Shown: positions 1 through 64,000 of the stretch, in pieces | Numbering within the stretch: position 1 is the first letter of the stretch | How the letters are laid out: each line of letters opens with the position of its first letter | NCBI RefSeq assembly: GCF_000243095.1 | Contig: NZ_AHJE01000007.1 | Coordinates: forward strand, 1 to 64,000 | Reading direction: 5' to 3' | Source: Cupriavidus basilensis OR16 | GTDB lineage: Bacteria; Pseudomonadota; Gammaproteobacteria; Burkholderiales; Burkholderiaceae | DNA: 64,000 nt | Notes under the pieces: model-generated | What the model was told of the DNA's origin: nothing | The model's input: the letters and a program-made list of their open reading frames with translations, nothing else | Databases searched by the model: none | Program-made: the position numbers and the translations under genes

Positions 1-718
1 CGGACACCTTGAGGTGGTTGGCGTCGGTGTACATGCGCATGACCGCTTCCTTGACCTGCTCGGGCGAGGCCGCCAGCGAGATCGCGTTGCCTTGCGACTT
101 GCTCATCTTGGCCTTGCCGTCGACCCCGGGCAGCCTGCCAAAGCGCGGGATCAGCGCGGCGGCTTCCGGTAGCACTTCGCGGCCAACCTGATGGTTGATG
201 CGGCGCGCGATCTCGTTGGTCTGCTCGATCAGGGGCGCCTGGTCCTCGCCGACGGGCACCACGGTGGCCTTGAAGCCAGTGATGTCGGCAGCTTGCGAGG
301 CCGGGTAGCACAGGAAGCCCGCCGGGATGTCACGGCCGAAGCCGCGCGCCTGGATCTCCTCCTTGATGGTCGGGTTGCGCTCGAGCCGGGCCACCGTGAC
401 GAAGTTCAGGTACATCAGGGTGAGTTCGGCGAGCGCCGGCAGGTGTGACTGCACCGTGATGGTGGTCTTGGCCGGGTCGATGCCGACCGCGAGGTAGTCG
501 AGCGCCACCTCCAGCACGTTGCGCCGCACCTTGTCCGGGTCGTGCGCGTTGTCGGTCATGGCCTGGGTGTCGGCCAGCAACAGGTATTGCTTGTGGGTGT
601 CCTGCAGCGCCACGCGGCTCTTGAGCGAGCCGACGTAATGGCCAAGGTGAAGCTGGCCGGTGGGGCGGTCGCCGGTGAGGATGACCTTGCGCTGAGGCGC
701 CTGCGTTTCGCTAGTCAT
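1..718 (-). CDS. trpS: Tryptophanyl-tRNA synthetase (3' end outside window)
   Basis: Class I aminoacyl-tRNA synthetase that charges tRNA-Trp with tryptophan in the cytoplasm. I translated the strand from the ATG at 718-716; about 239 residues are present and the frame runs off the left edge, so the C-terminal anticodon-binding part is missing. The HIGH-like signature reads [12 protein letters not shown] near residue 22, and the second signature KMSKSQGN lies about 205 residues in. The first residues ([20 protein letters not shown]) fit the family. It is the last minus-strand gene seen downstream of the lptD-surA-pdxA-rsmA run, 155 bp from rsmA, so it may have its own promoter. No lesion is seen in the visible part. 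Confidence 0.96.
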
Positions 719-873
719 GGCATTTCCTTCGGTAAGAGAAGCGCCGCGGGGCCGGTCAGCGCAGGCAGATTGCTGCCAACCGGGAAGCGGCGGCTGGAGT
801 CGGGATCAGGGGATGACGACGTGCCGCTGCGTTCAGCAGCGCCACCAATGGGAACGGAAGCCGGCCGCGCGCA

Positions 874-1695
874 TCATGCAGCCGGGGTTTCAAGCTGGCG
901 CGCCAGGCCGACGTACTCGGCCACGGGGACTTCCTCGGCGCGGCGAGCCAGGTCGAAGCCCAGCGCTTCAAAGTCGACCTGGTCGCGCAGCATCGACAGC
1001 GTATTGCGCAGGACCTTGCGCCGCTGCGAGAACGCCGCGGCCACCACGTCGCCCAGCACCGTCAGGTTGCATGCGGGATATGGCGAGCGCAACTGGCCGT
1101 CGGGCTGCCGCGGCCAGGGGATCATGCGCACCACGGCGGAGTCGACCTTGGGCGGCGGGTTGAACGAGGCCGGCGGCACGTCGAGCACATGCTCCATGTG
1201 ATAGCGGACCTGCAGCATGATCGACAGCCGGCCAAAGGCCTTGCTGCCGGGCTCGGCCACCATGCGCTCGACCACTTCCTTTTGCAGCATGAAGTGCTGG
1301 TCGCGCACCTGGTCGGCAAACTCGGCCAGGTGGAACAGCAGCGGGCTGGAGATGTTGTACGGCAAGTTGCCAACGATGCGCAGGGGCTTGCCAGCTTCGC
1401 ACAGCTTGCCGAAATCGAAGGCCAGCGCGTCGCCGGCGTGGATCACCAGCCGTTCGCCGTAGCGGCGGCGCAGGCGCTCCACCAGGTCGCGGTCAAGCTC
1501 GACCACCTGCATCTGCGGCAGGCGCTCCAGCAGCGGCTGCGTGAGCGCGCCGAGACCGGGGCCGATTTCGACCAGGGTGTCGCCGTGCTGCGGGTCGATG
1601 GCACTGACGATGCCGTGGATGATGCCGTCATCGACCAGGAAGTTCTGCCCGAATCGTTTGCGGGCCACATGGCCCTGGTGTACGTTGGAACGCAT
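874..1695 (-). CDS. rsmA: 16S rRNA (adenine1518-N6/adenine1519-N6)-dimethyltransferase RsmA (KsgA)
   Basis: Dimethylates two adjacent adenines in the 3' hairpin of 16S rRNA, a late step in 30S subunit maturation that uses S-adenosylmethionine. The protein is 273 residues, the usual length. GQNFL sits at residues 16-20, the SAM-binding motif [10 protein letters not shown] at 43-52, and the catalytic NLPY motif at 110-113, followed by [10 protein letters not shown]. The gene lies 20 bp after pdxA in the conserved lptD-surA-pdxA-rsmA cluster, so it is probably co-transcribed with it. The start ATG at 1695 is the only one that precedes the conserved RKRFGQNFL segment closely. Confidence 0.97.
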
Positions 1696-1715
1696 AGTTA
1701 GGTCTCGCTCGGGCG

Positions 1716-2765
1716 TCAGCGTGTTGCCGCCAGCGGCGCGGCGCGCGGCCGGCCGTTGGCGTGGCCAGCCATGGCGATGGCGTTGCGGATCGCCTCGATC
1801 ATGCTGCCATGCTCGGCCTGGCCACTTGCGGCCAGGTCAAGCGCAGTGCCATGGTCGACCGAGGTGCGGATAAAGGGCAGCCCCAGCGTGATGTTCACGC
1901 CGTGGCCAAAGGTGCCGTACTTGAGCGGGGCCAGGCCCTGGTCGTGGTACATCGCCAGCACGCAGTCGGCCCCATCGAGGTGGCGGGGCTGGAACAGCGT
2001 GTCGGCCGGGTATGGGCCGCGCGCGTCGATGCCCGCGTCCACGGCATGGGCCAGCGCGGGGATGATCACATCGATCTCCTCGTGGCCCATGTGCCCGCTT
2101 TCGCCGGCATGAGGATTCAGGCCGGTGACCAGGATGCGCGGCCGGGCAATGCCGAAATGCCGGCGCAGGTCGTGGTCGACGATGGCCAGTGTTTCTTCCA
2201 GCATGGACACGGTGAGCGCGTCGGGCACCGCGCGCAGCGGCAGGTGAGTGGTGGCCAGCGCCACGCGCAGCATGGCGTTGGCATGCGCGGGCTGGGGGCC
2301 CGCGAGCATCATCACCACGCGCGGCACGCCGGCGCGTTCGGCCAGGTATTCGGTGTGCCCGGTGAAGGGCACGCCGGCATCGTTGATGGTGCTCTTCTGC
2401 ACGGGCGCGGTCACCATGCCGGCAAAGCGCCGCGCGCCGTTCGTGCCCGCCATGCAGCCATCGATGGCCGCATCGAGCAAGGCGAGCACATAGCCGCCGT
2501 TGCGCGCGTCCAGCCGGCCAGCATCGCAAGGCACCGCCAGAGGGATGTCGTCGCACACCACGCTGCCATCCGCCAGCCGGTGTGCCCAGGCTTGCGCGAC
2601 ACCCAGCGCGGCGGCGCGCGCGGCCAGCAGGCGCGCGTCGCCCAGCACATGGAAACGCACCTGAGGATGCTCGCCGGCAAGTTGCAGCAAGGCGCCGACG
2701 GTAATGTCGGGACCAATGCCGGCGGGTTCCCCGGTGGTGATGGCTAGCGCGAGCGGCTCGGACAT
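1716..2765 (-). CDS. pdxA: 4-hydroxythreonine-4-phosphate dehydrogenase PdxA
   Basis: NAD-dependent enzyme of the DXP-dependent pyridoxal 5'-phosphate pathway. It oxidises 4-phosphohydroxy-L-threonine before condensation by PdxJ. The 349-residue protein shows the N-terminal [10 protein letters not shown] motif (about residues 12-21), the metal and substrate histidine segment [10 protein letters not shown], the [16 protein letters not shown] block with further metal ligands, and [11 protein letters not shown]. It follows surA by 18 bp and precedes rsmA by 20 bp, the usual arrangement in proteobacteria. Start at ATG 2765, immediately before the conserved beta strand. Confidence 0.97.
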
Positions 2766-2783
2766 GTTGGCGATGCGTTCTGG

Positions 2784-4277
2784 TTAGCGCTGGCGGTTGA
2801 CGCGGTATTCCACGTAGGCCGCCTGGCGCAACTGGCGCTGCCAGTCTTCATATGCCGCGCGTATCTTCTGCTCGCGAAGCTCCGCGCGGGCAAAGTCGCG
2901 CTGCTTCTCCGGCGTGATCTCGGTCTCGCGACGGTTGAGCACCTGGATCAGGTGCACGCCGAACTGCGTGACGACAGGCTCCGACACCTCGCCCGGGCGC
3001 AGGCGGCTCATGGCCTGCTCGAACTCCGGCACCAGCTCGCCCGGCGATACCCAGCCGAGATCGCCACCGTTCTGCGCCGAGCCGTCCTGCGAGAAGCGCT
3101 TGGCCGCGTCGGCAAAGTCGCCGCCGTGGGTGATCCGTTCGCGCAGCGTGGCCAGCTGGCGGCGCGCCTCGGCCTCCGGCATGTTGGGGCCGGTGCGGAT
3201 CAGGATATGGCGCACCTGGGTCTGCGTGATGTGATCGCTGGCCGCCGGGTTCGACGCTGCCGCCGGCGCGGTGCGCTTGGCCACCAGCTTGAGCACATGG
3301 AAACCGTTGGCGCTCTCGATGACCTGGGGCGCCACGCCGCCAGGCTGCAGGTCAAGCACGGCATTGGCAAACAGTGCCGGCAGCCGGCCGATCTCGCGGA
3401 AACCGAGCGAGCCGCCCTGGGCCGCCTCGGGTCCGTCGGAGCCCTGTGCCAACTGGGCGAAATCCGCGCCTCCCTGGGCCTGCTTGAGCAGGCCCTCGGC
3501 CTTGGCGCGCAAGGTGGCCTTCTGTGCCTCGGAGGCATCCTCCGGCACGCGCACCAGGATCTGGGCCACGTTGTATTCGGTGGGGCCGCTGGCGGCGGCG
3601 CCCTGGCCGCCACGCGCGGCGAGATAATTGTCGATCTCGCCGTCATAGATCTGGACCTTGGAGTCCACTTCGCGCTCGCGCAGGCGGATCACCTGGACCT
3701 GCTTGCGCAGCTCGTCGCGGTACTTGGTCCAGGTCATGCCGCTGCGCTCGACCTGGCTGCGCAGGTCGGTCGCGCTCAGGTGATTTTGCTGCGCCACCGA
3801 CTCAACGGCGCGGTCGACTTCCTGGTCGGTCACCTTGATGCCGGCATCCTGCGCGGCCTGCGTCTGCACGCGCTCCATCACCAGCCGCTCGAGCACTTCG
3901 CCCAACAGGTCGGCGTCGCGCCGGCACGGCCGGTTGGCCTGGCGCAGCTGCGATTCGATCTCATCGGCGCGATCCAGCAACTCGCGCCGTGTAATCACGC
4001 TGTTGTTGACGATCGCCACCACCTCGTCCACCAGTTGCGAGCGCTGGGCGCTGGTGCCCGGCTGCGTCACGCCCAGGCGCGGCTGGCTGGGCGAGGCGGC
4101 AGCGCTACCGCCGGCCTGGGGCATGAAGATGCCGGTAGCCTTCTGCCCGGGCGCCTTCAGCTGCGCCGAAGCGGGCAGCGCAAAGCCGGCCAGCAGTGCG
4201 CTCAGCAGCAGGCTTTGCCAGCCGGTCAGGCGGGACGACATCGAGGGGCGCGCGTTGAATTCTTGACGTTTCATCAT
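2784..4277 (-). CDS. surA: Periplasmic peptidyl-prolyl isomerase and chaperone SurA
   Basis: Periplasmic chaperone that escorts unfolded outer-membrane proteins, including LptD, to the BAM complex. The 497-residue protein has a signal peptide (positively charged start, hydrophobic core LLLSALLAGFALPASA, cleavage near residue 38), a SurA N-terminal domain (about 80-225), and two parvulin domains (about 233-335 and 353-452) containing NGFHVLKL and FGVHLIQVLN. It starts only 6 bp after the lptD stop codon, so translation is probably coupled. Two adjacent ATG codons (4277 and 4274) could each serve as the start; the difference is one residue. Confidence 0.96.
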   Translation of the reverse strand: MMKRQEFNARPSMSSRLTGWQSLLLSALLAGFALPASAQLKAPGQKATGIFMPQAGGSAAASPSQPRLGVTQPGTSAQRSQLVDEVVAIVNNSVITRRELLDRADEIESQLRQANRPCRRDADLLGEVLERLVMERVQTQAAQDAGIKVTDQEVDRAVESVAQQNHLSATDLRSQVERSGMTWTKYRDELRKQVQVIRLREREVDSKVQIYDGEIDNYLAARGGQGAAASGPTEYNVAQILVRVPEDASEAQKATLRAKAEGLLKQAQGGADFAQLAQGSDGPEAAQGGSLGFREIGRLPALFANAVLDLQPGGVAPQVIESANGFHVLKLVAKRTAPAAASNPAASDHITQTQVRHILIRTGPNMPEAEARRQLATLRERITHGGDFADAAKRFSQDGSAQNGGDLGWVSPGELVPEFEQAMSRLRPGEVSEPVVTQFGVHLIQVLNRRETEITPEKQRDFARAELREQKIRAAYEDWQRQLRQAAYVEYRVNRQR

Positions 4278-4283
4278 GGTCCG

Positions 4284-6689
4284 TCATTCATAGTGGTCGA
4301 GCTGGGATGGGATAACAGGCTTGGCGAGGACGGGCTCATAACCCGGCACGTTCAGCCGCAGCACATCCAGCGGATTGGAACCGATCTTGGACAACCCGCG
4401 GAACTCCACCTGGAAGAAGATACGCCCGGTGTAGCCCTGCGTGGTATTGCGGAAGCGCTGGTAGACCACACGGCCAACCCAGCAATCCGCCGCGTATTCG
4501 AAGCCGGCCAGCGCGTCAACCAGCTGGCTCGCGCTCAGGTCGAACGCGACCCGGCCGATGCCATAGGTGCGCTGCGTCAGCGGCCACTGGCTCGAAATCT
4601 CGAACTGGTCGATGGCGGTATTGTCCGTCACCGAGGTTGGGCGCCGGTAGCGATAGCCGATATTCAACGTCTTGCGCTGCTCCGGCCGCCACGAGAAGGC
4701 GATATTCGAGTAGATCACCCGATCGCTGTCCGGGTTGTACTGCACGCCAGCGTCGAGGTAATAGCCCTTGAACATCTGGATGGTCGTTGCCGCCAGCAGG
4801 TCGGAATAGCCTGACTTGGCCGGATCGGTACCATTGAGCTGTACGCGCTGGCCGGTAAGGTCGAAGCGCTGCGCGATCGTGCCGCGGAAACGCTCGATAC
4901 CGCTGGCCGCTTCGATTAGGCGAGTGGTCACGCCGGCCGTTACTTTGTTGTTGTCGGCAATACGGTCGTAGCCGGTGAACGGGTTCTCGCTGAATATCTG
5001 CCCGTAGCCGAAGTCCGACTGCACTGTATCGAACAGTGGGAACTGGCTCTGGTCGCGGAACGGCGTGTAGACGTAGAACAGGCGCGGTTCCAGAGTCTGC
5101 ACGTAATTGACGCCGAACAGCCGGCTCACGGTCGGCGCCTCGCGCTCGAACGTCATGCCCGAATCCACGCTCATGGTTGGCAGGGCCCGGTTCAGCGTGT
5201 TGGGCGTGCCCGCAGTGTTGGTGGACGACTCCATCTGATACTGCGTGGCATTAAACGTTACCTTGGGCGTGACGAACCAGCCTGGCCGGATGATCGGATA
5301 GCTGATCGAGGGCTGGATGAAAACACGTTCGCCCTGCGGCTGTTGCGTACCTGTCGTGCTCAGTGGAATGCGGAAGCGCGTGTAGTCAGCTTCTACCTGG
5401 ATATCGAAGCCGCCCAGGTCATAGCGCGTGTACTTGCCGTTGAGCTGAGGCACACGCTCATACGAAGGCTGGCTGGGCGCGAGTGTCTGGAATTTCTGCA
5501 CCCGTGCCAACAGGGCAAAATCCTGCCAGTTGTAGGTGACGCCGCCTTCCTGCGTGTACTGGCGCAACGTCGCCTGTGTCACCGAGCGGGTCAGGTCGTC
5601 GGGATACTGGCCGTCCGACACCTTGTTCAGGTTGACGTACGCATTCAGTCCCGTGGCAATGTTCTGGACATGCTGGATCGAGTACGCCCAGCGGTTGGTC
5701 TTGGTCTTCTGGTCGTCCGGAAGGAATTCGCCGCGGATACGCCCGGAATAACCGGTACCGATATAGCGGTAGTCGGTGCCAAGCTGCACCCCGCGCGAGC
5801 TAAGCACGCGGGGGAAGATCGTCAGGTCCCGGTTGGGCGCGATATTGAAGTAGTACGGGACCGTGAGGTCCATGCCCGAGCGCGAGCTGTAGCCGAACAG
5901 CGGCGGCAGCACCCCGCTGCGGCGCTCGCTGTTCAAGGGGAAGCTGAACACCGGTGCCGCCATGATCGGTACGTCGAAGAAGCGCAGCACGCTTCCATAG
6001 GCGGTACCCACCTGGCGGTCACTGTCGATTTCCAGTTCGCGCGCGCTGAAATACCAGTCCGCGTTGTCCGGAGAACAGGTCGTGTAGGTGGCACGCTTGA
6101 TCGTGCTCAGGTTCTTGTCGATGAAATCGATGCGCTCGGCCTTGCCTGAGCCGCCGGTCTGCTGGAAATAGTAGTCCGGCGACAGCATGTAGCCTTCGTT
6201 GGCCTCGACCCGCAGCCGGGCTTCCGGCCCGACCGAGAGCGAGCCGTCGCGGGCGACGCGGGCGTTGCCATGGACAAAAGCCTCGTCGCTGTCCTGGTCG
6301 TAGGTGAGCTTGTCGCCCTTGACCACGCCGCCATCGCGGCGCAGCTCGGCGTTGCCCTCGAGCTCCACGCCACGCTGGTTGTAGCCGGTCATGCGGTCGC
6401 CGGAGACAAAGGTGGGCGGGTTGTCGTCCGGCTCGGCCGTCTTGGTCTTGGCCGTGCCCGGTTCGGCCAGGCGCGGCACCAGTTCGCCGGCTACCGGCGG
6501 GGCCTCGGGCGCCACCTCGACGGTCGGCTCGGCCACCGGCAGGTCGGGAATGGTGGAGCTCACGGCCTGCGCGTGCGCGCCCACCGACCAGCCGGCCATG
6601 GCCAACACGAGCGGGCGCAACGCGCTGCCGGGGAGTCGTGCCGGTGTCTTGCTAGCCTTCTGGTTCGGTGATCGTCGTTGTTCGGTCAT
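4284..6689 (-). CDS. lptD: LPS-assembly outer-membrane protein LptD
   Basis: Outer-membrane component of the Lpt bridge that inserts lipopolysaccharide into the outer leaflet. The 801-residue precursor has a signal peptide (core LRPLVLAMAGWSVGAHA), a proline- and glutamate-rich linker (about 45-95), the OstA/LptA-like periplasmic domain (about 95-200), and a long beta-barrel domain to the C terminus. I count only two cysteines, C205 in the periplasmic half and C736 near the barrel end. These match the single conserved long-range disulfide pair, whereas E. coli LptD has four cysteines. It heads the lptD-surA-pdxA-rsmA cluster and is divergent from amgK. Confidence 0.96.
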   Translation of the reverse strand: MTEQRRSPNQKASKTPARLPGSALRPLVLAMAGWSVGAHAQAVSSTIPDLPVAEPTVEVAPEAPPVAGELVPRLAEPGTAKTKTAEPDDNPPTFVSGDRMTGYNQRGVELEGNAELRRDGGVVKGDKLTYDQDSDEAFVHGNARVARDGSLSVGPEARLRVEANEGYMLSPDYYFQQTGGSGKAERIDFIDKNLSTIKRATYTTCSPDNADWYFSARELEIDSDRQVGTAYGSVLRFFDVPIMAAPVFSFPLNSERRSGVLPPLFGYSSRSGMDLTVPYYFNIAPNRDLTIFPRVLSSRGVQLGTDYRYIGTGYSGRIRGEFLPDDQKTKTNRWAYSIQHVQNIATGLNAYVNLNKVSDGQYPDDLTRSVTQATLRQYTQEGGVTYNWQDFALLARVQKFQTLAPSQPSYERVPQLNGKYTRYDLGGFDIQVEADYTRFRIPLSTTGTQQPQGERVFIQPSISYPIIRPGWFVTPKVTFNATQYQMESSTNTAGTPNTLNRALPTMSVDSGMTFEREAPTVSRLFGVNYVQTLEPRLFYVYTPFRDQSQFPLFDTVQSDFGYGQIFSENPFTGYDRIADNNKVTAGVTTRLIEAASGIERFRGTIAQRFDLTGQRVQLNGTDPAKSGYSDLLAATTIQMFKGYYLDAGVQYNPDSDRVIYSNIAFSWRPEQRKTLNIGYRYRRPTSVTDNTAIDQFEISSQWPLTQRTYGIGRVAFDLSASQLVDALAGFEYAADCWVGRVVYQRFRNTTQGYTGRIFFQVEFRGLSKIGSNPLDVLRLNVPGYEPVLAKPVIPSQLDHYE

Positions 6690-6845
6690 GCGAGCGGGTC
6701 ATGAGTCAGAGCGGCGGCGGCGGCCCAGCAACCGCCAGCCACCGCCGAAGCAGGCTGTCGGGCCGTGGGAGGCCCGCCTGGGAGCCGCCCCGGGACCCGG
6801 GTCTGGTCGGGTATTATACGGGGCATCCTATTCTCCCTTTCCGGC

Positions 6846-7880
6846 ATGGCAGCACATCCTCTCGACCCGCGTCTCGATCAGCTCAAAGTCTGGGTGTCCA
6901 GACTCGGTCCGGCCTGGTCCGTTGACCCCGATTCCTGCGCCCCGGCATCGGCCGATGCCAGCTTCCGGCGCTACTTCCGGGCCAGCACCAGCCACCCCGA
7001 CCATCCGAGCGTGATCGTGATGGATGCGCCGCCCGCGCAGGAGGACTGCCGCCCCTTCATCCATGTGGCGGAACTGTTCGGCGCCGCTGGCGTGACCGTG
7101 CCCAAGGTACTGGCGCAGGACCTCGAACAAGGCTTCCTGCTGCTGAGCGACCTGGGCAACACCACGTATCTGTCCCGGCTGGACGCCGCCAGCGCGCGCG
7201 GCCTCTATGGCGATGCCAGCGCCGCGCTCGTGAAGATCCAGCTCGCGACTCGCCCCGGCACCTTGCCCGCCTACGACCGCGCGCTGCTGCAGCGCGAAGT
7301 CGACCTGTTCCCGCAGTGGTACGTGGCCCGGCACCTGGGCGTATCCCTTACGCCGGACCAGGAATCCGGACTGGCCGACGTCATGCAAACGCTGCTGGCC
7401 AACAACCTGGCCCAGCCGCAGGTCTATGTGCATCGCGACTATCACTCGCGCAACCTGATGGTGCTTGAGGGCGAGGCAAATCCCGGCATCCTGGATTTCC
7501 AGGACGCGGTGATCGGCCCCATCACCTATGACGCGGTGTCGCTATGGCGCGATGCCTATATTGAATGGGACGAGCAGGAGCAGCTCGACTGGCTGATCCG
7601 CTACTGGGAGCGCGCGCGCAAGGCCGGGCTGCCGGTGGCGCCCGATTTTGGCGATTTCTACCGGGATTTCGAGTGGATGGGCCTGCAGCGCCACCTCAAG
7701 GTACTCGGCATCTTTGCCCGCCTGTACCATCGCGACGGCAAGGATGGCTACCTGACCAACCTGCCGCTGGTGCTCAAGTACGCCCGCCAGGTGGCAGGCC
7801 GCTACATCGAGCTGCGCAGGCTGGTACGCCTGTTCGACGCCCTCGATGGCGTCGAACGCCCGGTCGGCTACACGTTCTGA
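6846..7880 (+). CDS. amgK: Anomeric N-acetylmuramate/N-acetylglucosamine kinase AmgK
   Basis: Phosphorylates the anomeric carbon of MurNAc (and GlcNAc) in the peptidoglycan recycling route that bypasses de novo UDP-MurNAc synthesis. The 344-residue aminoglycoside-phosphotransferase fold protein has a nucleotide-binding N-lobe and the Brenner motif VHRDYHSRNLMV (near residue 198) with the metal-binding LDFQDA about 20 residues later. I chose ATG 6846 (MAAHPLDPRLDQL) because an in-frame upstream start would add 27 atypical residues. It is divergent from lptD, as in pseudomonads. Its usual partner murU is downstream but is separated by azlCD. Confidence 0.9.
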   Translation: MAAHPLDPRLDQLKVWVSRLGPAWSVDPDSCAPASADASFRRYFRASTSHPDHPSVIVMDAPPAQEDCRPFIHVAELFGAAGVTVPKVLAQDLEQGFLLLSDLGNTTYLSRLDAASARGLYGDASAALVKIQLATRPGTLPAYDRALLQREVDLFPQWYVARHLGVSLTPDQESGLADVMQTLLANNLAQPQVYVHRDYHSRNLMVLEGEANPGILDFQDAVIGPITYDAVSLWRDAYIEWDEQEQLDWLIRYWERARKAGLPVAPDFGDFYRDFEWMGLQRHLKVLGIFARLYHRDGKDGYLTNLPLVLKYARQVAGRYIELRRLVRLFDALDGVERPVGYTF

Positions 7881-7911
7881 TGCCGGCGCAAGCCATGCCG
7901 GGCGCACAACC

Positions 7912-8661
7912 ATGACATCCGGCGGCAAACCCACGGCGACCACTCGAGGCGTCGAGTGGTGGGCCGGCGTGCGGGCGCTGGCACCGATGCTGCTCGGCGT
8001 GGCCCCGTTCGGCCTGATCTACGGCGTGCTGGCGGTGAACGCCGGCATGCCCGCGTGGCTGGCCTGTGCCATGAGCGCGATCGTGTTCGGCGGCGCTTCG
8101 CAGATGATACTGACGCAGTTGTGGGCGGCTGGCACGCCAGCGGTGCTGATTGCCGTGACGGTCGCGATGGTCAATCTGCGCCATGCGCTGTATTCGGCCA
8201 CCATGGCCCCGGCGCTGGCGCACCTGCCGGGCCGCTGGAAGACGCTCATCTCCTACCTGCTGACCGACGAGGCCTTCGCCGCCATGACGCGGCGCCTTAG
8301 CGACGACGACGAACACAAGCGCTACCGCCACTGGTTCTTCTTTGGCGCCGGCTTCGCGCTGTGGGCAAGCTGGCAGGTCTCGACGCTGGCGGGCGTGCTG
8401 GTGGGCGCCCAGATCCCGCGCGACTGGCCGCTCGATTTCTTCCTGCCGCTCACCTTCATCGCCATCATCGTGCCCGGCATCAAGCGCCGCTCGCACGCCG
8501 CGGCGGCGCTGGTGGCCACGGCGCTGGCGGTGGCCTGCTACGGCATGCCGCACAAGCTCGGCCTGATGGTCGCGGCGCTGGGCGGGATTGCCGCGGGCAT
8601 GCTGCTGCTGGGCAAGGACCGCAGGCAGCGCAAGCCGGCCGCGACGGAGCCTGCCGCATGA
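7912..8661 (+). CDS. azlC: AzlC-family branched-chain amino acid exporter, large subunit
   Basis: Inner-membrane protein of the AzlC family, which pairs with AzlD to export branched-chain and related amino acids or their analogues. From ATG 7912 it is 249 residues with several hydrophobic segments. It carries the family-typical MLLGVAPFGLIYGVL near residue 27 and FGGASQMILTQLW near residue 58. The start was chosen over an upstream in-frame ATG (7846) that lies inside amgK and adds polar, low-complexity residues. It overlaps azlD by four bases (ATGA), so the two are translationally coupled. Substrate is not shown by the sequence. Confidence 0.9.
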   Translation: MTSGGKPTATTRGVEWWAGVRALAPMLLGVAPFGLIYGVLAVNAGMPAWLACAMSAIVFGGASQMILTQLWAAGTPAVLIAVTVAMVNLRHALYSATMAPALAHLPGRWKTLISYLLTDEAFAAMTRRLSDDDEHKRYRHWFFFGAGFALWASWQVSTLAGVLVGAQIPRDWPLDFFLPLTFIAIIVPGIKRRSHAAAALVATALAVACYGMPHKLGLMVAALGGIAAGMLLLGKDRRQRKPAATEPAA

Positions 8662-8996
8662 GCCAGCTGACCCTGCTGCTGGTGTTTATCGGCGCCGGCT
8701 TCGCCACGTTCCTGATCCGCCTGTCCTTCATTGCCGTGGAAGGCCGGGTGCGGCTGCCGTCGTGGTTCCGCACCGCGCTGCAGTTCGTGCCGGCCGCCAT
8801 GCTGTCGGCGTTGATCGCGCCTGACCTGCTGATGCGCGATGGCCAGGTCGACATCGGTCCCGGCAACGCGCGCCTGATAGCCGGCCTGGTGGCCATTGTC
8901 ATCGCCGCCAGGACGCGCAGCATCGGCTGGACCATCGCCGGCGGCATGGGCACCCTGATCGCGCTGACATACCTGCTGAACCACGCGTTGAAATAA
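8658..8996 (+). CDS. azlD: AzlD-family branched-chain amino acid exporter, small subunit
   Basis: Small hydrophobic partner of AzlC. From ATG 8658 it encodes 112 residues with about four predicted membrane segments, and has the family-typical TFLIRLSFIAVEGR near residue 18 and ALQFVPAAMLSALIAPDLL in the middle. The ATG overlaps the azlC stop codon (ATGA), a typical coupled junction. The stop codon lies 17 bp before the start of murU, so azlCD appear to be embedded in the amgK-murU transcription unit. Confidence 0.88.
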   Translation: MSQLTLLLVFIGAGFATFLIRLSFIAVEGRVRLPSWFRTALQFVPAAMLSALIAPDLLMRDGQVDIGPGNARLIAGLVAIVIAARTRSIGWTIAGGMGTLIALTYLLNHALK

Positions 8997-9000
8997 GCGC

Positions 9001-9006
9001 CGGAGG
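9001..9006 (+). promoter_or_regulatory. Shine-Dalgarno that fixes a TTG start for murU
   Basis: CGGAGG at 9001-9006 stands seven bases before TTG 9014. An in-frame ATG at 9023 has no comparable site at correct spacing, and the residues between (MKA) match the family N-terminus, so TTG is the preferred start. Confidence 0.7.
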
Positions 9007-9013
9007 CCCTGCA

Positions 9014-9754
9014 TTGAAAGCCATGATTTTTGCAGCCGGGCGCGGCGAGCGCATGCGCCCGCTGACCGATGCCCACCCCAAGCCGCTGCTGCCGGTGGGC
9101 GGCAAGCCGCTGATCGTCTGGAAGATCGAAGCGCTGGCGCGCGCCGGCTTCAAGGACATTGTGATCAACCACGCCTGGCTCGGCGAGCAGATCGAGCAGG
9201 CGCTCGGTGATGGCAACCGCTTCGGCGTGCGCCTGGCGTACTCGGCCGAGCCCAGCGCGCTGGAAACCGCCGGCGGCATCGCCCAGGCGCTGCCGCTGCT
9301 GTCGGCCGCGCCCGAGCGCGGCGAGATCTTCCTGGCGGTATCCGGCGACATCTTCACCGACTACGACTTCCGCGCCCTGCTGCCCCGCGCGCGCGCCATG
9401 GCCGGTGCGCCCGAGCCGCGCATGCACCTGGTGATGGTGCCCAATCCGCCATTCCATCCGGGCGGCGATTTTGCGCTCGGTGCCGACGGCCTGGTGTTGC
9501 CCGCGCCCACGGCGACGGCGCCGAGCCTGACCTTCGGCAATATCGGCCTGTACGACACCCGGCTATTCACCGCCATCGAGCCCGGCCAGAAAGTTGCCAT
9601 GACGCCTTATTACCGCGCCGCGGTGGCAGCCGGGCTGGCCAGCGGCGAGCGCTTCGACGGCGCCTGGGAGAATGTCGGCACGCCGGCCCAGCTGGCGGCC
9701 CTCGATGCCGCGGTGCGGGCCCGGGCCGGCACCGCTTGCGCACCCCTGTCCTGA
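9014..9754 (+). CDS. murU: N-acetylmuramate alpha-1-phosphate uridylyltransferase MurU
   Basis: Nucleotidyltransferase that converts MurNAc-alpha-1-phosphate (the AmgK product) and UTP to UDP-MurNAc in peptidoglycan recycling. The 246-residue protein begins MKAMIFAAGRGERMRPLT, the family nucleotide-binding loop, followed by KPLLPVGGKPL. AVSGDIFTDYD near residue 113 supplies the metal-binding aspartate. The initiation codon is TTG, supported by a well-placed CGGAGG. Together with amgK upstream it forms a complete recycling branch; anmK further along provides a second recycling enzyme. Confidence 0.92.
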   Translation: MKAMIFAAGRGERMRPLTDAHPKPLLPVGGKPLIVWKIEALARAGFKDIVINHAWLGEQIEQALGDGNRFGVRLAYSAEPSALETAGGIAQALPLLSAAPERGEIFLAVSGDIFTDYDFRALLPRARAMAGAPEPRMHLVMVPNPPFHPGGDFALGADGLVLPAPTATAPSLTFGNIGLYDTRLFTAIEPGQKVAMTPYYRAAVAAGLASGERFDGAWENVGTPAQLAALDAAVRARAGTACAPLS

Positions 9755-9834
9755 GCGATCCCGCCGGTGCAGGCCCGCGCCGGCAATCCGGCGGCGTTAG
9801 AATCGCCTTATTCCCCATCCACGTGGCCCAACAC

Positions 9835-11217
9835 ATGTCCGCACCCGACTCCGCCCTCCTTCTCGCCTGTCGCGACCGGCGCGCCCGCGTGCTGCAGCAA
9901 TTGCGCGCCGCCGGCGGCGGCGTGGCAATCCTGCCCACCGCGCCGGAAGCCATGCGCAACCGCGATAGCGACTATCCCTATCGCCACGACAGCTATTTCT
10001 ACTACCTGACCGGCTTCACCGAGCCGGAATCGGTGCTGGTCCTGGTGGCGCAGGCGTGCGGCGCCGAGCGCAGCATCCTGTTCTGCCGCCCCAAGCACGA
10101 AGAGCGCGAGATCTGGGATGGTTTCCGCTATGGCCCGGAAGGCGCGCAGGCGGCCTTTGGCTTCGACGAAGCGCATTCGGTCGAGGAGATCGACGCCCTG
10201 CTGCCGTCGCTGCTGGCCAACCACGCCGTGGTGGCCTATCCACTGGCCGCCAACACCCGTACCGACATGCAGGTGCGGCGCTGGCTCGAAACGGTGCGCA
10301 TGCAAGGCCGCGCCGGCGTGACCGCGCCATCGGCGGCGCTCGACATCCGCACCATCCTCGACGAAATGCGCCTGTTCAAGGACGCCGGCGAGATCGCCAC
10401 CATGCGCCGCGCCGCCGAGATCTCGGCCCAGGCCCATGTGCGTGCCATGCGCACGTCGCGCGAGGGGCTGCGCGAGTACCACCTGGAAGCCGAGCTGCTC
10501 TACGAATTCCGCCGCCATGGCGCGCAAAGCGTCGCCTATAACTCGATCGTCGCCACCGGCCCCAATGCTTGCGTGCTGCATTACCGCGCCGGCCCCGCCG
10601 AGCTGCGCAATGGCGACCTGTGCCTGATCGACGCCGGCTGCGAGCTCGATGGCTACGCGTCCGACATCACCCGCACCTTCCCCGTTTCCGGCCGCTTCTC
10701 GCCGGCCCAGCGCGAGCTCTATGACCTGGTGGTGGCCGCGCAAGATGCCGCCATCGCCGAGACCCGTCCCGGCGTGCCCTACAACGTGCCGCACGACGCC
10801 GCCACGCGCGTGCTGGCGCAGGGCATGCTCGATACCGGCCTGCTCGACCGTAACCGCTGCGGCAGCCTGGACGACGTGCTCGCCAGCGGCAGCTACCGCC
10901 AGTTCTACATGCACCGCACCGGCCACTGGCTGGGCATGGACGTGCATGACGTGGGCGAATACCGCGTGCCCGGCGCGGCGCCCACCGAAGGCGAGCGCGC
11001 CTGGCGCCCGCTTGAGCCCGGCATGGTGCTGACGGTGGAGCCCGGCATCTACGTGCGCCCGGCACCGGAAGTACCGGAGCGCTTCTGGCATATCGGCATC
11101 CGCATTGAGGACGATGCGGTTGTCACTGATGGCGCCTGCGAACTGATGACGCGCGGCGCCCCGGTCAAGGCGGACGAAATCGAGGCGCTGATGCGCGACG
11201 CGGGAGCTGCGCGATGA
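9835..11217 (+). CDS. pepP: Xaa-Pro aminopeptidase (aminopeptidase P)
   Basis: Dinuclear metallopeptidase that removes N-terminal residues preceding proline. From ATG 9835 (MSAPDSALLLACRDRR) it is 460 residues: an AMP_N domain (about 1-140) with DSYFYYLTGFTEPESV, then the pita-bread catalytic domain. Visible ligands are the aspartates in IDAGCELDGYASDITRTFP, the histidine in HRTGHWLGMDVHDVGEYR, and glutamates in LTVEPGIY and GIRIEDDAVV. An in-frame upstream ATG (9736) would add 33 residues overlapping murU and is not preferred. It overlaps the next small gene by four bases (ATGA) and lies upstream of ubiH, the usual beta-proteobacterial context. Confidence 0.95.
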   Translation: MSAPDSALLLACRDRRARVLQQLRAAGGGVAILPTAPEAMRNRDSDYPYRHDSYFYYLTGFTEPESVLVLVAQACGAERSILFCRPKHEEREIWDGFRYGPEGAQAAFGFDEAHSVEEIDALLPSLLANHAVVAYPLAANTRTDMQVRRWLETVRMQGRAGVTAPSAALDIRTILDEMRLFKDAGEIATMRRAAEISAQAHVRAMRTSREGLREYHLEAELLYEFRRHGAQSVAYNSIVATGPNACVLHYRAGPAELRNGDLCLIDAGCELDGYASDITRTFPVSGRFSPAQRELYDLVVAAQDAAIAETRPGVPYNVPHDAATRVLAQGMLDTGLLDRNRCGSLDDVLASGSYRQFYMHRTGHWLGMDVHDVGEYRVPGAAPTEGERAWRPLEPGMVLTVEPGIYVRPAPEVPERFWHIGIRIEDDAVVTDGACELMTRGAPVKADEIEALMRDAGAAR

Positions 11218-11716
11218 TCAACTGGCTACGCAAGATACTTCCGGCTGGCGAGCGTGCACCGGCCAGCCGCGCGCGCTCCGTGGATCTCGCGCAACCGTTC
11301 GTGATCAACCTCTATGACGACCGCCTGGTGGTACATCGCCCCGATGGCCAGCGCGAAGAGCTTGAATGGGATGTGATCGAGCGCGTGGTGGTGCGGGTCT
11401 CGAACCGCGAGCCGTGGGCGCCTGGCTGATCCTGGTGGGAGACCCCGACGCCGATGGCGCGCCCCGGGGCTGCGTGGTGCCGCTCGATGCGGCCAATCAT
11501 GCTGCACTGGTGGAACGCCTGCAGGCATTTCCCGGCTTCAACCAGCAGAAGCTGGACAACGCCCTGAGCGACGCGGCGGCGGGCAAGCACCGCACCGACG
11601 CCAATTGCTGGAAGCGCGGCGCGCAGCCGGCGCAGTCCGGCGCCATGGGCAATACGAACAACGACAGCAACCCGTTCGCCCAGCCAGGCAGCGCACATGA
11701 ACCCGGCAAGCACTGA
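11214..11716 (+). pseudogene. Conserved hypothetical protein, frameshifted near 11414
   Basis: I do not recognise a function. Reading begins at ATG 11214 (MINWLRKILPAGERAPASRA) and gives 71 residues ending in SNREPWAPG. From the same point another frame continues GAWLILVGDPDADGAPRG to a stop at 11716. Adding one G to the GGG run at about 11416-11418 joins both halves into SNREPWGAWLILVG and a protein of about 167 residues, so a one-base loss is the simplest explanation. The 5' part overlaps pepP by ATGA and the 3' part overlaps ubiH by about 20 bp, which supports a once-continuous gene in the pepP-ubiH operon. Sequencing error or a real mutation are both possible. Confidence 0.75.
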
Positions 11717-12938
11717 AGTCCCTGCGGACACGGATATCGCCATCGTTGGCGCTGGGCCGGTAGGCCTCGCGCTGGCCTGCCTCCTGCTGCGCAAGAGCCC
11801 GTGGCGGCTGACCCTGATCGACGCCGCCACGCCGGCGCGCGCGTCCCGCGATCCACGCGCCATCGCGCTGTCCTACGGCAGCCGCCAGCTGCTCGAGCAG
11901 ATCGGCGCGTGGCCCCGCGCCGTCACGCCGATCGAGCATATCCATGTGTCGCAACGCGCTCGCTTCGGCCACGTCAAGCTGCACAGCCACGACTACGACG
12001 TACCCGCCCTGGGTTATGTGGTGCGCTACGGCGAGCTGTGCGAGGCGCTCGAGCGCGCGCTGGCCCAGGCCATCCAGGCCTGCCCCGCCGCAGATGGCGA
12101 GCGCCTGGCACGGGTCTACGAGACACGCATCGATCACCTGGAGCAATCCGGTCCGGAAACTGCGGGCCTGGTCCGCCTGAGCGGCCATGCGCATGACCGG
12201 CAGCCTGCCGCCCTCAGCGCGCGCCTGGCGGTGCAGGCCGAAGGCGGCCTGTTCCACCAGCAGACCACCCGTGCGGAGCGTGGCGTGCAGGCGCGCAAAT
12301 ACCGGCGCGACTATGGCCAAACCGCGATCGTGGCCCACGTGGCCTGCTCGCGCCCGCAGCCTGGCTGGGCCTGGGAGCGCTTTACCGAGGAAGGGCCGCT
12401 GGCGCTGCTACCCCATGAGGAGCACGGCACGCCCGGCTACGCCCTGGTCTGGTGCTGCCAGCCGGACCAGGCGGCGCGCCGGCTCGCGCTGCCCGAAGGG
12501 GAGTTCCTCGCCGAACTGGAACAAGCGTTCGGCCCGCGCATGGGCCGCTTCACCGGCATCGGCAAGCGCCATGCCTTCCCGCTCGGGCTGAATGCGGCGC
12601 CCGTTACCGTGCACGGCCGCGTGGTGGCGGTCGGCAATGCGGCGCAAACGCTGCATCCGGTAGCCGGCCAGGGCCTCAACCTGGGCCTGCGCGACGCCTT
12701 TGCCCTGGCGCTCGCGCTGCGCGCCGACTGCGGCCCGCAAGCCTTGCAGGCGTTTGCGGCGCAACAAAAGCTGGATCGGGCCGTCACCATCGGCGTGACC
12801 GACCTGCTGCCGCGCGTGTTTGGCGTGTCCTACCCGCTCGCTGCCCACGCGCGCGGCGCATCGCTGGCCGCACTTGCCTGCCTGGGACCGCTCAAGGACA
12901 CGCTGGCGCGCCAGATGATGTACGGCATGCGCCGCTAA
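11697..12938 (+). CDS. ubiH: UbiH/UbiF-family FAD-dependent ubiquinone biosynthesis hydroxylase
   Basis: Aromatic-ring monooxygenase of ubiquinone biosynthesis. The 413-residue protein shows the N-terminal FAD-binding IVGAGPVGLALACLLL, a DPRAIALSYGSRQLL segment typical of UbiH/UbiF, and the second FAD motif GNAAQTLHPVAGQGLNLGLR near residue 300. It is the last gene of a pepP-hypothetical-ubiH run. UbiH, UbiF and UbiI cannot be separated confidently by eye; position after pepP favours UbiH. Confidence 0.85.
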   Translation: MNPASTEVPADTDIAIVGAGPVGLALACLLLRKSPWRLTLIDAATPARASRDPRAIALSYGSRQLLEQIGAWPRAVTPIEHIHVSQRARFGHVKLHSHDYDVPALGYVVRYGELCEALERALAQAIQACPAADGERLARVYETRIDHLEQSGPETAGLVRLSGHAHDRQPAALSARLAVQAEGGLFHQQTTRAERGVQARKYRRDYGQTAIVAHVACSRPQPGWAWERFTEEGPLALLPHEEHGTPGYALVWCCQPDQAARRLALPEGEFLAELEQAFGPRMGRFTGIGKRHAFPLGLNAAPVTVHGRVVAVGNAAQTLHPVAGQGLNLGLRDAFALALALRADCGPQALQAFAAQQKLDRAVTIGVTDLLPRVFGVSYPLAAHARGASLAALACLGPLKDTLARQMMYGMRR

Positions 12939-13014
12939 AGGCTGCCAAGGGCCGCCGGAGGCCGTGCCGTGAACATTGTTTGCAATTCGGCCCGGTGCAA
13001 TATTTGCTCAAATC

Positions 13015-13045
13015 TTGAGCAACCCGGGCCGTTTGGCGGTAAAAT
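13015..13045 (+). promoter_or_regulatory. Candidate sigma-70 promoter for dusB-fis-purH
   Basis: TTGAGC (13015-13020) and TAAAAT (13040-13045) are separated by 19 bp in the 228-bp spacer between ubiH and dusB. The -10 resemblance is good and the spacing is long, so this is a candidate only. Confidence 0.35.
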
Positions 13046-13166
13046 CCCGCCCTCACACATGCCCACGGAATAACGCCGAGCACTGTTTCGGCAGGGCATG
13101 CCATTTTCATTTTTGTCTAGTTGCGGGCCGCCTTGCGGCCCCTCGTCAGTCGCTACATTCGCTATC

Positions 13167-14270
13167 GTGCAAATCGGACCGCACCAACTCCGCAACAACC
13201 TGTTCGTCGCGCCCATGGCCGGTGTGACGGATCGGCCATTCCGCCAGCTGTGCAAACGGCTGGGGGCGGGCTATGCGGTGTCCGAAATGGTCGCCTCCAA
13301 CGCGCAGCTGTGGAAGAGCGAAAAAACCATGCGGCGCGCCAACCACACCGGCGAAGTCGAGCCCATCGCGGTGCAGATCGCCGGCGCCGAGCCGGCCATG
13401 ATGGCAGAGGCCGCGCGCCATAACGTCGAGCGCGGCGCGCAGATCATCGACATCAACATGGGCTGCCCGGCCAAGAAGGTGTGCAATGTGGCCGCCGGCT
13501 CGGCGCTGCTGCAAAACGAGCCGCTGGTGGTGCGCATCGTCCAGGCGGTGGTCGCCGCCGTGGCCGAGGTCGATCCGCGCGTGCCCGTCACGCTCAAGAT
13601 CCGCACCGGCTGGGACCGCCAGAACCGCAATGCGCTTCGCATCGCGCGCATGGTGGAAGATGCCGGCATCAGCATGCTCACCGTGCACGGGCGCACGCGA
13701 GCCGACCTGTACAAGGGCGAAGCCGAGTACGAGACCATTGCCGCGGTCAAGGCAGCGCTCTCCATCCCGGTGGTCGCCAATGGCGACGTCACCACGCCGC
13801 AAAAGGCCAAGCATGTGCTGGCCGTGACCGGCGCCGACGCCATCATGATCGGCCGCGCGGCGCAGGGCCGGCCCTGGCTGTTCCGCGAGATCGAGCACTA
13901 TCTCGCCACGGGCGAGCTCCTGCCGTCGCCGGAAGTGGCCGAGATCCGCGCCATCATGAACGCGCACCTCGAAGACCACTACGACTTCTACGGCGAGTTC
14001 ACCGGCGTGCGCACCGCGCGCAAGCACATTGCGTGGTACACGCGCGGCCTGGCCGGCGCCAACCTGTTCCGCCACCGCATGAACACGTTGGACAGCACCA
14101 CGGCCCAGCTCGCCGCGGTCAACGAGTTCTTCGATGAGCAGGCGCTGTTGTCCGAGCGCCTGGTCTATGTCGAGGACGGCGCGGATGGCACGGATGATGC
14201 CGGCGACGCCACCGACGAGAAACGCAACAAGTCGAACAACAACAATAACGGGGAGTTGCTTGCCGCATGA
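13167..14270 (+). CDS. dusB: tRNA-dihydrouridine synthase B
   Basis: Flavoenzyme that reduces specific tRNA uridines to dihydrouridine. I start it at GTG 13167 (MQIGPHQLRNNLFVAPMAGV), which matches the family N-terminus; an in-frame ATG at 13098 would add 23 atypical residues. The 367-residue product has the FMN-barrel motifs APMAGVTDRPFR, INMGCPAKKV with the active-site cysteine near residue 100, and TVHGRTRADLYKG. The C-terminal tail is unusual: an acidic stretch followed by [13 protein letters not shown]. It overlaps fis by ATGA, and the dusB-fis pair is widely conserved. Confidence 0.95.
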   Translation: MQIGPHQLRNNLFVAPMAGVTDRPFRQLCKRLGAGYAVSEMVASNAQLWKSEKTMRRANHTGEVEPIAVQIAGAEPAMMAEAARHNVERGAQIIDINMGCPAKKVCNVAAGSALLQNEPLVVRIVQAVVAAVAEVDPRVPVTLKIRTGWDRQNRNALRIARMVEDAGISMLTVHGRTRADLYKGEAEYETIAAVKAALSIPVVANGDVTTPQKAKHVLAVTGADAIMIGRAAQGRPWLFREIEHYLATGELLPSPEVAEIRAIMNAHLEDHYDFYGEFTGVRTARKHIAWYTRGLAGANLFRHRMNTLDSTTAQLAAVNEFFDEQALLSERLVYVEDGADGTDDAGDATDEKRNKSNNNNNGELLAA

Positions 14271-14500
14271 GCCGCAACGCTATCGACCAATGCATCCGGG
14301 ACAGCCTGGGTGCCTACTTTCGCGACCTGGACGGTGAAGAGCCGTCGAATATGTACAACATGGTGCTCGAAGCCGTGGAACGGCCGCTGCTGGAAGCAGT
14401 GATGGCGCGCGCCGAGCGCAACCAGTCGCTCGCGGCCGCCTACCTGGGCATCAATCGCAATACGCTGCGCAAGAAGTTGCAGCAGCACGGTTTACTTTGA
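14267..14500 (+). CDS. fis: Fis-family nucleoid-associated DNA-binding protein
   Basis: Small homodimeric DNA-bending protein that shapes the nucleoid and activates rRNA and other growth-related promoters. The 77-residue protein is somewhat shorter than E. coli Fis. It has the dimerisation helices (about 20-50) and a C-terminal helix-turn-helix [18 protein letters not shown]. Its ATG overlaps the dusB stop codon, so expression is coupled to dusB as in enterobacteria. purH follows 17 bp later. Confidence 0.95.
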
Positions 14501-14517
14501 AGCGTCTCCCCATAGCC

Positions 14518-16033
<1,516 letters not shown>

Positions 16034-16103
16034 GATCCGGGCCTGGTCCGTGCGGTTGCAGCGGCCTTGGCAAACGAACTCATCGCGGCATCGCAAGCGC
16101 CCA

Positions 16104-16127
16104 CCCTCTCCCGCAAGCGGGAGAGGG
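16104..16127. terminator. Perfect hairpin after purH
   Basis: CCCTCTCCCGC (16104-16114) pairs exactly with GCGGGAGAGGG (16117-16127) across an AA loop. There is no following T run, so it may act with Rho or be part of a dispersed repeat instead of a classical terminator. Confidence 0.45.
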
Positions 16128-16250
16128 GAGCAAAGCGGCAGGAGAGCTGAAGCATCGATTCGGTTCGGCTGTGATTCCCGCCCCCAGGCGGCAATCACCC
16201 AAGCGCGATGCGAAGCGAGCCGTCAAGGTGTGCCAAGGCCGTATTGGGCG

Positions 16251-16356
16251 CCTCGGGATTCGGCGAAAAGAGCGGAAAAGAGGGACCCATGTTTGAGTAT
16301 CGCCTTAAGGCGATGCGAGTTTGGGTCCCGGCCGCTCTTTTCGTCGAATCCCGAGG
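16251..16356. repeat. 106-bp nested inverted repeat, mobile-repeat-like
   Basis: Outer arms CCTCGGGATTCG (16251-16262) and CGAATCCCGAGG (16345-16356) enclose GCGAAAAGAGCGG paired with CCGCTCTTTTCGT. Inside these, GGGACCCA (16282-16289) pairs with TGGGTCCC (16322-16329), and the apex is the palindrome ATCGCCTTAAGGCGAT (16299-16314). Four nested arms over 106 bp look like a cruciform-forming dispersed element. No coding sequence is inside. Confidence 0.65.
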
Positions 16357-16387
16357 GGGTGTCGCCCCATCCGGCGCGCCCTCTTTG

Positions 16388-16417
16388 CCTACTTTCTTGG
16401 CAAGACAAGAAAGTAGG
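16388..16417. repeat. 12-bp perfect inverted repeat with 6-nt loop
   Basis: CCTACTTTCTTG (16388-16399) and CAAGAAAGTAGG (16406-16417) flank GCAAGA. It lies 31 bp after the nested repeat and may belong to the same element. I recall similar sequence between genes in Cupriavidus and Ralstonia, which is memory and not a search result. Confidence 0.55.
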
Positions 16418-16479
16418 TCGCCGCCCCGCAGGGGTGGTGAAACTGCAGTTGCTTTTGACATTAGGCCGTTGCAGTCGAA

Positions 16480-16514
16480 GTAGCAGCAGCAGTAGCAGCA
16501 GTAGCAGTAGCAGT
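16480..16514. repeat. AGC/AGT trinucleotide microsatellite
   Basis: About eleven units alternating between AGC and AGT (GTAGCAGCAGCAGTAGCAGC and onward) run 60-95 bp before ruvC. It is not in a convincing reading frame. Length variation here could alter the spacing of upstream elements to ruvC. Confidence 0.6.
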
Positions 16515-16575
16515 CACCCCTACCCTCCCAACGTTACAATCCCCCATCACCCATTAAAAGCCGAGCCCGACCCTC

Positions 16576-17121
16576 ATGCGTATCCTCGGCATCGACCCCG
16601 GCCTCCGTACCACCGGCTTCGGCGTGCTGGAGAAGCACGGCAACAAGCTAACCTACATCGCCTCCGGCACCATCAAGAGCGACGGCGATAGTGGCCTGCC
16701 GGCACGGCTGAAGACCCTCTTCGAAGGCATCAGCGAAGTCACCCGCACTTACGCGCCCGATTGCGCCGCAATCGAGAAGGTATTCGTCAACGTCAATCCG
16801 CAATCCACGCTGCTGCTGGGCCAGGCCCGCGGCGCGGCGATCTGCGGGCTGGTCACGCATGGCCTGCCGGTGTTCGAGTACACGGCACTGCAATTGAAGG
16901 TGGCGGTGGTCGGCTACGGTCGCGCCAACAAGGAGCAGGTGCAGGAAATGGTCATGCGCCTGCTGAGCCTGACCGGACGCCCCAGTGCCGACGCAGCCGA
17001 CGCGCTGGGCATGGCAATCTGCCATGCCAACGGCAGCAATACGCTCACCGCCCTGACCGGGCTGGCCCCGGACCTGGTCCGCAAGGGCATGCGGGTACGG
17101 CGCGGGCGCCTGATCGGCTGA
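16576..17121 (+). CDS. ruvC: Crossover junction endodeoxyribonuclease RuvC
   Basis: Holliday-junction resolvase that works with RuvAB. The 181-residue protein starts [19 protein letters not shown] and keeps all four catalytic acidic residues: D7, E67, D139 and D142. ruvA and ruvB follow, with a glycerophosphodiesterase gene placed between ruvC and ruvA. No lesion is seen. Confidence 0.97.
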
Positions 17122-17208
17122 GCGAGCCCCGGGCGGCTGAGCGATTCAGCGCCCGCCTGCACCGTCAAGTCTTTTACAATCGAGCGATCGCCCGTCAAAG
17201 GATGCCGC

Positions 17209-18387
17209 ATGCTTCGCTCGTTCCGCACCTTGAGTCCCCCCCGCGCCAACCGCCTGCCGGCCCTGCTGTCCGCGCTGGCCGCCGCGGTCCTCGCCGGCTG
17301 CGCCGCGTCGCCTCCCGTTGCCACCGCGCCGGCAGCCCCTGCCCCTAGCCCTGCGCCCGCCGCCCCCAAGGCGCTGGTGATCGGGCATCGCGGCGCCAGC
17401 GCGCTGCGCCCCGAGCACACGCTGGCGTCCTACCAGCGCGCCATCGACGACGGCGCCGACGTGGTGGAACCCGACCTGGTCATGACGCGCGACGGGGTGC
17501 TGGTCGCCCGGCACGAGAACGAGATCGGCACCACGACCAATGTGGCGGAGCTGCCCCGCTTTGCCAGCCGCAAGCGCGTCAAGGTGATCGACGGCGAGCG
17601 CCTGGATGGCTGGTTCACCGAAGACTTCACGCTGGCCGAGCTCAAGACGCTGCGCGCGCGCGAGCGCATCCCGCAGGTGCGCAAGGCCAATACCCAGTAC
17701 AACGACAGGTTCGAGATCCCCACCTTCGACGAAATCATCGAGCTGGTGGCCAAGGCATCGCAAAGCAGCGGGCGCGTGATCGGCCTGTATCCGGAAACCA
17801 AGCATCCGAGCTATTTCCGCGGCATCGGGCTGCCGCTGGAGGAGAAGCTGGTGGCCACCCTGCAAGCCCATGCGTACACCCGCAGCGCGCCGGTGTTCGT
17901 GCAGTCCTTCGAGACCGGCAACCTGCGCGAACTGCATCAGCGCCTGGCCCAGGGCATGCCCAATGTAAAGCTGGTCCAGTTGATGGGCGGGGCGAAGAAC
18001 CGGCCGGCCGACTGGCGCCTGGCCGGCGACACGCGCACCTTCGCCGACATGATGACGCCGATCGGCCTGCGCGAAGTGGCCAGCTACGCTAACGGCATCG
18101 GCCCGGAAAAGTCCAACGTGGTGCCCCGCGATGCCAACGGCAACCTCGGCACGCCGACCGCGCTGGTGCGCAACGCGCACGCAGCCGGCTTGCTGGTCCA
18201 TCCCTACACCTTCCGGCCCGAGAACACCTTCCTGCCGCGCAACCTGCGCACCGGCGGCGACGATGCCACGCGCAGCCCCGGCGGCATGGTGCGCGAGGTG
18301 CAGGCATTCCTCGCCGCCGGCATCGACGGCTTCTTCACCGACGATCCCGCGCTGGGACGCCAGGCGGTGGACACGCTGCGACAGTAA
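17209..18387 (+). CDS. glpQ: Glycerophosphodiester phosphodiesterase lipoprotein
   Basis: Hydrolyses glycerophosphodiesters to glycerol-3-phosphate and an alcohol. The 392-residue protein has a signal peptide ending in a lipobox LAGC, so it is probably a lipoprotein, followed by a proline- and alanine-rich linker. The GDPD domain shows the catalytic block IGHRGASALRPEHTLASY (near residue 60), EPDLVMTRDGVLVARHE with acidic and histidine residues, and GLYPETKHPSYF. The larger size compared with cytosolic UgpQ fits periplasmic GlpQ. It is inserted between ruvC and ruvA and is functionally unrelated to them. Confidence 0.9.
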   Translation: MLRSFRTLSPPRANRLPALLSALAAAVLAGCAASPPVATAPAAPAPSPAPAAPKALVIGHRGASALRPEHTLASYQRAIDDGADVVEPDLVMTRDGVLVARHENEIGTTTNVAELPRFASRKRVKVIDGERLDGWFTEDFTLAELKTLRARERIPQVRKANTQYNDRFEIPTFDEIIELVAKASQSSGRVIGLYPETKHPSYFRGIGLPLEEKLVATLQAHAYTRSAPVFVQSFETGNLRELHQRLAQGMPNVKLVQLMGGAKNRPADWRLAGDTRTFADMMTPIGLREVASYANGIGPEKSNVVPRDANGNLGTPTALVRNAHAAGLLVHPYTFRPENTFLPRNLRTGGDDATRSPGGMVREVQAFLAAGIDGFFTDDPALGRQAVDTLRQ

Positions 18388-18583
18388 GCCACTAAACCAC
18401 CAAGCCACCCAGCCATTGGGCCGGTAAGCAGTAGCCAGTAGCCGGTAGCCCGGCATCGCCCATACGCCGTGCGCTGGGCTACACTGGCGGCCTTCGCGAT
18501 GGCGGGCCTCCTGCGCGGCGCCCGCCATCGCACTCCCCTCCCATCCCGGCGCGCGCGCCGTAATTCGCTGCAGACACCACACC

Positions 18584-19165
18584 ATGATCGGACGCATCGC
18601 CGGCACCCTCATCGAGAAGAACCCCCCGCACCTGCTGGTCGATTGCCACGGCGTCGGCTACGAGATCGACGTGCCGATGAGCACCTTCTACAACCTGCCC
18701 GCGGTCGGCCATCCCGTCACCTTGCTGACCCAGCAGATCGTGCGCGAGGATGCGCACCTGCTGTATGGCTTCGGCAGCGCCACCGAGCGCAACACCTTCC
18801 GCGAGCTGATCAAGATCACCGGCATCGGTGCGCGCATGGCGCTGGCAGTGCTCTCGGGCATGTCGGTCAGCGAGCTGGCGCAGGCCATCACGCTGCAAGA
18901 AGCCGGGCGCCTGACGCGCGTGCCGGGCATCGGCAAGAAGACCGCCGAGCGCCTGCTGCTCGAGCTCAAGGGCAAGCTGGGCGCCGAGCTTGGGGCCGCG
19001 CCCGGCAGCACGCCGGTGCACGACAATGCCGTCGACATCCTCAATGCGTTGCTCGCGCTTGGCTATTCGGAGAAAGAGGCGGCGCTGGCCATCAAGCCGG
19101 TGCCGGCCGGCACCGGCGTGTCTGACGGCATCAAGATGGCGCTGAAGTCCCTGTCCAAGGGCTGA
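18584..19165 (+). CDS. ruvA: Holliday junction DNA helicase subunit RuvA
   Basis: Tetrameric Holliday-junction-binding protein that loads RuvB. The 193-residue protein begins [20 protein letters not shown], and shows two helix-hairpin-helix elements (around [18 protein letters not shown] and [20 protein letters not shown]) and a C-terminal domain that contacts RuvB ([18 protein letters not shown]). ruvB follows after 47 bp. Confidence 0.97.
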
Positions 19166-19212
19166 GCAAGCCGGAAGGGCTACAATCCAGGCACTCTGCC
19201 CGCCTCAGTCAC

Positions 19213-20271
19213 ATGATCGAAACCGACAAGCTAGCCACCGAGCGGGGCGCTGATCGCGTCATCGCCCCCACCGCCGTCTCCCCCAACGAGGAGGCCTTCG
19301 AGCGAGCGCTGCGCCCCAAGCTGCTCGACGAATACGTTGGCCAGGAGAAAGTGCGCGGCCAGCTCGACATCTTCATGCACGCCGCGCGCAACCGGCGCGA
19401 AGCGCTCGATCACGTGCTGCTGTTCGGGCCGCCGGGACTGGGCAAGACGACGCTGGCGCACATCATCGCCCGCGAGATGGGCGTCAACCTGCGCCAGACC
19501 TCCGGCCCGGTACTGGAGCGCCCGGGCGACCTGGCCGCGCTGCTGACCAACCTGGAAGCCAACGACGTCCTGTTCATCGACGAGATCCACCGCCTCTCGC
19601 CCGTGGTCGAAGAAATCCTGTATCCGGCGCTGGAGGACTACCAGATCGACATCATGATCGGCGAAGGCCCGGCCGCGCGCTCGGTCAAGCTGGACCTGCA
19701 GCCCTTCACGCTGGTCGGCGCCACCACGCGCGCCGGCATGCTGACCAACCCGCTGCGCGACCGCTTTGGCATCGTGGCGCGGCTGGAATTCTATACAGCC
19801 GAGGAGCTGTCGCGCATCGTCACGCGCTCCGCGCAATTGCTGGGTGCCCGCATCGACCCGCTGGGCGCGCTGGAAATCGCCCGCCGCGCGCGCGGCACGC
19901 CACGGATCGCCAACCGGCTGCTGCGCCGCGTGCGCGACTTTGCGGAGGTAAAAAGCGACGGTAACATCACTCGCGCGATTGCCGACGCTGCGCTCGCCAT
20001 GCTCGACGTGGACGCGGTCGGCTTCGACCTGATGGACCGCAAGCTGCTGGAAGCGATCCTGCTCAAGTTCAGTGGCGGCCCGGTGGGCGTGGATAACCTG
20101 GCCGCTGCCATCGGCGAGGAGCGCGACACCATCGAGGACGTGCTCGAACCCTTCCTGATCCAGCAGGGCTACCTGCAGCGCACGCCGCGGGGCCGCATGG
20201 CCACGCCCGCCGCCTACCGGCACTTCGGGCTGGCAGCGCCCGGCGAGAGCAGCGACCCGGCCCCGGTCTGA
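19213..20271 (+). CDS. ruvB: Holliday junction branch-migration ATPase RuvB
   Basis: Hexameric AAA+ motor for branch migration. The 352-residue protein has Walker [14 protein letters not shown] near residue 73, Walker [11 protein letters not shown], sensor 1 [19 protein letters not shown], the arginine-containing [19 protein letters not shown], and a C-terminal winged helix ending [16 protein letters not shown]. It is the last gene of the ruv group. Confidence 0.98.
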
Positions 20272-20445
20272 GCGGCGTCGAAACCCGCATTAAGTAGTTT
20301 CGAGGCCCGCAGACAATTCTTTTGTCGTGCATTGCTGGCCGCCTCCTCCTTGTCCACAATGACTTAGCCCCGACCGCCAAGGCAAGGCGACAACAGAAGG
20401 CAGATGCCCGACGGCCGGCTAACTGACCTAGACAGGAGAGAGCAC

Positions 20446-21030
20446 ATGAATCGACGCCACTTTGTCACCCGGCTGGCGGGCTCGGGCCTGGTCGTGGCCA
20501 CCGCGTTCGCGGCTGGCTGCACCACCACCGGCACCAATGCGCCCACCGACGCGGCGGCCAAGAAGAAAGAGATCGACGCGGGCGCCGACGGCGCGCTCAA
20601 CCGGCTGTTCACGACGGTCGACAGCTCGCGCGAGCTGGCCTCGCGCGCCCAGGGCATCCTCGTGTTCCCGCGGGTGCTGTCCGCAGGGCTCGTGATCGGT
20701 GGCGAATACGGCGAGGGCGTATTGCGCGCCAAGGGCGCCTCGGTGGGCTATTACCGCACCACCTCGGCCTCGGTCGGCGCGACCGCCGGCGGGCAGTCCA
20801 AGTCAGTGGTACTGATGTTCATGACGCCCGATGCCTACAACAAGTTCGTCAACAGCAGCGGCTGGACGGTCGGTGCGGATGCCGGCGTGGCGCTCGCCAA
20901 GGTCGGTGCCAACGGCAAACTCGATACGATCACCGGCCAGCAGCCTGTGATCGGCTTCGTGCAGACCAATGCCGGGCTGATGTTCGATGTGTCGCTGGAC
21001 GGCTCCAAGATCAGCAAGCTGAACATCTAG
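20446..21030 (+). CDS. SYLF-domain (YSC84-like) lipoprotein
   Basis: From ATG 20446, with AGGAGAG six bases upstream, this gives 194 residues. The signal MNRRHFVTRLAGSGLVVATA ends in FAAGC, a lipobox; the twin arginines could also suit the Tat route. The rest matches the SYLF/YSC84 lipid-binding fold: ILVFPRVLSAGLVIGGEYGEG in the middle, YYRTTSASVGATAGGQSKS, and a C-terminal QTNAGLMFDVSLDGSKISKL. Bacterial members are envelope proteins whose roles are poorly defined. It stands alone after ruvB. Confidence 0.8.
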   Translation: MNRRHFVTRLAGSGLVVATAFAAGCTTTGTNAPTDAAAKKKEIDAGADGALNRLFTTVDSSRELASRAQGILVFPRVLSAGLVIGGEYGEGVLRAKGASVGYYRTTSASVGATAGGQSKSVVLMFMTPDAYNKFVNSSGWTVGADAGVALAKVGANGKLDTITGQQPVIGFVQTNAGLMFDVSLDGSKISKLNI

Positions 21031-21049
21031 CCGCAGCCCGCGCAGGCAG

Positions 21050-21076
21050 CCCTGGCCCGGGGCGACCCGGCCAGGG
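21050..21076. terminator. Strong hairpin after the SYLF gene
   Basis: CCCTGGCC (21050-21057) pairs with GGCCAGGG (21069-21076), and GGG/CCC extends the stem around a GCGA loop. No T run follows, so this is a probable but not classical terminator. Confidence 0.5.
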
Positions 21077-21159
21077 CGCGCGCTCGTCTACAGTGTGGCG
21101 GGGCAAGGTGGCGGCGCGGCTGGCATAATCGCCCCAAAATCGCCCCCTGGAACACCCCG

Positions 21160-21885
21160 ATGACCACCTCAAGCGCCACGCCCGTCCACAGCGGGCGCGT
21201 CTATCGTTATTACGATCTCGTGATGGTGGCTTTTGTCACGGTCCTGCTGTGCTCCAACCTGATCGGCGCGGCCAAGGCGGCCCAGGTCACGCTGCCGGTG
21301 ATCGGCACGGTGACCTTCGGCGCTGGTGTGCTGTTCTTCCCGATCTCGTACATTTTTGGGGACGTGCTGACCGAGGTCTACGGCTACGGGCGGGATCGCC
21401 GCGTGGTCTGGGCCGGATTCGCCGCGCTGGCGTTCGCCACCTTCATGAGCCTGGTGGTACTGAAGATGCCGGTGGCGCCCTTCATGAGCGATTACCAGAA
21501 GAGCCTGGAAGACGTCTTCGGCAATACCTGGCGCATCGCGCTGGGCTCGCTGATCGCGTTCTGCTGCGGCAGCTTCACCAACAGCTATGTGCTGGCCAAG
21601 ATGAAGCTGTGGACCAACGGCCGCTGGCTCTGGACCCGCACCATCGGCTCCACGCTGGCCGGCGAGCTGGTCGATTCCTCGCTGTTCTACGTGATCGCCT
21701 TCCATGGTATCTGGCCGCTGGAGAAAGTGATCCAGGTCGCCATTGCCCAGTACATCCTCAAGACCACGTGGGAAGTGGTGATGACGCCGGTCACCTACAA
21801 GGTAGTGAACTTCCTCAAGCGCGCCGAGCGCGAGGATTTCTACGACCGCAATACCGATTTCACGCCCTTCCGCCTGCGGGTGTAG
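21160..21885 (+). CDS. yhhQ: Queuosine precursor transporter, YhhQ family
   Basis: Inner-membrane protein of the YhhQ/QueT-like family that imports 7-cyano- or 7-aminomethyl-7-deazaguanine for queuosine tRNA modification. The 241-residue protein has about six membrane segments and the family-typical FGAGVLFFPISYIFGDVLTE (near residue 52), GNTWRIALGSLIAF, and TIGSTLAGELVDSSLFY. The ATG at 21160 follows an extended -10-like TGGCATAAT (21121-21129). It converges on the phosphatase gene, ending 16 bp before it. Confidence 0.88.
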   Translation: MTTSSATPVHSGRVYRYYDLVMVAFVTVLLCSNLIGAAKAAQVTLPVIGTVTFGAGVLFFPISYIFGDVLTEVYGYGRDRRVVWAGFAALAFATFMSLVVLKMPVAPFMSDYQKSLEDVFGNTWRIALGSLIAFCCGSFTNSYVLAKMKLWTNGRWLWTRTIGSTLAGELVDSSLFYVIAFHGIWPLEKVIQVAIAQYILKTTWEVVMTPVTYKVVNFLKRAEREDFYDRNTDFTPFRLRV

Positions 21886-21901
21886 GGCGCGCCGGCGCGG
21901 C

Positions 21902-22576
21902 TCAGGGCACCCTGCGGTCGACTTCGTCCAGCGTCAACGCTTCCAGGTGGCCTACGTCCGCCCATTGCATGACCGTAAGCCGCACGCTGTCGCAGCGCAG
22001 CCGGTTGATGCTGGCATTGAGCAACTCGTGCCGGCGTGGCGCCTCCAGCGTCATGTCGTTGGCTTCGCGGTACAGGCAGTCCAGCACGCCGCCATGCGCC
22101 ACCAGGGCGATGCGCTCGCCCGGATGGCGGCGCCCCAGCGCCAGCGCGGCTTCCACCGCGCGCTCGTGAAACACCAGCAGGGACTCGCCGCCATCGGGCG
22201 CGTAATCGGGAACCCGCGCTTGCCACCTGGCGAAATCCTCGGGCAGTTGCTCCGCCACTTCCGCGTAGGTCATGCCTTCGAGCGTGCCATAGCAGCGCTC
22301 GCGCAAGCGCGGGTCGGGCTGCACCGCGAGGCCGAGCGTCTCGGCCAACGGGGCCGCCGTCTGCATCGCGCGTGACAGGTCGCTGGCGTAGACCGCGTCG
22401 ATCGGCTCGACCGCCAGCGCCCGGGCCAAGGCATCCGCCTGCGCCACGCCGGTGGCGTTGAGCGGGATGTCGAGCTGGCCTTGCAAGCGCCGCTCGCGGT
22501 TCCATGCGGTCTCACCATGACGGATCAGGATCAGGTGGGTGAAGACCAGCGAATGTGGCCCGGGCAATTGCGACAT
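21902..22576 (-). CDS. Histidine phosphatase (phosphoglycerate mutase-like) family protein
   Basis: Cobalamin-phosphatase/PhoE-like branch of the histidine phosphatase superfamily. From ATG 22576 it has 224 residues with the catalytic LILIRHGETAWNRERRLQG near residue 15, the second arginine in ASDLSRAMQTA, and the C-terminal IALVAHGGVLDCLYR. An in-frame upstream ATG at 22636 would add 20 residues encoded by a 9-bp tandem repeat (KSPKSPKSPK) and is not preferred. The substrate cannot be deduced. It lies at the end of the tyrS-dtd-ybhB minus-strand run. Confidence 0.85.
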   Translation of the reverse strand: MSQLPGPHSLVFTHLILIRHGETAWNRERRLQGQLDIPLNATGVAQADALARALAVEPIDAVYASDLSRAMQTAAPLAETLGLAVQPDPRLRERCYGTLEGMTYAEVAEQLPEDFARWQARVPDYAPDGGESLLVFHERAVEAALALGRRHPGERIALVAHGGVLDCLYREANDMTLEAPRRHELLNASINRLRCDSVRLTVMQWADVGHLEALTLDEVDRRVP

Positions 22577-22593
22577 GCCGTTTCCTCTACGCA

Positions 22594-22629
22594 ACTTAGG
22601 CGACTTAGGCGATTTAGGCGATTTAGCCG
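22594..22629. repeat. Four 9-bp tandem repeats (ACTTAGGCG-like)
   Basis: Units ACTTAGGCG, ACTTAGGCG, ATTTAGGCG and ATTTAGCCG run head to tail just upstream of the phosphatase start. They would encode KSP repeats if the upstream ATG were used. Confidence 0.7.
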
Positions 22630-22687
22630 ACGCCACGCGGTCGTGGCGGCACCGGCGGGCAGCGCTTGCGCGCCGCGCGGCCAGGGC

Positions 22688-23277
22688 TTACTTCGCCGGC
22701 TGGCCGGCGAGTTTCGGATTGAGGGTATAGGTGCCCGTGCAGGTGGCCTGCGCCAGCACGTGGCCCTGGATGGCCTCGCGCACCTGGGCGCCGGTGAACG
22801 TCCCCTCCAGCGGCAGGCGGTCCAGGTCAAGGGCGTAGACGGTGAACACATAGTGGTGCACCAGGGTGTCGTTCCACGGCGGGCAAGGGCCATCGTAGCC
22901 GTAATAGTCGCCCTGCATGTCCGGGTCGCCGGCGAACCAGCCGGTGTAGTCGTTCAAGCCGTGGCGCAGGCCGCCGGCCGCGGCCGTGCCGCCGGTGGCC
23001 TCCGGACCCGGCTTGCCGCGCGCGATCACGCCATCGCTATGCGTGCCCGCCGAGATCGAGCGCAGGCCCATCGGAATATCCACCAGCACCCAGTGGAAGA
23101 AGTCCACGCGCGGCAGCGAGGCGGGCACTTCGCGGTCTTCCTGGTTGACGTCGTCGCCACGGCTGGGCACATCCGGATCGTGGCAGATCAGCACGAAGGA
23201 ACGCGTCTGATCGCGCCGAAAGCGAACTCGATGGGAATCGGCCCGTTGTCGCTGAATGCCTTGCTCCAGAGCTTCAT
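22688..23277 (-). pseudogene. YbhB/YbcL-family (PEBP-like) protein, interrupted near 23207
   Basis: Phosphatidylethanolamine-binding-protein-like family of unknown physiological role. From ATG 23277, behind a good AAGGAGA, the reading gives MKLWSKAFSDNGPIPIEFAF and GAIR, then hits a stop. From about 23207 another frame gives RSFVLICHDPDVPSRGDDVN and the remaining family motifs through FHWVLVDIP and the C-terminus at 22688. Family members have about 25 more residues between the two parts (the DPATHV...NPHLAW region), so about 75 bp appear to be lost and the frame is broken. The gene sits between dtd and the phosphatase gene. Confidence 0.82.
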
Positions 23278-23335
23278 GATTCTCTCCTTGCTGGGTTGCG
23301 CCGCGCGCTGCGCGGCTGGTCAGGCCGTCGCCGCA

Positions 23336-23836
23336 TCAGCGGCTAGCCTGGGCTGGCTGGGAGTTGGCGGACGGCGCGGCCGGCGGCACGCGCAGCCAGA
23401 AGGTGACCGGACCGTCGTTGACCAGGCTGACCTGCATCATGGCGCCGAACTCGCCGGTCTGCACCTCGCCATGCGTGGCGCGCGCGCGCGCCACGAAATG
23501 GTTGTACAGGCGCTCGCCGTCCGCCGGCGCCGCGGCCGGTGTGAAGCTGGGCCGCGTGCCGCTGTTGGTATCGGCGGCCAGCGTGAACTGCGACACCACC
23601 AGCAGGCCGCCGCGCGTGCCGCGGCCATCGATATCCCGCACGGGCAGGTTCATCTTGCCGGCCGCATCGGAGAACACGCGGTAGGCCAGCAGCTTGGCGA
23701 GCAGGCGTTCGGCCTGTGCTTCGGTGTCGCCGCGCTCGGCGCAGACCAGCGCCAGCAGCCCGGCGCCGATCTCGCCGGTGGCGCGGCCGTCGACAGTGAC
23801 GCGGGCCTGGGCGACCCGCTGGATCAACGCGATCAT
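23336..23836 (-). CDS. dtd: D-aminoacyl-tRNA deacylase Dtd
   Basis: Removes D-amino acids mischarged on tRNA. The 166-residue protein starts [20 protein letters not shown], and carries the catalytic [18 protein letters not shown] block near residue 80 and [13 protein letters not shown], a variant of the conserved NxGPVT motif. The C-terminal extension after [10 protein letters not shown] is longer than in E. coli (145 residues). It follows tyrS by 19 bp on the same strand. Confidence 0.95.
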
Positions 23837-23855
23837 GCGCCGTTCCTGCCCGGCC

Positions 23856-25097
23856 TCAAGCCAGCGTCACGCGTGCGAAGCGGCGCTTGCCCACTTGCAC
23901 GACGTAGCTGCCGGCCTCGACCTTCAGCCCCTTGTCGCTGACGATGGTGCCGTCGATCTTGACGCCGCCCTGCTCGATATTGCGGTTGGCTTCCGAGGTG
24001 GACGGCACCAGGTTGGCCTGCTTGAGCAACTGGCCGATGCCCAGCGGCGCGCCGGCAAGGCTCACCTCGGGGATTTCGTCGGGAACGCCACCGCGCGCGC
24101 GGTGGTTGAAGTCCTCCAGCGCGCGCTCGGCGTCGGCAGCGCTGTGGAAGCGCGTGACGATCTCCTGGCCGAGCATGACCTTGCAGTCGCGCGGATTGCG
24201 GCCCAGCGAGATCTCCTGCTTCATCAGGTCGATCTCGCTCATGGGGCGGAACGACAGCAGCTCGAAGTACTTCCACATCAGGTCGTCGGAGATGCTCATC
24301 AGCTTGCCAAACATCTCGCTCGGGGCTTCGGTCACGCCAATGTAGTTGCCCTTGGACTTGGACATCTTCTCCACGCCGTCCAGGCCCACCAGCAGCGGCA
24401 TGGTCAGGATGCACTGCTGCTCCTGGCCGTACTCCTTCTGCAGCTCGCGGCCCACCAGCAGGTTGAACTTCTGATCGGTGCCGCCGAGTTCCAGGTCAGC
24501 TTTGAGCGCGACCGAATCGTAGCCCTGCATCAGCGGGTAAAGGAACTCATGCACCGAAATTGGAATCCCAGTGCGGAACCGTTTGGTGAAGTCGTCGCGC
24601 TCCATCATCCGCGCCACGGTGTACTTCGCGGCCAGCTGGATCATGCCGCGCGCGCCGAGCGGATCGCACCACTCGCTGTTGTAGCGGATCTCGGTCTTGG
24701 CCGGATCGAGCACCAGGCTGGCCTGGCTGTAGTAGGTCTGGGCGTTGGCCTCGATCTGCTCGCGCGTGAGCGGAGGACGGGTGGCATTGCGCCCGGAAGG
24801 ATCGCCGATGGTGGAGGTGAAGTCGCCGATGAGGAAGATGACCTGGTGGCCCAGGTCTTGCAACTGACGCATCTTGTTGAGCACCACCGTGTGGCCGATA
24901 TGGATATCGGGCGCGGTCGGGTCCAGCCCCAGCTTGATGCGCAGCGGCACGCCGGTGGCTTCGCTGCGCGCGAGCTTGGCCAGCCATTCGGATTCGACAA
25001 GCAGTTCGTCGCAACCGCGCTTGGACACCTCCAGGGCGTGCATCACGGTAGGCGTGAGGGGGTAGGAGGTGGCAGCGCCGGAGGAAACTTCAGTCAT
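23856..25097 (-). CDS. tyrS: Tyrosyl-tRNA synthetase
   Basis: Charges tRNA-Tyr. From ATG 25097 ([16 protein letters not shown]) it has 413 residues with the HIGH signature [13 protein letters not shown], the [12 protein letters not shown] signature near residue 240, and a C-terminal S4 RNA-binding domain ([20 protein letters not shown]). A long upstream extension in frame is rejected because it runs through the promoter region. It heads a minus-strand unit with dtd, ybhB and the phosphatase. Confidence 0.96.
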
Positions 25098-25161
25098 GAC
25101 GTAAGTCTTTGAAAAACATGAGAATTCAGACGAGGATACAAAAACGCCTTGCGGCCGGTTT

Positions 25162-25170
25162 TGGTATAAT
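25162..25170 (+). promoter_or_regulatory. Extended -10 promoter for the M23 peptidase gene
   Basis: TGG followed by a perfect TATAAT (25165-25170) forms an extended -10 element; no good -35 is visible. It lies between divergent tyrS and the peptidase gene and leaves an untranslated leader of about 150 nt with the small hairpin CCGCC-ATTCTA-GGCGG. Confidence 0.55.
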
Positions 25171-25324
25171 CCGCGCTTCTTGTGCCAACGGGAACTAGTC
25201 CCGCAGGCCAACCGCCATTCTAGGCGGCAAACCCATATGGCAGGCGCCGCACCTCGGGGGAGGAAGGCAGACGAGGCAAATCGTCGCGGCAGCGCAGCCC
25301 GAAACAAAGAGTGAATTTTACGTG

Positions 25325-26704
25325 ATGTGGTCCAGACTCCGCGAAGTTTTCGCGCGTGAGCTGGTGGTTCTCGTGGATCCGACCAATGCCCTGCACGCCC
25401 GTCGGCGCAAGCAGTTGACGGCAGCGGTCGGCACGGTGTTCACGCTGGGCATGGCCGCCGCCATGGGCGTGGCTCCCCGTAACGCCTACGACGACCCCCA
25501 GGCTCCGCGTGTCCGGGAGGCGATACGCCTGCCCGATTTGCGCGCGCAACTCGAACAGCTTACCGAAACCGACGCCACCTTTGTGCGCGAAGAGCGCATG
25601 CAGCGCGGCGACACCATTGCTAGCCTGCTCAAGCGGCTCGGCGTGGACGACCCGGACGCGCAGGCGTTTATCCGCCGCAACACCACCGCGCGCGGCCTGT
25701 TCGACCTCAATCCCGGCCAGACGGTGCAGGCCGAGGTCGACGAGAACAACCTGCTGGTGTCGCTGCAAGCCAACCTCGGCGGTGACGCGAACGCCTCCCG
25801 CGAGCTGGTGATCGAGCGCGCGGGCGACGCGGACGACCCCGTCTACCAGGCCCGCGTGCAGTCCGTGAAGAACGAGCTGCACTACGAAATGCTGTCCGGC
25901 GCCATCGCCACGGGCGGCTTCTTCAAGGCCATGGACGCGGCCAACGTGCCTGACGAGATCGTCCAGCAGATGCTCTCGATCTTCTCTGGCGTGATCGACT
26001 TCCACCACGACATCACCAGCGGCGACCGCTTCCGCATCGTCTACGAAGCCGGCTTTCGCGACGGCGCGTTCGTGCGCAACGGGCGCGTGGTCGCGGTCGA
26101 GCTGATCAACCACAACCAGTTGCACCAGGCGCTCTGGTACGCACCGGAAGGCAGCCAGCAGGGCGCGTACTACACGTTCGACGGGCGCAGCATGAAGCGG
26201 CCGTTCCTGCGCTCGCCGGTAGAGTTCTCGCGCGTGTCGTCGGGCTTCGGGGGGCGTGACCATCCGCTGCACCACCATTGGGCACAGCACAAAGGAGTGG
26301 ACTTTGCCGCACCTACGGGCACCAAGGTGATGGCCACCGGCGACGGCGAAGTCGAGTTTGCCGGCCAGCAGAACGGCTACGGCAACATCGTCATCCTCAA
26401 GCACCATAGCGGCTATTCGACCTACTACGCGCACCTTTCCGGCTTCGCCACGATGAAGCGCGGGCAGCACGTGTCGCAGGGCGAGGTCATTGGCTACGTC
26501 GGCCAGACCGGCTGGGCCACCGGCCCCCACCTGCACTACGAGTTCCGCGTCAACGATGTGCCGCTGAACCCGCTGGCCATCGCGGCGCTCGACACGCCCG
26601 CGCTGTCGGGCCCGGCGCGCCAGCAGTTCCTGAGCTATACCAGCGAGATGCTCAGCCGCATCAACGCGCTGCGTACCTACAACGTGGCTTCGGCCAGCAA
26701 TTGA
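25325..26704 (+). CDS. M23-family (LytM-type) peptidoglycan metallopeptidase
   Basis: Membrane-anchored envelope protein with a LytM/lysostaphin-type endopeptidase domain that cleaves peptidoglycan cross-bridges or activates amidases. It has 459 residues from ATG 25325; GTG 25322 is equally possible. There is an N-terminal membrane segment (about 32-50), a LysM/OapA-like region (about 85-150) and the peptidase domain (about 305-410) with [14 protein letters not shown] (metal His and Asp) and [10 protein letters not shown] (catalytic HxH). All metal ligands are present. It is followed by anmK after 19 bp, so a shared cell-wall recycling unit is likely. Confidence 0.92.
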
Positions 26705-26723
26705 TCGAGCCCGAGCGGCCAGC

Positions 26724-27866
26724 ATGCAAACTTCGTCCCCAGACTGCTTCATCGGCATCATGTCCGGCACCAGCATGGACGGCGCGGACGGCGTGCTGGT
26801 CGATTTCTCGGGGCCGCGTCCCGCGGTGCTGGCGGCGGCCTTCCAGCCCTTCCCGGCCGAACTGCGCGATGCGTTCGCAGCGCTGCAGCAGCCCGGCGAC
26901 GATGAAATCCACCGTGAGGCGCTAGCGGCCAATGGGCTGGCGCGCGTCTATGCGGCTTGCGTGGCGGCCCTGCTGCGCGATGCCGGGAAGGCGCCGCACG
27001 CCATCGCCGCAATCGGCGCGCATGGCCAGACCGTACGCCATCGGCCCGGCTTGTACGATGGCACCGGCTATACCCGCCAGAGCCAGCAACCCGCGCTGCT
27101 GGCAGAGTTGACGGGCATCGACGTGGTGGCGGATTTCCGCAGCCGCGACGTGGCGGCCGGCGGCCAGGGCGCGCCCTTGGTGCCGGCCCTGCACCAGGCG
27201 CTGTTCGGCGACGCCGCCCAGACGCGGGTGGCCTGCAATATCGGCGGAATCTCCAATATCAGCGTGCTGCCCGCCACCAGCGAAGGCGGCGCGGCGCGGC
27301 CGGTCACCGGCTTCGACTGCGGCCCGGGCAACGTGCTGCTCGATGACTGGATCGGCCGGCATCGCGGCCTGGCCTACGACGCCGATGGTGCCTGGGGCGC
27401 CAGCGGCAAGGTCGACCAGGCGCTGCTGGCACGCCTCCTGGCCGAGCCTTATTTCAGCCTGGCCCCGCCCAAGAGCACGGGCCGCGACCTGTTCCATCCT
27501 GCCTGGCTGGAACACCATCTCACCCAACTCGGGCAAGCGCTCGACCCCGCCGACGTGCAGGCCACGCTGGCCGCGCTGACCGCCGAGGCCATCGCCCGCG
27601 ATATCCGCCTGCACGCGCCCGACGCGGCGCGGCTGATCGTGTGCGGCGGCGGCGCCCGCAACGGCCTGGTGATGGCGCTGCTGGCGCGTGCGTTGCCCGG
27701 CGTCACGGTGCAAAAATCGGACGACCTGGGCGTGCCGGTATCGCAGGTGGAGGGCATCGCCTTTGCCTGGCTGGCGCGCCAGATGCTGCGCAGGGCGCCG
27801 GGCAATGTACCCACCGTGACCGGCGCGGCCGGCCCGCGCGTATTGGGTGCGCTCTACCCTCGGTAA
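26724..27866 (+). CDS. anmK: Anhydro-N-acetylmuramic acid kinase AnmK
   Basis: Hydrolyses and phosphorylates 1,6-anhydroMurNAc to MurNAc-6-phosphate in peptidoglycan recycling. The 380-residue protein starts with the nucleotide-binding [16 protein letters not shown] segment, and has [14 protein letters not shown]-like [30 protein letters not shown], and [14 protein letters not shown], all family-typical. It is 19 bp downstream of the M23 peptidase gene. Together with amgK and murU elsewhere in the window it gives two recycling entries. Confidence 0.95.
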
Positions 27867-27884
27867 CGATACCCTCGGTAACGA
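27855..27884. repeat. 15-bp perfect tandem duplication at the anmK stop
   Basis: TACCCTCGGTAACGA occurs twice in a row (27855-27869 and 27870-27884), covering the anmK stop codon. The first copy supplies the stop, so the protein is unaffected. Confidence 0.8.
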
Positions 27885-27896
27885 AGCCTCGCCCCC

Positions 27897-28811
27897 TCAC
27901 GCCGGCTCGGCGTGACCTGCCTCGCAGACCCACTGGATAAATGCCTCGGCAACGGGCGAAGGCCGCATGGCTGGCGAACGCGCCAGCACCACGCGCTGCG
28001 GCGTCACGGCCTCGCGCAGCGGCAGGCAGACGATGGGCTGGCCGTCGTAGCTGTGGTCGCCCGCCGGGCGCGTGCATGACAGCGCCACGCCATAGCCGTG
28101 CGCCACCAGGCCGCGCTGCATTTCGAAGGTCTGTGTGTACTGGTGCAACTGGGGGCGCAAACCGTGCGCCCAGAACAGCGAGAGGAAGTACTCGCGTGTT
28201 TGCGCGATGTCTTCCAGGATCAGGCGTTCGCCGGCCAGATCCTTGAGGCTTACGCTTTGCTGGGCGGCCAGCCGATGGCCGCCCGGCAGCAGTGCATAGG
28301 GCTCCAGCCGCGCGAGTATCCAGCGTGCGATGCGCTGGTCGAAGCCGAGGTCGTAGGTCAGCGCCAGTTCCGCCTTGCCGGCAGTGAGCGTGCGATGCAC
28401 CGTGGCGAGGTCGGCCTCGAACAACGTCACCGCAACATGCGGATGCAGCCGCCGGAAGCCCGCCAGCAGCCGCGGCGCAAAGTAGGCGCCAAGATCCTGG
28501 AAACACGCGAGAGAGAGTTGCCCGCTCAGGCCGCGTGACTCGGCCTGATCCGCGCCATCGCTTGCGAGGCCGGCCGCCAGCGCCAGGATGTCGCGGGCGC
28601 GCCCCAGCAGGCGCTGGCCCGCCGGTGTCAGCTCCAGCCCGCGGCTGACCTGGCGGCGAAACAGGGTCTCGCCCAGCGTTTGCTCCAGCTGCGCCACGGC
28701 CTGCGACACCGAGGGCTGGGATACGTGGCGTGCGCGCGCGGCCGCGCTGATGCTACCGTGCTCGGCGGCGGCGACGAAGTACTCGAGCTGGCGAAAAGAG
28801 AATCCAATCAT
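27897..28811 (-). CDS. LysR-family transcriptional regulator
   Basis: 304 residues with an N-terminal winged helix-turn-helix (FRQLEYFVAAAEHGSISAAA through QPSVSQAVAQLEQTLG) and a C-terminal effector-binding domain (about 90-300). It is divergent from the PhyH-type dioxygenase gene, and a perfect ATTTCCTAT/ATAGGAAAT palindrome overlaps the bases just before its own start. This suggests it controls itself and the dioxygenase gene. The effector is unknown. Confidence 0.92.
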   Translation of the reverse strand: MIGFSFRQLEYFVAAAEHGSISAAARARHVSQPSVSQAVAQLEQTLGETLFRRQVSRGLELTPAGQRLLGRARDILALAAGLASDGADQAESRGLSGQLSLACFQDLGAYFAPRLLAGFRRLHPHVAVTLFEADLATVHRTLTAGKAELALTYDLGFDQRIARWILARLEPYALLPGGHRLAAQQSVSLKDLAGERLILEDIAQTREYFLSLFWAHGLRPQLHQYTQTFEMQRGLVAHGYGVALSCTRPAGDHSYDGQPIVCLPLREAVTPQRVVLARSPAMRPSPVAEAFIQWVCEAGHAEPA

Positions 28812-28812
28812 G

Positions 28813-28853
28813 ATTTCCTATACTACAGCATAGGAAATATATTCTTTTCCTAT
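28813..28853. promoter_or_regulatory. LysR operator: palindrome plus third half-site
   Basis: ATTTCCTAT (28813-28821) and ATAGGAAAT (28830-28838) form a perfect 9-bp inverted repeat with an 8-bp spacer; it contains a T-N11-A core. A third half-site TTTTCCTAT lies at 28845-28853. The cluster starts 2 bp before the LysR start codon and ends 50 bp before the PhyH start. Confidence 0.7.
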
Positions 28854-28903
28854 TGATGCCCTGCCCCGATACTCGTCCCAAACCAGCCATCAACGGGACC
28901 CCC

Positions 28904-29701
28904 ATGCACATCACCGCAACCGATATCGAGACCTACCAGCGCGACGGTGCCCTGGTATTGCGGGGCGCCTTCGCCGATTGGGTGACGCCGCTGCGCGAAG
29001 GATTCGAGCAGAATCTCGCGGAGCCCGGCCCCTTTGCCATCGAGAACGTAGGCAACGGCGAACGCGGGCGCTTCTTCGAGGATTACTGCAACTGGGAACG
29101 CATTGCGCCGTTCGCCGATTTCATCCGGCGCTCGCCGGCCGCCGCCATCGCCGGCCATATCATGCAGGCCGAGGCCGTGCAGGTGTTCCACGAGCACATC
29201 CTGGTCAAGGAACCCGGCACGGCAAAGCCCACGCCGTGGCACCAGGACCTGCCCTACTACTGCGTGGATGGCCTGCAGACCGCGAGCTACTGGATACCGC
29301 TGGACCCGGTCACCACGGCCAATACCCTGCGCGTGGTGCTGGGCTCGCACCGCTGGCCCAAGCTGGTGCGGCCCAAGCGCTGGGCCAGCAACGAGAATTT
29401 CTATGCCGGCAGCGACCAGTTCATGGAGATGCCGGACGTGGACGACGGCAGCCATGCGATTCTCATGCCCGAACTGGAGCCGGGAGATGCCGTGGTGTTC
29501 GACTTCCGCACCGTGCATGGTGCCGCGGGCAACACCGGCGCGGGACGGCGCCGGGCCTTCTCGGCGCGCTTCCTGGGCGACGACGTGCGCTACCTGGAGC
29601 GGCCGGGGCGCACCTCGCCGCCGTTCCCCGGGATCGGGCTGGCCAGCGGCGAGCGGATGCGCGAAGACCGGTTTCCGGTGGTCTGGCGCCGGGCGCCGTG
29701 A
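28904..29701 (+). CDS. Phytanoyl-CoA dioxygenase (PhyH) family protein
   Basis: Fe(II)/2-oxoglutarate-dependent oxygenase family. From ATG 28904 (MHITATDIETYQRDGALVLR) it has 265 residues. The iron ligands are visible as PWHQDLPYY (HxD near residue 110) and the distal histidine in FDFRTVHGAAGNTG, followed by the arginine-containing RRRAFSARFLGDD that would bind 2-oxoglutarate. Upstream in-frame TTG/ATG codons (28853, 28856) overlap the operator and are not preferred. Substrate is unknown. It is the likely target of the divergent LysR regulator. Confidence 0.85.
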   Translation: MHITATDIETYQRDGALVLRGAFADWVTPLREGFEQNLAEPGPFAIENVGNGERGRFFEDYCNWERIAPFADFIRRSPAAAIAGHIMQAEAVQVFHEHILVKEPGTAKPTPWHQDLPYYCVDGLQTASYWIPLDPVTTANTLRVVLGSHRWPKLVRPKRWASNENFYAGSDQFMEMPDVDDGSHAILMPELEPGDAVVFDFRTVHGAAGNTGAGRRRAFSARFLGDDVRYLERPGRTSPPFPGIGLASGERMREDRFPVVWRRAP

Positions 29702-29723
29702 GCCTGGCTCACCCGCAGACGAC

Positions 29724-29755
29724 AAAAAAAAAGCGCACCGAAGTGCGCTTTTTTT
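29724..29755. terminator. Bidirectional intrinsic terminator
   Basis: An A-rich run, GCGCAC (29733-29738), loop CGAA, GTGCGC (29743-29748) and a run of seven or more T residues. It terminates phyH on the plus strand and, by its A run, erpA on the minus strand. Confidence 0.9.
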
Positions 29756-29809
29756 ACTGCCGCGTGAAGGCGCCGGAAGGCGCCGGAATCCGCGGCGCTC
29801 CTGCGAGCC

Positions 29810-30178
29810 TTACACCGAGAACGAAGAGCCGCAACCGCAGGTGGTGCTTGCGTTGGGGTTCTTGATCACGAACTGTGCGCCGTTGATGTCTTCCTTGTAA
29901 TCGATCTCGGCACCCACCAGATACTGGTAGCTCATCGAGTCGATCAGCAACTTGACGCCATTCTTGTCCAGCGTGGTGTCGTCCTCGTTCACCTCTTCAT
30001 CGAAGGTGAAGCCATACTGGAAGCCGGAACAGCCGCCGCCCTGCACAAACACGCGCAGTTTCAGCTCGGCATTGCCCTCTTCCTCGATCAACTGCTTGAC
30101 CTTGTCGGCAGCGCTGTCAGTAAAGACGAACGGGGCCGGCATCTCGTCGGTGACGGGTGCCTCTGCGACTGCGTTCAT
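29810..30178 (-). CDS. erpA: Iron-sulfur cluster insertion protein ErpA
   Basis: A-type carrier that delivers [Fe-S] clusters to target apo-enzymes. The 122-residue protein has the three cluster cysteines C50 ([11 protein letters not shown]), C114 and C116 (TTCGCGSSF). AGGAGAA precedes ATG 30178 and TAAAAT (30206-30211 on the minus strand) is a possible -10. It ends at the shared terminator 29724-29755 and is upstream of no other minus-strand gene here. Confidence 0.95.
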
Positions 30179-30288
30179 GGGGTTCTCCTATGTAGATACG
30201 CCTGTATTTTAAGCGCTCCGGGAAGATCGTGCCGAAACCCCGTGAATTCAAGGGGTTCTGTTGGTGCAACCAGGCCACAAGCGCCGTA

Positions 30289-30702
30289 TCAGGCGGATTC
30301 CTGCGCACCCGATGCGAGTAACAGGTTGGGCAGCGCCTTAGGCTCCGTGCCGCCGAGCGGTACCAGGCGGCCTTCCACCAACGCGCCCTGGTGCATTTCC
30401 AGCGCGGCGTAGTGCACCTCGCCCTGCACGCGGGCATGCGGTTGCAGCTCCAGCAGCTCGGTCGCGTGCACCGGCCCGGTGACGGTGCCATTGAGGATCA
30501 GGTGCCCGACCCGCACTTCGCCCTCGACCACACCTTTTTCGCTGATGACCAGCATGCTCGCCTGGTCGGCAGCCGCCGTCACGTTACCGCGTACCCGGCC
30601 GTCCAGGCGCAAGCCGCCCGAAAACGTCAGGTCGCCCTGGATCACGCTGTGCTGGCCGATCAGGGTATCGATCGACAGGCCCTTCTTCTTGGAAAACAAC
30701 AT
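30289..30702 (-). CDS. Bactofilin-family protein
   Basis: Cytoskeletal beta-helix protein that polymerises without nucleotides. The 137-residue protein has a short N-terminal tail (MLFSKKKGLSIDTLIGQH) and a central repetitive beta-helix domain (about 20-115) with regularly spaced glycine and valine turns such as GGLRLDGRVRGNVTA and EGEVRVGHLILNGTVTG. The proline-rich C-terminal tail is short. Its partners are unknown; bactofilins often organise cell-wall enzymes, and the region holds several envelope genes. Confidence 0.92.
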   Translation of the reverse strand: MLFSKKKGLSIDTLIGQHSVIQGDLTFSGGLRLDGRVRGNVTAAADQASMLVISEKGVVEGEVRVGHLILNGTVTGPVHATELLELQPHARVQGEVHYAALEMHQGALVEGRLVPLGGTEPKALPNLLLASGAQESA

Positions 30703-30736
30703 AGGTCCCTTTTTTCGTTGCTGGCCCAGCGCAGCC

Positions 30737-31085
30737 CTACGGCATAGCCGTCTGGGTCGCGCGCAACTGACCGTTTTGCAAAATTCGTACCGTGCCTGCT
30801 CGCACCGTGGCGCCAGCAGGCAGCGCGAAGGTGCCTTCGATCCGCTGATCGTGCGTGACCCGCAGGCCAGGCAGCGGCCCCGCGCCGCTTTCGGGAAGGC
30901 TCGATGTGACCGGCTTGCCGTCCCGCATCAGCGATGCGACCAACTGTAACTCCGATGTATTACTGCTGGCGGGCAGCGGGCCCTCGAAAAAGGCCAGGTC
31001 CTCCTTGAGTTGAGCGACCTCGCCGTGGCGCCGGCAGGCTGGCACGGTGCGGGTCAGCTGGCCAGTGCAGCATGCTCGGGTTCTC
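30737..31085 (-). pseudogene. Remnant of a DUF6776-like conserved protein gene
   Basis: The minus-strand reading ends at 30737 with LPGLRVTHDQRIEGTFALPA and GATVRAGTVRILQNGQLRAT, preceded by a coil-like VAQLKEDLAFFEGPLPASS. I recall this order from proteins encoded between bactofilin and rpsI in Burkholderiales, which carry an N-terminal membrane segment, a coiled coil and about 30 residues between LPASS and ELQLV. Both are missing, and no sensible start codon precedes the coil. The region therefore looks like an internally deleted, headless gene. The family assignment is from memory. Confidence 0.42.
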
Positions 31086-31193
31086 CGGGCGGCAGGAGCA
31101 GGGATTGTAGCCGGGGAGACGCAAAGTATTTGTAAAACGTGGTTAATGCCTGCCATTGCGCACCATTGCACGCGTCTTCGCGGGTGCTGCCGG

Positions 31194-31230
31194 CAAAAAA
31201 AAACCGCACGGCGAACCGTGCGGTTTTTTT
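31194..31230. terminator. Bidirectional intrinsic terminator after rpsI
   Basis: A run of A, then CCGCACGG (31204-31211), loop CGAA, CCGTGCGG (31216-31223) and seven T residues. On the minus strand the A run gives the T tail that ends the rplM-rpsI message about 40 bp after the rpsI stop. Confidence 0.9.
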
Positions 31231-31270
31231 GCGCGGCCAGATCCGGCGAACCGGACCTGCCGAACACACA

Positions 31271-31663
31271 TCAACGCTTCGAGAATTGCTTCCGACGACG
31301 CGCCTTGTGGAAACCGACCTTCTTACGTTCCACTTCACGCGCATCGCGCGTGACGAAACCGGCCTTGGACAGCGACGGCTTCAGGGTGGCATCGTAGTCG
31401 ATCAGTGCACGGGTGATGCCGTGGCGCACTGCGCCGGCTTGACCCGTTTCACCGCCGCCAGTCACGTTGACCTTGATATCGAAGGTCTGTGCGTTGGCGG
31501 TCAGTTCGAGCGGCTGGCGCACGATCATCAGCGAGGTTTCGCGAGCGAAATACTCATTGATGGGCTTGCCATTGACGATGATATCGCCCTTGCCCGACTT
31601 GATGAAGACCCGTGCCACTGCGCTCTTGCGGCGGCCAGTACCGTAATTCCAATTTCCGATCAT
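31271..31663 (-). CDS. rpsI: 30S ribosomal protein S9
   Basis: Small-subunit protein whose C-terminal tail reaches the P-site tRNA. The 130-residue protein starts [20 protein letters not shown] and ends in the basic [16 protein letters not shown], with the universally conserved lysine-arginine terminus. It follows rplM by 11 bp and is followed by a strong terminator. Confidence 0.99.
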
Positions 31664-31674
31664 GGATGGCCCCC

Positions 31675-32103
31675 TTAGATTTCCAGCGCTTTAGGCTGCT
31701 GCGCTTCATGCGGATGCTCGGCTTCGGCGTAAACCTTCAGCTTCTTGATCATCGCATAGCCCAGCGGGCCCTTCGGCAACATGCCCTTCACAGCTTTTTC
31801 CAGGGCGCGGCCCGGGAAACGTTGCTGCATCTTACCGAACGTAGTTTCGTAAATGCCGCCCGGGTAACCCGAGTGACGATAGTACTTCTTGTCGGTTTCT
31901 TTGGTACCCGTGACACGCAGTTTGCCTGCGTTGACGATGATGATGTAATCACCCGTGTCGACGTGCGGAGTAAACTCCGGCTTGTGCTTGCCGCGCAGTC
32001 GGCGTGCCACTTCGCTGGCAACACGGCCGAGGACTTTGTCCGTCGCGTCAATCACGTACCAGTCGCGCTTAACCTCTGCAGGCTTTGCGGAAAAGGTCTT
32101 CAT
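31675..32103 (-). CDS. rplM: 50S ribosomal protein L13
   Basis: Early-assembling large-subunit protein. The 142-residue protein has [20 protein letters not shown] near the start and the conserved YRHSGYPGG segment. The start ATG at 32103 has a clear upstream AGGAAA. It is the first gene of the rplM-rpsI operon, with a leader of about 135 nt. Confidence 0.99.
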
Positions 32104-32241
32104 GATTTTTCCTGAGACTTGTAGAACCTGCCCGAAACATTGACTTTACGTCGTCGGCCGACCCTTAGGATCTGACCTTCCTGCTTGTATGTGCAGGCTC
32201 TCCCTGAATTCCTTCCCGCGGGCATGACGGAAAAGCCCACG

Positions 32242-32271
32242 AGTATACTGCGGACTACGGCCTGAGCACAA
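32242..32271 (-). promoter_or_regulatory. Promoter and structured leader of rplM-rpsI
   Basis: On the minus strand TTGTGC (32271-32266) and TATACT (32247-32242) are separated by 18 bp. The leader of about 130 nt that follows contains the hairpin CCTGC-ACATACAA-GCAGG and the palindrome GTCGGCCGAC before the L13 start codon, so autogenous control by L13 is conceivable. Confidence 0.6.
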
Positions 32272-32401
32272 GGAAAGTTGGGGAATAACGCCAAGATGGT
32301 GCCCCGCCGTGTGCTGCTCGCTAACCAGAACCGCAGGTGCGGGTGCGAAAGTACGCTATGAGACACATCACAGCTGAGAGCGCAGTTGGCCGGGCAGGCG
32401 C

Positions 32402-32435
32402 AATAAAAAAAACCCAAGCTATTGAGCTTGGGTTT
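32402..32435 (-). terminator. Intrinsic terminator of an orphan minus-strand transcript
   Basis: On the minus strand AAACCCAAGCT (32435-32425), loop CAAT, AGCTTGGGTTT (32420-32410) and a T run to 32404. It is far from any protein gene reading into it on this strand. Confidence 0.85.
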
Positions 32436-32573
32436 GAATCCACCAAAGGAGGAGGGTGGAGGAGACACCGGGAGATCGACGGGGCTGGGTCGCGGTGCGG
32501 ACCGGCGAATGTGGCTGAAGCCATCCGATTCGCTTTCGCACTCTGCGCCGTGTTGTGCGCCGTCGTTCAATGA
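32403..32573 (-). ncRNA. Candidate structured small RNA of about 170 nt
   Basis: A promoter (TTGCGC, 16 bp, TATAAT) and the terminator at 32402-32435 bracket this stretch and no credible protein is encoded in it. The RNA can form CGAAT-CGGA-TGGC-TTCA-GCCA-C-ATTCG, and TCCACC-loop-GGTGGA, whose loop reads CUCCUCCUUU, an exposed anti-Shine-Dalgarno-like sequence. The 5' segment TTTGAATC is complementary to GATTCAAA just before the terminator, which would close the molecule if transcription starts early enough. These are typical small regulatory RNA traits. No known family was recognised; 6S RNA was considered and not supported. Confidence 0.55.
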
Positions 32574-32578
32574 TTCAA

Positions 32579-32606
32579 ATTATACATGAGCGCCCTCCCA
32601 GCGCAA
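32579..32606 (-). promoter_or_regulatory. Sigma-70 promoter of the candidate small RNA
   Basis: Minus-strand TTGCGC (32606-32601) and a perfect TATAAT (32584-32579) with a 16-bp spacer. Predicted start near 32573. Confidence 0.6.
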
Positions 32607-32866
32607 GGAAATTTGCAGTGCGAAATGACATTCCGTATTGTAAAAAATCGTCAAAAGGCATTGGAGTGTTTTTTATACAATAAAATCAATCACTTAAGAG
32701 TTTATCTGGCTGTCACAGCGCTGTCATCTTAGAAGAAAGCTTCAGTTTCCGGGAAAAGTGTCGAGTTACGACGCTTCCAGGCAAGTGGCCTATACTCAAA
32801 AAGCAAGCTTTGAAATCGCGTGTTCATGATCGAATACGCACTCACTAGAACGCAGGATCGAACAAA
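32607..32866. other. AT-rich spacer before the OsmC-like gene
   Basis: The stretch is clearly richer in A and T than its surroundings (for example around 32640-32700). A plus-strand TATACT at 32791-32796 is a possible -10 for the OsmC-like gene. No reading frame of note was found. Confidence 0.5.
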
Positions 32867-33289
32867 ATGGAATGCAAAGTAACTTGGATGGGCGCCGACG
32901 GCATGAGCTTCGTGGCCGAGACGGGCAGTGGCCATATCGTGGCGATGGACGGTGCGCCCGAGGGCGGTGGCCACAACCTGGCCCCGCGTCCGATGGAAAT
33001 GGTCCTGCTGGGTACCGGCGGCTGCACTGCCTATGACGTGGTGCTGATCCTGAAGAAGGGCCGGCAGGATGTGCGCGGCTGCAGCGTCAAGCTGCAAGCG
33101 GAGCGCGCCAGCGAAGACCCGAAGGTGTTCACCAAGATCAACTTCCATTTCACGGTGACCGGACGGAACCTGAACCCAGGCTCGGTCGAACGGGCCATCC
33201 ACCTGTCGCACGACAAATATTGCTCGGCCTCGATCATGCTGGCCAAGACGGCGGAAATCACGCACACGGTGGAAATTGTAGAAGCGTAG
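32867..33289 (+). CDS. OsmC/Ohr-family thiol peroxidase-like protein
   Basis: Family of peroxide reductases that use two cysteines. The 140-residue protein has C53 in GTGGCTAYDVVLILKK and C119 in HLSHDKYCSASIML, the expected pair positions. It is closest to the YhfA-like subgroup by the opening MECKVTWMGADGMSFVAETG, whose physiological substrate is not established. It is flanked by an AT-rich promoter region and by rnpB on the other strand. Confidence 0.9.
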   Translation: MECKVTWMGADGMSFVAETGSGHIVAMDGAPEGGGHNLAPRPMEMVLLGTGGCTAYDVVLILKKGRQDVRGCSVKLQAERASEDPKVFTKINFHFTVTGRNLNPGSVERAIHLSHDKYCSASIMLAKTAEITHTVEIVEA

Positions 33290-33372
33290 GCGCTAGCGCC
33301 TGGCCGGCCCCGGGGGAGCCAGCTGTGGCGCCCCCATGGGGAATGGGTGCGCGCCACACGAAAGAATCAGAA

Positions 33373-33713
33373 GCAAAGCAGGCCGATAAGCCGGATTCTG
33401 TGCGCACCGGCTTCCTTGCGGTTGCCGGCACGTGACAATCATTCCTCTAGGCCGGCCGTTACCGACCGGCTCAAGCTCCCTACCCGCAGGCTCAGCGGGC
33501 CGCCTCAATGCCTGCCTATTTGGGATTGCTCCAGGTGGAGGTTACCGCGTTTCACCCTTCCCATCAGGCGAACCCGATGGCAAGACTCGTCTCTGTGGCC
33601 CTATTCCGCACGTTGCCGTGGATGGCTATTAGCCAACACCCTGCCCTGTGGAGTCCGGACTTTCCTCCCCTTGCACCACAAGGGTGCAAGCAGCGATTGT
33701 CTGGCCTGCTTTG
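33373..33713 (-). ncRNA. rnpB: RNase P catalytic RNA (class A)
   Basis: Ribozyme that cleaves tRNA 5' leaders. Read on the minus strand, the 5' GCAAAGCAGGCC and 3' GGCCTGCTTTGC ends pair (helix P1), followed by CAGACAATCGCTGC. The universally conserved GGGGAGGAAAGTCCGGAC-like block lies near 33660 and ACAGAATCCGGCTTAT near the 3' end. About 341 nt, a typical class A length for this group. Ends are set by the P1 pairing. Confidence 0.95.
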
Positions 33714-33754
33714 CGGCCCGCAGTCTAACACCGTTGGCCATGAACCGGCCACCC

Positions 33755-34615
33755 TCATGCCGGCTGCGCGCGGCGCCCCCGGCGAAACACGGCGGTATCG
33801 GCGTAATAGGCCGGATCGCGATTGCCTTCGCACCAGCCGGGTATGCCCAGCACCGGCAATGGCGCAAAGCGGGCGCTGTGCAGCTCGGCCGCCTCGAGCG
33901 AGGCGCACACCGCATCGTCAAGCGAGCCGGGCAACGCGGCGCCGGCCGCCGGCGGGACCGCCAGTGGCCAAGCATGCGCGGTCAGGGCCTTGTAGGGCCG
34001 CACCAGCTTTTCCAGCAGGGCGTGGCCAAAAGGCACCACGCCGCAGCCGGCTGTGCCGTCGCCGCTGCCGGCGTGCTCGCTACCGTCCCAGGCATCCCGC
34101 CGCGCCAGGAACAGATGCTCCCAGCCAAATCCTCGCAGCACCGACTCCAGACCGCTGTCGGCACTCAGGAACAAGATGGCGTTCTCGTCGAACAGGGTCG
34201 CGGCATCGCGCAGGCTGCCACGGCGGCCCTGCACGCCTGCCGCCGCGATGGCGCGGGCCTGCAGCCGGTTCAGCACACGCTTGGAACGAGGGAAATGCAG
34301 CCAGATCAGCGCATTGAAGAAATCATGCAGGTTGTCGCGCGTTGGCACGGCGCCGGTGGCATGGATATGCGCCTCATAGGCCGTGCCCGCGGGCAGTTCG
34401 GCTTGCGCAACGAAGCGAAGCGGCACGCCGCGGGCGTTGCGCAGCCTGCGTTGCGCGGCCATTTCGCTGAGCACGGCGCGCAGGTCTGCGCCGCCGCGCA
34501 GCGCGCCGGCCAGCGCGGTGCCGATGGTGGCAAACGGCCGGAACCACGGCTGCGCCCAGTCGATCTGCGCCACCGCGCCGGCCAGCGCCAGCCGGACATG
34601 GCTTTCTGCTTGCAC
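33755..34615 (-). CDS. DUF3025 domain-containing protein
   Basis: Function unknown. From GTG 34615 it encodes 286 residues; the conserved part begins AQIDWAQPWFRPFATIG and includes HDFFNALIWLHFPRSKRVLN and DENAILFLSAD, the blocks I associate with DUF3025. A GTG at 34627 is an equally possible start. It lies 26 bp after the original pyrC stop codon (34642), so it is probably co-transcribed with pyrC, an arrangement I recall from related genomes. Confidence 0.78.
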   Translation of the reverse strand: MQAESHVRLALAGAVAQIDWAQPWFRPFATIGTALAGALRGGADLRAVLSEMAAQRRLRNARGVPLRFVAQAELPAGTAYEAHIHATGAVPTRDNLHDFFNALIWLHFPRSKRVLNRLQARAIAAAGVQGRRGSLRDAATLFDENAILFLSADSGLESVLRGFGWEHLFLARRDAWDGSEHAGSGDGTAGCGVVPFGHALLEKLVRPYKALTAHAWPLAVPPAAGAALPGSLDDAVCASLEAAELHSARFAPLPVLGIPGWCEGNRDPAYYADTAVFRRGRRAQPA

Positions 34616-34641
34616 TGCCGCTTCCACTTCGCCAGCGCGGC

Positions 34642-35690
34642 TTAGCGGGCCTTCCAGTGCAGCGTCTCGCCGCCGCGCAACGGCACCAGCGTGGTGTCGC
34701 CATAGGGCAGTTCCGCAGGCAGCTCCCACGCTTCGCGGACCAGGGTCAGCGTGCCGCTATTGCGCGGCACGCTGTAGAACGCCGGGCCATTGAAGCTGGC
34801 AAAGGCTTCCAGCTTGTCGAGCGCGCCGGCGGCTTCGCGCCGGCGGCTTCGAAGGCCTCGGCGTAGAGCTCCATGGCGTGCAGCCCGGTGTAGCAGCCGG
34901 CGCAGCCGCAGGCGTGTTCCTTCAGCCCGCGCGCGTGCGGCGCGCTGTCGGTGCCAAGGAAGAAGCGCTCGCTGCCCGACACGGCCGCGGCCACCAGGGC
35001 TTCGCGGTGGGTCTCGCGCTTGAGCACCGGCAGGCAGTAATAGTGGGGCCGGATGCCGCCGGTGAAGATGGCATTGCGGTTGTAGAGCAGGTGATGCGCG
35101 GTGATGGTGGCGGCGACCGGGCCTTCGGCGTCGCGCACGTACTCGGCCGCATCCTTGGTGGTGATGTGCTCGAACACCACCTTGAGCGCCGGGAAATCGC
35201 GGCGCAGCGGCGTCATGACCTTGTCGATGAAGACCGCTTCGCGGTCGAAGATATCGATCGCCGGATCGGTCACTTCGCCGTGCACCAGCAGCGGCAGGCC
35301 CACGCGCTGCATGGCTTCCAGCGCGGCCGCGCAGTGACGCAGGTCGGTCACGCCGGCATCGCTATTGGTGGTGGCGCCTGCCGGATACAGCTTGACCCCG
35401 TGCACGAAGCCGCTGGCCTTGGCCGCGAGGATTTCCTCGGCGGTGGTCTTGTCGGTCAGGTACAGCGTCATCAGCGGCTCGAATGCCATGCCGGCCGGCA
35501 GCGCGGCCAGGATGCGGTCGCGGTAGGCTGCGGCCTGCGCCACCGTGGTCACGGGCGGCTTCAGGTTGGGCATGATGATGGCGCGGGCGAACTGGCGGGC
35601 GGTATCGGGCAGGACGGCGGCCAAGGCCGTGCCGTCACGCAGGTGCAGGTGCCAGTCGTCGGGGCGGGTGATGGTGAGAGTCTGGGTCAT
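34642..35690 (-). pseudogene. pyrC: pyrC, dihydroorotase, frameshifted by a 14-bp tandem duplication
   Basis: Zinc-dependent dihydroorotase of pyrimidine synthesis (class II). From ATG 35690 the metal ligands are seen in [10 protein letters not shown], the [12 protein letters not shown] lysine region, LLVHGEVTD and [10 protein letters not shown], with [12 protein letters not shown] near residue 248. At 34822-34849 the 14-bp unit CGCGCCGGCGGCTT occurs twice, which shifts the frame after FEAAGA. Removing one copy restores [20 protein letters not shown] to a stop at 34642 and a 344-residue protein. The frame as written ends at 34746 with an unrelated tail. The lesion affects the C-terminal substrate loop region. 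Confidence 0.92.
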
Positions 35691-35737
35691 GGCTTTCGGG
35701 GGGCCGGCCGGCGGTCGCGGCTGGCGCTTTCTTTGGA

Positions 35738-36872
35738 TTACAGAATCAGGATGGCGCGGTAGTCGTTCACATTGGTGCGCGTGGGGCCTGTCACCACGAG
35801 ATCGCCGGCGGCCTCGAAGAAGCCCCAGGCGTCGTGTGCGTCGAGCCGGGCGCGCGCCGGTGCGCCCGCGGCCTGCGCCCGCGCGAGCGTGGACGGGTCC
35901 AGCAACGCGCCGGCATTGTCCTCGGAGCCGTCGATGCCGTCGGTGTCCGCCGCGATGGCGTAGATATTATCAGCGCCATCCAGCTCCAGCGCGAGCGACA
36001 GCAGGAACTCCGAGCAACGCCCGCCACGGGGCTTTCCGGCCGCCCCGCCACCGCCCTGCGGCAGCGTGACGGTGCATTCACCACCGGAAATCAGCACCAC
36101 AGGCGCCGCGAATGGCGCATTGTACGCGCGTATCTCGCGCACCAGCGCCGCGTAGACCCGGGCAACTTCCTGCGCCTCGCCGGTCACCGTGTCGCCCAGC
36201 ACCACCGGCTGGATGCCGCGCGCGCGGAAATGCTCCGCCGCCGCCACCAGGCTGCCGTGGGCAGTAGCGATCACGCGATTCTCCACCCGCGAGAACAGCG
36301 GATCGCCAGGCTTGGGCGTTTCCGCCACTTCGCCGCGCGCACCGCGCTCCAGGTAGGCCTGCACCGCCGGAGGGACCACCGCACCGTAACGGCGCAGGAT
36401 GGCCTGCGCATCGGCATAGGTGCTGGGATCGGGCACGGTGGGACCGGAGGCGATGGCGCACCCGCCGCCGGACACCAGCACGATCAGCCGGTCGTCCGGC
36501 CCGAGCTCGCTGGCCCGCGCCAGGATCTCGGCGGCAGCGCGCTCGCCGGCCTCGTCCGGCACCGGGTGGCCGGCCTCGATCACGCGGACGTGTGCGGTCG
36601 GCAGGCCGTGGGCGTAACGCGTCACCACCAGGCCGTCGAGTTGCGCCGCACTGTTGTGGCCGGCATAAGCCCGCTCCACGGCTAGCGCCATCGAGGCAGC
36701 GGCCTTGCCGGCCCCGACCACCAGGGTGCGCCCGCCAGCCTGCGGCGGCGGCAGGTGATCCGCCACGATGCGCAGCGGATCGGCTGCCGGCCACCGCGGC
36801 GTGGAAGCTATCCAGCAGCAGCGCGCGTGCCTCGGCCGCGGTGGCCGGCAAAGCTTGGGCGGCCGTGCTCAC
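35738..36872 (-). pseudogene. ttuD: ttuD-like glycerate 2-kinase (hydroxypyruvate reductase), frameshifted and internally deleted
   Basis: MOFRL-family glycerate 2-kinase, often annotated as hydroxypyruvate reductase, in tartrate and glycerate catabolism. GTG 36872 overlaps the ttuC stop by four bases and gives STAAQALPATAAEARALLLD and SFHAAVAG, after which the frame shifts near 36785 to DPLRIVADHLPPPQAGG. Further on VLVSGGG is joined directly to CAIASGPTVPDPSTYADA near 36464. Family members have about 70 residues between these points (including the RKHLS...KGGRLA and SDV.GDD blocks), so an in-frame internal deletion is inferred. The C-terminal MOFRL part ([26 protein letters not shown]) is intact. 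Confidence 0.82.
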
Positions 36873-37957
36873 AGCGCGTCCGCGATGGCCCGGCCCAGGT
36901 CCGCCGTGCCGGCCTTGCCGCCGATATCGCGGGTCAGCGGAGCATGCTCCGGCCCGGCCGACAACACCTTCTCGATGGCACCCAGCACGGCCGCGCCGGC
37001 TTCCGGCTGGCCCAGGTGCTCCAGCATCATGGCGCCACACCAGATCTGGCCGATCGGGTTGGCCACGCCGCGCCCGGCGATGTCCGGCGCGGAGCCATGC
37101 ACCGGCTCGAACAGGCTGGGGAAGGTGCGGTCCGGGTTGATATTGCCCGAGGGCGCGATGCCGATGGTGCCGGTGCAGGCCGGGCCCAGGTCGGACAGGA
37201 TATCGCCGAACAGGTTGCTGGCGACCACCACGTCGAACCAGTCCGGATGCTGGACGAAGTGCGCGGTCAGGATGTCGATGTGATACTTGTCGACCTTCAC
37301 GCCAGGGTAGTTGGAGGCCATGGCCTCTACCCGCTCGTCCCAGTAGGGCATGGTGATGGAGATGCCGTTGGACTTGGTGGCCGAGGTCAGATGCTTGGCC
37401 GGGCGCTTCTGCGCCAGCTCGAAGGCGAACTTGAGAATGCGGTCCACGCCCGTGCGCGTCATCACCGTTTCCTGGATCACCACCTCGCGATCGGTGCCGG
37501 GGAACATGCGTCCGCCAATGCTGGAGTACTCGCCCTCGGTGTTCTCGCGCACCACGTAGAAATCGATGTCGCCCGGCTTGCGCGCGTTGCCGTCGCGGTC
37601 CACCAGCGGGCTGCGGATGCCGGGCATCAGCCGCACCGGGCGCAGGTTGACGTATTGGTCGAACGAGCGGCGGAACTGCAGCAAGGAGCCCCACAGCGAG
37701 ACATGGTCGGGCACGGCATCCGGCCAGCCCACCGCGCCAAAGTAGATGGCGTCGTACTTGACCAGGGTGTCGAACCAGTCGTCCGGCAGCATCTTGCCGT
37801 GGCGGGCATAGTAGTCGCAGCTGGAGAAGTCAAAGTGGTCGAACTGCAGGTCGATGCCGAACCGGCGCGCGGCGGCGTCCATCACGCGCAGGCCCTCCGG
37901 CATCACTTCGGTGCCGATGCCATCGCCGGGAATGACTGCGATCCTGTATTTGCTCAT
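36869..37957 (-). CDS. ttuC: Tartrate dehydrogenase/decarboxylase (TtuC-like)
   Basis: NAD-dependent beta-decarboxylating dehydrogenase of the isocitrate/isopropylmalate family. From ATG 37957 (MSKYRIAVIPGDGIGTEVMP) it has 362 residues with the YYVRENTEGEYSS-like VVRENTEGEYSS phosphorylation-loop segment, SNLFGDILSDLGP metal ligands and EPVHGSAPDIAGRG. Substrate could also be D-malate. It overlaps ttuD (GTGA), which fits a tartrate/glycerate pathway operon. Confidence 0.9.
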   Translation of the reverse strand: MSKYRIAVIPGDGIGTEVMPEGLRVMDAAARRFGIDLQFDHFDFSSCDYYARHGKMLPDDWFDTLVKYDAIYFGAVGWPDAVPDHVSLWGSLLQFRRSFDQYVNLRPVRLMPGIRSPLVDRDGNARKPGDIDFYVVRENTEGEYSSIGGRMFPGTDREVVIQETVMTRTGVDRILKFAFELAQKRPAKHLTSATKSNGISITMPYWDERVEAMASNYPGVKVDKYHIDILTAHFVQHPDWFDVVVASNLFGDILSDLGPACTGTIGIAPSGNINPDRTFPSLFEPVHGSAPDIAGRGVANPIGQIWCGAMMLEHLGQPEAGAAVLGAIEKVLSAGPEHAPLTRDIGGKAGTADLGRAIADAL

Positions 37958-38087
37958 GTCTCGAAAGCCCGCTGAATTGTATTGAAATCGGGGAAAAACG
38001 CGCTGCGCTTGGCAGATAACCCGGGCAGGCCGGATAATGGAACATTCTATTGCAATCCGGCAGCTTGCTGCCGGTCCGGTGCCCGCC

Positions 38088-38868
38088 ATGTGCCAGCTGC
38101 TCGGCATGAACTGCGCCACGCCGACCGACGTGACGTTCTCCTTTACCGGCTTCGCTGCCCGCGGCGGCGTGACGGATCACCATGCCGACGGCTTCGGTGT
38201 GGCGTTCTTCGAGGACAAGGCGTGCCGCCTGTTCATCGACAACCAGTCCGCCGGCACCTCGCCCGTGGCCGAACTGATCAAGCGCTACCCGATCAAGTCC
38301 AAAAACGTCATCTCGCATATCCGCAAGGCGACCCAGGGCACGGTGCTGCTGGAAAACTGCCATCCCTTCATGCGCGAGCTGTGGGGCCGGCACTGGATCT
38401 TCGCCCACAACGGCGACCTGAAGAACTTCTCGCCCTTCCTGTCCGGGGTCTACCAGCCGGTGGGCGACACCGATAGCGAACTCGCCTTCTGCACGCTGAT
38501 GCAGGGGCTGCGCAAGCGCTTTCCCGGCTCGCAGCCGCCGCTCAATGAGCTGTGCCACGCGCTGGCGGACATCACGCGCGAGATCACGCTGCACGGCGTC
38601 TTCAACTACCTGCTGTCGAATGGCCAGGCGCTGTTCTCCCACTGCTCCACGCGCCTGTACTACATCGTGCGCCAGTGGCCGTTCTCCACCGCCCACCTGA
38701 TCGATGCCGATCTTTCGATCGACTTCGCCCAGGTCACCACGCCCGACGACCGCGTGGCGGTGATCGCCACCGCCCCGCTGACCGACAACGAAACCTGGAC
38801 CGCCTTTGCCCCGGGCGAGCTGATGATGTTCGAGGAAGGCCGCTCGGTGATGACGCTGACGGTGCCGA
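38088..38868 (+). pseudogene. Class II glutamine amidotransferase (YafJ-like), 3' end lost at a junction
   Basis: N-terminal-nucleophile amidotransferase; C2 after the initiator methionine is the catalytic residue (MCQLLGMNCATPTDVTF). Other family blocks are HADGFGVAFFEDKACR, ISHIRKATQG and FAHNGDLKNF. About 260 residues are recognisable up to VMTLTVP at 38868, after which the reading runs into the antisense of gltL and stops only at 39326. The last few residues of the native protein and its stop codon are therefore missing. An in-frame ATG at 38037 is not preferred because C2 must follow the initiator. Confidence 0.82.
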
Positions 38869-39305
38869 GCCACGCGCTGCTGCTGGCCGCCCGACAGCTG
38901 GCCCGGGAACTTGGCCGCCTGGGCTTTCAGGCCCACCCGATCCAGGTACTTCAGGCCCTTGGCCATCGCCTCGTCCTTGGAACGGCCGAGCACCTTCATC
39001 TGGGCGATGGTCAGGTTCTCGGTGATCGACAGGTGGGGGAACAGCTCGAAGTTCTGGAACACCATGCCCACGCGCGAACGCAGCTTGGGCAGGTTGGTCT
39101 TGGGCGAGCCCACCGAGGTGCCGTCCACCGTGATGTCGCCCTTCTGGAAGGGCTCCAGCGCGTTGACGGTCTTGATCAGCGTCGACTTGCCCGAACCCGA
39201 CGGGCCGCACACCACCACGACTTCGCCCTTGGCGACCTTGGTGGTGCAATCGGTCAGCACCTGGAAGGCGCCATACCACTTGGAGACGTTGTTGATTTCA
39301 ATCAT
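38869..39305 (-). pseudogene. gltL: gltL, glutamate/aspartate ABC transporter ATPase, truncated
   Basis: ATPase of the GltIJKL importer. From ATG 39305 ([20 protein letters not shown]) it has Walker [15 protein letters not shown], the Q-loop in GMVFQNFELFPHLSITENL and the signature QLSGGQQQRVA, then the sequence changes at about 38869. The family's Walker B aspartate-glutamate, D-loop and H-loop, about 95 residues, are absent. The fragment abuts the 3' end of the convergent amidotransferase gene. As written the ATPase cannot hydrolyse ATP. It overlaps gltK by ATGA. Confidence 0.88.
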
Positions 39306-39985
39306 ACGGCCACCTTTTTCTGGTAACGCTTGACCAGCAGCGATGCGGAGAAACAGATAATGAAATACACCAGCCCGGCGAACAGCAGCATCTCCACGAT
39401 GCGGCCGTCACGCTCGCCGATGCCGTAGGCCTGGCCAAAGAAGTCCGCCAGCGCGCTCACGTAGACCAGCGACGTATCCTGGAACAGGATGATGCCTTGC
39501 GTGAGCAGCAGCGGCACCATGTTGCGGAAGGCCTGCGGCAGGATCACCAGCCGCATCGACTGCCCGTAGGTCATGCCCATGGCCTGCGCGGCAAACATCT
39601 GCCCGCGCGACACGCTCTGGATACCCGCGCGGATGATCTCGGAATAGTACGCCGCCTCGAACAAGGCAAAGGCGATCAGCGCCGAGGTCATGCGCAGGTC
39701 CGACGCCTGCGACAGGTTGAACGCCTTTTGCAGCAGCTGCGGGATGATCAGGAAGAACCACAGCAGCACCATCACCAGCGGGATCGACCGGAAGATGGTG
39801 ACGTAGCCCTGCGCGAACCAGTTCAGCGCCTTGACGGAGGACAGCCGCATCATCGCCAGGATAGTGCCCCAGACGATGCCGACCACCACCGCGGTGACGG
39901 TGATCTTGAGCGAGACCAGCATGCCCTCGCCCAGCACTTCCAGCGTGGTCGCGTTGATCGAGCTGAAATCGAATGAATATGCCAT
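39302..39985 (-). CDS. gltK: Glutamate/aspartate ABC transporter permease GltK
   Basis: Inner-membrane permease of the polar amino acid family. The 227-residue protein has five or so membrane segments and the EAA-loop [20 protein letters not shown] with [14 protein letters not shown]. It is translated after gltJ (11-bp gap) and overlaps the truncated gltL (ATGA). Confidence 0.93.
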
Positions 39986-39996
39986 GACGTGTCCCC

Positions 39997-40725
39997 TTAC
40001 TTGCCGCCGATGAAGCCGGGCACGCGGGTGCGTCCCTCAACCCAGCGCATGAGCAGCATGACCACGATATTGATCAACGCGTACATGATGGTCACCGCGA
40101 TGAAGGACTCATACGGGCGCGCCGTGTAGTCCACCAGTTGGCGCCCCTGCGCCGCCAGCTCCAGCAGGCCGATGGTCGACGCCACCGCGGAGTTCTTGAA
40201 GATGTTCAGGAACTCGGAGGTCAGCGGCGGCACGATGACGCGGAACGACATCGGCAGCAGCACGTAGCGGTAAGTCTGTGCGAGCGTGAAGCCCATCGCC
40301 AGGCCGGCGTTCCTCTGGCCGGGCGGCAGCGAGTTGATCCCCGAGCGCACCTGCTCGCAGACCCGGGCCGCGGTAAAGGTGCCCAGGCACAGCATGGCTG
40401 CCAGGAACTGCTGGGCGAACGGGTTCATCTGCTTGAACGACTCGCCACCGGGCAACAGCTCGGGCATGACGAAATACCAGATGAACAACTGCACCAGCAG
40501 CGGAATATTACGGAAGATCTCGACGTAAGTTGCGGCCAGGCCGGACAGCCACTTGTTGGGCACCGTGCGCAGCACGCCGAGCACGGAGCCGATAACGAGG
40601 GCGATGATCCACGACGAGAGCCCGAGTGCAAGGGTGACCTTCAGGCCGGAAATCATCCAGTCCAGGTAGGTCTCGTTCTGGGCCGCTTGTTCGAGGAATA
40701 CACCCCAATGCCAGCTGTAGTTCAT
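39997..40725 (-). CDS. gltJ: Glutamate/aspartate ABC transporter permease GltJ
   Basis: Second permease of the importer. The 242-residue protein has [20 protein letters not shown] and the loop [21 protein letters not shown] with [14 protein letters not shown]. The order gltI-gltJ-gltK-gltL is the E. coli order. A perfect hairpin separates it from gltI. Confidence 0.93.
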
Positions 40726-40741
40726 GATGTGTCCTCAAAAA

Positions 40742-40768
40742 GAAACGGAAGGACATGCCTTCCGTTTC
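40742..40768. terminator. Intercistronic hairpin between gltI and gltJ
   Basis: GAAACGGAAGG (40742-40752), loop ACATG, CCTTCCGTTTC (40758-40768): an 11-bp perfect stem. No T tract follows on the minus strand, so it more likely stabilises the gltI message or attenuates than terminates fully. Confidence 0.6.
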
Positions 40769-40788
40769 ACACAACCGGAATCCCAGTA

Positions 40789-41688
40789 TCAGTCGAGTGC
40801 CTTGTCGTTCGGCGTCTTGAACAGTGCCTTCATGTCTTCCGACAGCGGGAAGTCCAGGTTCAGGCCCTTGGGCGGAACCGGCTGCTGGAACCACTTGGTG
40901 TACAGCGTGTTGATCGAGCCGTCCTTCATCATGCCGGTGATGACATGGTCGGACAGCTTCTTGAACGGTACATCATCCTTGCGGATCATGCAGCCGTACG
41001 ACTCACGCGATTGCGGCTTGCCAACCACGACCCAGTCGGCCGGGTTCTTGGCCTTGGCGCGTTCGCCGTACAACAGTGCGTCGTCCATCATGAAGGCGAC
41101 CGCGCGGCCCGATTCCAGCGTCAGGAACGACTGGCCGTGGTCCTTGGTGCTGATGATGTTCATGCCCAGCTTCTGGTCATCGTTCATCTTGCGCAGCAGG
41201 CGTTCCGAGGTGGTGCCGGCGGTGGTCACCACGTTCTTGCCCTTGAGGTCGGCCCAGTCCTTGATGCCGCCATCCTTCTTCACCATGATGCGGGTGCCGA
41301 TGATGAAGATGCTGGTGGTAAACGATGCCTGCTTCTGGCGCTCGAGGTTATTGGTGGTAGAACCGCACTCGATGTCGATGGTGCCGTTCTGCAGCAGGGT
41401 GATACGGTTCTGCGAGGTGATCGGAATTTCCTTGACCTGCAGGTTGGGCAGCTTCAGCTGGTCCTTGATGGCTTCCACGATCTTGACGTTGATGTCGTAG
41501 GAATAGCCGACCTGGCGCACACCGCCCAGGTTGTAGTTGAACGGAATCGACGACTCACGAACGCCAAGCGTAATCACACCGGTGTCTTTGATCTTCTGCA
41601 GCGTGCCCGTCAGTTGCTCGGCAGCTTGCGCGGTACCGCACAGCACGCCAGCCGCAATCATCAGGGAAGCCAACTTGGCAACATTCAT
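40789..41688 (-). CDS. gltI: Glutamate/aspartate ABC transporter periplasmic binding protein GltI
   Basis: Periplasmic receptor for glutamate and aspartate. From ATG 41688, with AAGGAGA upstream, it has 299 residues: signal peptide MNVAKLASLMIAAGVLCGTA with cleavage after AQA, then VITLGVRESSIPFNY, the ligand-binding CGSTTNNLERQKQASF block and a C-terminal LYTKWFQQPVPPKGLNL. It is the first gene of the transporter operon. An upstream in-frame extension is rejected. Confidence 0.95.
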   Translation of the reverse strand: MNVAKLASLMIAAGVLCGTAQAAEQLTGTLQKIKDTGVITLGVRESSIPFNYNLGGVRQVGYSYDINVKIVEAIKDQLKLPNLQVKEIPITSQNRITLLQNGTIDIECGSTTNNLERQKQASFTTSIFIIGTRIMVKKDGGIKDWADLKGKNVVTTAGTTSERLLRKMNDDQKLGMNIISTKDHGQSFLTLESGRAVAFMMDDALLYGERAKAKNPADWVVVGKPQSRESYGCMIRKDDVPFKKLSDHVITGMMKDGSINTLYTKWFQQPVPPKGLNLDFPLSEDMKALFKTPNDKALD

Positions 41689-42055
41689 AACATCTCCTTG
41701 ACCATGAAGAGAAAAGCGGGACTCTAACAAAAATCCACCCGCCGACGAAATAGTATTGCGCAGGCAGGCACTCAAGACAACGGGTTTTTCCCCTAACAAC
41801 GCCATTTCAGGCACGGTTTGCGGGGCAAACCGAGCTATGCCTCCAATCCCGCATGACCCTTGTTCCAACCCCTCGGGCCGGCCTTGCGGCCATGCCTGGC
41901 CAACAGGGGATGCCCCTCTGGCGCAGGGGAAAAGCGAGCGCATACGACAACGCGGCTGCCGGGAAGCCCGACAGCCGCGTCACCAATCCTGGATGCGCTT
42001 GTTGCGTCGCAGCATCACTATCGAGCGACGCCGCGGTGCCAAGCCGTGTCAGGTA
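41689..42055. other. 367-bp spacer between gltI and gdhA
   Basis: No gene is seen. An imperfect hairpin ACGCGGCTG...CAGCCGCGT (41950-41980) lies 75-105 bp past the gdhA stop and may terminate it. Upstream of gltI a weak TTGAGT/TATTTC pair (17-bp spacer, minus strand) near 41755-41777 is a possible promoter. Confidence 0.4.
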
Positions 42056-43363
42056 TCAGGGATAGAGACCGCGCATTTCGCGCGCCTGCAGAATCCGCGT
42101 GCATGCCACGATGAAGGCGGCCGTGCGCAAGGTAACCTTATTGTCCTGAGCGACCTGCCAGATCGCCCGGAATGCCTCTTGCATGATTCGTACCAGGCGC
42201 TGGTTGATTTCCTCTTCGGTCCAGAAGAAGCTCGAAAAGTCCTGTACCCACTCGAAATAGGAAACCGTCACGCCGCCAGCGTTGGCGATAACGTCGGGCG
42301 CCACCAGGATATTGCGCTCGCGCAGGATGTCGTCGGCCTCGGGCGTGGTCGGCCCGTTCGCACCTTCGATGACCATGCGTGCCTTGATGTGGGGCGCGTT
42401 CTGGGCGGTGATCTGGCCTTCCAGCGCGGCCGGGATCAGGATTTCGCAATCCACGTGCCAGAATTGCTCGGCGGAAATGGTCTCGCCCTGGAAGCCCTCG
42501 ATGGTGCCGCTGTGCGAGGCATATTCCATCATGGCGGGCACATCCAGGCCAGCCGGGTTGTACAGCGCGGTGCGATGGTCCTGCACCGCCACCACCTTGG
42601 CGCCAGCCTCGTGGAACAGCTTGGCGGCCACGGCACCGACGTTGCCAAAGCCCTGCACGGCCACCCGTGCGCCCCTGATCTCAAGGCCCAGGTTGCGCGC
42701 CGCTTCGGAACCGACCACGAACACGCCGCGGCCGGTGGCCTCGCGGCGGCCCAGCGATCCGCCCAGCGAGATCGGCTTGCCGGTCACCACGCCGGTGGCG
42801 GTGCTGCCGGAATTCATCGAGTAGGTGTCCATCATCCATGCCATCACCTGTTCATTGGTGTTGACGTCGGGCGCCGGGATGTCCTTGTTGGGTCCGATGA
42901 TGAAGTTGATTTCGCTGGTGTAGCGGCGCGTCACGCGCTCCAGCTCCGAGCGCGAGAGCGTGCGCGGATCGACGCGGATACCGCCCTTGGCGCCGCCGTA
43001 CGGCACGTTGACCGCGGCATTCTTGACCGACATCCAGGCCGACAGGGCCATCACTTCCGACAAGGTCACGTCCTGGTGAAAGCGCACGCCGCCCTTGCCC
43101 GGGCCGCGCGACATATTGTGCTGCACACGATAGCCTTCGAAGTGGGCAATGGTGCCGTTGTCCATCTCGATCGGCACGTCGACCACCAGCGCGCGCTTGG
43201 GGCGCTTGAGGGTCTCGACCCAGCGGGCCAGCGAGCCCAGGTACGGCGTGACACGATCGACCTGCTGCAGGTAGATGCCCCAGGGCCCGAGCGCGTCGGC
43301 GTTCAGGTAGGAAGGCAGGGTGTGGTTCTTGACGGCAGGATTGGACGGCGCTGCGGAAGACAT
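42056..43363 (-). CDS. gdhA: NAD(P)-dependent glutamate dehydrogenase
   Basis: Interconverts glutamate with 2-oxoglutarate and ammonia. From ATG 43363 it has 435 residues with the substrate-binding [13 protein letters not shown], the active-site lysine in [12 protein letters not shown], and the dinucleotide-binding [16 protein letters not shown]. The 435-residue size fits the small hexameric class. It lies downstream of a glutamate importer and is preceded by a perfect palindrome, so it likely works in glutamate catabolism under LysR control. Confidence 0.93.
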
Positions 43364-43440
43364 CGTTTGGTTCCGGTGTGAAGGGTGCCGCCAGCTTAGG
43401 GGAGGCAGCCCTGCCGAAGCCAATGCCGTTTGATTATCCC

Positions 43441-43461
43441 GTTATGCATGGTTTGCATAAC
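43441..43461. promoter_or_regulatory. Palindromic operator upstream of gdhA
   Basis: GTTATGCA (43441-43448), spacer TGGTT, TGCATAAC (43454-43461): perfect 8-bp arms containing a LysR-type T-N11-A core. It lies about 80 bp before the gdhA start and 70 bp from the end of the LysR gene. Confidence 0.6.
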
Positions 43462-43531
43462 CTTTGGCGAACGCCCGGTGCCGCCCCTCCCGGCTATGTG
43501 TCCGCGCTGCCGGCGCGCCAGCCGCGCGCCT

Positions 43532-44503
43532 TCAGGATTTCGGCAGTGCGGGCAAGGTCTGCGCTGCCAGCGACGACCACACGCGATCCACCAGCTGGCG
43601 TTTGTTGCGAACCTGCGCGCTGCGCCGCTCGCTGACGTGTTCGCCCGGCTTCTCCCGGTAAAGCCGGATTTCCATGTCGATCGACAGCGGCATGCCGCGT
43701 GCGCTCTCCGCACGCACCAGCCGGTGCTGGGCCAGTTCCTCGCGCACCGCGCTCTCCGGCAGGAAGGCCATGCCGTGCCCGGACAGCGCCATCACCTTGA
43801 GCGCCTCGGCCATATCGGTCTCATAGCATTTATCGAGCTTGAGCGCGTCGGTGGTCTCGGACAGCAGCATGTCGACCATGCGGCCAAGGAAGGCATTGGG
43901 CGTATAGCTAAGGAAGGGCACCGGCTTCTTGTCCGTGCCCGGCAGGCGGTACAGGGGCTTGCCGGCGGCGTCCGGCACGCTGTAGGGCGACAGCCGCTCG
44001 GTGCCCAGCACCATCATGTCGTAGTGCGCGGGATCGAGCTGGATCGCCTGGCGCGCATGGTGGTAGACCATCACCAGGTCGCAGCCGCCATCGACCAGCG
44101 CCAATACGGCGTCATGCACGTTGAGCGCGCGCAGCCGGCACGGCAGCGTGCCGATCTCGCGCTCCACCGCCTTGAGCCATTCGGGGAAGAACGTCAGCGA
44201 CAGCGTGTGGGGCACGGCGAATTCCAGCACCTGCGCATTGGCGGAACGCTGCCCCCGCATCAGCGCACGGGTCTCGCTGACCTGCGCCAGCATGGCCAGC
44301 GCCTGCTCATAGAACACCTTGCCCGCCGGCGTCAGGCTGGTGGGATAGCTGGAGCGGTCGATCAGCTCCGTGCCCACCCAGGATTCCAGCGACTGGATCC
44401 GGCGCGAGAACGCAGGCTGCGTCACGTGACGCTGCTCGGCCGAGCGCGAGAAGCTATGTGTCTCGGCCAGGCTGACGAAGTCTTCAAGCCACTTGATTTC
44501 CAT
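43532..44503 (-). CDS. LysR-family regulator, HypT (YjiE)-like
   Basis: 323 residues with an N-terminal winged helix (MEIKWLEDFVSLAETHSFSR through VTQPAFSRRIQSLE) and an effector domain. The segment LSYTPNAFLGRMVDMLL resembles the HypT family block that contains a conserved SY..N.Y.GR pattern, but this is a partial resemblance. HypT responds to hypochlorite in E. coli through methionines, which cannot be inferred here. It is transcribed toward gdhA and divergently from cdo, so it could control either. Confidence 0.85.
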   Translation of the reverse strand: MEIKWLEDFVSLAETHSFSRSAEQRHVTQPAFSRRIQSLESWVGTELIDRSSYPTSLTPAGKVFYEQALAMLAQVSETRALMRGQRSANAQVLEFAVPHTLSLTFFPEWLKAVEREIGTLPCRLRALNVHDAVLALVDGGCDLVMVYHHARQAIQLDPAHYDMMVLGTERLSPYSVPDAAGKPLYRLPGTDKKPVPFLSYTPNAFLGRMVDMLLSETTDALKLDKCYETDMAEALKVMALSGHGMAFLPESAVREELAQHRLVRAESARGMPLSIDMEIRLYREKPGEHVSERRSAQVRNKRQLVDRVWSSLAAQTLPALPKS

Positions 44504-44677
44504 GAGGCGGCATTATCCACCGGCTCACCGCGGCTCCGCCACCACCTGGAATAATATTCCTTCTTATTGATATTTATTGGAATCAGATTACACTTACAGT
44601 CAAACTTGCACGACAAAACGCACGTGGCTGCTAAGGGCAGGACGCTATGATGGTCGCAAACCAACAAGGAGCCCGTC

Positions 44678-45280
44678 ATGGCCACCCAGCAAGCCGCCGT
44701 TACCGATATTGCCAGTCACGCGCGTAGCGCCAGCGTCCTTGGCACCCTCGAGGCGGCCGGCGGCCAGCCGGACCTGGATCTTTTCGGCCCGCTGTCCCAC
44801 GGCATGTCCTCCGCCTTTGCCGCCGGCGCGCGCATGGTGGCGCAAGGCATCGAAGCCAGCCTGCCGGATGCCGCGACGCTGCTGGCGCTGTTGCCGGAAT
44901 CGCTGCGCGAAGGCTCCGCGCAAGGCTATGTGCGCCACCTCGTCCACGCGGATCCGCTGGCGCGCTTCTCGGCCATGCTGATCGTGTGGCGTCCGGGGCA
45001 GCACAGCCCGGTGCACGGCCACCAGACCTGGTGCGCCTACCGGGTGCTGCGCGGCACGCTGCACGAGCGCCACTACCGCTGGGACGCGCAGGAACGGCTG
45101 GCGCACCCGTGTGGCGAGGTCACGCGCACGGTGGGCAATACCTTCAGCGTGCCGGCCGGGCTGCGCCATATCCATGCGCTCGGCAACGACAGCGACGAAA
45201 TTGCCGTGTCGCTGCATATCTATGGGGTGGACCAGGAACACATCTGCAGCGGTGTGAACCTGCTGGTGGACGCGGCCTGA
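44678..45280 (+). CDS. Cysteine dioxygenase family protein
   Basis: Cupin iron enzyme that oxidises L-cysteine to cysteine sulfinate, or a related thiol. The 200-residue protein has the metal ligands H113 and H115 in SPVHGHQTWCAY and a third histidine in GLRHIHALGN (H164 or H166), with Y182 in SLHIYGVD equivalent to the catalytic tyrosine. AAGGAG stands nine bases before ATG 44678. It is divergent from the LysR gene and is followed directly by a decapitated Lrp gene. A mercaptopropionate dioxygenase role is possible. Confidence 0.85.
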   Translation: MATQQAAVTDIASHARSASVLGTLEAAGGQPDLDLFGPLSHGMSSAFAAGARMVAQGIEASLPDAATLLALLPESLREGSAQGYVRHLVHADPLARFSAMLIVWRPGQHSPVHGHQTWCAYRVLRGTLHERHYRWDAQERLAHPCGEVTRTVGNTFSVPAGLRHIHALGNDSDEIAVSLHIYGVDQEHICSGVNLLVDAA

Positions 45281-45282
45281 GT

Positions 45283-45714
45283 CCCGCTCTCCAGGAAGAC
45301 GCCACCGTGCCGGTGGCCGAACTGGGCGAGCGGGTGGGCCTCACCTCCACGCCGTGCTGGCGGCGCGTGCAGAAGCTCGAGGAAAGCGGCGTGATACGCA
45401 AGCGGGTGGCGCTGCTGGACCCCGCGCTGCTGAATGTCGGGGTAACGGTGTTCGTCTCGGTACGCACCAGCCAGCATAACGTCAAGTGGCTCAAGACCTT
45501 CCACGACCTGGTCGCATCGATTCCCGAGGTGACCGAGTTCTACCGGATGGCGGGGGATACCGATTACTTGCTGCGCGTGGTGGTGCCGGATATCGCGGCC
45601 TATGACCGCGTCTACAAGAAGCTGATTCAGGGGGCCGAACTGGCCGATGTTAGTTCTAGTTTTGCTATGGAGCAGATCAAGTACACGACGGCTTTGCCTT
45701 TGGATTATGCGTGA
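45283..45714 (+). pseudogene. Lrp/AsnC-family regulator lacking its start codon
   Basis: Reading LQEDATVPVAELGERVGLTS and TPCWRRVQKLEESGVIRKRV through to a stop at 45714 gives an Lrp/AsnC regulator with most of the helix-turn-helix and the full RAM effector domain (DTDYLLRVVVPDIAAYDRVY). The first 10-13 residues, which hold the start codon and first helix (usually MD..D..IL..L), are missing. The recognisable part begins right after the cdo stop codon at 45280. GTG 45307 could initiate but would omit helix 1. A deletion joining cdo to lrp is the simplest explanation. Confidence 0.8.
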
Positions 45715-45740
45715 TTGATTGATGGTGGGATTCGTTTTGG

Positions 45741-46143
45741 CGGCGATGGCGTCTTGTACCCAAGAGCGTATGACATCCCCCGTGCTGGGGTGGTCGCTTG
45801 TTTCTGCCACGGTGCCCACCACGAAACCGGGGACGTTAGAGCAAGGTGCCGCTCGCGCCGGTACGGCAGGGCCTCAAATGGCCGGGCGCCCGCCGCCAGA
45901 GACAAAACCACGAAACCACCGATGCGGGCAGGATCGTGGCGCTCGGCACCGCGAACGGCAGATGGCCGAACGCTCACCGAGCAAAGCGATCAGGGGCACC
46001 ACCACGTGACCATCGGGTCATGCAGTGGCGATGCCCTATGAGCCGGTAAGACACGCCAGCCAACACTCAGGACCGCACGACGCAACCACCGAGGCCCCCG
46101 CAGGGGGATGTCGTACGCTCTTGGGTGCAAGACGCCATCGCCG
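45741..46143. mobile_element. 403-bp element with 41-bp terminal inverted repeats (MITE-like)
   Basis: The left end 45741-45781 (CGGCGATGGCGTCTTG then CCCAAGAGCGTATGACATCCCCC, with one variable base between) and the right end 46103-46143 are inverted copies with two mismatches in 41 bp. Each end is followed inside by a small GC hairpin. The 320-bp interior shows no credible transposase; the frames within are short. It stands 26 bp after the lrp stop. No clear target-site duplication was found. A non-autonomous transposable element is likely. Confidence 0.7.
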
Positions 46144-46184
46144 ATCAAACAAACAGCGAAAGAAGCAAGCCCCCCGTCCCCCCT

Positions 46185-46970
46185 TCACCCCCGATCCGCC
46201 CACCCAGTCATCCGCCTCTCCACAACAGCAAAAAACTCATACATCACCATCGCCATCACCGCAATCACCACCAGCCCGGCAAACGCCAACGGCATCTTCA
46301 TCGCCGAACCGGCAGACACCAGCAGATAGCCGATGCCTTCGTTGGCGGCACTCATCTCCGACACGGTAGTGCCAACGAATGCCAGCGTGATCGCCACCTT
46401 CAGCGAGGCGAAGAAATAAGGCATCGACCGCGGCAGCCCGACCTTGAGCAGCACGTCGGTGCGCTTTGCACCAAGTACGCGCAGCACATCCTCCAGTTCC
46501 GGCTCCAAGGTGGCCAGCCCGGTAGCGATATTGACCATGATCGGAAAGAACGAGATCAGGAAGGCGGTCAGGATCGCCGGGCCGGCGCCGAGCCCGAACC
46601 ACACCACCAGGATCGGCACGAACGCCGCCTTAGGCAACGCATTGAACGCCGTCATCAGCGGATAGCCGGCCGCGTAGGCCAGCCTGGACGAGCCCATCAG
46701 CAAACCCAGCACCACGCCCACGATGATGGCGAGGCCAAAGCCCACCATGGTGGTCCAGAAGGTTCGCCAGGCATGGCCGGCGATCACGTCCCAGTACTCG
46801 AACAGCGACGTGACGATCGCGCTGGGGCTTGGCAGGATGAAGTCCGACACATTGAACGCCAGGCACGCACCCTGCCATAGCAGCAGGAAGGTACCCAGCA
46901 ACAGCCACGGTGCCACGCGCTGCACGCGGCGTTGCTGGGCCGCGTTCGGCGAGGATGAAAAAGTGCTCAT
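46185..46970 (-). CDS. ABC transporter permease, SsuC/TauC/ThiX type
   Basis: 261-residue inner-membrane permease from ATG 46970. It has about six membrane segments and the cytoplasmic coupling loop LEDVLRVLGAKRTDVLLKVG, plus PSPSAIVTSLFEYWDVIAG near the start. It is the third gene of a binding protein, ATPase, permease set (49 kb to 46 kb) on the minus strand. Substrate is not shown; sulfonate, nitrate, aromatic or pyrimidine precursors are possible. Confidence 0.9.
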   Translation of the reverse strand: MSTFSSSPNAAQQRRVQRVAPWLLLGTFLLLWQGACLAFNVSDFILPSPSAIVTSLFEYWDVIAGHAWRTFWTTMVGFGLAIIVGVVLGLLMGSSRLAYAAGYPLMTAFNALPKAAFVPILVVWFGLGAGPAILTAFLISFFPIMVNIATGLATLEPELEDVLRVLGAKRTDVLLKVGLPRSMPYFFASLKVAITLAFVGTTVSEMSAANEGIGYLLVSAGSAMKMPLAFAGLVVIAVMAMVMYEFFAVVERRMTGWADRG

Positions 46971-46972
46971 GG

Positions 46973-47836
46973 TCAATGCTGCCGTACGTGGCCGATCTTC
47001 TCGCGCAACGCGTGCACGAGATCGGCAAAGGGTTCGGTATAGGTCAGGTCGAGGTCGCGCGGACGCGGCAGATCGATCTCCTTGCGGGCGAGGATGCGCC
47101 CCGGGCGCTGGCTCATCACGTAGACCGTGTCGGCGAGGAACACGGCCTCGCGCAGGTCGTGGGTAACCAGGATCACGTTGAAGCGCTGTGCCTGCCACAG
47201 ATCGCGCAGCACGCACCACAGTTCCTCGCGCGTGAAGGCATCGAGCGCGCCGAATGGCTCGTCGAGCAGCAGCATGCGCGGCTCGTGGATCAGCGCGCGG
47301 CAGATCGAGGCGCGCTGCTGCATCCCGCCCGAGAGCTGCCAGGGGTACTTGTCCTCGTAGCCGGCCAGGCCCACGGTACGCAGCAGCTCGCGCGCCCGCG
47401 CCGTGTATTCCTCGCGTTTCTGGCGCAGCGTGGAGCGGTACGGCTCGACGATCTCCAGCGGCAGCATGACGTTTTGCAGCGTGGTGCGCCAGGGCAGCAG
47501 CGTCGGCGCCTGGAAGGCCATGCCCACCATCTTGAGCGGGCCGGTGACCTTTTCGCCAGCGATCTTGACCACGCCGCGCGTGGCCGGCTTGAGGCCGGTC
47601 GCCAGCTTCATGAAGGTGGACTTGCCGCAGCCGGACGGCCCGACAATGGCGATGAACTCGCCCGGCCCGACCTGCAGCGAGATGTCCTCGATGGCGAACT
47701 CGCCCTGGCGCGCCAGTTCGTCGTTATAGGCGAGCCAGACCCGGTTGAACTCGACGAAGGACTGCGCCGCCGGCTCGGCCGGCAGGTCCGGCGGGGCCAC
47801 GGCCGCTGTGCGCATGGAGATCGTGCCAGCAGTCAT
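46973..47836 (-). CDS. ABC transporter ATPase, SsuB/TauB type
   Basis: From ATG 47836, overlapping the stop of the binding-protein gene by ATGA, it has 287 residues. Visible motifs are Walker A VGPSGCGKSTFMKL, Q-loop GMAFQAPTLLPWRTTLQNV, signature QLSGGMQQRASICRAL, Walker B MLLLDEPFGALD and the H-loop VTHDLREAVFLAD. It energises the permease at 46185-46970. Confidence 0.93.
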   Translation of the reverse strand: MTAGTISMRTAAVAPPDLPAEPAAQSFVEFNRVWLAYNDELARQGEFAIEDISLQVGPGEFIAIVGPSGCGKSTFMKLATGLKPATRGVVKIAGEKVTGPLKMVGMAFQAPTLLPWRTTLQNVMLPLEIVEPYRSTLRQKREEYTARARELLRTVGLAGYEDKYPWQLSGGMQQRASICRALIHEPRMLLLDEPFGALDAFTREELWCVLRDLWQAQRFNVILVTHDLREAVFLADTVYVMSQRPGRILARKEIDLPRPRDLDLTYTEPFADLVHALREKIGHVRQH

Positions 47837-48966
47837 CGCAGCACATCCAGTTCGGCGGCGGACGGCAGGTAGGCATCGGTCCACAGGTTGTCGGGGTTGA
47901 TGCGGCCCTTGGTGCCGAAGGCATCCGCCACTTGCGAAGCCATCAGCGACAGGCGCGGCTTGTTGACGCGGCCAAAGCCCTCCGCGCGCGCGTCAGGCGA
48001 CTTGACCACGCTGTCCAGCGCCATCTTCAGGCGCTTGGTCTCGAGCTTCTCGTCGATGATGCCGTCGCGCGCCTTGACCGCCTTGATGCCATCTTCCGGC
48101 TTGGCGATCACGTCCTTGGCCGATTTGGCGAAGGCGCGCAGGAAGGCCTTGACCGCCTCCGGGTTCTTCTTGAGGAAGTCTTCCGAGGCGATCACGGCGT
48201 TGCCATACAGCTTCACGCCGTATTGCGGGTAAGGCAGCACCACGATGTCCTCGTCCTTCACGCCGCGCGCGTTCAGGTTGAGGATGGACGTGAAGGAGAA
48301 GCCGGTGATGGCATCGAGGTCGCCGCGCGTGAGCATGGTCTCGCGCAGGGTCGGGTCCATCGCCTGCCAGTTGAAGCTGGATGCCTGCAGGCCATTGGCC
48401 TTGGCGAAGATCGGGAAGGCGCGGCGGCCGGCGTCGAATACCGGCGCGCCGAGCTTCTTGCCGGCCAGGTCGTGCGGGGCCTTGATGCCGGACTTCTTCA
48501 GCGCCAGCACGGCGGCGGGCGTGTTGTTGTAGACCATCATCACGGCCACCGGCTTGTTCCTTGCATCCGGGTTGTTGCCGTAGAACTCCATCACCGAGGC
48601 CAGGTCGGCGAAGCCCATGTCGTAGGTGCCGGAAGCCACGCGGTTGACCACGTTGCCCGAGCCGTTGCCGGCGTCGATCGACACATCGAGCTTCTCGGCC
48701 TTGTAGTAGCCCTTCTGCTCGCCCAGCAGGAACAGCGCCGACGGGCCCTCAAAGCGCCAGTCGAGCTGGAAGCGGACCTTGGTCTGGGCGTGCGCCTCGC
48801 CGGCAAATTGTGTCGACAGCACCAGGGCGGTGCCTAGCGCCATGCCAAGCTGCAACCAGCGGCGGCGCGCGGTGGACACGCCGGCGCCGGACCTGGCATG
48901 GGCCGGCTGGGCGCCGGCGTGAGCGGCAGTGGCTTCGAACGGGGTGGCGGCACGGAATAGCGGCAT
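47833..48966 (-). CDS. ABC transporter substrate-binding protein, NMT1/THI5-like
   Basis: From ATG 48966, preceded by GGAGAG, it has 377 residues. A long N-terminal leader with STARRRWLQLGMALGTALVL and cleavage after AHAQ could direct Tat or Sec export. The mature part has KVRFQLDWRFEGPSALFLLG and GYYKAEKLDVSIDAGNGSGN, characteristic of the NMT1/THI5-like family that includes thiamine-precursor and alkanesulfonate receptors. It is first in the operon. The real ligand needs binding data. Confidence 0.9.
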   Translation of the reverse strand: MPLFRAATPFEATAAHAGAQPAHARSGAGVSTARRRWLQLGMALGTALVLSTQFAGEAHAQTKVRFQLDWRFEGPSALFLLGEQKGYYKAEKLDVSIDAGNGSGNVVNRVASGTYDMGFADLASVMEFYGNNPDARNKPVAVMMVYNNTPAAVLALKKSGIKAPHDLAGKKLGAPVFDAGRRAFPIFAKANGLQASSFNWQAMDPTLRETMLTRGDLDAITGFSFTSILNLNARGVKDEDIVVLPYPQYGVKLYGNAVIASEDFLKKNPEAVKAFLRAFAKSAKDVIAKPEDGIKAVKARDGIIDEKLETKRLKMALDSVVKSPDARAEGFGRVNKPRLSLMASQVADAFGTKGRINPDNLWTDAYLPSAAELDVLR

Positions 48967-49105
48967 TGAACTCTCTCCAGTTAGTCGTCTTCCTGGATAG
49001 TTCGTCTGCAAGGCGCGTGCCATGCAAACACGCACCACGATGGGGCTGATACGCCACCTATTGTCGAACCAAATTCGTGCGGCCGAATGGTCCAGTGCAC
49101 TTTGC

Positions 49106-49133
49106 CGCGAAGCATTGTCGACAATGCTTCGCG
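49106..49133. promoter_or_regulatory. 28-bp perfect palindrome
   Basis: CGCGAAGCATTGTC (49106-49119) followed at once by its exact reverse complement GACAATGCTTCGCG. It lies 18 bp downstream of the atmA stop codon and about 140 bp upstream of the binding-protein start. It could be a bidirectional terminator without T tract, or an operator for the ABC operon. A second ATTGTCGA is at 49060-49067. Confidence 0.65.
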
Positions 49134-49151
49134 CTCCGGGCTAGTGCCGCG

Positions 49152-51047
49152 TCAGGCGTCCTGGGTCGCGTCGCCCGCTTCGATGGCCAGCGCGGCATCC
49201 TCAACGGGGGCCTCGCTCTCGGCCGCGCTGCGCGCCTGGATGCGCCACATCTCGGCGTAGCGGCCGTCGAGCCGCATCAAGTCGGCATGGGTGCCGCGCT
49301 CGATGATGCGGCCGTGGTCCATCACCAGGATCTGGTCGGCATGCACCACGGTTGAGAGCCGGTGCGCGATCAGCAGCGTGGTGCGGTTCTGCGCGAGCCG
49401 CATCAGCTCGGCCTGGATGGCCTGCTCGGTGCGCGAGTCGAGCGCCGAGGTGGCTTCGTCGAAGACCAGGATGGGCGGGTTCTTGAGCAGCGTGCGGGCG
49501 ATGGCCACGCGCTGCTTCTCCCCGCCCGACAGCTTGAGGCCGCGCTCGCCCACCGGCGTGTCGTAACCCTGCGGCAGCTCGCGGATGAAGGTGTCGATCT
49601 GGGCCGCGCGCGCGGCCTCGATGACCTCGTCGCGGCTGGCGTCGGGGCGGCCATAGGCGATGTTGTAGTAGATGCTGTCATTGAACAGCACGGTGTCCTG
49701 CGGCACGATGCCGATGGCGCGGCGCAGGCTGTCCTGGGTAATCGAGCGGATATCCTGGCCGTCGATCTCGATAGCGCCGCTGCTCACGTCATAGAAGCGG
49801 AACAGCAGCCGCGCCAGCGTTGACTTGCCCGAACCGCTGTGGCCCACTACCGCGGTCGTGGTGCCGGCGGCAATGGTGAAGTCCACCTCCTCGAGGATCA
49901 CGCGGTTGCTCTCGTAGCCAAAGCCGACATGGTTGAACCGCACCGCCGCACCCTGCACACGCAATGCGGCGGCGCCCGGCGCATCGGCCACTTCGCGGTT
50001 GGTGCCCAGCAACACGAACATGCGGTCCATGTCGGTGGTGGCCTGCTTGATCTCGCGGTAGATCACGCCGAGGAAGTTCAGCGGGATGTATAGCTGGATC
50101 ATCAAGGTGTTCACCAGCACCAGGTCGCCCAGCGTGAGCTTGCCCGCCGCCACGCCCACGGTGGCGCGCCACAGGATCAGGATCAGGCCGGTGGCGATGA
50201 TGGCCTGCTGGCCGAAGTTCAGGAACGACAGCGAGTTTTGCGAGCGGATCGCCGCGTTGCGGTACTTGCGCAGGTTCTCGTCATAGCGGCCAGCCTCGTA
50301 CTCCTCGTTGCCGAAATACTTGACGGTCTCGAAATTGAGCAGGGAATCGATCGCCTTCTGGTTGGCGCGCGAATCCAGCTCATTCATCTTGCGCCGGAAG
50401 TGCGTGCGCCACTCGGTCACCACGATGGTGAACACGATATAGCTCACCAGCGCGCAGCCCGTGATGGCGGCGAACCAGATGTCGTAGTGCAGGATGAAGA
50501 AGCCCATCACCAGCCCCATCTCGACCAGGGTCGGCAGGATGCTGTAGAGCGAGTAGGAGATCAGCGACTGGATGCCGCGCGTGCCGCGCTCGATGTCGCG
50601 GCTCATGCCGCCGGTCTGGCGGTCCAGGTGAAAGCGCAGCGACAGCGCATGCAGGTGGCGGAACACCTGCAAGGCGATCTCGCGCACCGCGCTCTGCGTG
50701 ACCTTGGAGAACAGGATCTCGCGCAATTCGGTAAACAGCGTGCCCGACAAGCGCAGTATCCCGTAGGCAACGATCAGCCCCACCGGCACCACCAGCAGCG
50801 CGGTCGCGCTGCCGGCGGGGACATTCATGTTGTCCACCAGCTTCTTCATCAGGACCGGCACGCCCAGGTTGGCCACCTTGGCCGCCACCAGGCACACCAG
50901 CGCCAGGATCACGCGCCACTTGTAGTGCCAGACATAGGGCAACAGGTTGCGCACAGTCTGCCAATCGCTGCGGGGATCGTTGGATTTGCCAAAGAGGGAA
51001 GAAGGCTGGGCGGGGGACGGCTCGGCCGACGTAGAGTAGCGTCGCAT
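49152..51047 (-). CDS. atmA: Atm1-type ABC half-transporter (AtmA-like)
   Basis: Homodimeric exporter of the Atm1/ABCB7 family, with an N-terminal membrane domain of six helices and a C-terminal ATPase. The family hallmark [20 protein letters not shown] lies near residue 245. The ATPase shows [49 protein letters not shown] and [14 protein letters not shown]. In C. metallidurans AtmA is known to affect nickel and cobalt resistance; glutathione-bound metal or Fe-S precursors are plausible substrates here. 631 residues, divergent from the thioesterase gene. Confidence 0.88.
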
Positions 51048-51247
51048 ACGTTAGAATTCGGGCGAATATGCGATTGTGGCAGAGATCGGCTTTGTTAGCC
51101 GGCGCCACGCCGTTTATCCCCGTCACGGCACCGCCGCGACGCCCGGACTGCACGGCGGCAAGGTCACTCCGGCATGCGCACCGGCGCGCCGGCACCCCGC
51201 CGCGGCCCTTGCTGCCCCGCCCCAACCCTATCCAGCCTCAAGCCATC

Positions 51248-51652
51248 ATGAATCAAGCCAACGTCCTCCCCTGCCTCCCCCCTGGCAAGAATCCCGCCCT
51301 GCGCGTGGTCCCGATGCCGGCGGACGCCAACGTGCACGGCGACGTGTTCGGGGGCTGGATCATGGCCCAGGTGGACATTGCCGGCTCGATCCCGGCGGTG
51401 GAACGCGCCCAGGGCCGCGTGGCCACGGTGGCGGTGAACTCCTTCCTGTTCAAGCATCCGGTCTTTGTCGGCGACCTGGTGAGCTTCTATGCGGATATCG
51501 AAAAGACGGGGCGCACCTCGATCACCGTGTCCGTGGAGGTCTATGCGCAGCGCATGCGCCAAAGCAACGAGATCGTCAAGGTGACGGAAGCCACCCTGAC
51601 CTATGTGGCGACGGACGACGCAAGGCAACCGCGGGTGTTGCCCGCGCTATAA
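51248..51652 (+). CDS. YciA-family acyl-CoA thioesterase
   Basis: Hotdog-fold enzyme that hydrolyses acyl-CoA. From ATG 51248 it has 134 residues with NVHGDVFGGWIMAQVDIAGS (active-site aspartate segment), HPVFVGDLVSFYADIEKTGR and ITVSVEVYAQRM. An upstream in-frame start adds 60 unrelated residues. It is divergent from atmA by about 200 bp. Confidence 0.9.
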   Translation: MNQANVLPCLPPGKNPALRVVPMPADANVHGDVFGGWIMAQVDIAGSIPAVERAQGRVATVAVNSFLFKHPVFVGDLVSFYADIEKTGRTSITVSVEVYAQRMRQSNEIVKVTEATLTYVATDDARQPRVLPAL

Positions 51653-51815
51653 ACGGCCGCGCCTGAAGCCCGCTCCCCGGCCAGGCATGCCTGGCCGGGC
51701 GCCGGCGTGGGGGATCCGCGTCTGCCCTGAACTCCCGCAAAAAATACAGAAATAGCAGAATATCCGCTAGCACATTCAGACTTGTCCGATTGCTTTGCCT
51801 CGCCATATCCCTTTA

Positions 51816-51836
51816 AATGTGAATGATTATCATTTG
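51816..51836. promoter_or_regulatory. Fur box upstream of the TonB-dependent receptor
   Basis: AATGATTATCATT (51822-51834) is a perfect 6-1-6 palindrome within a longer Fur-like stretch, 19 bp before the receptor start codon. Iron-dependent repression of the receptor and piuC is inferred. Confidence 0.8.
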
Positions 51837-51853
51837 CATTAAAGGGGCATTGA

Positions 51854-54019
51854 ATGCGTTCGTACATCAGGTCAGCCGCGCTGCCGCCGCGGCGCCCACT
51901 CGCTTCCGTCGTCCTGGCGGCGGCCTGCGCTACACCGGTCCTGGCAGACGATTTGCAGCGACAAGGCAAACACATCGAACTGGCACCTGTCACGGTCACG
52001 GGAACGCAAGCACCCAGTTCCAAGGTTGAAGGCTCCGGCTCGGCCAAATACGCGGCACCGCTGCTCGATACGCCCCAGACCATCACGGTGGTACCGCAGC
52101 ATGTGCTGGAGGAGCAGAACGCCTTGAGCTTGCGGCAGGCGCTTTCCAACGTTTCCGGCATCACCTTCAACGCCGGCGAGGGCGGCGGCGGCTCCGGCGA
52201 CAGCATCAATATCCGCGGCTTCAGCGCCAACGCGAACATGCAGATCGACGGCCTGCGCGACAGCGGGCAGAACAACCGCTCCGACCTCTTCAACCTCGAA
52301 GCGGTCGAAGTGATCAAGGGGCCGAATTCGGTCTTCGGCGGCGCCGGCACTACCGGTGGCAGCATCAACATGATCAGCAAGCAACCCAAGGCGGACAGGT
52401 TCACGCATGTGGGCGGCGGGGTCGGCACGGCCCGTTTCCGACGCCTGACCCTGGACACCAACCAGCCGCTGCCGTGGGGCGAGAACGCGGCAGTCGTCCG
52501 CCTGAACCTGATGGCGCACGAAAATGACGTGCCCGGGCGCGACGCCCTTGAACGCCGCCTCGCGCCGACGCGCCTGACGCTGAGCTATTTCCACCAGAGC
52601 GACGACAACCTGCCCGACTACGGCGTGCCGGCGCTGAACGGCCAGCGGCTCGCGGGCGTCAGCCGGCACAGCTACTTTGGCTGGCGCAACGTGGACCGGG
52701 AGAACATCGCCACCGATGCGGCCACCGTCAAGTTCGAACACGAGTTCAACGACAACCTCAAGCTGCAGAACCTGACCCGCTATTCGCACCTGCACCGCGA
52801 CACCGTGATCTCGGCCTCGCACGTGAACCAGAGAGGGCTGCCGCCAGGCCGCTACCTGCCGGCAGGGCCGCAGGGCTATGGCCGCGACTCGGCCACCGAG
52901 CTGTGGATCAACCAGACCAACCTCACCAGCCGCTTCGCCACCTTGGGGCTGGGACACACCCTGGTCAGCGGCTTCGAGATCTCACGCGAGACCTACAACC
53001 GGACCACCTACTCCTACAATCTCGCCAAATACTATCCCGCCAACGGCTTCGACCTCTCCAACCCGCCAGGCTACTGGAGCGCGCCCACCGACCGGCGCGA
53101 CAGCGCGCGCAACAAGACGTGGCTTGACGTCAAGGCGCTGTACGCGCTTGACACCATCGCCCTGGGCAAGCACTGGGATCTGAACCTCGGCCTGCGCTAC
53201 GACTGGATAGATGGCAGCGCCGAGAGCACGCCGCTGGGCAAGTCAACCGACCGCGCGGACAGCACCACCAACCAGCTCAGCAGCCGGGCGGGACTGGTGT
53301 TCAAGCCCACCGACAACGGCAGGATCTATTTCGCCTACGGCACGTCCTTCAACCCGTCCGCCGAGTTCCTGGTCAGCACCGGCTCGGGCGTGAGCAAAGC
53401 CACGGGGGACTTGGCGCCCGAGAAAAACAAGACCTATGAGCTCGGCAGCAAATGGGAGTTCATGGAGCGGCGCCTGGGGCTGAACGCGGCGCTGTTCCAA
53501 GTCGACAAGGACAACACGCGCGAGCGCCTCGCCGATGGCAGCTACGCCCTGGCCGGCGAGCAGCGCGTGCGCGGCGTCGAGCTGGGCGCGGCTGGCAAGG
53601 TGACGCCGAACTGGGACGTTTTCGCCAACTACACTTACCTGAACAGCAAGACGCTCAAGTCACTGTCTCTGCCCGAGCGCGAAGGCAAGGCCCTGGCCAA
53701 CACACCGGCGCACTCCTTCAGCCTGTGGACCACCTACCAGCTCCCCGCGGGCTGGACGCTGGGCTACGGGGCGCGCTTCATCGGCAGGCGCAACGTGACG
53801 TCAGTGGGGGACGGCATGCTCGGCGCCTACCTGGTGCACAACGCCATGCTCGGCTATGCGCCGAACAAGAACCTCAAGTTCCAGCTCAACGTCGACAACC
53901 TGTTCAACAAGGCCTATGTGGAGCGGGTGCGCCAGACGCTCGGCAGCGCATCGCGCTCGTCCGCGATCGAGTATGGCGATGGCCGGTTCGCAGTGCTGTC
54001 GGCCGTCTACTCCTTCTAA
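51854..54019 (+). CDS. TonB-dependent siderophore receptor (Fiu/PiuA-like)
   Basis: Outer-membrane siderophore receptor. The 721-residue precursor has a signal peptide ([16 protein letters not shown]), a TonB box-like region ([12 protein letters not shown]), a plug domain with [16 protein letters not shown] and [17 protein letters not shown], and a 22-strand barrel ending in the terminal phenylalanine (AVLSAVYSF). Similarity to catecholate receptors such as Fiu is by overall organisation; the ligand is inferred. A Fur box lies just upstream and piuC follows 52 bp downstream, a common pairing. Confidence 0.92.
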
Positions 54020-54071
54020 CGCTACGCGCCGGGGTCGCCGCAGCCGATGCCCCCGGCCCAGGGTCAGCCAA

Positions 54072-54755
54072 ATGATGATTCACATACCCGGCGTACTGAC
54101 GCCGGAACAGGTGCGGGAAAGCGTAAGCCTGCTGACGCAGGCCGACTGGGCCGACGGCAAGGCGACCGCGGGATTCCAGTCCTCCCTCGCCAAGGACAAT
54201 CTGCAATTGCCGCACGACTCCCCGCAGGGCAGGCACATCGCCGCGATGATCGAGCAGGCCCTGCGGCGCCATCCCCTGTTCTTCTCGGCGGCACTGCCGG
54301 CCAGGATCTACCCCAAGCTGTTCAACGCTTACGCGGGCGGACAATCGTTCGGCACCCATGTCGACAATGCCATCCGCTACCTTCCCGACGGCTCGGACAG
54401 CATCCGCACGGATATCTCGGCCACGCTCTTCCTGTGCGGGCCCGACGACTACGACGGCGGCGAGCTGATCGTCGAAGACACCTATGGGACGCACGCGGTC
54501 AAGCTACCCGCCGGCGACATGATCCTGTATCCGGCTTCCAGCCTGCACCGTGTCAGCCCGGTGACCCGGGGTACGCGGCTATGCGCATTCTTCTGGATCC
54601 AGAGCCTGCTGCGGGACGCCCGCCAGCGTGCGCTCCTGTTCGACCTGGACACCACCATCCAGGATATCGGGCATGCGCTTGGCCATGGACACGCCACCGT
54701 GGTGCGCCTCACCGGCGTCTACCACAACCTGCTGCGCGAATGGGCGACGCCCTGA
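54072..54755 (+). CDS. piuC: PiuC-like Fe2OG PKHD-type hydroxylase
   Basis: Fe(II)/2-oxoglutarate hydroxylase found beside PiuA/Fiu receptors. From ATG 54072 ([20 protein letters not shown]) it has 227 residues with iron ligands in [14 protein letters not shown] (HxD near residue 97) and [14 protein letters not shown] (distal H and the 2-oxoglutarate arginine). It is downstream of the receptor in one iron-regulated unit. Its natural substrate is not known. Confidence 0.92.
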
Positions 54756-54841
54756 CCTTGGCCTCGGCCTTGATGCCGCGCGAATGGCGGCAGCTGAAGG
54801 GGGCGGGCCATCTGCCATAGCGGCCAGGGACGCCCGCACGC

Positions 54842-55618
54842 TCAACTGAAGCGCGAGAAGTCCGGGCGGCGCTTCTCGAAGAACGCCTTGAAGGCTTCCT
54901 TGGCTTCCGGCGCCTGCAGCATGCGCCGGAACACCTCGCCCTCCTCCGCCATCTTCGCCTGCACGGCAGCCTTGTCGTTGCCCTTCATCAGCCGCTTGGT
55001 CTCCCGCAGCGACGAAGCCGGCAGCGCCGCCAGCTTGCGCGCCTGCTGCAGCGCGAACTCGTTGAGCTCCGCCACCGGCAGCACGCGCGTGGCCAGACCG
55101 ATCTGCAGCGCTTCCTGCGCGCTGAAGGCTTCGCCCAGCATCAGTTTCTCGGCGGCGCGCTGGTGACCCAGCAGGCGCGGCAACAGCATGCTCGACGCCG
55201 CCTCCGGGCACAGGCCCAACTGCACGAATGGCAGCGACAGCCTGGCCGTCTCGGAGACATAGACCAGGTCGCAATGCAGCAGCATGGTGGTGCCGACGCC
55301 CACCGCCGGGCCGCTCACGGCCGCCACCAGCGGCTTGCTGGCCTGGCTGATCTGCTGCAGGAACTGGAACACCGGCGCCGGTTGCTCGCCCTCGCCCGAG
55401 GTGGGCGGGCGCTGCATGAAGTCCTCCAGGTCGTTGCCGGCGGTGAACACTTCCGGCTTGCCGCGGATCACGATCACGCGTACGGCGGGGTCGGCATCGG
55501 CGGCGCGCAGCGCGTCGGCCATGGCCTGGTACATCGCCGCCGTGATGGCGTTCTTCTTGTCGAGGCGATCGAACTCAAGGGTCAGGATGCCTTGTTCGAT
55601 GGTGGTCAGGATGCTCAT
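54842..55618 (-). CDS. Enoyl-CoA hydratase/isomerase family protein
   Basis: 258-residue crotonase-fold protein, last gene of the beta-oxidation operon. It shows the CoA-binding AGNDLEDFM near residue 60, the oxyanion-hole segment VSGPAVGVGTTMLLHCDLVY and LGLCPEAASSMLLPRL. The glutamate pair of classical hydratases is not fully matched (ELG.. is replaced by QLGLCPEAA), so an isomerase or another substrate range is possible. It is separated from degV by about 50 bp. Confidence 0.85.
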   Translation of the reverse strand: MSILTTIEQGILTLEFDRLDKKNAITAAMYQAMADALRAADADPAVRVIVIRGKPEVFTAGNDLEDFMQRPPTSGEGEQPAPVFQFLQQISQASKPLVAAVSGPAVGVGTTMLLHCDLVYVSETARLSLPFVQLGLCPEAASSMLLPRLLGHQRAAEKLMLGEAFSAQEALQIGLATRVLPVAELNEFALQQARKLAALPASSLRETKRLMKGNDKAAVQAKMAEEGEVFRRMLQAPEAKEAFKAFFEKRRPDFSRFS

Positions 55619-55671
55619 GAAATCGTCTTCTCCTTACTGCTTGGTTGACTTGTCCGCGCGCCGAAACGCGT

Positions 55672-56628
55672 TCATTCGAACGCTGGCGGATTCTCGCAAA
55701 GATAGCTCATCCCGAAGGCCTTTGCGCCGACATTGAGCGCCACCGTCAGGCTCATCGGCGCCAGCATCAGCTCCACGCCATGCTGCTGCGCGGTGCGCGC
55801 GAGCGACTGGTAGGCAGGCAACGCTTGAATCGTCTCGGGCGGCCCCGCATAGCTCAGCGATACCACCGGGCTCTGCAAGCGGCCGCTGCGGATGCATTGC
55901 TCCGCATGCGCCATCACGCGGCGCATGCCTTCGTCCGCGCCACGCGCCTTGGCCACCGGTTCGGTCTGGCCGCGATGCATATGCACGATGGGGCGGATAT
56001 TGAACGCGCTGCCGAGCATGTAGCGGCCCCAGGTGATGCTGTTCTCGCCTTTGTGCTTGGCCCGTGTGTACATGTACAGCAACTCGTCGGGCACCAGGAA
56101 CATATGCGCGGCGTCGCGCAGGCGTGTCTCCACGGCCTCCACCACCGCCTGCGCGCTGGCGCCGCCGCCCAGCATGCGCGCGGCCTCGCGCACGATCAGC
56201 GCCTGGCCCGGGCCGATCGCGCCGGTGTCGATCACGGTGAGCTCGAACAGGCCGGTGCGGCCCGCATCCTTGCGCGCCTTGAAGCTCTTGGCCACGGTGC
56301 CGACCACGGCGCCCGAGGCATGCGCGTACAGCTTGCTGCGGCTGCTGGCGATGGTGAGCAGCAACGCGCGGTCGCATGAGGTCACCACGTGCTTGAGCAG
56401 GTGGTCTTCGATCTCGCGCTCGAGCAAGGGAATGGATTCGGCGTAGTGGTCCTGCTTGCCGACCAGGTACTGCTGGTAGAGCGACGGCAAGGCCGGCTCG
56501 TCGCGCACATCGGCCACAAAGCGGTCGCCCGCGCGAATGCGGAACGGTACCGTGCGCACGCCAAGTTCAGCCATCAGCGCGCGCGGCATGTCGCACGCAG
56601 CGTCGGCCAGGATGAGTGTCTCCTGCAT
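55672..56628 (-). CDS. DegV family protein
   Basis: Fatty-acid-binding DegV fold. The 318-residue protein begins ETLILADAACDMPRALMAEL, and has SIPLLEREIEDHLLKH, LTIASSRSKLYAHA and the C-terminal GVELMLAPMSLTVALNVG AKAFG region. In Gram-positive bacteria the related FakB presents fatty acids to a kinase; no kinase partner is in the window. Its place between thiolase and hydratase genes suggests a link to fatty-acid handling. Confidence 0.85.
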   Translation of the reverse strand: MQETLILADAACDMPRALMAELGVRTVPFRIRAGDRFVADVRDEPALPSLYQQYLVGKQDHYAESIPLLEREIEDHLLKHVVTSCDRALLLTIASSRSKLYAHASGAVVGTVAKSFKARKDAGRTGLFELTVIDTGAIGPGQALIVREAARMLGGGASAQAVVEAVETRLRDAAHMFLVPDELLYMYTRAKHKGENSITWGRYMLGSAFNIRPIVHMHRGQTEPVAKARGADEGMRRVMAHAEQCIRSGRLQSPVVSLSYAGPPETIQALPAYQSLARTAQQHGVELMLAPMSLTVALNVGAKAFGMSYLCENPPAFE

Positions 56629-56777
56629 CTTGTTGTTTCCTCCCTGTCAGGTGAGCCGCATCGAGGCGGCAGCTGTCTCCTTGTGATGGCACTGCCCTCT
56701 TCACCTGATTGAGAGTCGGGGAGATGGATCACGCGGCGCACGCTGCCCGCCCGCGATCCAACGCCCCAGTGGCGCGT

Positions 56778-57916
56778 TTAAACGCGCTCGAAGATGCCTG
56801 CCGCGCCCATGCCCGTGCCGACGCACATGGTGACCATGCCGTACTTCAGGTTGTTACGGCGCAGCGCGTGCACCACGGTGGCCGAACGGATCGCACCGGT
56901 GCGCCCAGCGGGTGCCCAGGGCGATGGCGCCGCCCATCTGGTTGACCTTGGCCGGGTCCAGCTGCAGGTCGCGCATCACCGCCAGCGACTGCGCGGCGAA
57001 GGCTTCGTTGAGCTCGATCCAGTCCATCTGGTCCTGCGTGAGGCCGGCTGCCTTGAGCGCCGCGGGAATCGCTTCCTTGGGACCGATGCCCATGATCTCG
57101 GGCGGCACGCCGCGCACCGCGAACGACACGAAGCGCGCCAGCGGCACCAGGTTGAACTGCTTGAGGATCTTTTCCGAAACCAGGATCAGCGCGCCCGCGC
57201 CGTCGGAGGTCTGCGAGCTGTTGCCGGCGGTGACGCTGCCCTTGTTGGCAAACACCGGGCGCAGCTTGCCCAGGCCTTCGATCGAGGTTTCCGGACGCGG
57301 GCCTTCGTCGAGCGAGAGGGTGCGCGTCTTCACCTCGACCTGGCCGCTGGCCAGGTTGGGGAATTTCTCGACGATGTCCACCGGGGTGATCTCGTCCTTG
57401 AACTCGCCGGCCTGCTGCGCGCGAATGGCCTTCTGGTGCGAGGCGAGCGAGAAAGCATCCTGGTCTTCGCGGCTGACCTGCCATTTCTGCGCGACCTTCT
57501 CGGCCGTCAGGCCCATGCCGTAGGCGATGCCGATGTTCTCGTCGCGCTCGAAGATGGCCGGCGACATCGACGGCGAGTTGCCCATCATCGGCACCATGCT
57601 CATCGATTCCACGCCAGCGGCGATCATCACATCCGACTCGCCCACACGGATGCGGTCCGCGGCCATGGCCACGGCCGACAGGCCGGAGGCGCAGAAGCGG
57701 TTGACGGTGATGCCACCCACGGTGTTCGGCAGGCCCGACAGCAGCGCGCCAATGCGCGCGACGTTCGGGATCGAGGTTGGGCACCTGCGCCACCGCCGCG
57801 CGCAGGATGGTGGCCAGCAGGTCGTCAGGGCGTGTGTTCTTGTACGCGCCCTTGGGTGCCTTGCCGATCGGCGTGCGGGTCGCGGCAACGATGTATGCGT
57901 CTTGCAGTTGTTTCAT
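56778..57916 (-). pseudogene. fadA: Acetyl-CoA acyltransferase (thiolase, FadA-like), damaged at three places
   Basis: Final beta-oxidation thiolase. ATG 57916 gives MKQLQDAYIVAATRTPIGKA and, up to VPNLDP, a normal start. The next family residues (about 20, containing the EDAIIGC... segment) are absent, and another frame continues with NVARIGALLSGLPNTVGG at about 57768. The active-site cysteine lies in GITVNRFCASGLSAVAM, and LNEAFAAQSLAVMRDLQLDP is intact. Near 56914 and 56901 a single C is missing each (GGCCACC reads GGCACC; GCGCCACC reads GCGCACC). Restoring both gives GHPLGATGAIRSATVVHALR to a stop at 56778. As written no functional enzyme is encoded. Confidence 0.88.
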
Positions 57917-57937
57917 GATGTCGGTTCCTCGCTTGCC

Positions 57938-60364
57938 TTAGTTGCGCACCGGCTTGCCGGTCTGCAGCATGCCCATGATGCGTTCCTGGGTCTTGCCCGT
58001 GCCGAGCAGGTCGACAAAGGCCTTGCGTTCCAGCGCCAGCAGCCATTCCTCGCTCACCAGGGAGCCGGCTTCCACGTCGCCGCCGCACACTGCCTCGGCA
58101 ATGCGGCTGGCGATCAGGAAGTCGTGCGCCGAGATAAAGCCGCCGTCGCGCATATTGGCCAGCGACGCCTTGATGGTGGCAATGCCCGAGCGCCCCGCCA
58201 CCGGCACCAGCGTGCCCGGCACCGGCGCGCGGTAGCCGGCGTTGGCCAGCGCGCGCACTTCGCCCTGGGCCACGTACAGCAGCTCATGCACGTTGTAGAC
58301 GATGGTGTCCGACGGCTGGAGGTAGCCCATCTTCTGCGCTTCCAGCGCCGAAGCGGAGACCTTGGCCATGGCGGCCGCCTGGAACCGGTTGGTGAGGAAC
58401 TGCAGGTAGTTGGTGCTGCCCGCGGCTTGTGCCGCGCGCGCCGCCGCCAGCGCGGCCTCCTTCAGCCCGCCGCCTGCGGGCACCAGGCCGACGCCCACTT
58501 CCACCAGCCCGATATAGGTTTCCAGCGCGGCCACGCGCTTGGCCGAATGCAGCATCAGCTCGCAGCCGCCGCCCAGTGCGATGCCGGATGCTGCCGACAC
58601 CACCGGCACCGCGCTGTACTTCACGCGCATCATGCCGTCCTGGAATTTCTTGACGAAGGGCTCGATGCCCTTGGCGCCACCCATCATGAAGGCCGGCATC
58701 GCGGCTTCCAGGTTGGCGCCCGCGGAGAACGGACCGCCCGGCGCGCCCAGTTGCAGCGACGTGGGCTGCCACACCACCAGGCCCTTGTACTCGGCTTGCG
58801 CCAGGTCGATGGCGCGCGTCAGCCCGTCGATCACATCCGGCCCGATGGTGTTCATCTTGCTCTTGAACGAAACCACCAGCACGTCGTCCTGGCCTTCGCT
58901 CACCCAGATGCGCACGGCATCGTTTTCTTCCACGGTACGGCCTGCCTTGCGCGGATCGGCGGCAGCCGTGCCCTTGACGGCGGCGCGGAACACCTGGCGC
59001 TCGTAGACCGGCAGTGCGTTGCGCTGCACGAAGGCCTGCGCGGCGGGAGACCACGAACCCTGCGCGCCGTGCACGCCCTGGTTGTCAGCGACGGGGCCTT
59101 CGAACACCCACGACGGCAGCGCCGCGCTGGACAAACCCTTGCCCGCGTCGATGTCTTCCTTCACCCATTCGGCCACCTGCTTCCAGCCTGCAGATTGCCA
59201 GTCCTCGAACGGACCGGAATTCCAGCCGAAACCCCAGCGGATCGCCAGGTCGATGTCGGCGGCGGAGCCGGCGATCTGCTCGAGGTAGACGCCAATGTAG
59301 TGGAACACGTCGCGGAACACTGCCCACAGGAACTGCGCCTGCGGGTTGGTGGATTCGCGCAGCAGCTTGATACGCTCGGCCGGCTCCTTCTTCAGCATGC
59401 GCACCACGATCTCGTCGGCCTTCTTGCCAGCGTCGACGTACTGGCCGGTCGTGGGGTCCATCACCTTGATGGCCTTGCCTTCCTTCTTGTAGAAGCCGGC
59501 GCCGGTCTTCTGGCCGAGCGCGCCTGCATCCACCAGCGCCTTGAGCACGGCGGGCGTCTTGTACACCGGCGCGAACGGATCATCCTGCAGGGTGTCCTGC
59601 ATGGTCTTGATCACGTGGGCCATGGTGTCCAGGCCCACCACATCGGCGGTACGGAAGGTGGCGGACTTGGCACGGCCCAGCTTGGAGCCGGTCAGGTCAT
59701 CGACCACGTCGAAGGGAATGCCGTACTTCTCGGCCTCGGCGAACACCGCCAGGATCGAGAAGATGCCTACGCGGTTGGCGATGAAATTCGGCGTGTCCTT
59801 GGCGCGCACCACGCCCTTGCCAAGCGCGGAGGTCAGGAACGTTTCCAGGCGGTCCAGGATCGCAGGCTGCGTGGTCGCGGTCGGGATCAGTTCCACCAGG
59901 TGCATGTAGCGCGGCGGGTTGAAGAAGTGCACGCCGCAGAAGCGCGACTTCAGGTCCGCGTCGAAACCGTCGGACAGCGCGGTGATCGACAGGCCCGAGG
60001 TGTTGGTGGCAAAGATTGTGTGCGATGCCAGGTGCGGCGCGACCTTCTTGTACAGGTCGTGCTTCCAGTCCATGCGCTCGGCGATCGCCTCGATCACCAC
60101 ATCGCACTCCTTGAGCAGCGCGAGGTCGTCCTCGTAGTTGGCCGCCTGGATCAGGCCGGCTTCGTCCTTGATGCCGAGCGGCGCCGGCGAGAGCTTCTTG
60201 AGGTTCTCGATGGCGCGCAGCGAGATGCCGTTCTTGGGGCCTTCCTTGGCGGGAAGGTCGAACAGCACCACGGGCACGCGGGCATTGACGAGATGGGCGG
60301 CGATCTGCGCGCCCATGACGCCGGCACCCAGCACGGCGACCTTCTTGACGATGAAATTGGACAT
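57938..60364 (-). CDS. fadB: 3-hydroxyacyl-CoA dehydrogenase/enoyl-CoA hydratase fusion (FadN/FadB-like)
   Basis: Bifunctional enzyme of fatty-acid beta-oxidation. From ATG 60364 (MSNFIVKKVAVLGAGVMGAQ) it has 808 residues: an N-terminal Rossmann domain (GAGVMGAQIAAHL, about 10-190), a dehydrogenase C-terminal domain (about 190-460) and a crotonase-like domain (about 500-720, with SAASGIALGGGCELMLHSAK and GLVEVGVGLVPAGGGLKEAA). The order dehydrogenase first, hydratase second, is opposite to E. coli FadB and is that of B. subtilis FadN. It lies in the tetR-fadE-fadB-thiolase-degV-ech operon. Confidence 0.9.
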   Translation of the reverse strand: MSNFIVKKVAVLGAGVMGAQIAAHLVNARVPVVLFDLPAKEGPKNGISLRAIENLKKLSPAPLGIKDEAGLIQAANYEDDLALLKECDVVIEAIAERMDWKHDLYKKVAPHLASHTIFATNTSGLSITALSDGFDADLKSRFCGVHFFNPPRYMHLVELIPTATTQPAILDRLETFLTSALGKGVVRAKDTPNFIANRVGIFSILAVFAEAEKYGIPFDVVDDLTGSKLGRAKSATFRTADVVGLDTMAHVIKTMQDTLQDDPFAPVYKTPAVLKALVDAGALGQKTGAGFYKKEGKAIKVMDPTTGQYVDAGKKADEIVVRMLKKEPAERIKLLRESTNPQAQFLWAVFRDVFHYIGVYLEQIAGSAADIDLAIRWGFGWNSGPFEDWQSAGWKQVAEWVKEDIDAGKGLSSAALPSWVFEGPVADNQGVHGAQGSWSPAAQAFVQRNALPVYERQVFRAAVKGTAAADPRKAGRTVEENDAVRIWVSEGQDDVLVVSFKSKMNTIGPDVIDGLTRAIDLAQAEYKGLVVWQPTSLQLGAPGGPFSAGANLEAAMPAFMMGGAKGIEPFVKKFQDGMMRVKYSAVPVVSAASGIALGGGCELMLHSAKRVAALETYIGLVEVGVGLVPAGGGLKEAALAAARAAQAAGSTNYLQFLTNRFQAAAMAKVSASALEAQKMGYLQPSDTIVYNVHELLYVAQGEVRALANAGYRAPVPGTLVPVAGRSGIATIKASLANMRDGGFISAHDFLIASRIAEAVCGGDVEAGSLVSEEWLLALERKAFVDLLGTGKTQERIMGMLQTGKPVRN

Positions 60365-60431
60365 GCGCGCTCCTAGGAAAGTGAGCGTTGAGATGAGGTG
60401 GGTTGGCAGCGCCTGGCGCTGGGGTTGCCGC

Positions 60432-60474
60432 GGTGTGCTCCCCTCCCCCGTTTCATGGGAGGGAGGAGCACACC
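60432..60474. repeat. Stem-loop between fadB and fadE
   Basis: GGTGTGCTCC (60432-60441) pairs with GGAGCACACC (60465-60474), and CCTCCC (60442-60447) with GGGAGG (60457-60462), leaving a two-base bulge. It lies in a 207-bp spacer and may serve as a processing or attenuation signal. Confidence 0.6.
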
Positions 60475-60534
60475 ATCGGCATCGGCAGCGCCGTAGCAAA
60501 CAGCTTGCGCCTGCGCTAAGACAACCGCGTTAAT

Positions 60535-60563
60535 GCAAGACGACCGGCAAGACGACCGGCAAG
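60535..60563. repeat. 12-bp tandem repeats next to the fadE stop
   Basis: GCAAGACGACCG occurs twice (60535-60546, 60547-60558) followed by a partial third unit GCAAG. It lies just downstream of fadE. Confidence 0.7.
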
Positions 60564-60571
60564 CCGGCCGA

Positions 60572-62359
60572 TCAGAACAGATCCGCGTCCAGCGCCATCA
60601 GCGTGGCCGAGCCGGCGCGCGCCATGCGGATCTGCGATGCGGTCTCGGGCAGCAGCTTGGCAAAGTAGAAGCGCGCGGTCGCCAGCTTGGTCGTGTAGAA
60701 CTTGTCGCCGCCAGCTTCCTTCTCCAGCGCGATCTTGGCCATGCGGGCCCAGAAGTACGAGAACACCAGGTGGCCCACCACGCGCAGGTAAGGCACCGCG
60801 GCGGCGCCGACTTCGTCGGGGTTGGCCATGGCCTTCATACCGATTTCCATGGTGAGCTTCTGCACCTTGTCGCCCAGGTCGGCCAGCGGGTTGACGAACT
60901 CCTGCATGGCTTCGTTGGTGCCCTCTTGCTCGACGAACGCTTGCACGATCTTGCCGAAAGCCTTCATCTTGGCGCCCATGTCGCCCAGGATCTTGCGGCC
61001 CAGCAGGTCCAGCGCCTGGATGGTGTTGGTGCCTTCGTAGATCATGTTGATGCGCGCGTCGCGCACGTACTGCTCCATGCCCCATTCGGCGATGTAGCCG
61101 TGGCCGCCGAAGACCTGCATGCCTTCGTTGGTGGCGGTGAACGCATTGTCGGTCAGGAAGGCCTTGATCACGGGCGTGAGCAGCGCGACCAGGTCGCCGG
61201 CTTCCTTGCGCACGGCTTCGTCCGGATGCGACAGCTCGCGGTCGATCTGCAGCGCGGTCCAGTAGCTGAACGCGCGGCCACCTTCGGCAAAGGCCTTCTG
61301 CGTCAGCAGCATGCGGCGCACGTCGGGGTGCACGATGATCGGGTCAGCCGGCTTGTCCGGTGCCTTGGGACCGGTCAGCGCGCGCATCTGCAGGCGGTCC
61401 TTGGCATAGGCCAGCGAGTTCTGGTAGGCCACTTCGGTCAGGCCCAGGCCCTGCATGCCAACGCCCAGGCGGGCGGCGTTCATCATCACGAACATGGCGT
61501 TCAGGCCCTTGTTGGGCTCGCCCACCAGCCATCCGCGCGCGCCGTCCAGGTTCATCACGCAGGTGGCGTTGCCGTGGATGCCCATCTTGTGTTCGATCGA
61601 GCCGCACTTGATGCCGTTGCGCTCGCCCGGGTTGCCGTTGGCATCGGGGACGAACTTCGGCACCACGAACAGCGAGATGCCCTTGGTGCCCTGCGGCGCG
61701 TCCGGCAGGCGCGCCAGCACCAGGTGGATGATGTTGGCGGAGAGATCGTGCTCGCCGGCCGAGATGAAGATCTTGGTGCCGGTGATGCTGTACGAGCCGT
61801 CGACTTGCGGCTCGGCCTTGCTGCGCAGGATGCCCAGGTCGGTGCCGCAATGCGGCTCGGTCAGGCACATGGTGCCGGTCCATTCGCCGGAGACCAGCTT
61901 GGGCAGGTAGACCTTCTGCAGCTCGGGCGTGCCGTGCGCGTGCAGCGCCTCATACGCGCCGTGCGACAGGCCGGGGTACATGGTCCACGCCTGGTTGGCC
62001 GAGTTCAGCATCTCGTACAAGGCGTTGTTGACCAGGATGGGCAGGCCCTGGCCGCCGTACTCCGGGTCGCAGCCCAGCGCCGGCCAGCCGGCTTCCACGT
62101 ACTGCTGGTAGGCTTCCTTGAAGCCCTTGGGCGCGTTCACCACGCCGTCGCCGACGTAAGTGCAGCCTTCGCGGTCGCCGCTCTGGTTGAGCGGGAACAC
62201 GACCTCCGAGCAGAACTTGCCGGCTTCCTCGAGCACCTGGTTGATGGTGTCCGCGTCAACGTCGGCGTGCTTCGGCAGCGCCTTGAGTTCGGCTTCCACG
62301 CCGAGCAATTCATGGAGCACGAACTGCATGTCGCGCAACGGTGCGGTGTACTGGCCCAT
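60572..62359 (-). CDS. fadE: Acyl-CoA dehydrogenase (FadE/DmdC-like)
   Basis: First oxidative step of fatty-acid beta-oxidation. From ATG 62359 (MGQYTAPLRDMQFVLHELLG) it has 595 residues with TGTMCLTEPHCGTDLGILRS and GTKIFISAGEHDLS (FAD and substrate binding) and, in the C-terminal half, GMQVFGGHGYIAEWGMEQYV with the family arginine and INMIYEGTNTIQALDLLGRK. The extended C-terminal domain resembles the acyl-CoA dehydrogenase family that includes DmdC, so the substrate is not fixed. Confidence 0.9.
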   Translation of the reverse strand: MGQYTAPLRDMQFVLHELLGVEAELKALPKHADVDADTINQVLEEAGKFCSEVVFPLNQSGDREGCTYVGDGVVNAPKGFKEAYQQYVEAGWPALGCDPEYGGQGLPILVNNALYEMLNSANQAWTMYPGLSHGAYEALHAHGTPELQKVYLPKLVSGEWTGTMCLTEPHCGTDLGILRSKAEPQVDGSYSITGTKIFISAGEHDLSANIIHLVLARLPDAPQGTKGISLFVVPKFVPDANGNPGERNGIKCGSIEHKMGIHGNATCVMNLDGARGWLVGEPNKGLNAMFVMMNAARLGVGMQGLGLTEVAYQNSLAYAKDRLQMRALTGPKAPDKPADPIIVHPDVRRMLLTQKAFAEGGRAFSYWTALQIDRELSHPDEAVRKEAGDLVALLTPVIKAFLTDNAFTATNEGMQVFGGHGYIAEWGMEQYVRDARINMIYEGTNTIQALDLLGRKILGDMGAKMKAFGKIVQAFVEQEGTNEAMQEFVNPLADLGDKVQKLTMEIGMKAMANPDEVGAAAVPYLRVVGHLVFSYFWARMAKIALEKEAGGDKFYTTKLATARFYFAKLLPETASQIRMARAGSATLMALDADLF

Positions 62360-62432
62360 CAAAGACTCCTTGGAGGTTTGCAAAGCCGCTACGCCGCCCA
62401 TGCACGATCCGGCACGGGACGCCGCGGCAGCG

Positions 62433-63077
62433 TCAGGTACGGTAAGACTGAATCAACTTGTTGAGCGCGACCATGGCAAGCTCGGCACTGGCGGGCAGGC
62501 GCAGGAAGCGGGCGTCATGATGCAAGCCTAGTTCAAGGCTGTACATTTCAAACAGCATCAGGCGCGGATCGCAGTCCGCGCACAGGTGCCCCTCTTCGCG
62601 TGCCTGGTCGATGGCGCGCGTGAGCGCGGCGCGCCAGATGGTGACGCTCTTGACGAGCTCGTCGCGCACCGGGCTTTCCGCGCGGTCGTCGTACTCCACC
62701 GCCCCGCTGATGTAGATGCATCCCGTGGTCACTTCCTGGATGCGCTTTTCCATCCAGCGGCGCACCATGGACTGCAGGCGGGGCAGCCCGCGCGGCTCGT
62801 GCAGCGAGGGATAGAAAACCTCCTGCTCGAACCGGCGGTGATACTCACGCACCACTTCCACCTGCAAATCCTCGCGCGAACCGAAATGCGCGAAGACGCC
62901 GCTTTTGCTCATCTGCATGCGTTCCGCGAGCAGCCCGATGGTCAAGCCTTCGAGCCCGTCGCGGGACGACAATTCCAGTGCGGCATCCAGAATGGCCACG
63001 CGCGTCATTTCCCCCTTGCGCATAGGCGCGGGGGACGCGGAAGTGGCGGATTCGAGACGGGCTGACTGGTGTCGCAT
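62433..63077 (-). CDS. TetR-family regulator of the fad operon
   Basis: From ATG 63077, with GGAGAA ten bases upstream, it has 214 residues. The N-terminal winged helix-turn-helix domain contains RVAILDAALELSSRDGLEGL and AERMQMSKSGVFAHFGSRED; the C-terminal part is a TetR_C ligand domain. It is the first gene of the operon and probably binds the nearby GAACG/CGTTC palindrome. A fatty acyl-CoA ligand is likely by context. Confidence 0.9.
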   Translation of the reverse strand: MRHQSARLESATSASPAPMRKGEMTRVAILDAALELSSRDGLEGLTIGLLAERMQMSKSGVFAHFGSREDLQVEVVREYHRRFEQEVFYPSLHEPRGLPRLQSMVRRWMEKRIQEVTTGCIYISGAVEYDDRAESPVRDELVKSVTIWRAALTRAIDQAREEGHLCADCDPRLMLFEMYSLELGLHHDARFLRLPASAELAMVALNKLIQSYRT

Positions 63078-63396
63078 GATTTTTTCTCCGTTCTTCGCGG
63101 CGCGACACTGATCGCGCTGCGTATGACCCTGACGTAATGCATATTTTTGCTGCCCGGCTGGCTGCTTCACCGCCTGGCAGACTCGAATGCACGCAGTCTA
63201 AGGCAAAAAAGAACGACCGTTCAGATTATTGTGATCGCGCTCGCCGGCGGCAAGCTTTTAATTAGATCGGGGTTTCTAAACGCAGCGGCCGCGCTCGTGC
63301 GCTGCAACATGCCGCGACGCAGGGCGACGGCGAGTTTTCGTGCCGCGCGTGATGCGCAGCAACATCGCGCCGCGCCCCCCTCGCATTGTCCCGCGA
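63078..63396. other. 319-bp spacer between tetR and clsB
   Basis: No protein gene is seen. It contains the operator palindrome at 63211-63222 and a short AT-rich stretch (63253-63266, AAGCTTTTAATTAG) that could include a promoter. The rest is GC-rich without clear features. Confidence 0.5.
63211..63222. promoter_or_regulatory. Palindromic operator upstream of tetR
   Basis: GAACG (63211-63215), spacer AC, CGTTC (63218-63222). It lies 134 bp before the TetR start codon and is the clearest symmetric site in the spacer. Autoregulation and control of the whole fad operon is inferred. Confidence 0.55.
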
Positions 63397-64000
63397 TCAG
63401 TAGCGCCCTGTCACGCCGGCAATGATCACGCCGACACGCAGCACCATGTAGGCGGCCCAGTTCGCCATCCGGCGCACCGCCGAAAGGCGCGCGTGGGTGG
63501 CGGCCTTGACCTCGATGCTGCGCGAGGCGATGGCGTGCTCCAGCTCCTCGCGCAGCTCGGCGCAAAACGCCCCGTCGTAGACGGCGACATTGGCCTCGCG
63601 GGCCAGCAGCAGGCTGAATGGATCCATGTTGCTGGAGCCCACCGTAGCCCAGGCATCGTCGACCACGGCGACCTTGGCGTGCAGGAAACTGTCGGCGTAC
63701 TCGTAGATTTCCACACCGGCCCCGAGCAGGGTCGCGTAGAGCGAATGGGTCGCATAGTGCTGCAAACGGTACTCAACCATGCCCTGCAGCAGCAGCCGCA
63801 CGCGCACCCCGCGCTTGCGGCAGGCCAGCAGCGCGCGCCGCATCTTGTGCCCGGGCAGGAAGTACGCGTTGGCGATGATCACCTCCCGCCGCGCGCCGCC
63901 CAGTGCCTGCAGGTACTGGCGTTCGATGGCGCGGCGGTTGCGCAGGTTGTCCCGCAGCAGCAGCACGGCGCGCATGCCGCCGGCCTGGTACTGGAGCGGC
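63397..64000 (-). CDS. clsB: Cardiolipin synthase ClsB-like (5' end outside window)
   Basis: Phospholipase D superfamily enzyme that makes cardiolipin. The visible 201 residues carry the second HKD motif SFLHAKVAVVDDAWATVGSS with NMDPFSLLLARE and end in a hydrophobic segment (MVLRVGVIIAGVTGRY). The first HKD motif and start codon are beyond the right edge, and the frame remains open to base 64000. Closest to ClsB by the short C-terminus; ClsC is also possible. Confidence 0.85.
   Translation of the reverse strand, partial: PLQYQAGGMRAVLLLRDNLRNRRAIERQYLQALGGARREVIIANAYFLPGHKMRRALLACRKRGVRVRLLLQGMVEYRLQHYATHSLYATLLGAGVEIYEYADSFLHAKVAVVDDAWATVGSSNMDPFSLLLAREANVAVYDGAFCAELREELEHAIASRSIEVKAATHARLSAVRRMANWAAYMVLRVGVIIAGVTGRY

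What the first reader, a model, noticed from the sequence alone, without database searches (positions are those of the whole stretch)
32402..32606. Orphan promoter-terminator pair with a CCUCCUCC-loop small RNA
A sigma-70 promoter and an intrinsic terminator on the minus strand bracket about 170 nt without a credible protein gene. The RNA folds into several hairpins, and one loop exposes CUCCUCCUUU, complementary to Shine-Dalgarno sequences. A segment after the 5' end can also pair with bases just before the terminator. Such C-rich loops are known in several stress-related small RNA families, but I could not assign this one.
Basis: partly seen in the sequence, partly recalled or inferred. Interest (0 to 1): 0.7.

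Follow-up and report, generated by a model that had tools for sequence, protein, structure and literature searches.

The report
Known anti-Shine-Dalgarno small RNA in Cupriavidus
The stretch encodes a copy of an already described family of small RNAs that block ribosome-binding sites on messenger RNAs, and comparing its relatives suggests that the family is switched by PhaR, the protein that senses stored bioplastic (PHB), although this particular copy has lost the recognisable switch.

Summary
The minus strand at 32405-32573 carries a promoter, about 169 nt without a supported gene, and an intrinsic terminator, with the loop CUCCUCCUUU. It is not an orphan. The 3' 64 nt match Rfam RF02278, 'Betaproteobacteria toxic small RNA' (69.9 bits, cut-off 50), the family of NcS03/05/27/62 in Burkholderia cenocepacia and kin of S17 of Bordetella pertussis. 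Of 119 loci with the near-exact core, 112 keep rplM, osmC and/or coq7 beside it; the other 7 are cut close upstream. Most likely a precursor is trimmed to a ~65-nt RNA that blocks ribosome-binding sites of transport and metabolism mRNAs.

New here: promoters of this family carry a PhaR-type operator (TGCRNYGCA) on the -35 box. It sits there in 55 of 73 loci from genomes with PhaR and 0 of 32 from genomes without (the two sets differ in clade). A paralogue in this genome has one of 14 perfect PhaR sites in 8.5 Mb. The window's own copy, like 24 of 30 Cupriavidus copies read at this locus, lacks the core. PhaR control would answer what represses these sRNAs. It is inferred from sequence only.

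The parts
32404..32467 (-). Mature-type sRNA, RF02278 (two hairpins, the second a terminator)
   Evidence: cmscan 69.9 bits, gathering 50, E 4.7e-12; alignment 1-64 of 64
32458..32467 (-). 5' CU-rich stretch UGUCUCCUCC (corresponds to 'Site 1' of S17; its last 3 bases enter the first stem)
   Evidence: sequence; role in S17 from PMC11722255 passages
32439..32460 (-). Hairpin UCCACC / GGUGGA with loop CUCCUCCUUU (32454-32445, corresponds to 'Site 2')
   Evidence: invariant in the 24 aligned Cupriavidus sequences
32404..32435 (-). Intrinsic terminator, 11 bp stem and T tail
   Evidence: two pairs changed on both sides, each in one of 24 sequences
32468..32573 (-). 5' leader of the presumed precursor (about 106 nt)
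   Evidence: promoter-to-mature distance, start inferred; conserved ends; compare the ~123-nt leader of S17L
32560..32565 (-). 5' arm CGACGG of the helix that closes the leader
   Evidence: paired in 95.8% of cells, helix 1
32477..32482 (-). 3' arm CCGUCG of the leader helix
32579..32584 (-). -10 element TATAAT (preceded directly by TG)
   Evidence: present in 30 of 30 genus loci
32601..32606 (-). -35 element TTGCGC; the place where relatives carry the PhaR-type palindrome, degenerate here (TTGCGCTGGGAGG)
32609..32625 (-). Conserved upstream element TTTCGCACTGCAAATTT of Cupriavidus promoters, regulator unknown
   Evidence: in several relatives it is the best, 4-mismatch likeness to the PhaR consensus
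31675..32103 (-). rplM (ribosomal protein L13), downstream neighbour, same strand
   Evidence: PF00572, E 4.1e-46
31271..31663 (-). rpsI (ribosomal protein S9)
   Evidence: PF00380, E 2e-48
32867..33289 (+). OsmC-like protein gene, divergent neighbour
   Evidence: PF02566, E 1.2e-16

Best explanation
This is the rplM-osmC-locus member of the RF02278 'toxic' or double-hairpin sRNA family in a Cupriavidus species. It sits at the position of B. pertussis S17 and very likely of B. cenocepacia NcS27 (BdhR1). RNA polymerase starts near 32573 and stops at the terminator near 32405 (inferred from sequence and conservation). The ~106-nt leader, held by a conserved CGACGG/CCGUCG helix, is probably cut off by RNase E next to the CU-rich stretch, leaving a ~64-66-nt RNA (inferred from S17L to S17S and from the processed NcS27). 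With Hfq, the 5' UGUCUCCUCC and the loop CUCCUCCUUU pair with Shine-Dalgarno sequences of many transport and metabolism mRNAs and lower their translation (shown for relatives, inferred here). At family level the promoter was probably built to be repressed by PhaR and released when PHB accumulates; this copy has lost the canonical operator while a paralogue in the same genome keeps it.
For: RF02278 at 69.9 bits over 64 of 64 positions. A match at E<=0.001 in 60 of 60 Cupriavidus genomes, over the cut-off in 58, and in 137 of 150 family genomes, over the cut-off in 133. In the 30 genus loci fetched (best hits, one per genome, 30 of 60 genomes) osmC is present in 30 and rplM in 29; the miss lies on a contig that ends there. 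Eighteen loci with osmC within 500 nt and coq7 near, 11 of them with rplM as well, link the two arrangements. Coq7 confirmed in a Bordetella locus. Literature: NcS27 processed, overexpression slows growth, antisense speeds it (PMC5688073, passages); S17L cut by RNase E to S17S, Hfq-dependent, S17S represses BP2158 (PMC11722255, abstract and passages).
Against: No transcript data exist here for this strain. A tagRNA-seq study of C. [quoted passage not shown] cenocepacia and B. pertussis (PMC7563307, passages). Helix support is mostly invariance, not covariation. [quoted passage not shown] coli, so the family name should not be taken as function.
Confidence: 0.88

Rival explanations
1. It is an attenuated 5' leader of the rplM-rpsI operon: transcription starts at the sRNA promoter and the terminator is read through to tune L13/S9.
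For: Same strand and within 500 nt upstream of rplM in 56 of 119 loci and present in 29 of 30 genus loci.
Against: 51 of 119 loci have no rplM within 500 nt although at least 800 nt of downstream sequence is held; 42 of these have coq7 in the locus instead (12 further loci without rplM are too short to tell). Paralogues away from rplM have the same RNA. NcS27's 3' end was mapped by RACE and S17L's size fits its terminator.
Confidence: 0.06
2. The precursor is also an mRNA for a small protein, as considered for S17L (32 residues).
For: S17L holds a 32-residue frame. A GTG frame of 40 aa runs through the window copy, and a GTG at the same leader position recurs in many congeners.
Against: That frame closes within the transcript in only 4 of 30 genus loci (L001, L026, L027, L028) and leader length varies from 63 to 120 nt. 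No formal coding test was run.
Confidence: 0.04
3. It is a true toxic RNA, for example half of a toxin-antitoxin pair.
For: Family name; growth inhibition in E. coli on a cloning vector, as cited in PMC4603805; NcS27 overexpression slows growth of its own host.
Against: It is kept at one syntenic place across families, and S17S overexpression did not impair exponential growth of E. coli. An antitoxin partner was not searched for.
Confidence: 0.05
4. The -35 palindrome in relatives is not a PhaR operator but the site of another regulator, or only a constrained promoter.
For: 14 of 49 named PhaR-bearing genomes lack it at the -35 of this locus; Cupriavidus carries other conserved upstream elements; the PhaR-bearing and PhaR-less sets differ mostly by clade; no binding data.
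Against: Match to the published PhaR/PhbF consensus; absent from the -35 in 32 of 32 loci from PhaR-less genomes; a same-genus contrast (g21: 4 of 4 with PhaR have it, the one readable PhaR-less genome has not); the perfect site in this genome's paralogue is one of 14 in 8.5 Mb, two others of which precede phasin genes.
Confidence: 0.25

Closest known systems
RF02278 Betaproteobacteria_toxic_sRNA; NcS03/NcS05/NcS27/NcS62 'double-hairpin RNAs' of B. cenocepacia
   Same: Sequence, two hairpins, CU-rich loop, terminator; NcS27 also has a leader that is cut off.
   Different: Leader ~106 nt here (inferred) against roughly 28 nt in NcS27 (92-nt transcript minus 64); expression and targets here unmeasured.
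S17 of Bordetella pertussis
   Same: Bordetella relatives carry the near-exact core (L045, L053, L128, L133); long precursor; osmC/coq7 neighbourhood.
   Different: rplM is not beside it in those loci; S17's promoter has -35 TTGCAT, while the window copy reads TTGCGC with a degenerate palindrome.
MmgR of Sinorhizobium meliloti (alpha-r8 family)
   Same: Hfq-dependent sRNA repressed by PhaR (AniA); its promoter is among those scored 'Efficient' in PhaR gel shifts (PMC12542648, passages); dyad between -35 and -10 (PMC8401924, passages). It works like what is proposed here.
   Different: Homology was not tested; its described role is PHB accumulation through phasins.
NmsRb (RF02877), anti-hemB (RF02837), ncS16 (RF02866)
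   Same: Weak matches; the first two show a similar CU-rich loop followed by a terminator (alignments; ncS16's was not shown).
   Different: All far below their cut-offs (31.4 of 52, 26.4 of 49.5 and 24.7 of 48 bits).

Membership tests
RF02278 Betaproteobacteria_toxic_sRNA | Covariance-model score at or above the curated cut-off | tested here: met
   69.9 bits against 50, full length
RF02278 Betaproteobacteria_toxic_sRNA | Double hairpin, first loop CU-rich and complementary to ribosome-binding sites, second hairpin a terminator | tested here: met
RF02278 Betaproteobacteria_toxic_sRNA | Host is a betaproteobacterium | tested here: met
RF02278 Betaproteobacteria_toxic_sRNA | Inhibits E. coli growth when cloned | not testable with these tools
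   no bench work
NcS27 / BdhR1 (positional orthologue) | Same chromosomal position as ncS27 (BCAL3348a/BCAL3349) | tested here: inconclusive
   J2315 was not fetched; Burkholderia loci L080, L114 and L132 have rplM downstream, and L080 and L132 osmC divergent
S17 (positional orthologue) | Conserved 5' core of S17S and coq7 neighbourhood | tested here: met
   Near-exact core with osmC and coq7 in four Bordetella loci; B. pertussis itself was not fetched
S17 (positional orthologue) | RNase E processing and Hfq dependence | not testable with these tools
   no RNA data
PhaR regulon (this copy) | Operator YTKNTGCRNYGCANMAR in the promoter (at most 3 mismatches, as in PMC12849132) | tested here: not met
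   Best site in 250 nt upstream in L001 has 4 mismatches and there is no TGCRNYGCA core
PhaR regulon (paralogue G000:C403:41333-41393) | Same operator | tested here: met
   0 mismatches, at -35 to -19 from the mature start
PhaR regulon (RF02278 family) | Direct PhaR binding and repression | not testable with these tools
   needs gel shift and a phaR deletion

The most novel reading that the evidence does not exclude
In betaproteobacteria that store PHB, the repressor PhaR directly controls the RF02278 anti-Shine-Dalgarno sRNAs through an operator laid over their -35 box. When PHB granules form and titrate PhaR away, the sRNAs are released together with phasins and shut down uptake and catabolism: a post-transcriptional arm of the carbon-storage response, parallel to PhaR-MmgR in alphaproteobacteria. 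PhaR would then be the unknown repressor postulated for S17. Lineages without PhaR keep the sRNA but lack the operator; in most Cupriavidus the rplM-locus copy escaped while the paralogue stayed under PhaR.
Probability: 0.7. Interest if true: 0.72.

Novelty: new member of a known kind. Interest (0 to 1): 0.5.

Why it matters
The sRNA itself is a known kind. The promoter comparison makes three stated open points testable: Sass et al. 2017 write that what regulates the accumulation of these sRNAs is unknown, Sim et al. 2024 postulate an unidentified repressor of the S17 promoter, and a 2021 review says the role of riboregulation in PHB synthesis in C. necator is undeciphered. A gel shift and one deletion strain would decide.

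Tried and rejected
Rejected: cis-attenuator of rplM, small-protein mRNA and toxin-antitoxin half (see rivals). Other Rfam families: below cut-off. A palindrome guess TTTCGYANTRCGAAA for the upstream element found 0 sites in this genome, so no regulator is named for it. The fifth RF02278 match in this genome (C416:103751, 34.5 bits) is below the cut-off and was not counted as a copy. Two of 20 fetched Cupriavidus paralogue regions (L265, L267) are another subtype and showed no such site by eye. Phasin start regions showed at most 9 nt complementary to the sRNA (L187, AAGGAGGAG): not evidence of targeting.

Rows dropped or doubled: 10 of 149 loci with under 250 nt upstream were dropped, and four contigs are present twice (L032/L035, L033/L106, L021/L047, L015/L145, by equal contig length); without the doubles the count is 93 of 135. 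In one search, L051 (23 nt upstream), L223 (another locus type; it has a core at -36), L247, L248 and L249 (weak matches; no readable start in L248 and L249) were left out. L247 (PhaR-less) has no core. Of the 30 PhaR-less loci, 9 (L305-L313) score below the RF02278 cut-off.

Full report
What is there. On the minus strand, a -35-like TTGCGC (32606-32601), a 16-bp spacer and TATAAT (32584-32579) are followed, after a start placed near 32573 and about 106 nt, by UGUCUCCUCCACCCUCCUCCUUUGGUGGAUUC (from 32467) and an 11-bp terminator with a T tail to 32404. Rfam names the last 64 nt RF02278, 'Betaproteobacteria toxic small RNA', at 69.9 bits (cut-off 50, E 4.7e-12).

Conservation. Genomes of the same genus share contig lengths with C. 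gilardii, C. pauculus and C. lacunae records, so the window is Cupriavidus. RF02278 has a match at E<=0.001 in 60 of 60 genus genomes, over the cut-off in 58, and in 137 of 150 family genomes, over the cut-off in 133. In 30 aligned genus loci (best hits of 30 of the 60 genomes) the mature part is nearly invariant outside the terminator loop. The leader is variable in the middle but mostly keeps ATTGAACGACGG at its start, GTGCG/CGCAC, and CCGTCG at its end. On 24 of these, a five-helix model pairs in 98.5% of 619 cells (34-46% when slid), with two pairs changed on both sides, both in the terminator. Most pairs vary little or not at all, so this supports conservation more than covariation. Leader length runs from 63 to 120 nt, and no reading frame closes at the same place in more than 4 of 30 loci.

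Locus. osmC is divergent in 30 of 30 genus loci and rplM downstream in 29 of 30; the miss is at a contig end. Of these, 112 have rplM within 500 nt downstream, osmC divergent within 1.5 kb, and/or coq7 near; the 7 others hold at most 391 nt upstream. In 32 loci, Bordetella and Achromobacter among them, osmC lies 0.5-1.5 kb away with coq7 near; Coq7 was confirmed by Pfam between osmC and the sRNA in one Bordetella locus. S17 of B. pertussis is described next to coq7 (PMC11722255). Eighteen loci with osmC within 500 nt and coq7 near, 11 of them with rplM too, bridge the two arrangements. So S17 and this RNA are positional orthologues. NcS27 lies between BCAL3348a and BCAL3349 (PMC4603805); J2315 was not fetched, but three Burkholderia loci have rplM downstream and two of them osmC divergent.

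What relatives do (papers read as passages; of PMC11722255 also the abstract). NcS27 is processed and is raised in biofilm, stationary phase, starvation and glucose medium; overexpression slows growth and antisense speeds it (PMC5688073). A review reports effects on phenylalanine and tyrosine catabolism and carbohydrate transport (PMC10987360). S17L (190 nt) is cut by RNase E to S17S (67 nt), S17 is Hfq-dependent, and S17S directly represses a sigma-54 activator; 70 affected genes have complementary sequences at or near their ribosome-binding sites (PMC11722255). These set the mechanism inferred for the window copy; nothing of it is shown here.

The promoter. Printing 34 promoters of the orthologues showed TCTTGCAWYGCACAA-like sequences over the -35 box in many genera. 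PMC12849132 gives a PhaR site deduced for R. eutropha as YTKNTGCRNYGCANMAR, and PMC3206438 gives TGNTGCN3GCAA for PhbF of Herbaspirillum. In 139 promoters (250 nt upstream of the mature start), the exact core TGCRNYGCA occurs in 94, against 3.8% of 2780 dinucleotide shuffles and 72 of 2679 other 250-nt windows in the same loci; without four doubled contigs, 93 of 135. In 87 of the 94, a -10-like hexamer (4 of 6 or better) lies 16-18 bp from the -35 so formed; the chance at random positions was 13%. The loci include near relatives and are not independent.

Paralogues. The 30 best family hits, with neither rplM nor osmC in their 3-kb loci, carry the core within 100 nt upstream in 26. In Cupriavidus the L002-type paralogue has a perfect consensus at -35 to -19 in L002 and in 18 of 18 of that type fetched; 2 of 20 stretches proved to be another subtype without it. 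In this genome the perfect consensus occurs at 14 places in 8.5 Mb (reversed-pattern control 2). One is upstream of this paralogue and two are upstream of phasin genes; several of the others lie inside long reading frames or were not resolved.

Natural experiment. PhaR (PF07879) is present in 50 of 50 named genomes tested that carry the sRNA core, in 29 of 33 smaller family genomes, and in 263 of 399 order genomes. RF02278 matches occur in 41 of 80 PhaR-less genomes examined, 21 over the cut-off (80 of 136 PhaR-less were searched). Thirty loci from ten families were fetched: 1 has the core, at -147, and none has it at the -35. Together, the core at -35 (spacer 15-19) is found in 55 of 73 PhaR-bearing and 0 of 32 PhaR-less loci, Fisher p 2e-14. 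The sets were collected differently and are mostly different clades, so the p value overstates. Within one genus (g21), four PhaR-bearing genomes have the operator and the PhaR-less G098 does not; a sixth genome, the incomplete PhaR-less G140, had no readable sRNA start.

Against it. The window copy fails: best site 4 mismatches, no core. At this locus 24 of 30 Cupriavidus loci lack the core, and the Ralstonia, Trinickia and Burkholderia loci read lack it at the -35, although PhaR is present in those tested; in all, 14 of 49 named PhaR-bearing genomes lack it there. Among smaller PhaR-bearing genomes 4 of 24 lack it at the -35. No binding or expression test was possible. A C. [quoted passage not shown] cenocepacia and B. 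pertussis (PMC7563307).

Precedent and novelty. In S. meliloti PhaR represses the sRNA MmgR and bound its promoter in gel shifts (PMC12542648; PMC8401924). No paper in the listings was seen to link PhaR with RF02278; several of those listings were cut (20 of 50, 20 of 25, 15 of 17, 12 of 22) and only the papers named here were opened. 'PhaR' and 'polyhydroxy' occur 0 times in PMC11722255, PMC5688073 and PMC10987360. Subscription papers, among them Sass 2019 on NcS27 and Ceizel Borella 2018 on mmgR, were not seen.

Verdict. A real, conserved, already catalogued sRNA; ordinary as a find, but its family's promoter gives a strong testable lead.

Noticed in passing
L002, G000:C403:41333-41393, site 41412-41428: RF02278 paralogue of this genome with a perfect PhaR consensus in its promoter, kept in 18 of 18 fetched congeners of that type.
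   Followed up: yes
window 32609-32640: Cupriavidus copies carry conserved TTTCGCANTGCAAATTT and, further up, TTTCG(N5)CGAAA-like palindromes upstream of the -35; regulator unknown, perhaps the successor of PhaR control.
   Followed up: partly
L005, G000:C416:103751-103822: Sub-threshold RF02278 match (34.5 bits) shortly downstream of the phasin gene at C416:103063: UGUCUCCUC followed later by a terminator-like hairpin, perhaps a 3'-UTR RNA.
   Followed up: no
L284-L313: In several PhaR-less families (f14, f33, f42) the sRNA promoters instead share an ATATTAGANAATNCTAATA-like element around the -10.
   Followed up: no
L102, L118, L146: Public genome bins labelled Klebsiella pneumoniae, Candidatus Methylopumilus and Bordetella parapertussis carry this Burkholderiales locus; the first two at least look like binning or naming errors.
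   Followed up: no
L120 (326 and 703): Pigmentiphaga sp. NML030171 has two near-exact copies of the sRNA core 377 bp apart.
   Followed up: no
window 33371-33712 (-): RNase P RNA gene (RF00010, 260 bits) next to osmC.
   Followed up: no
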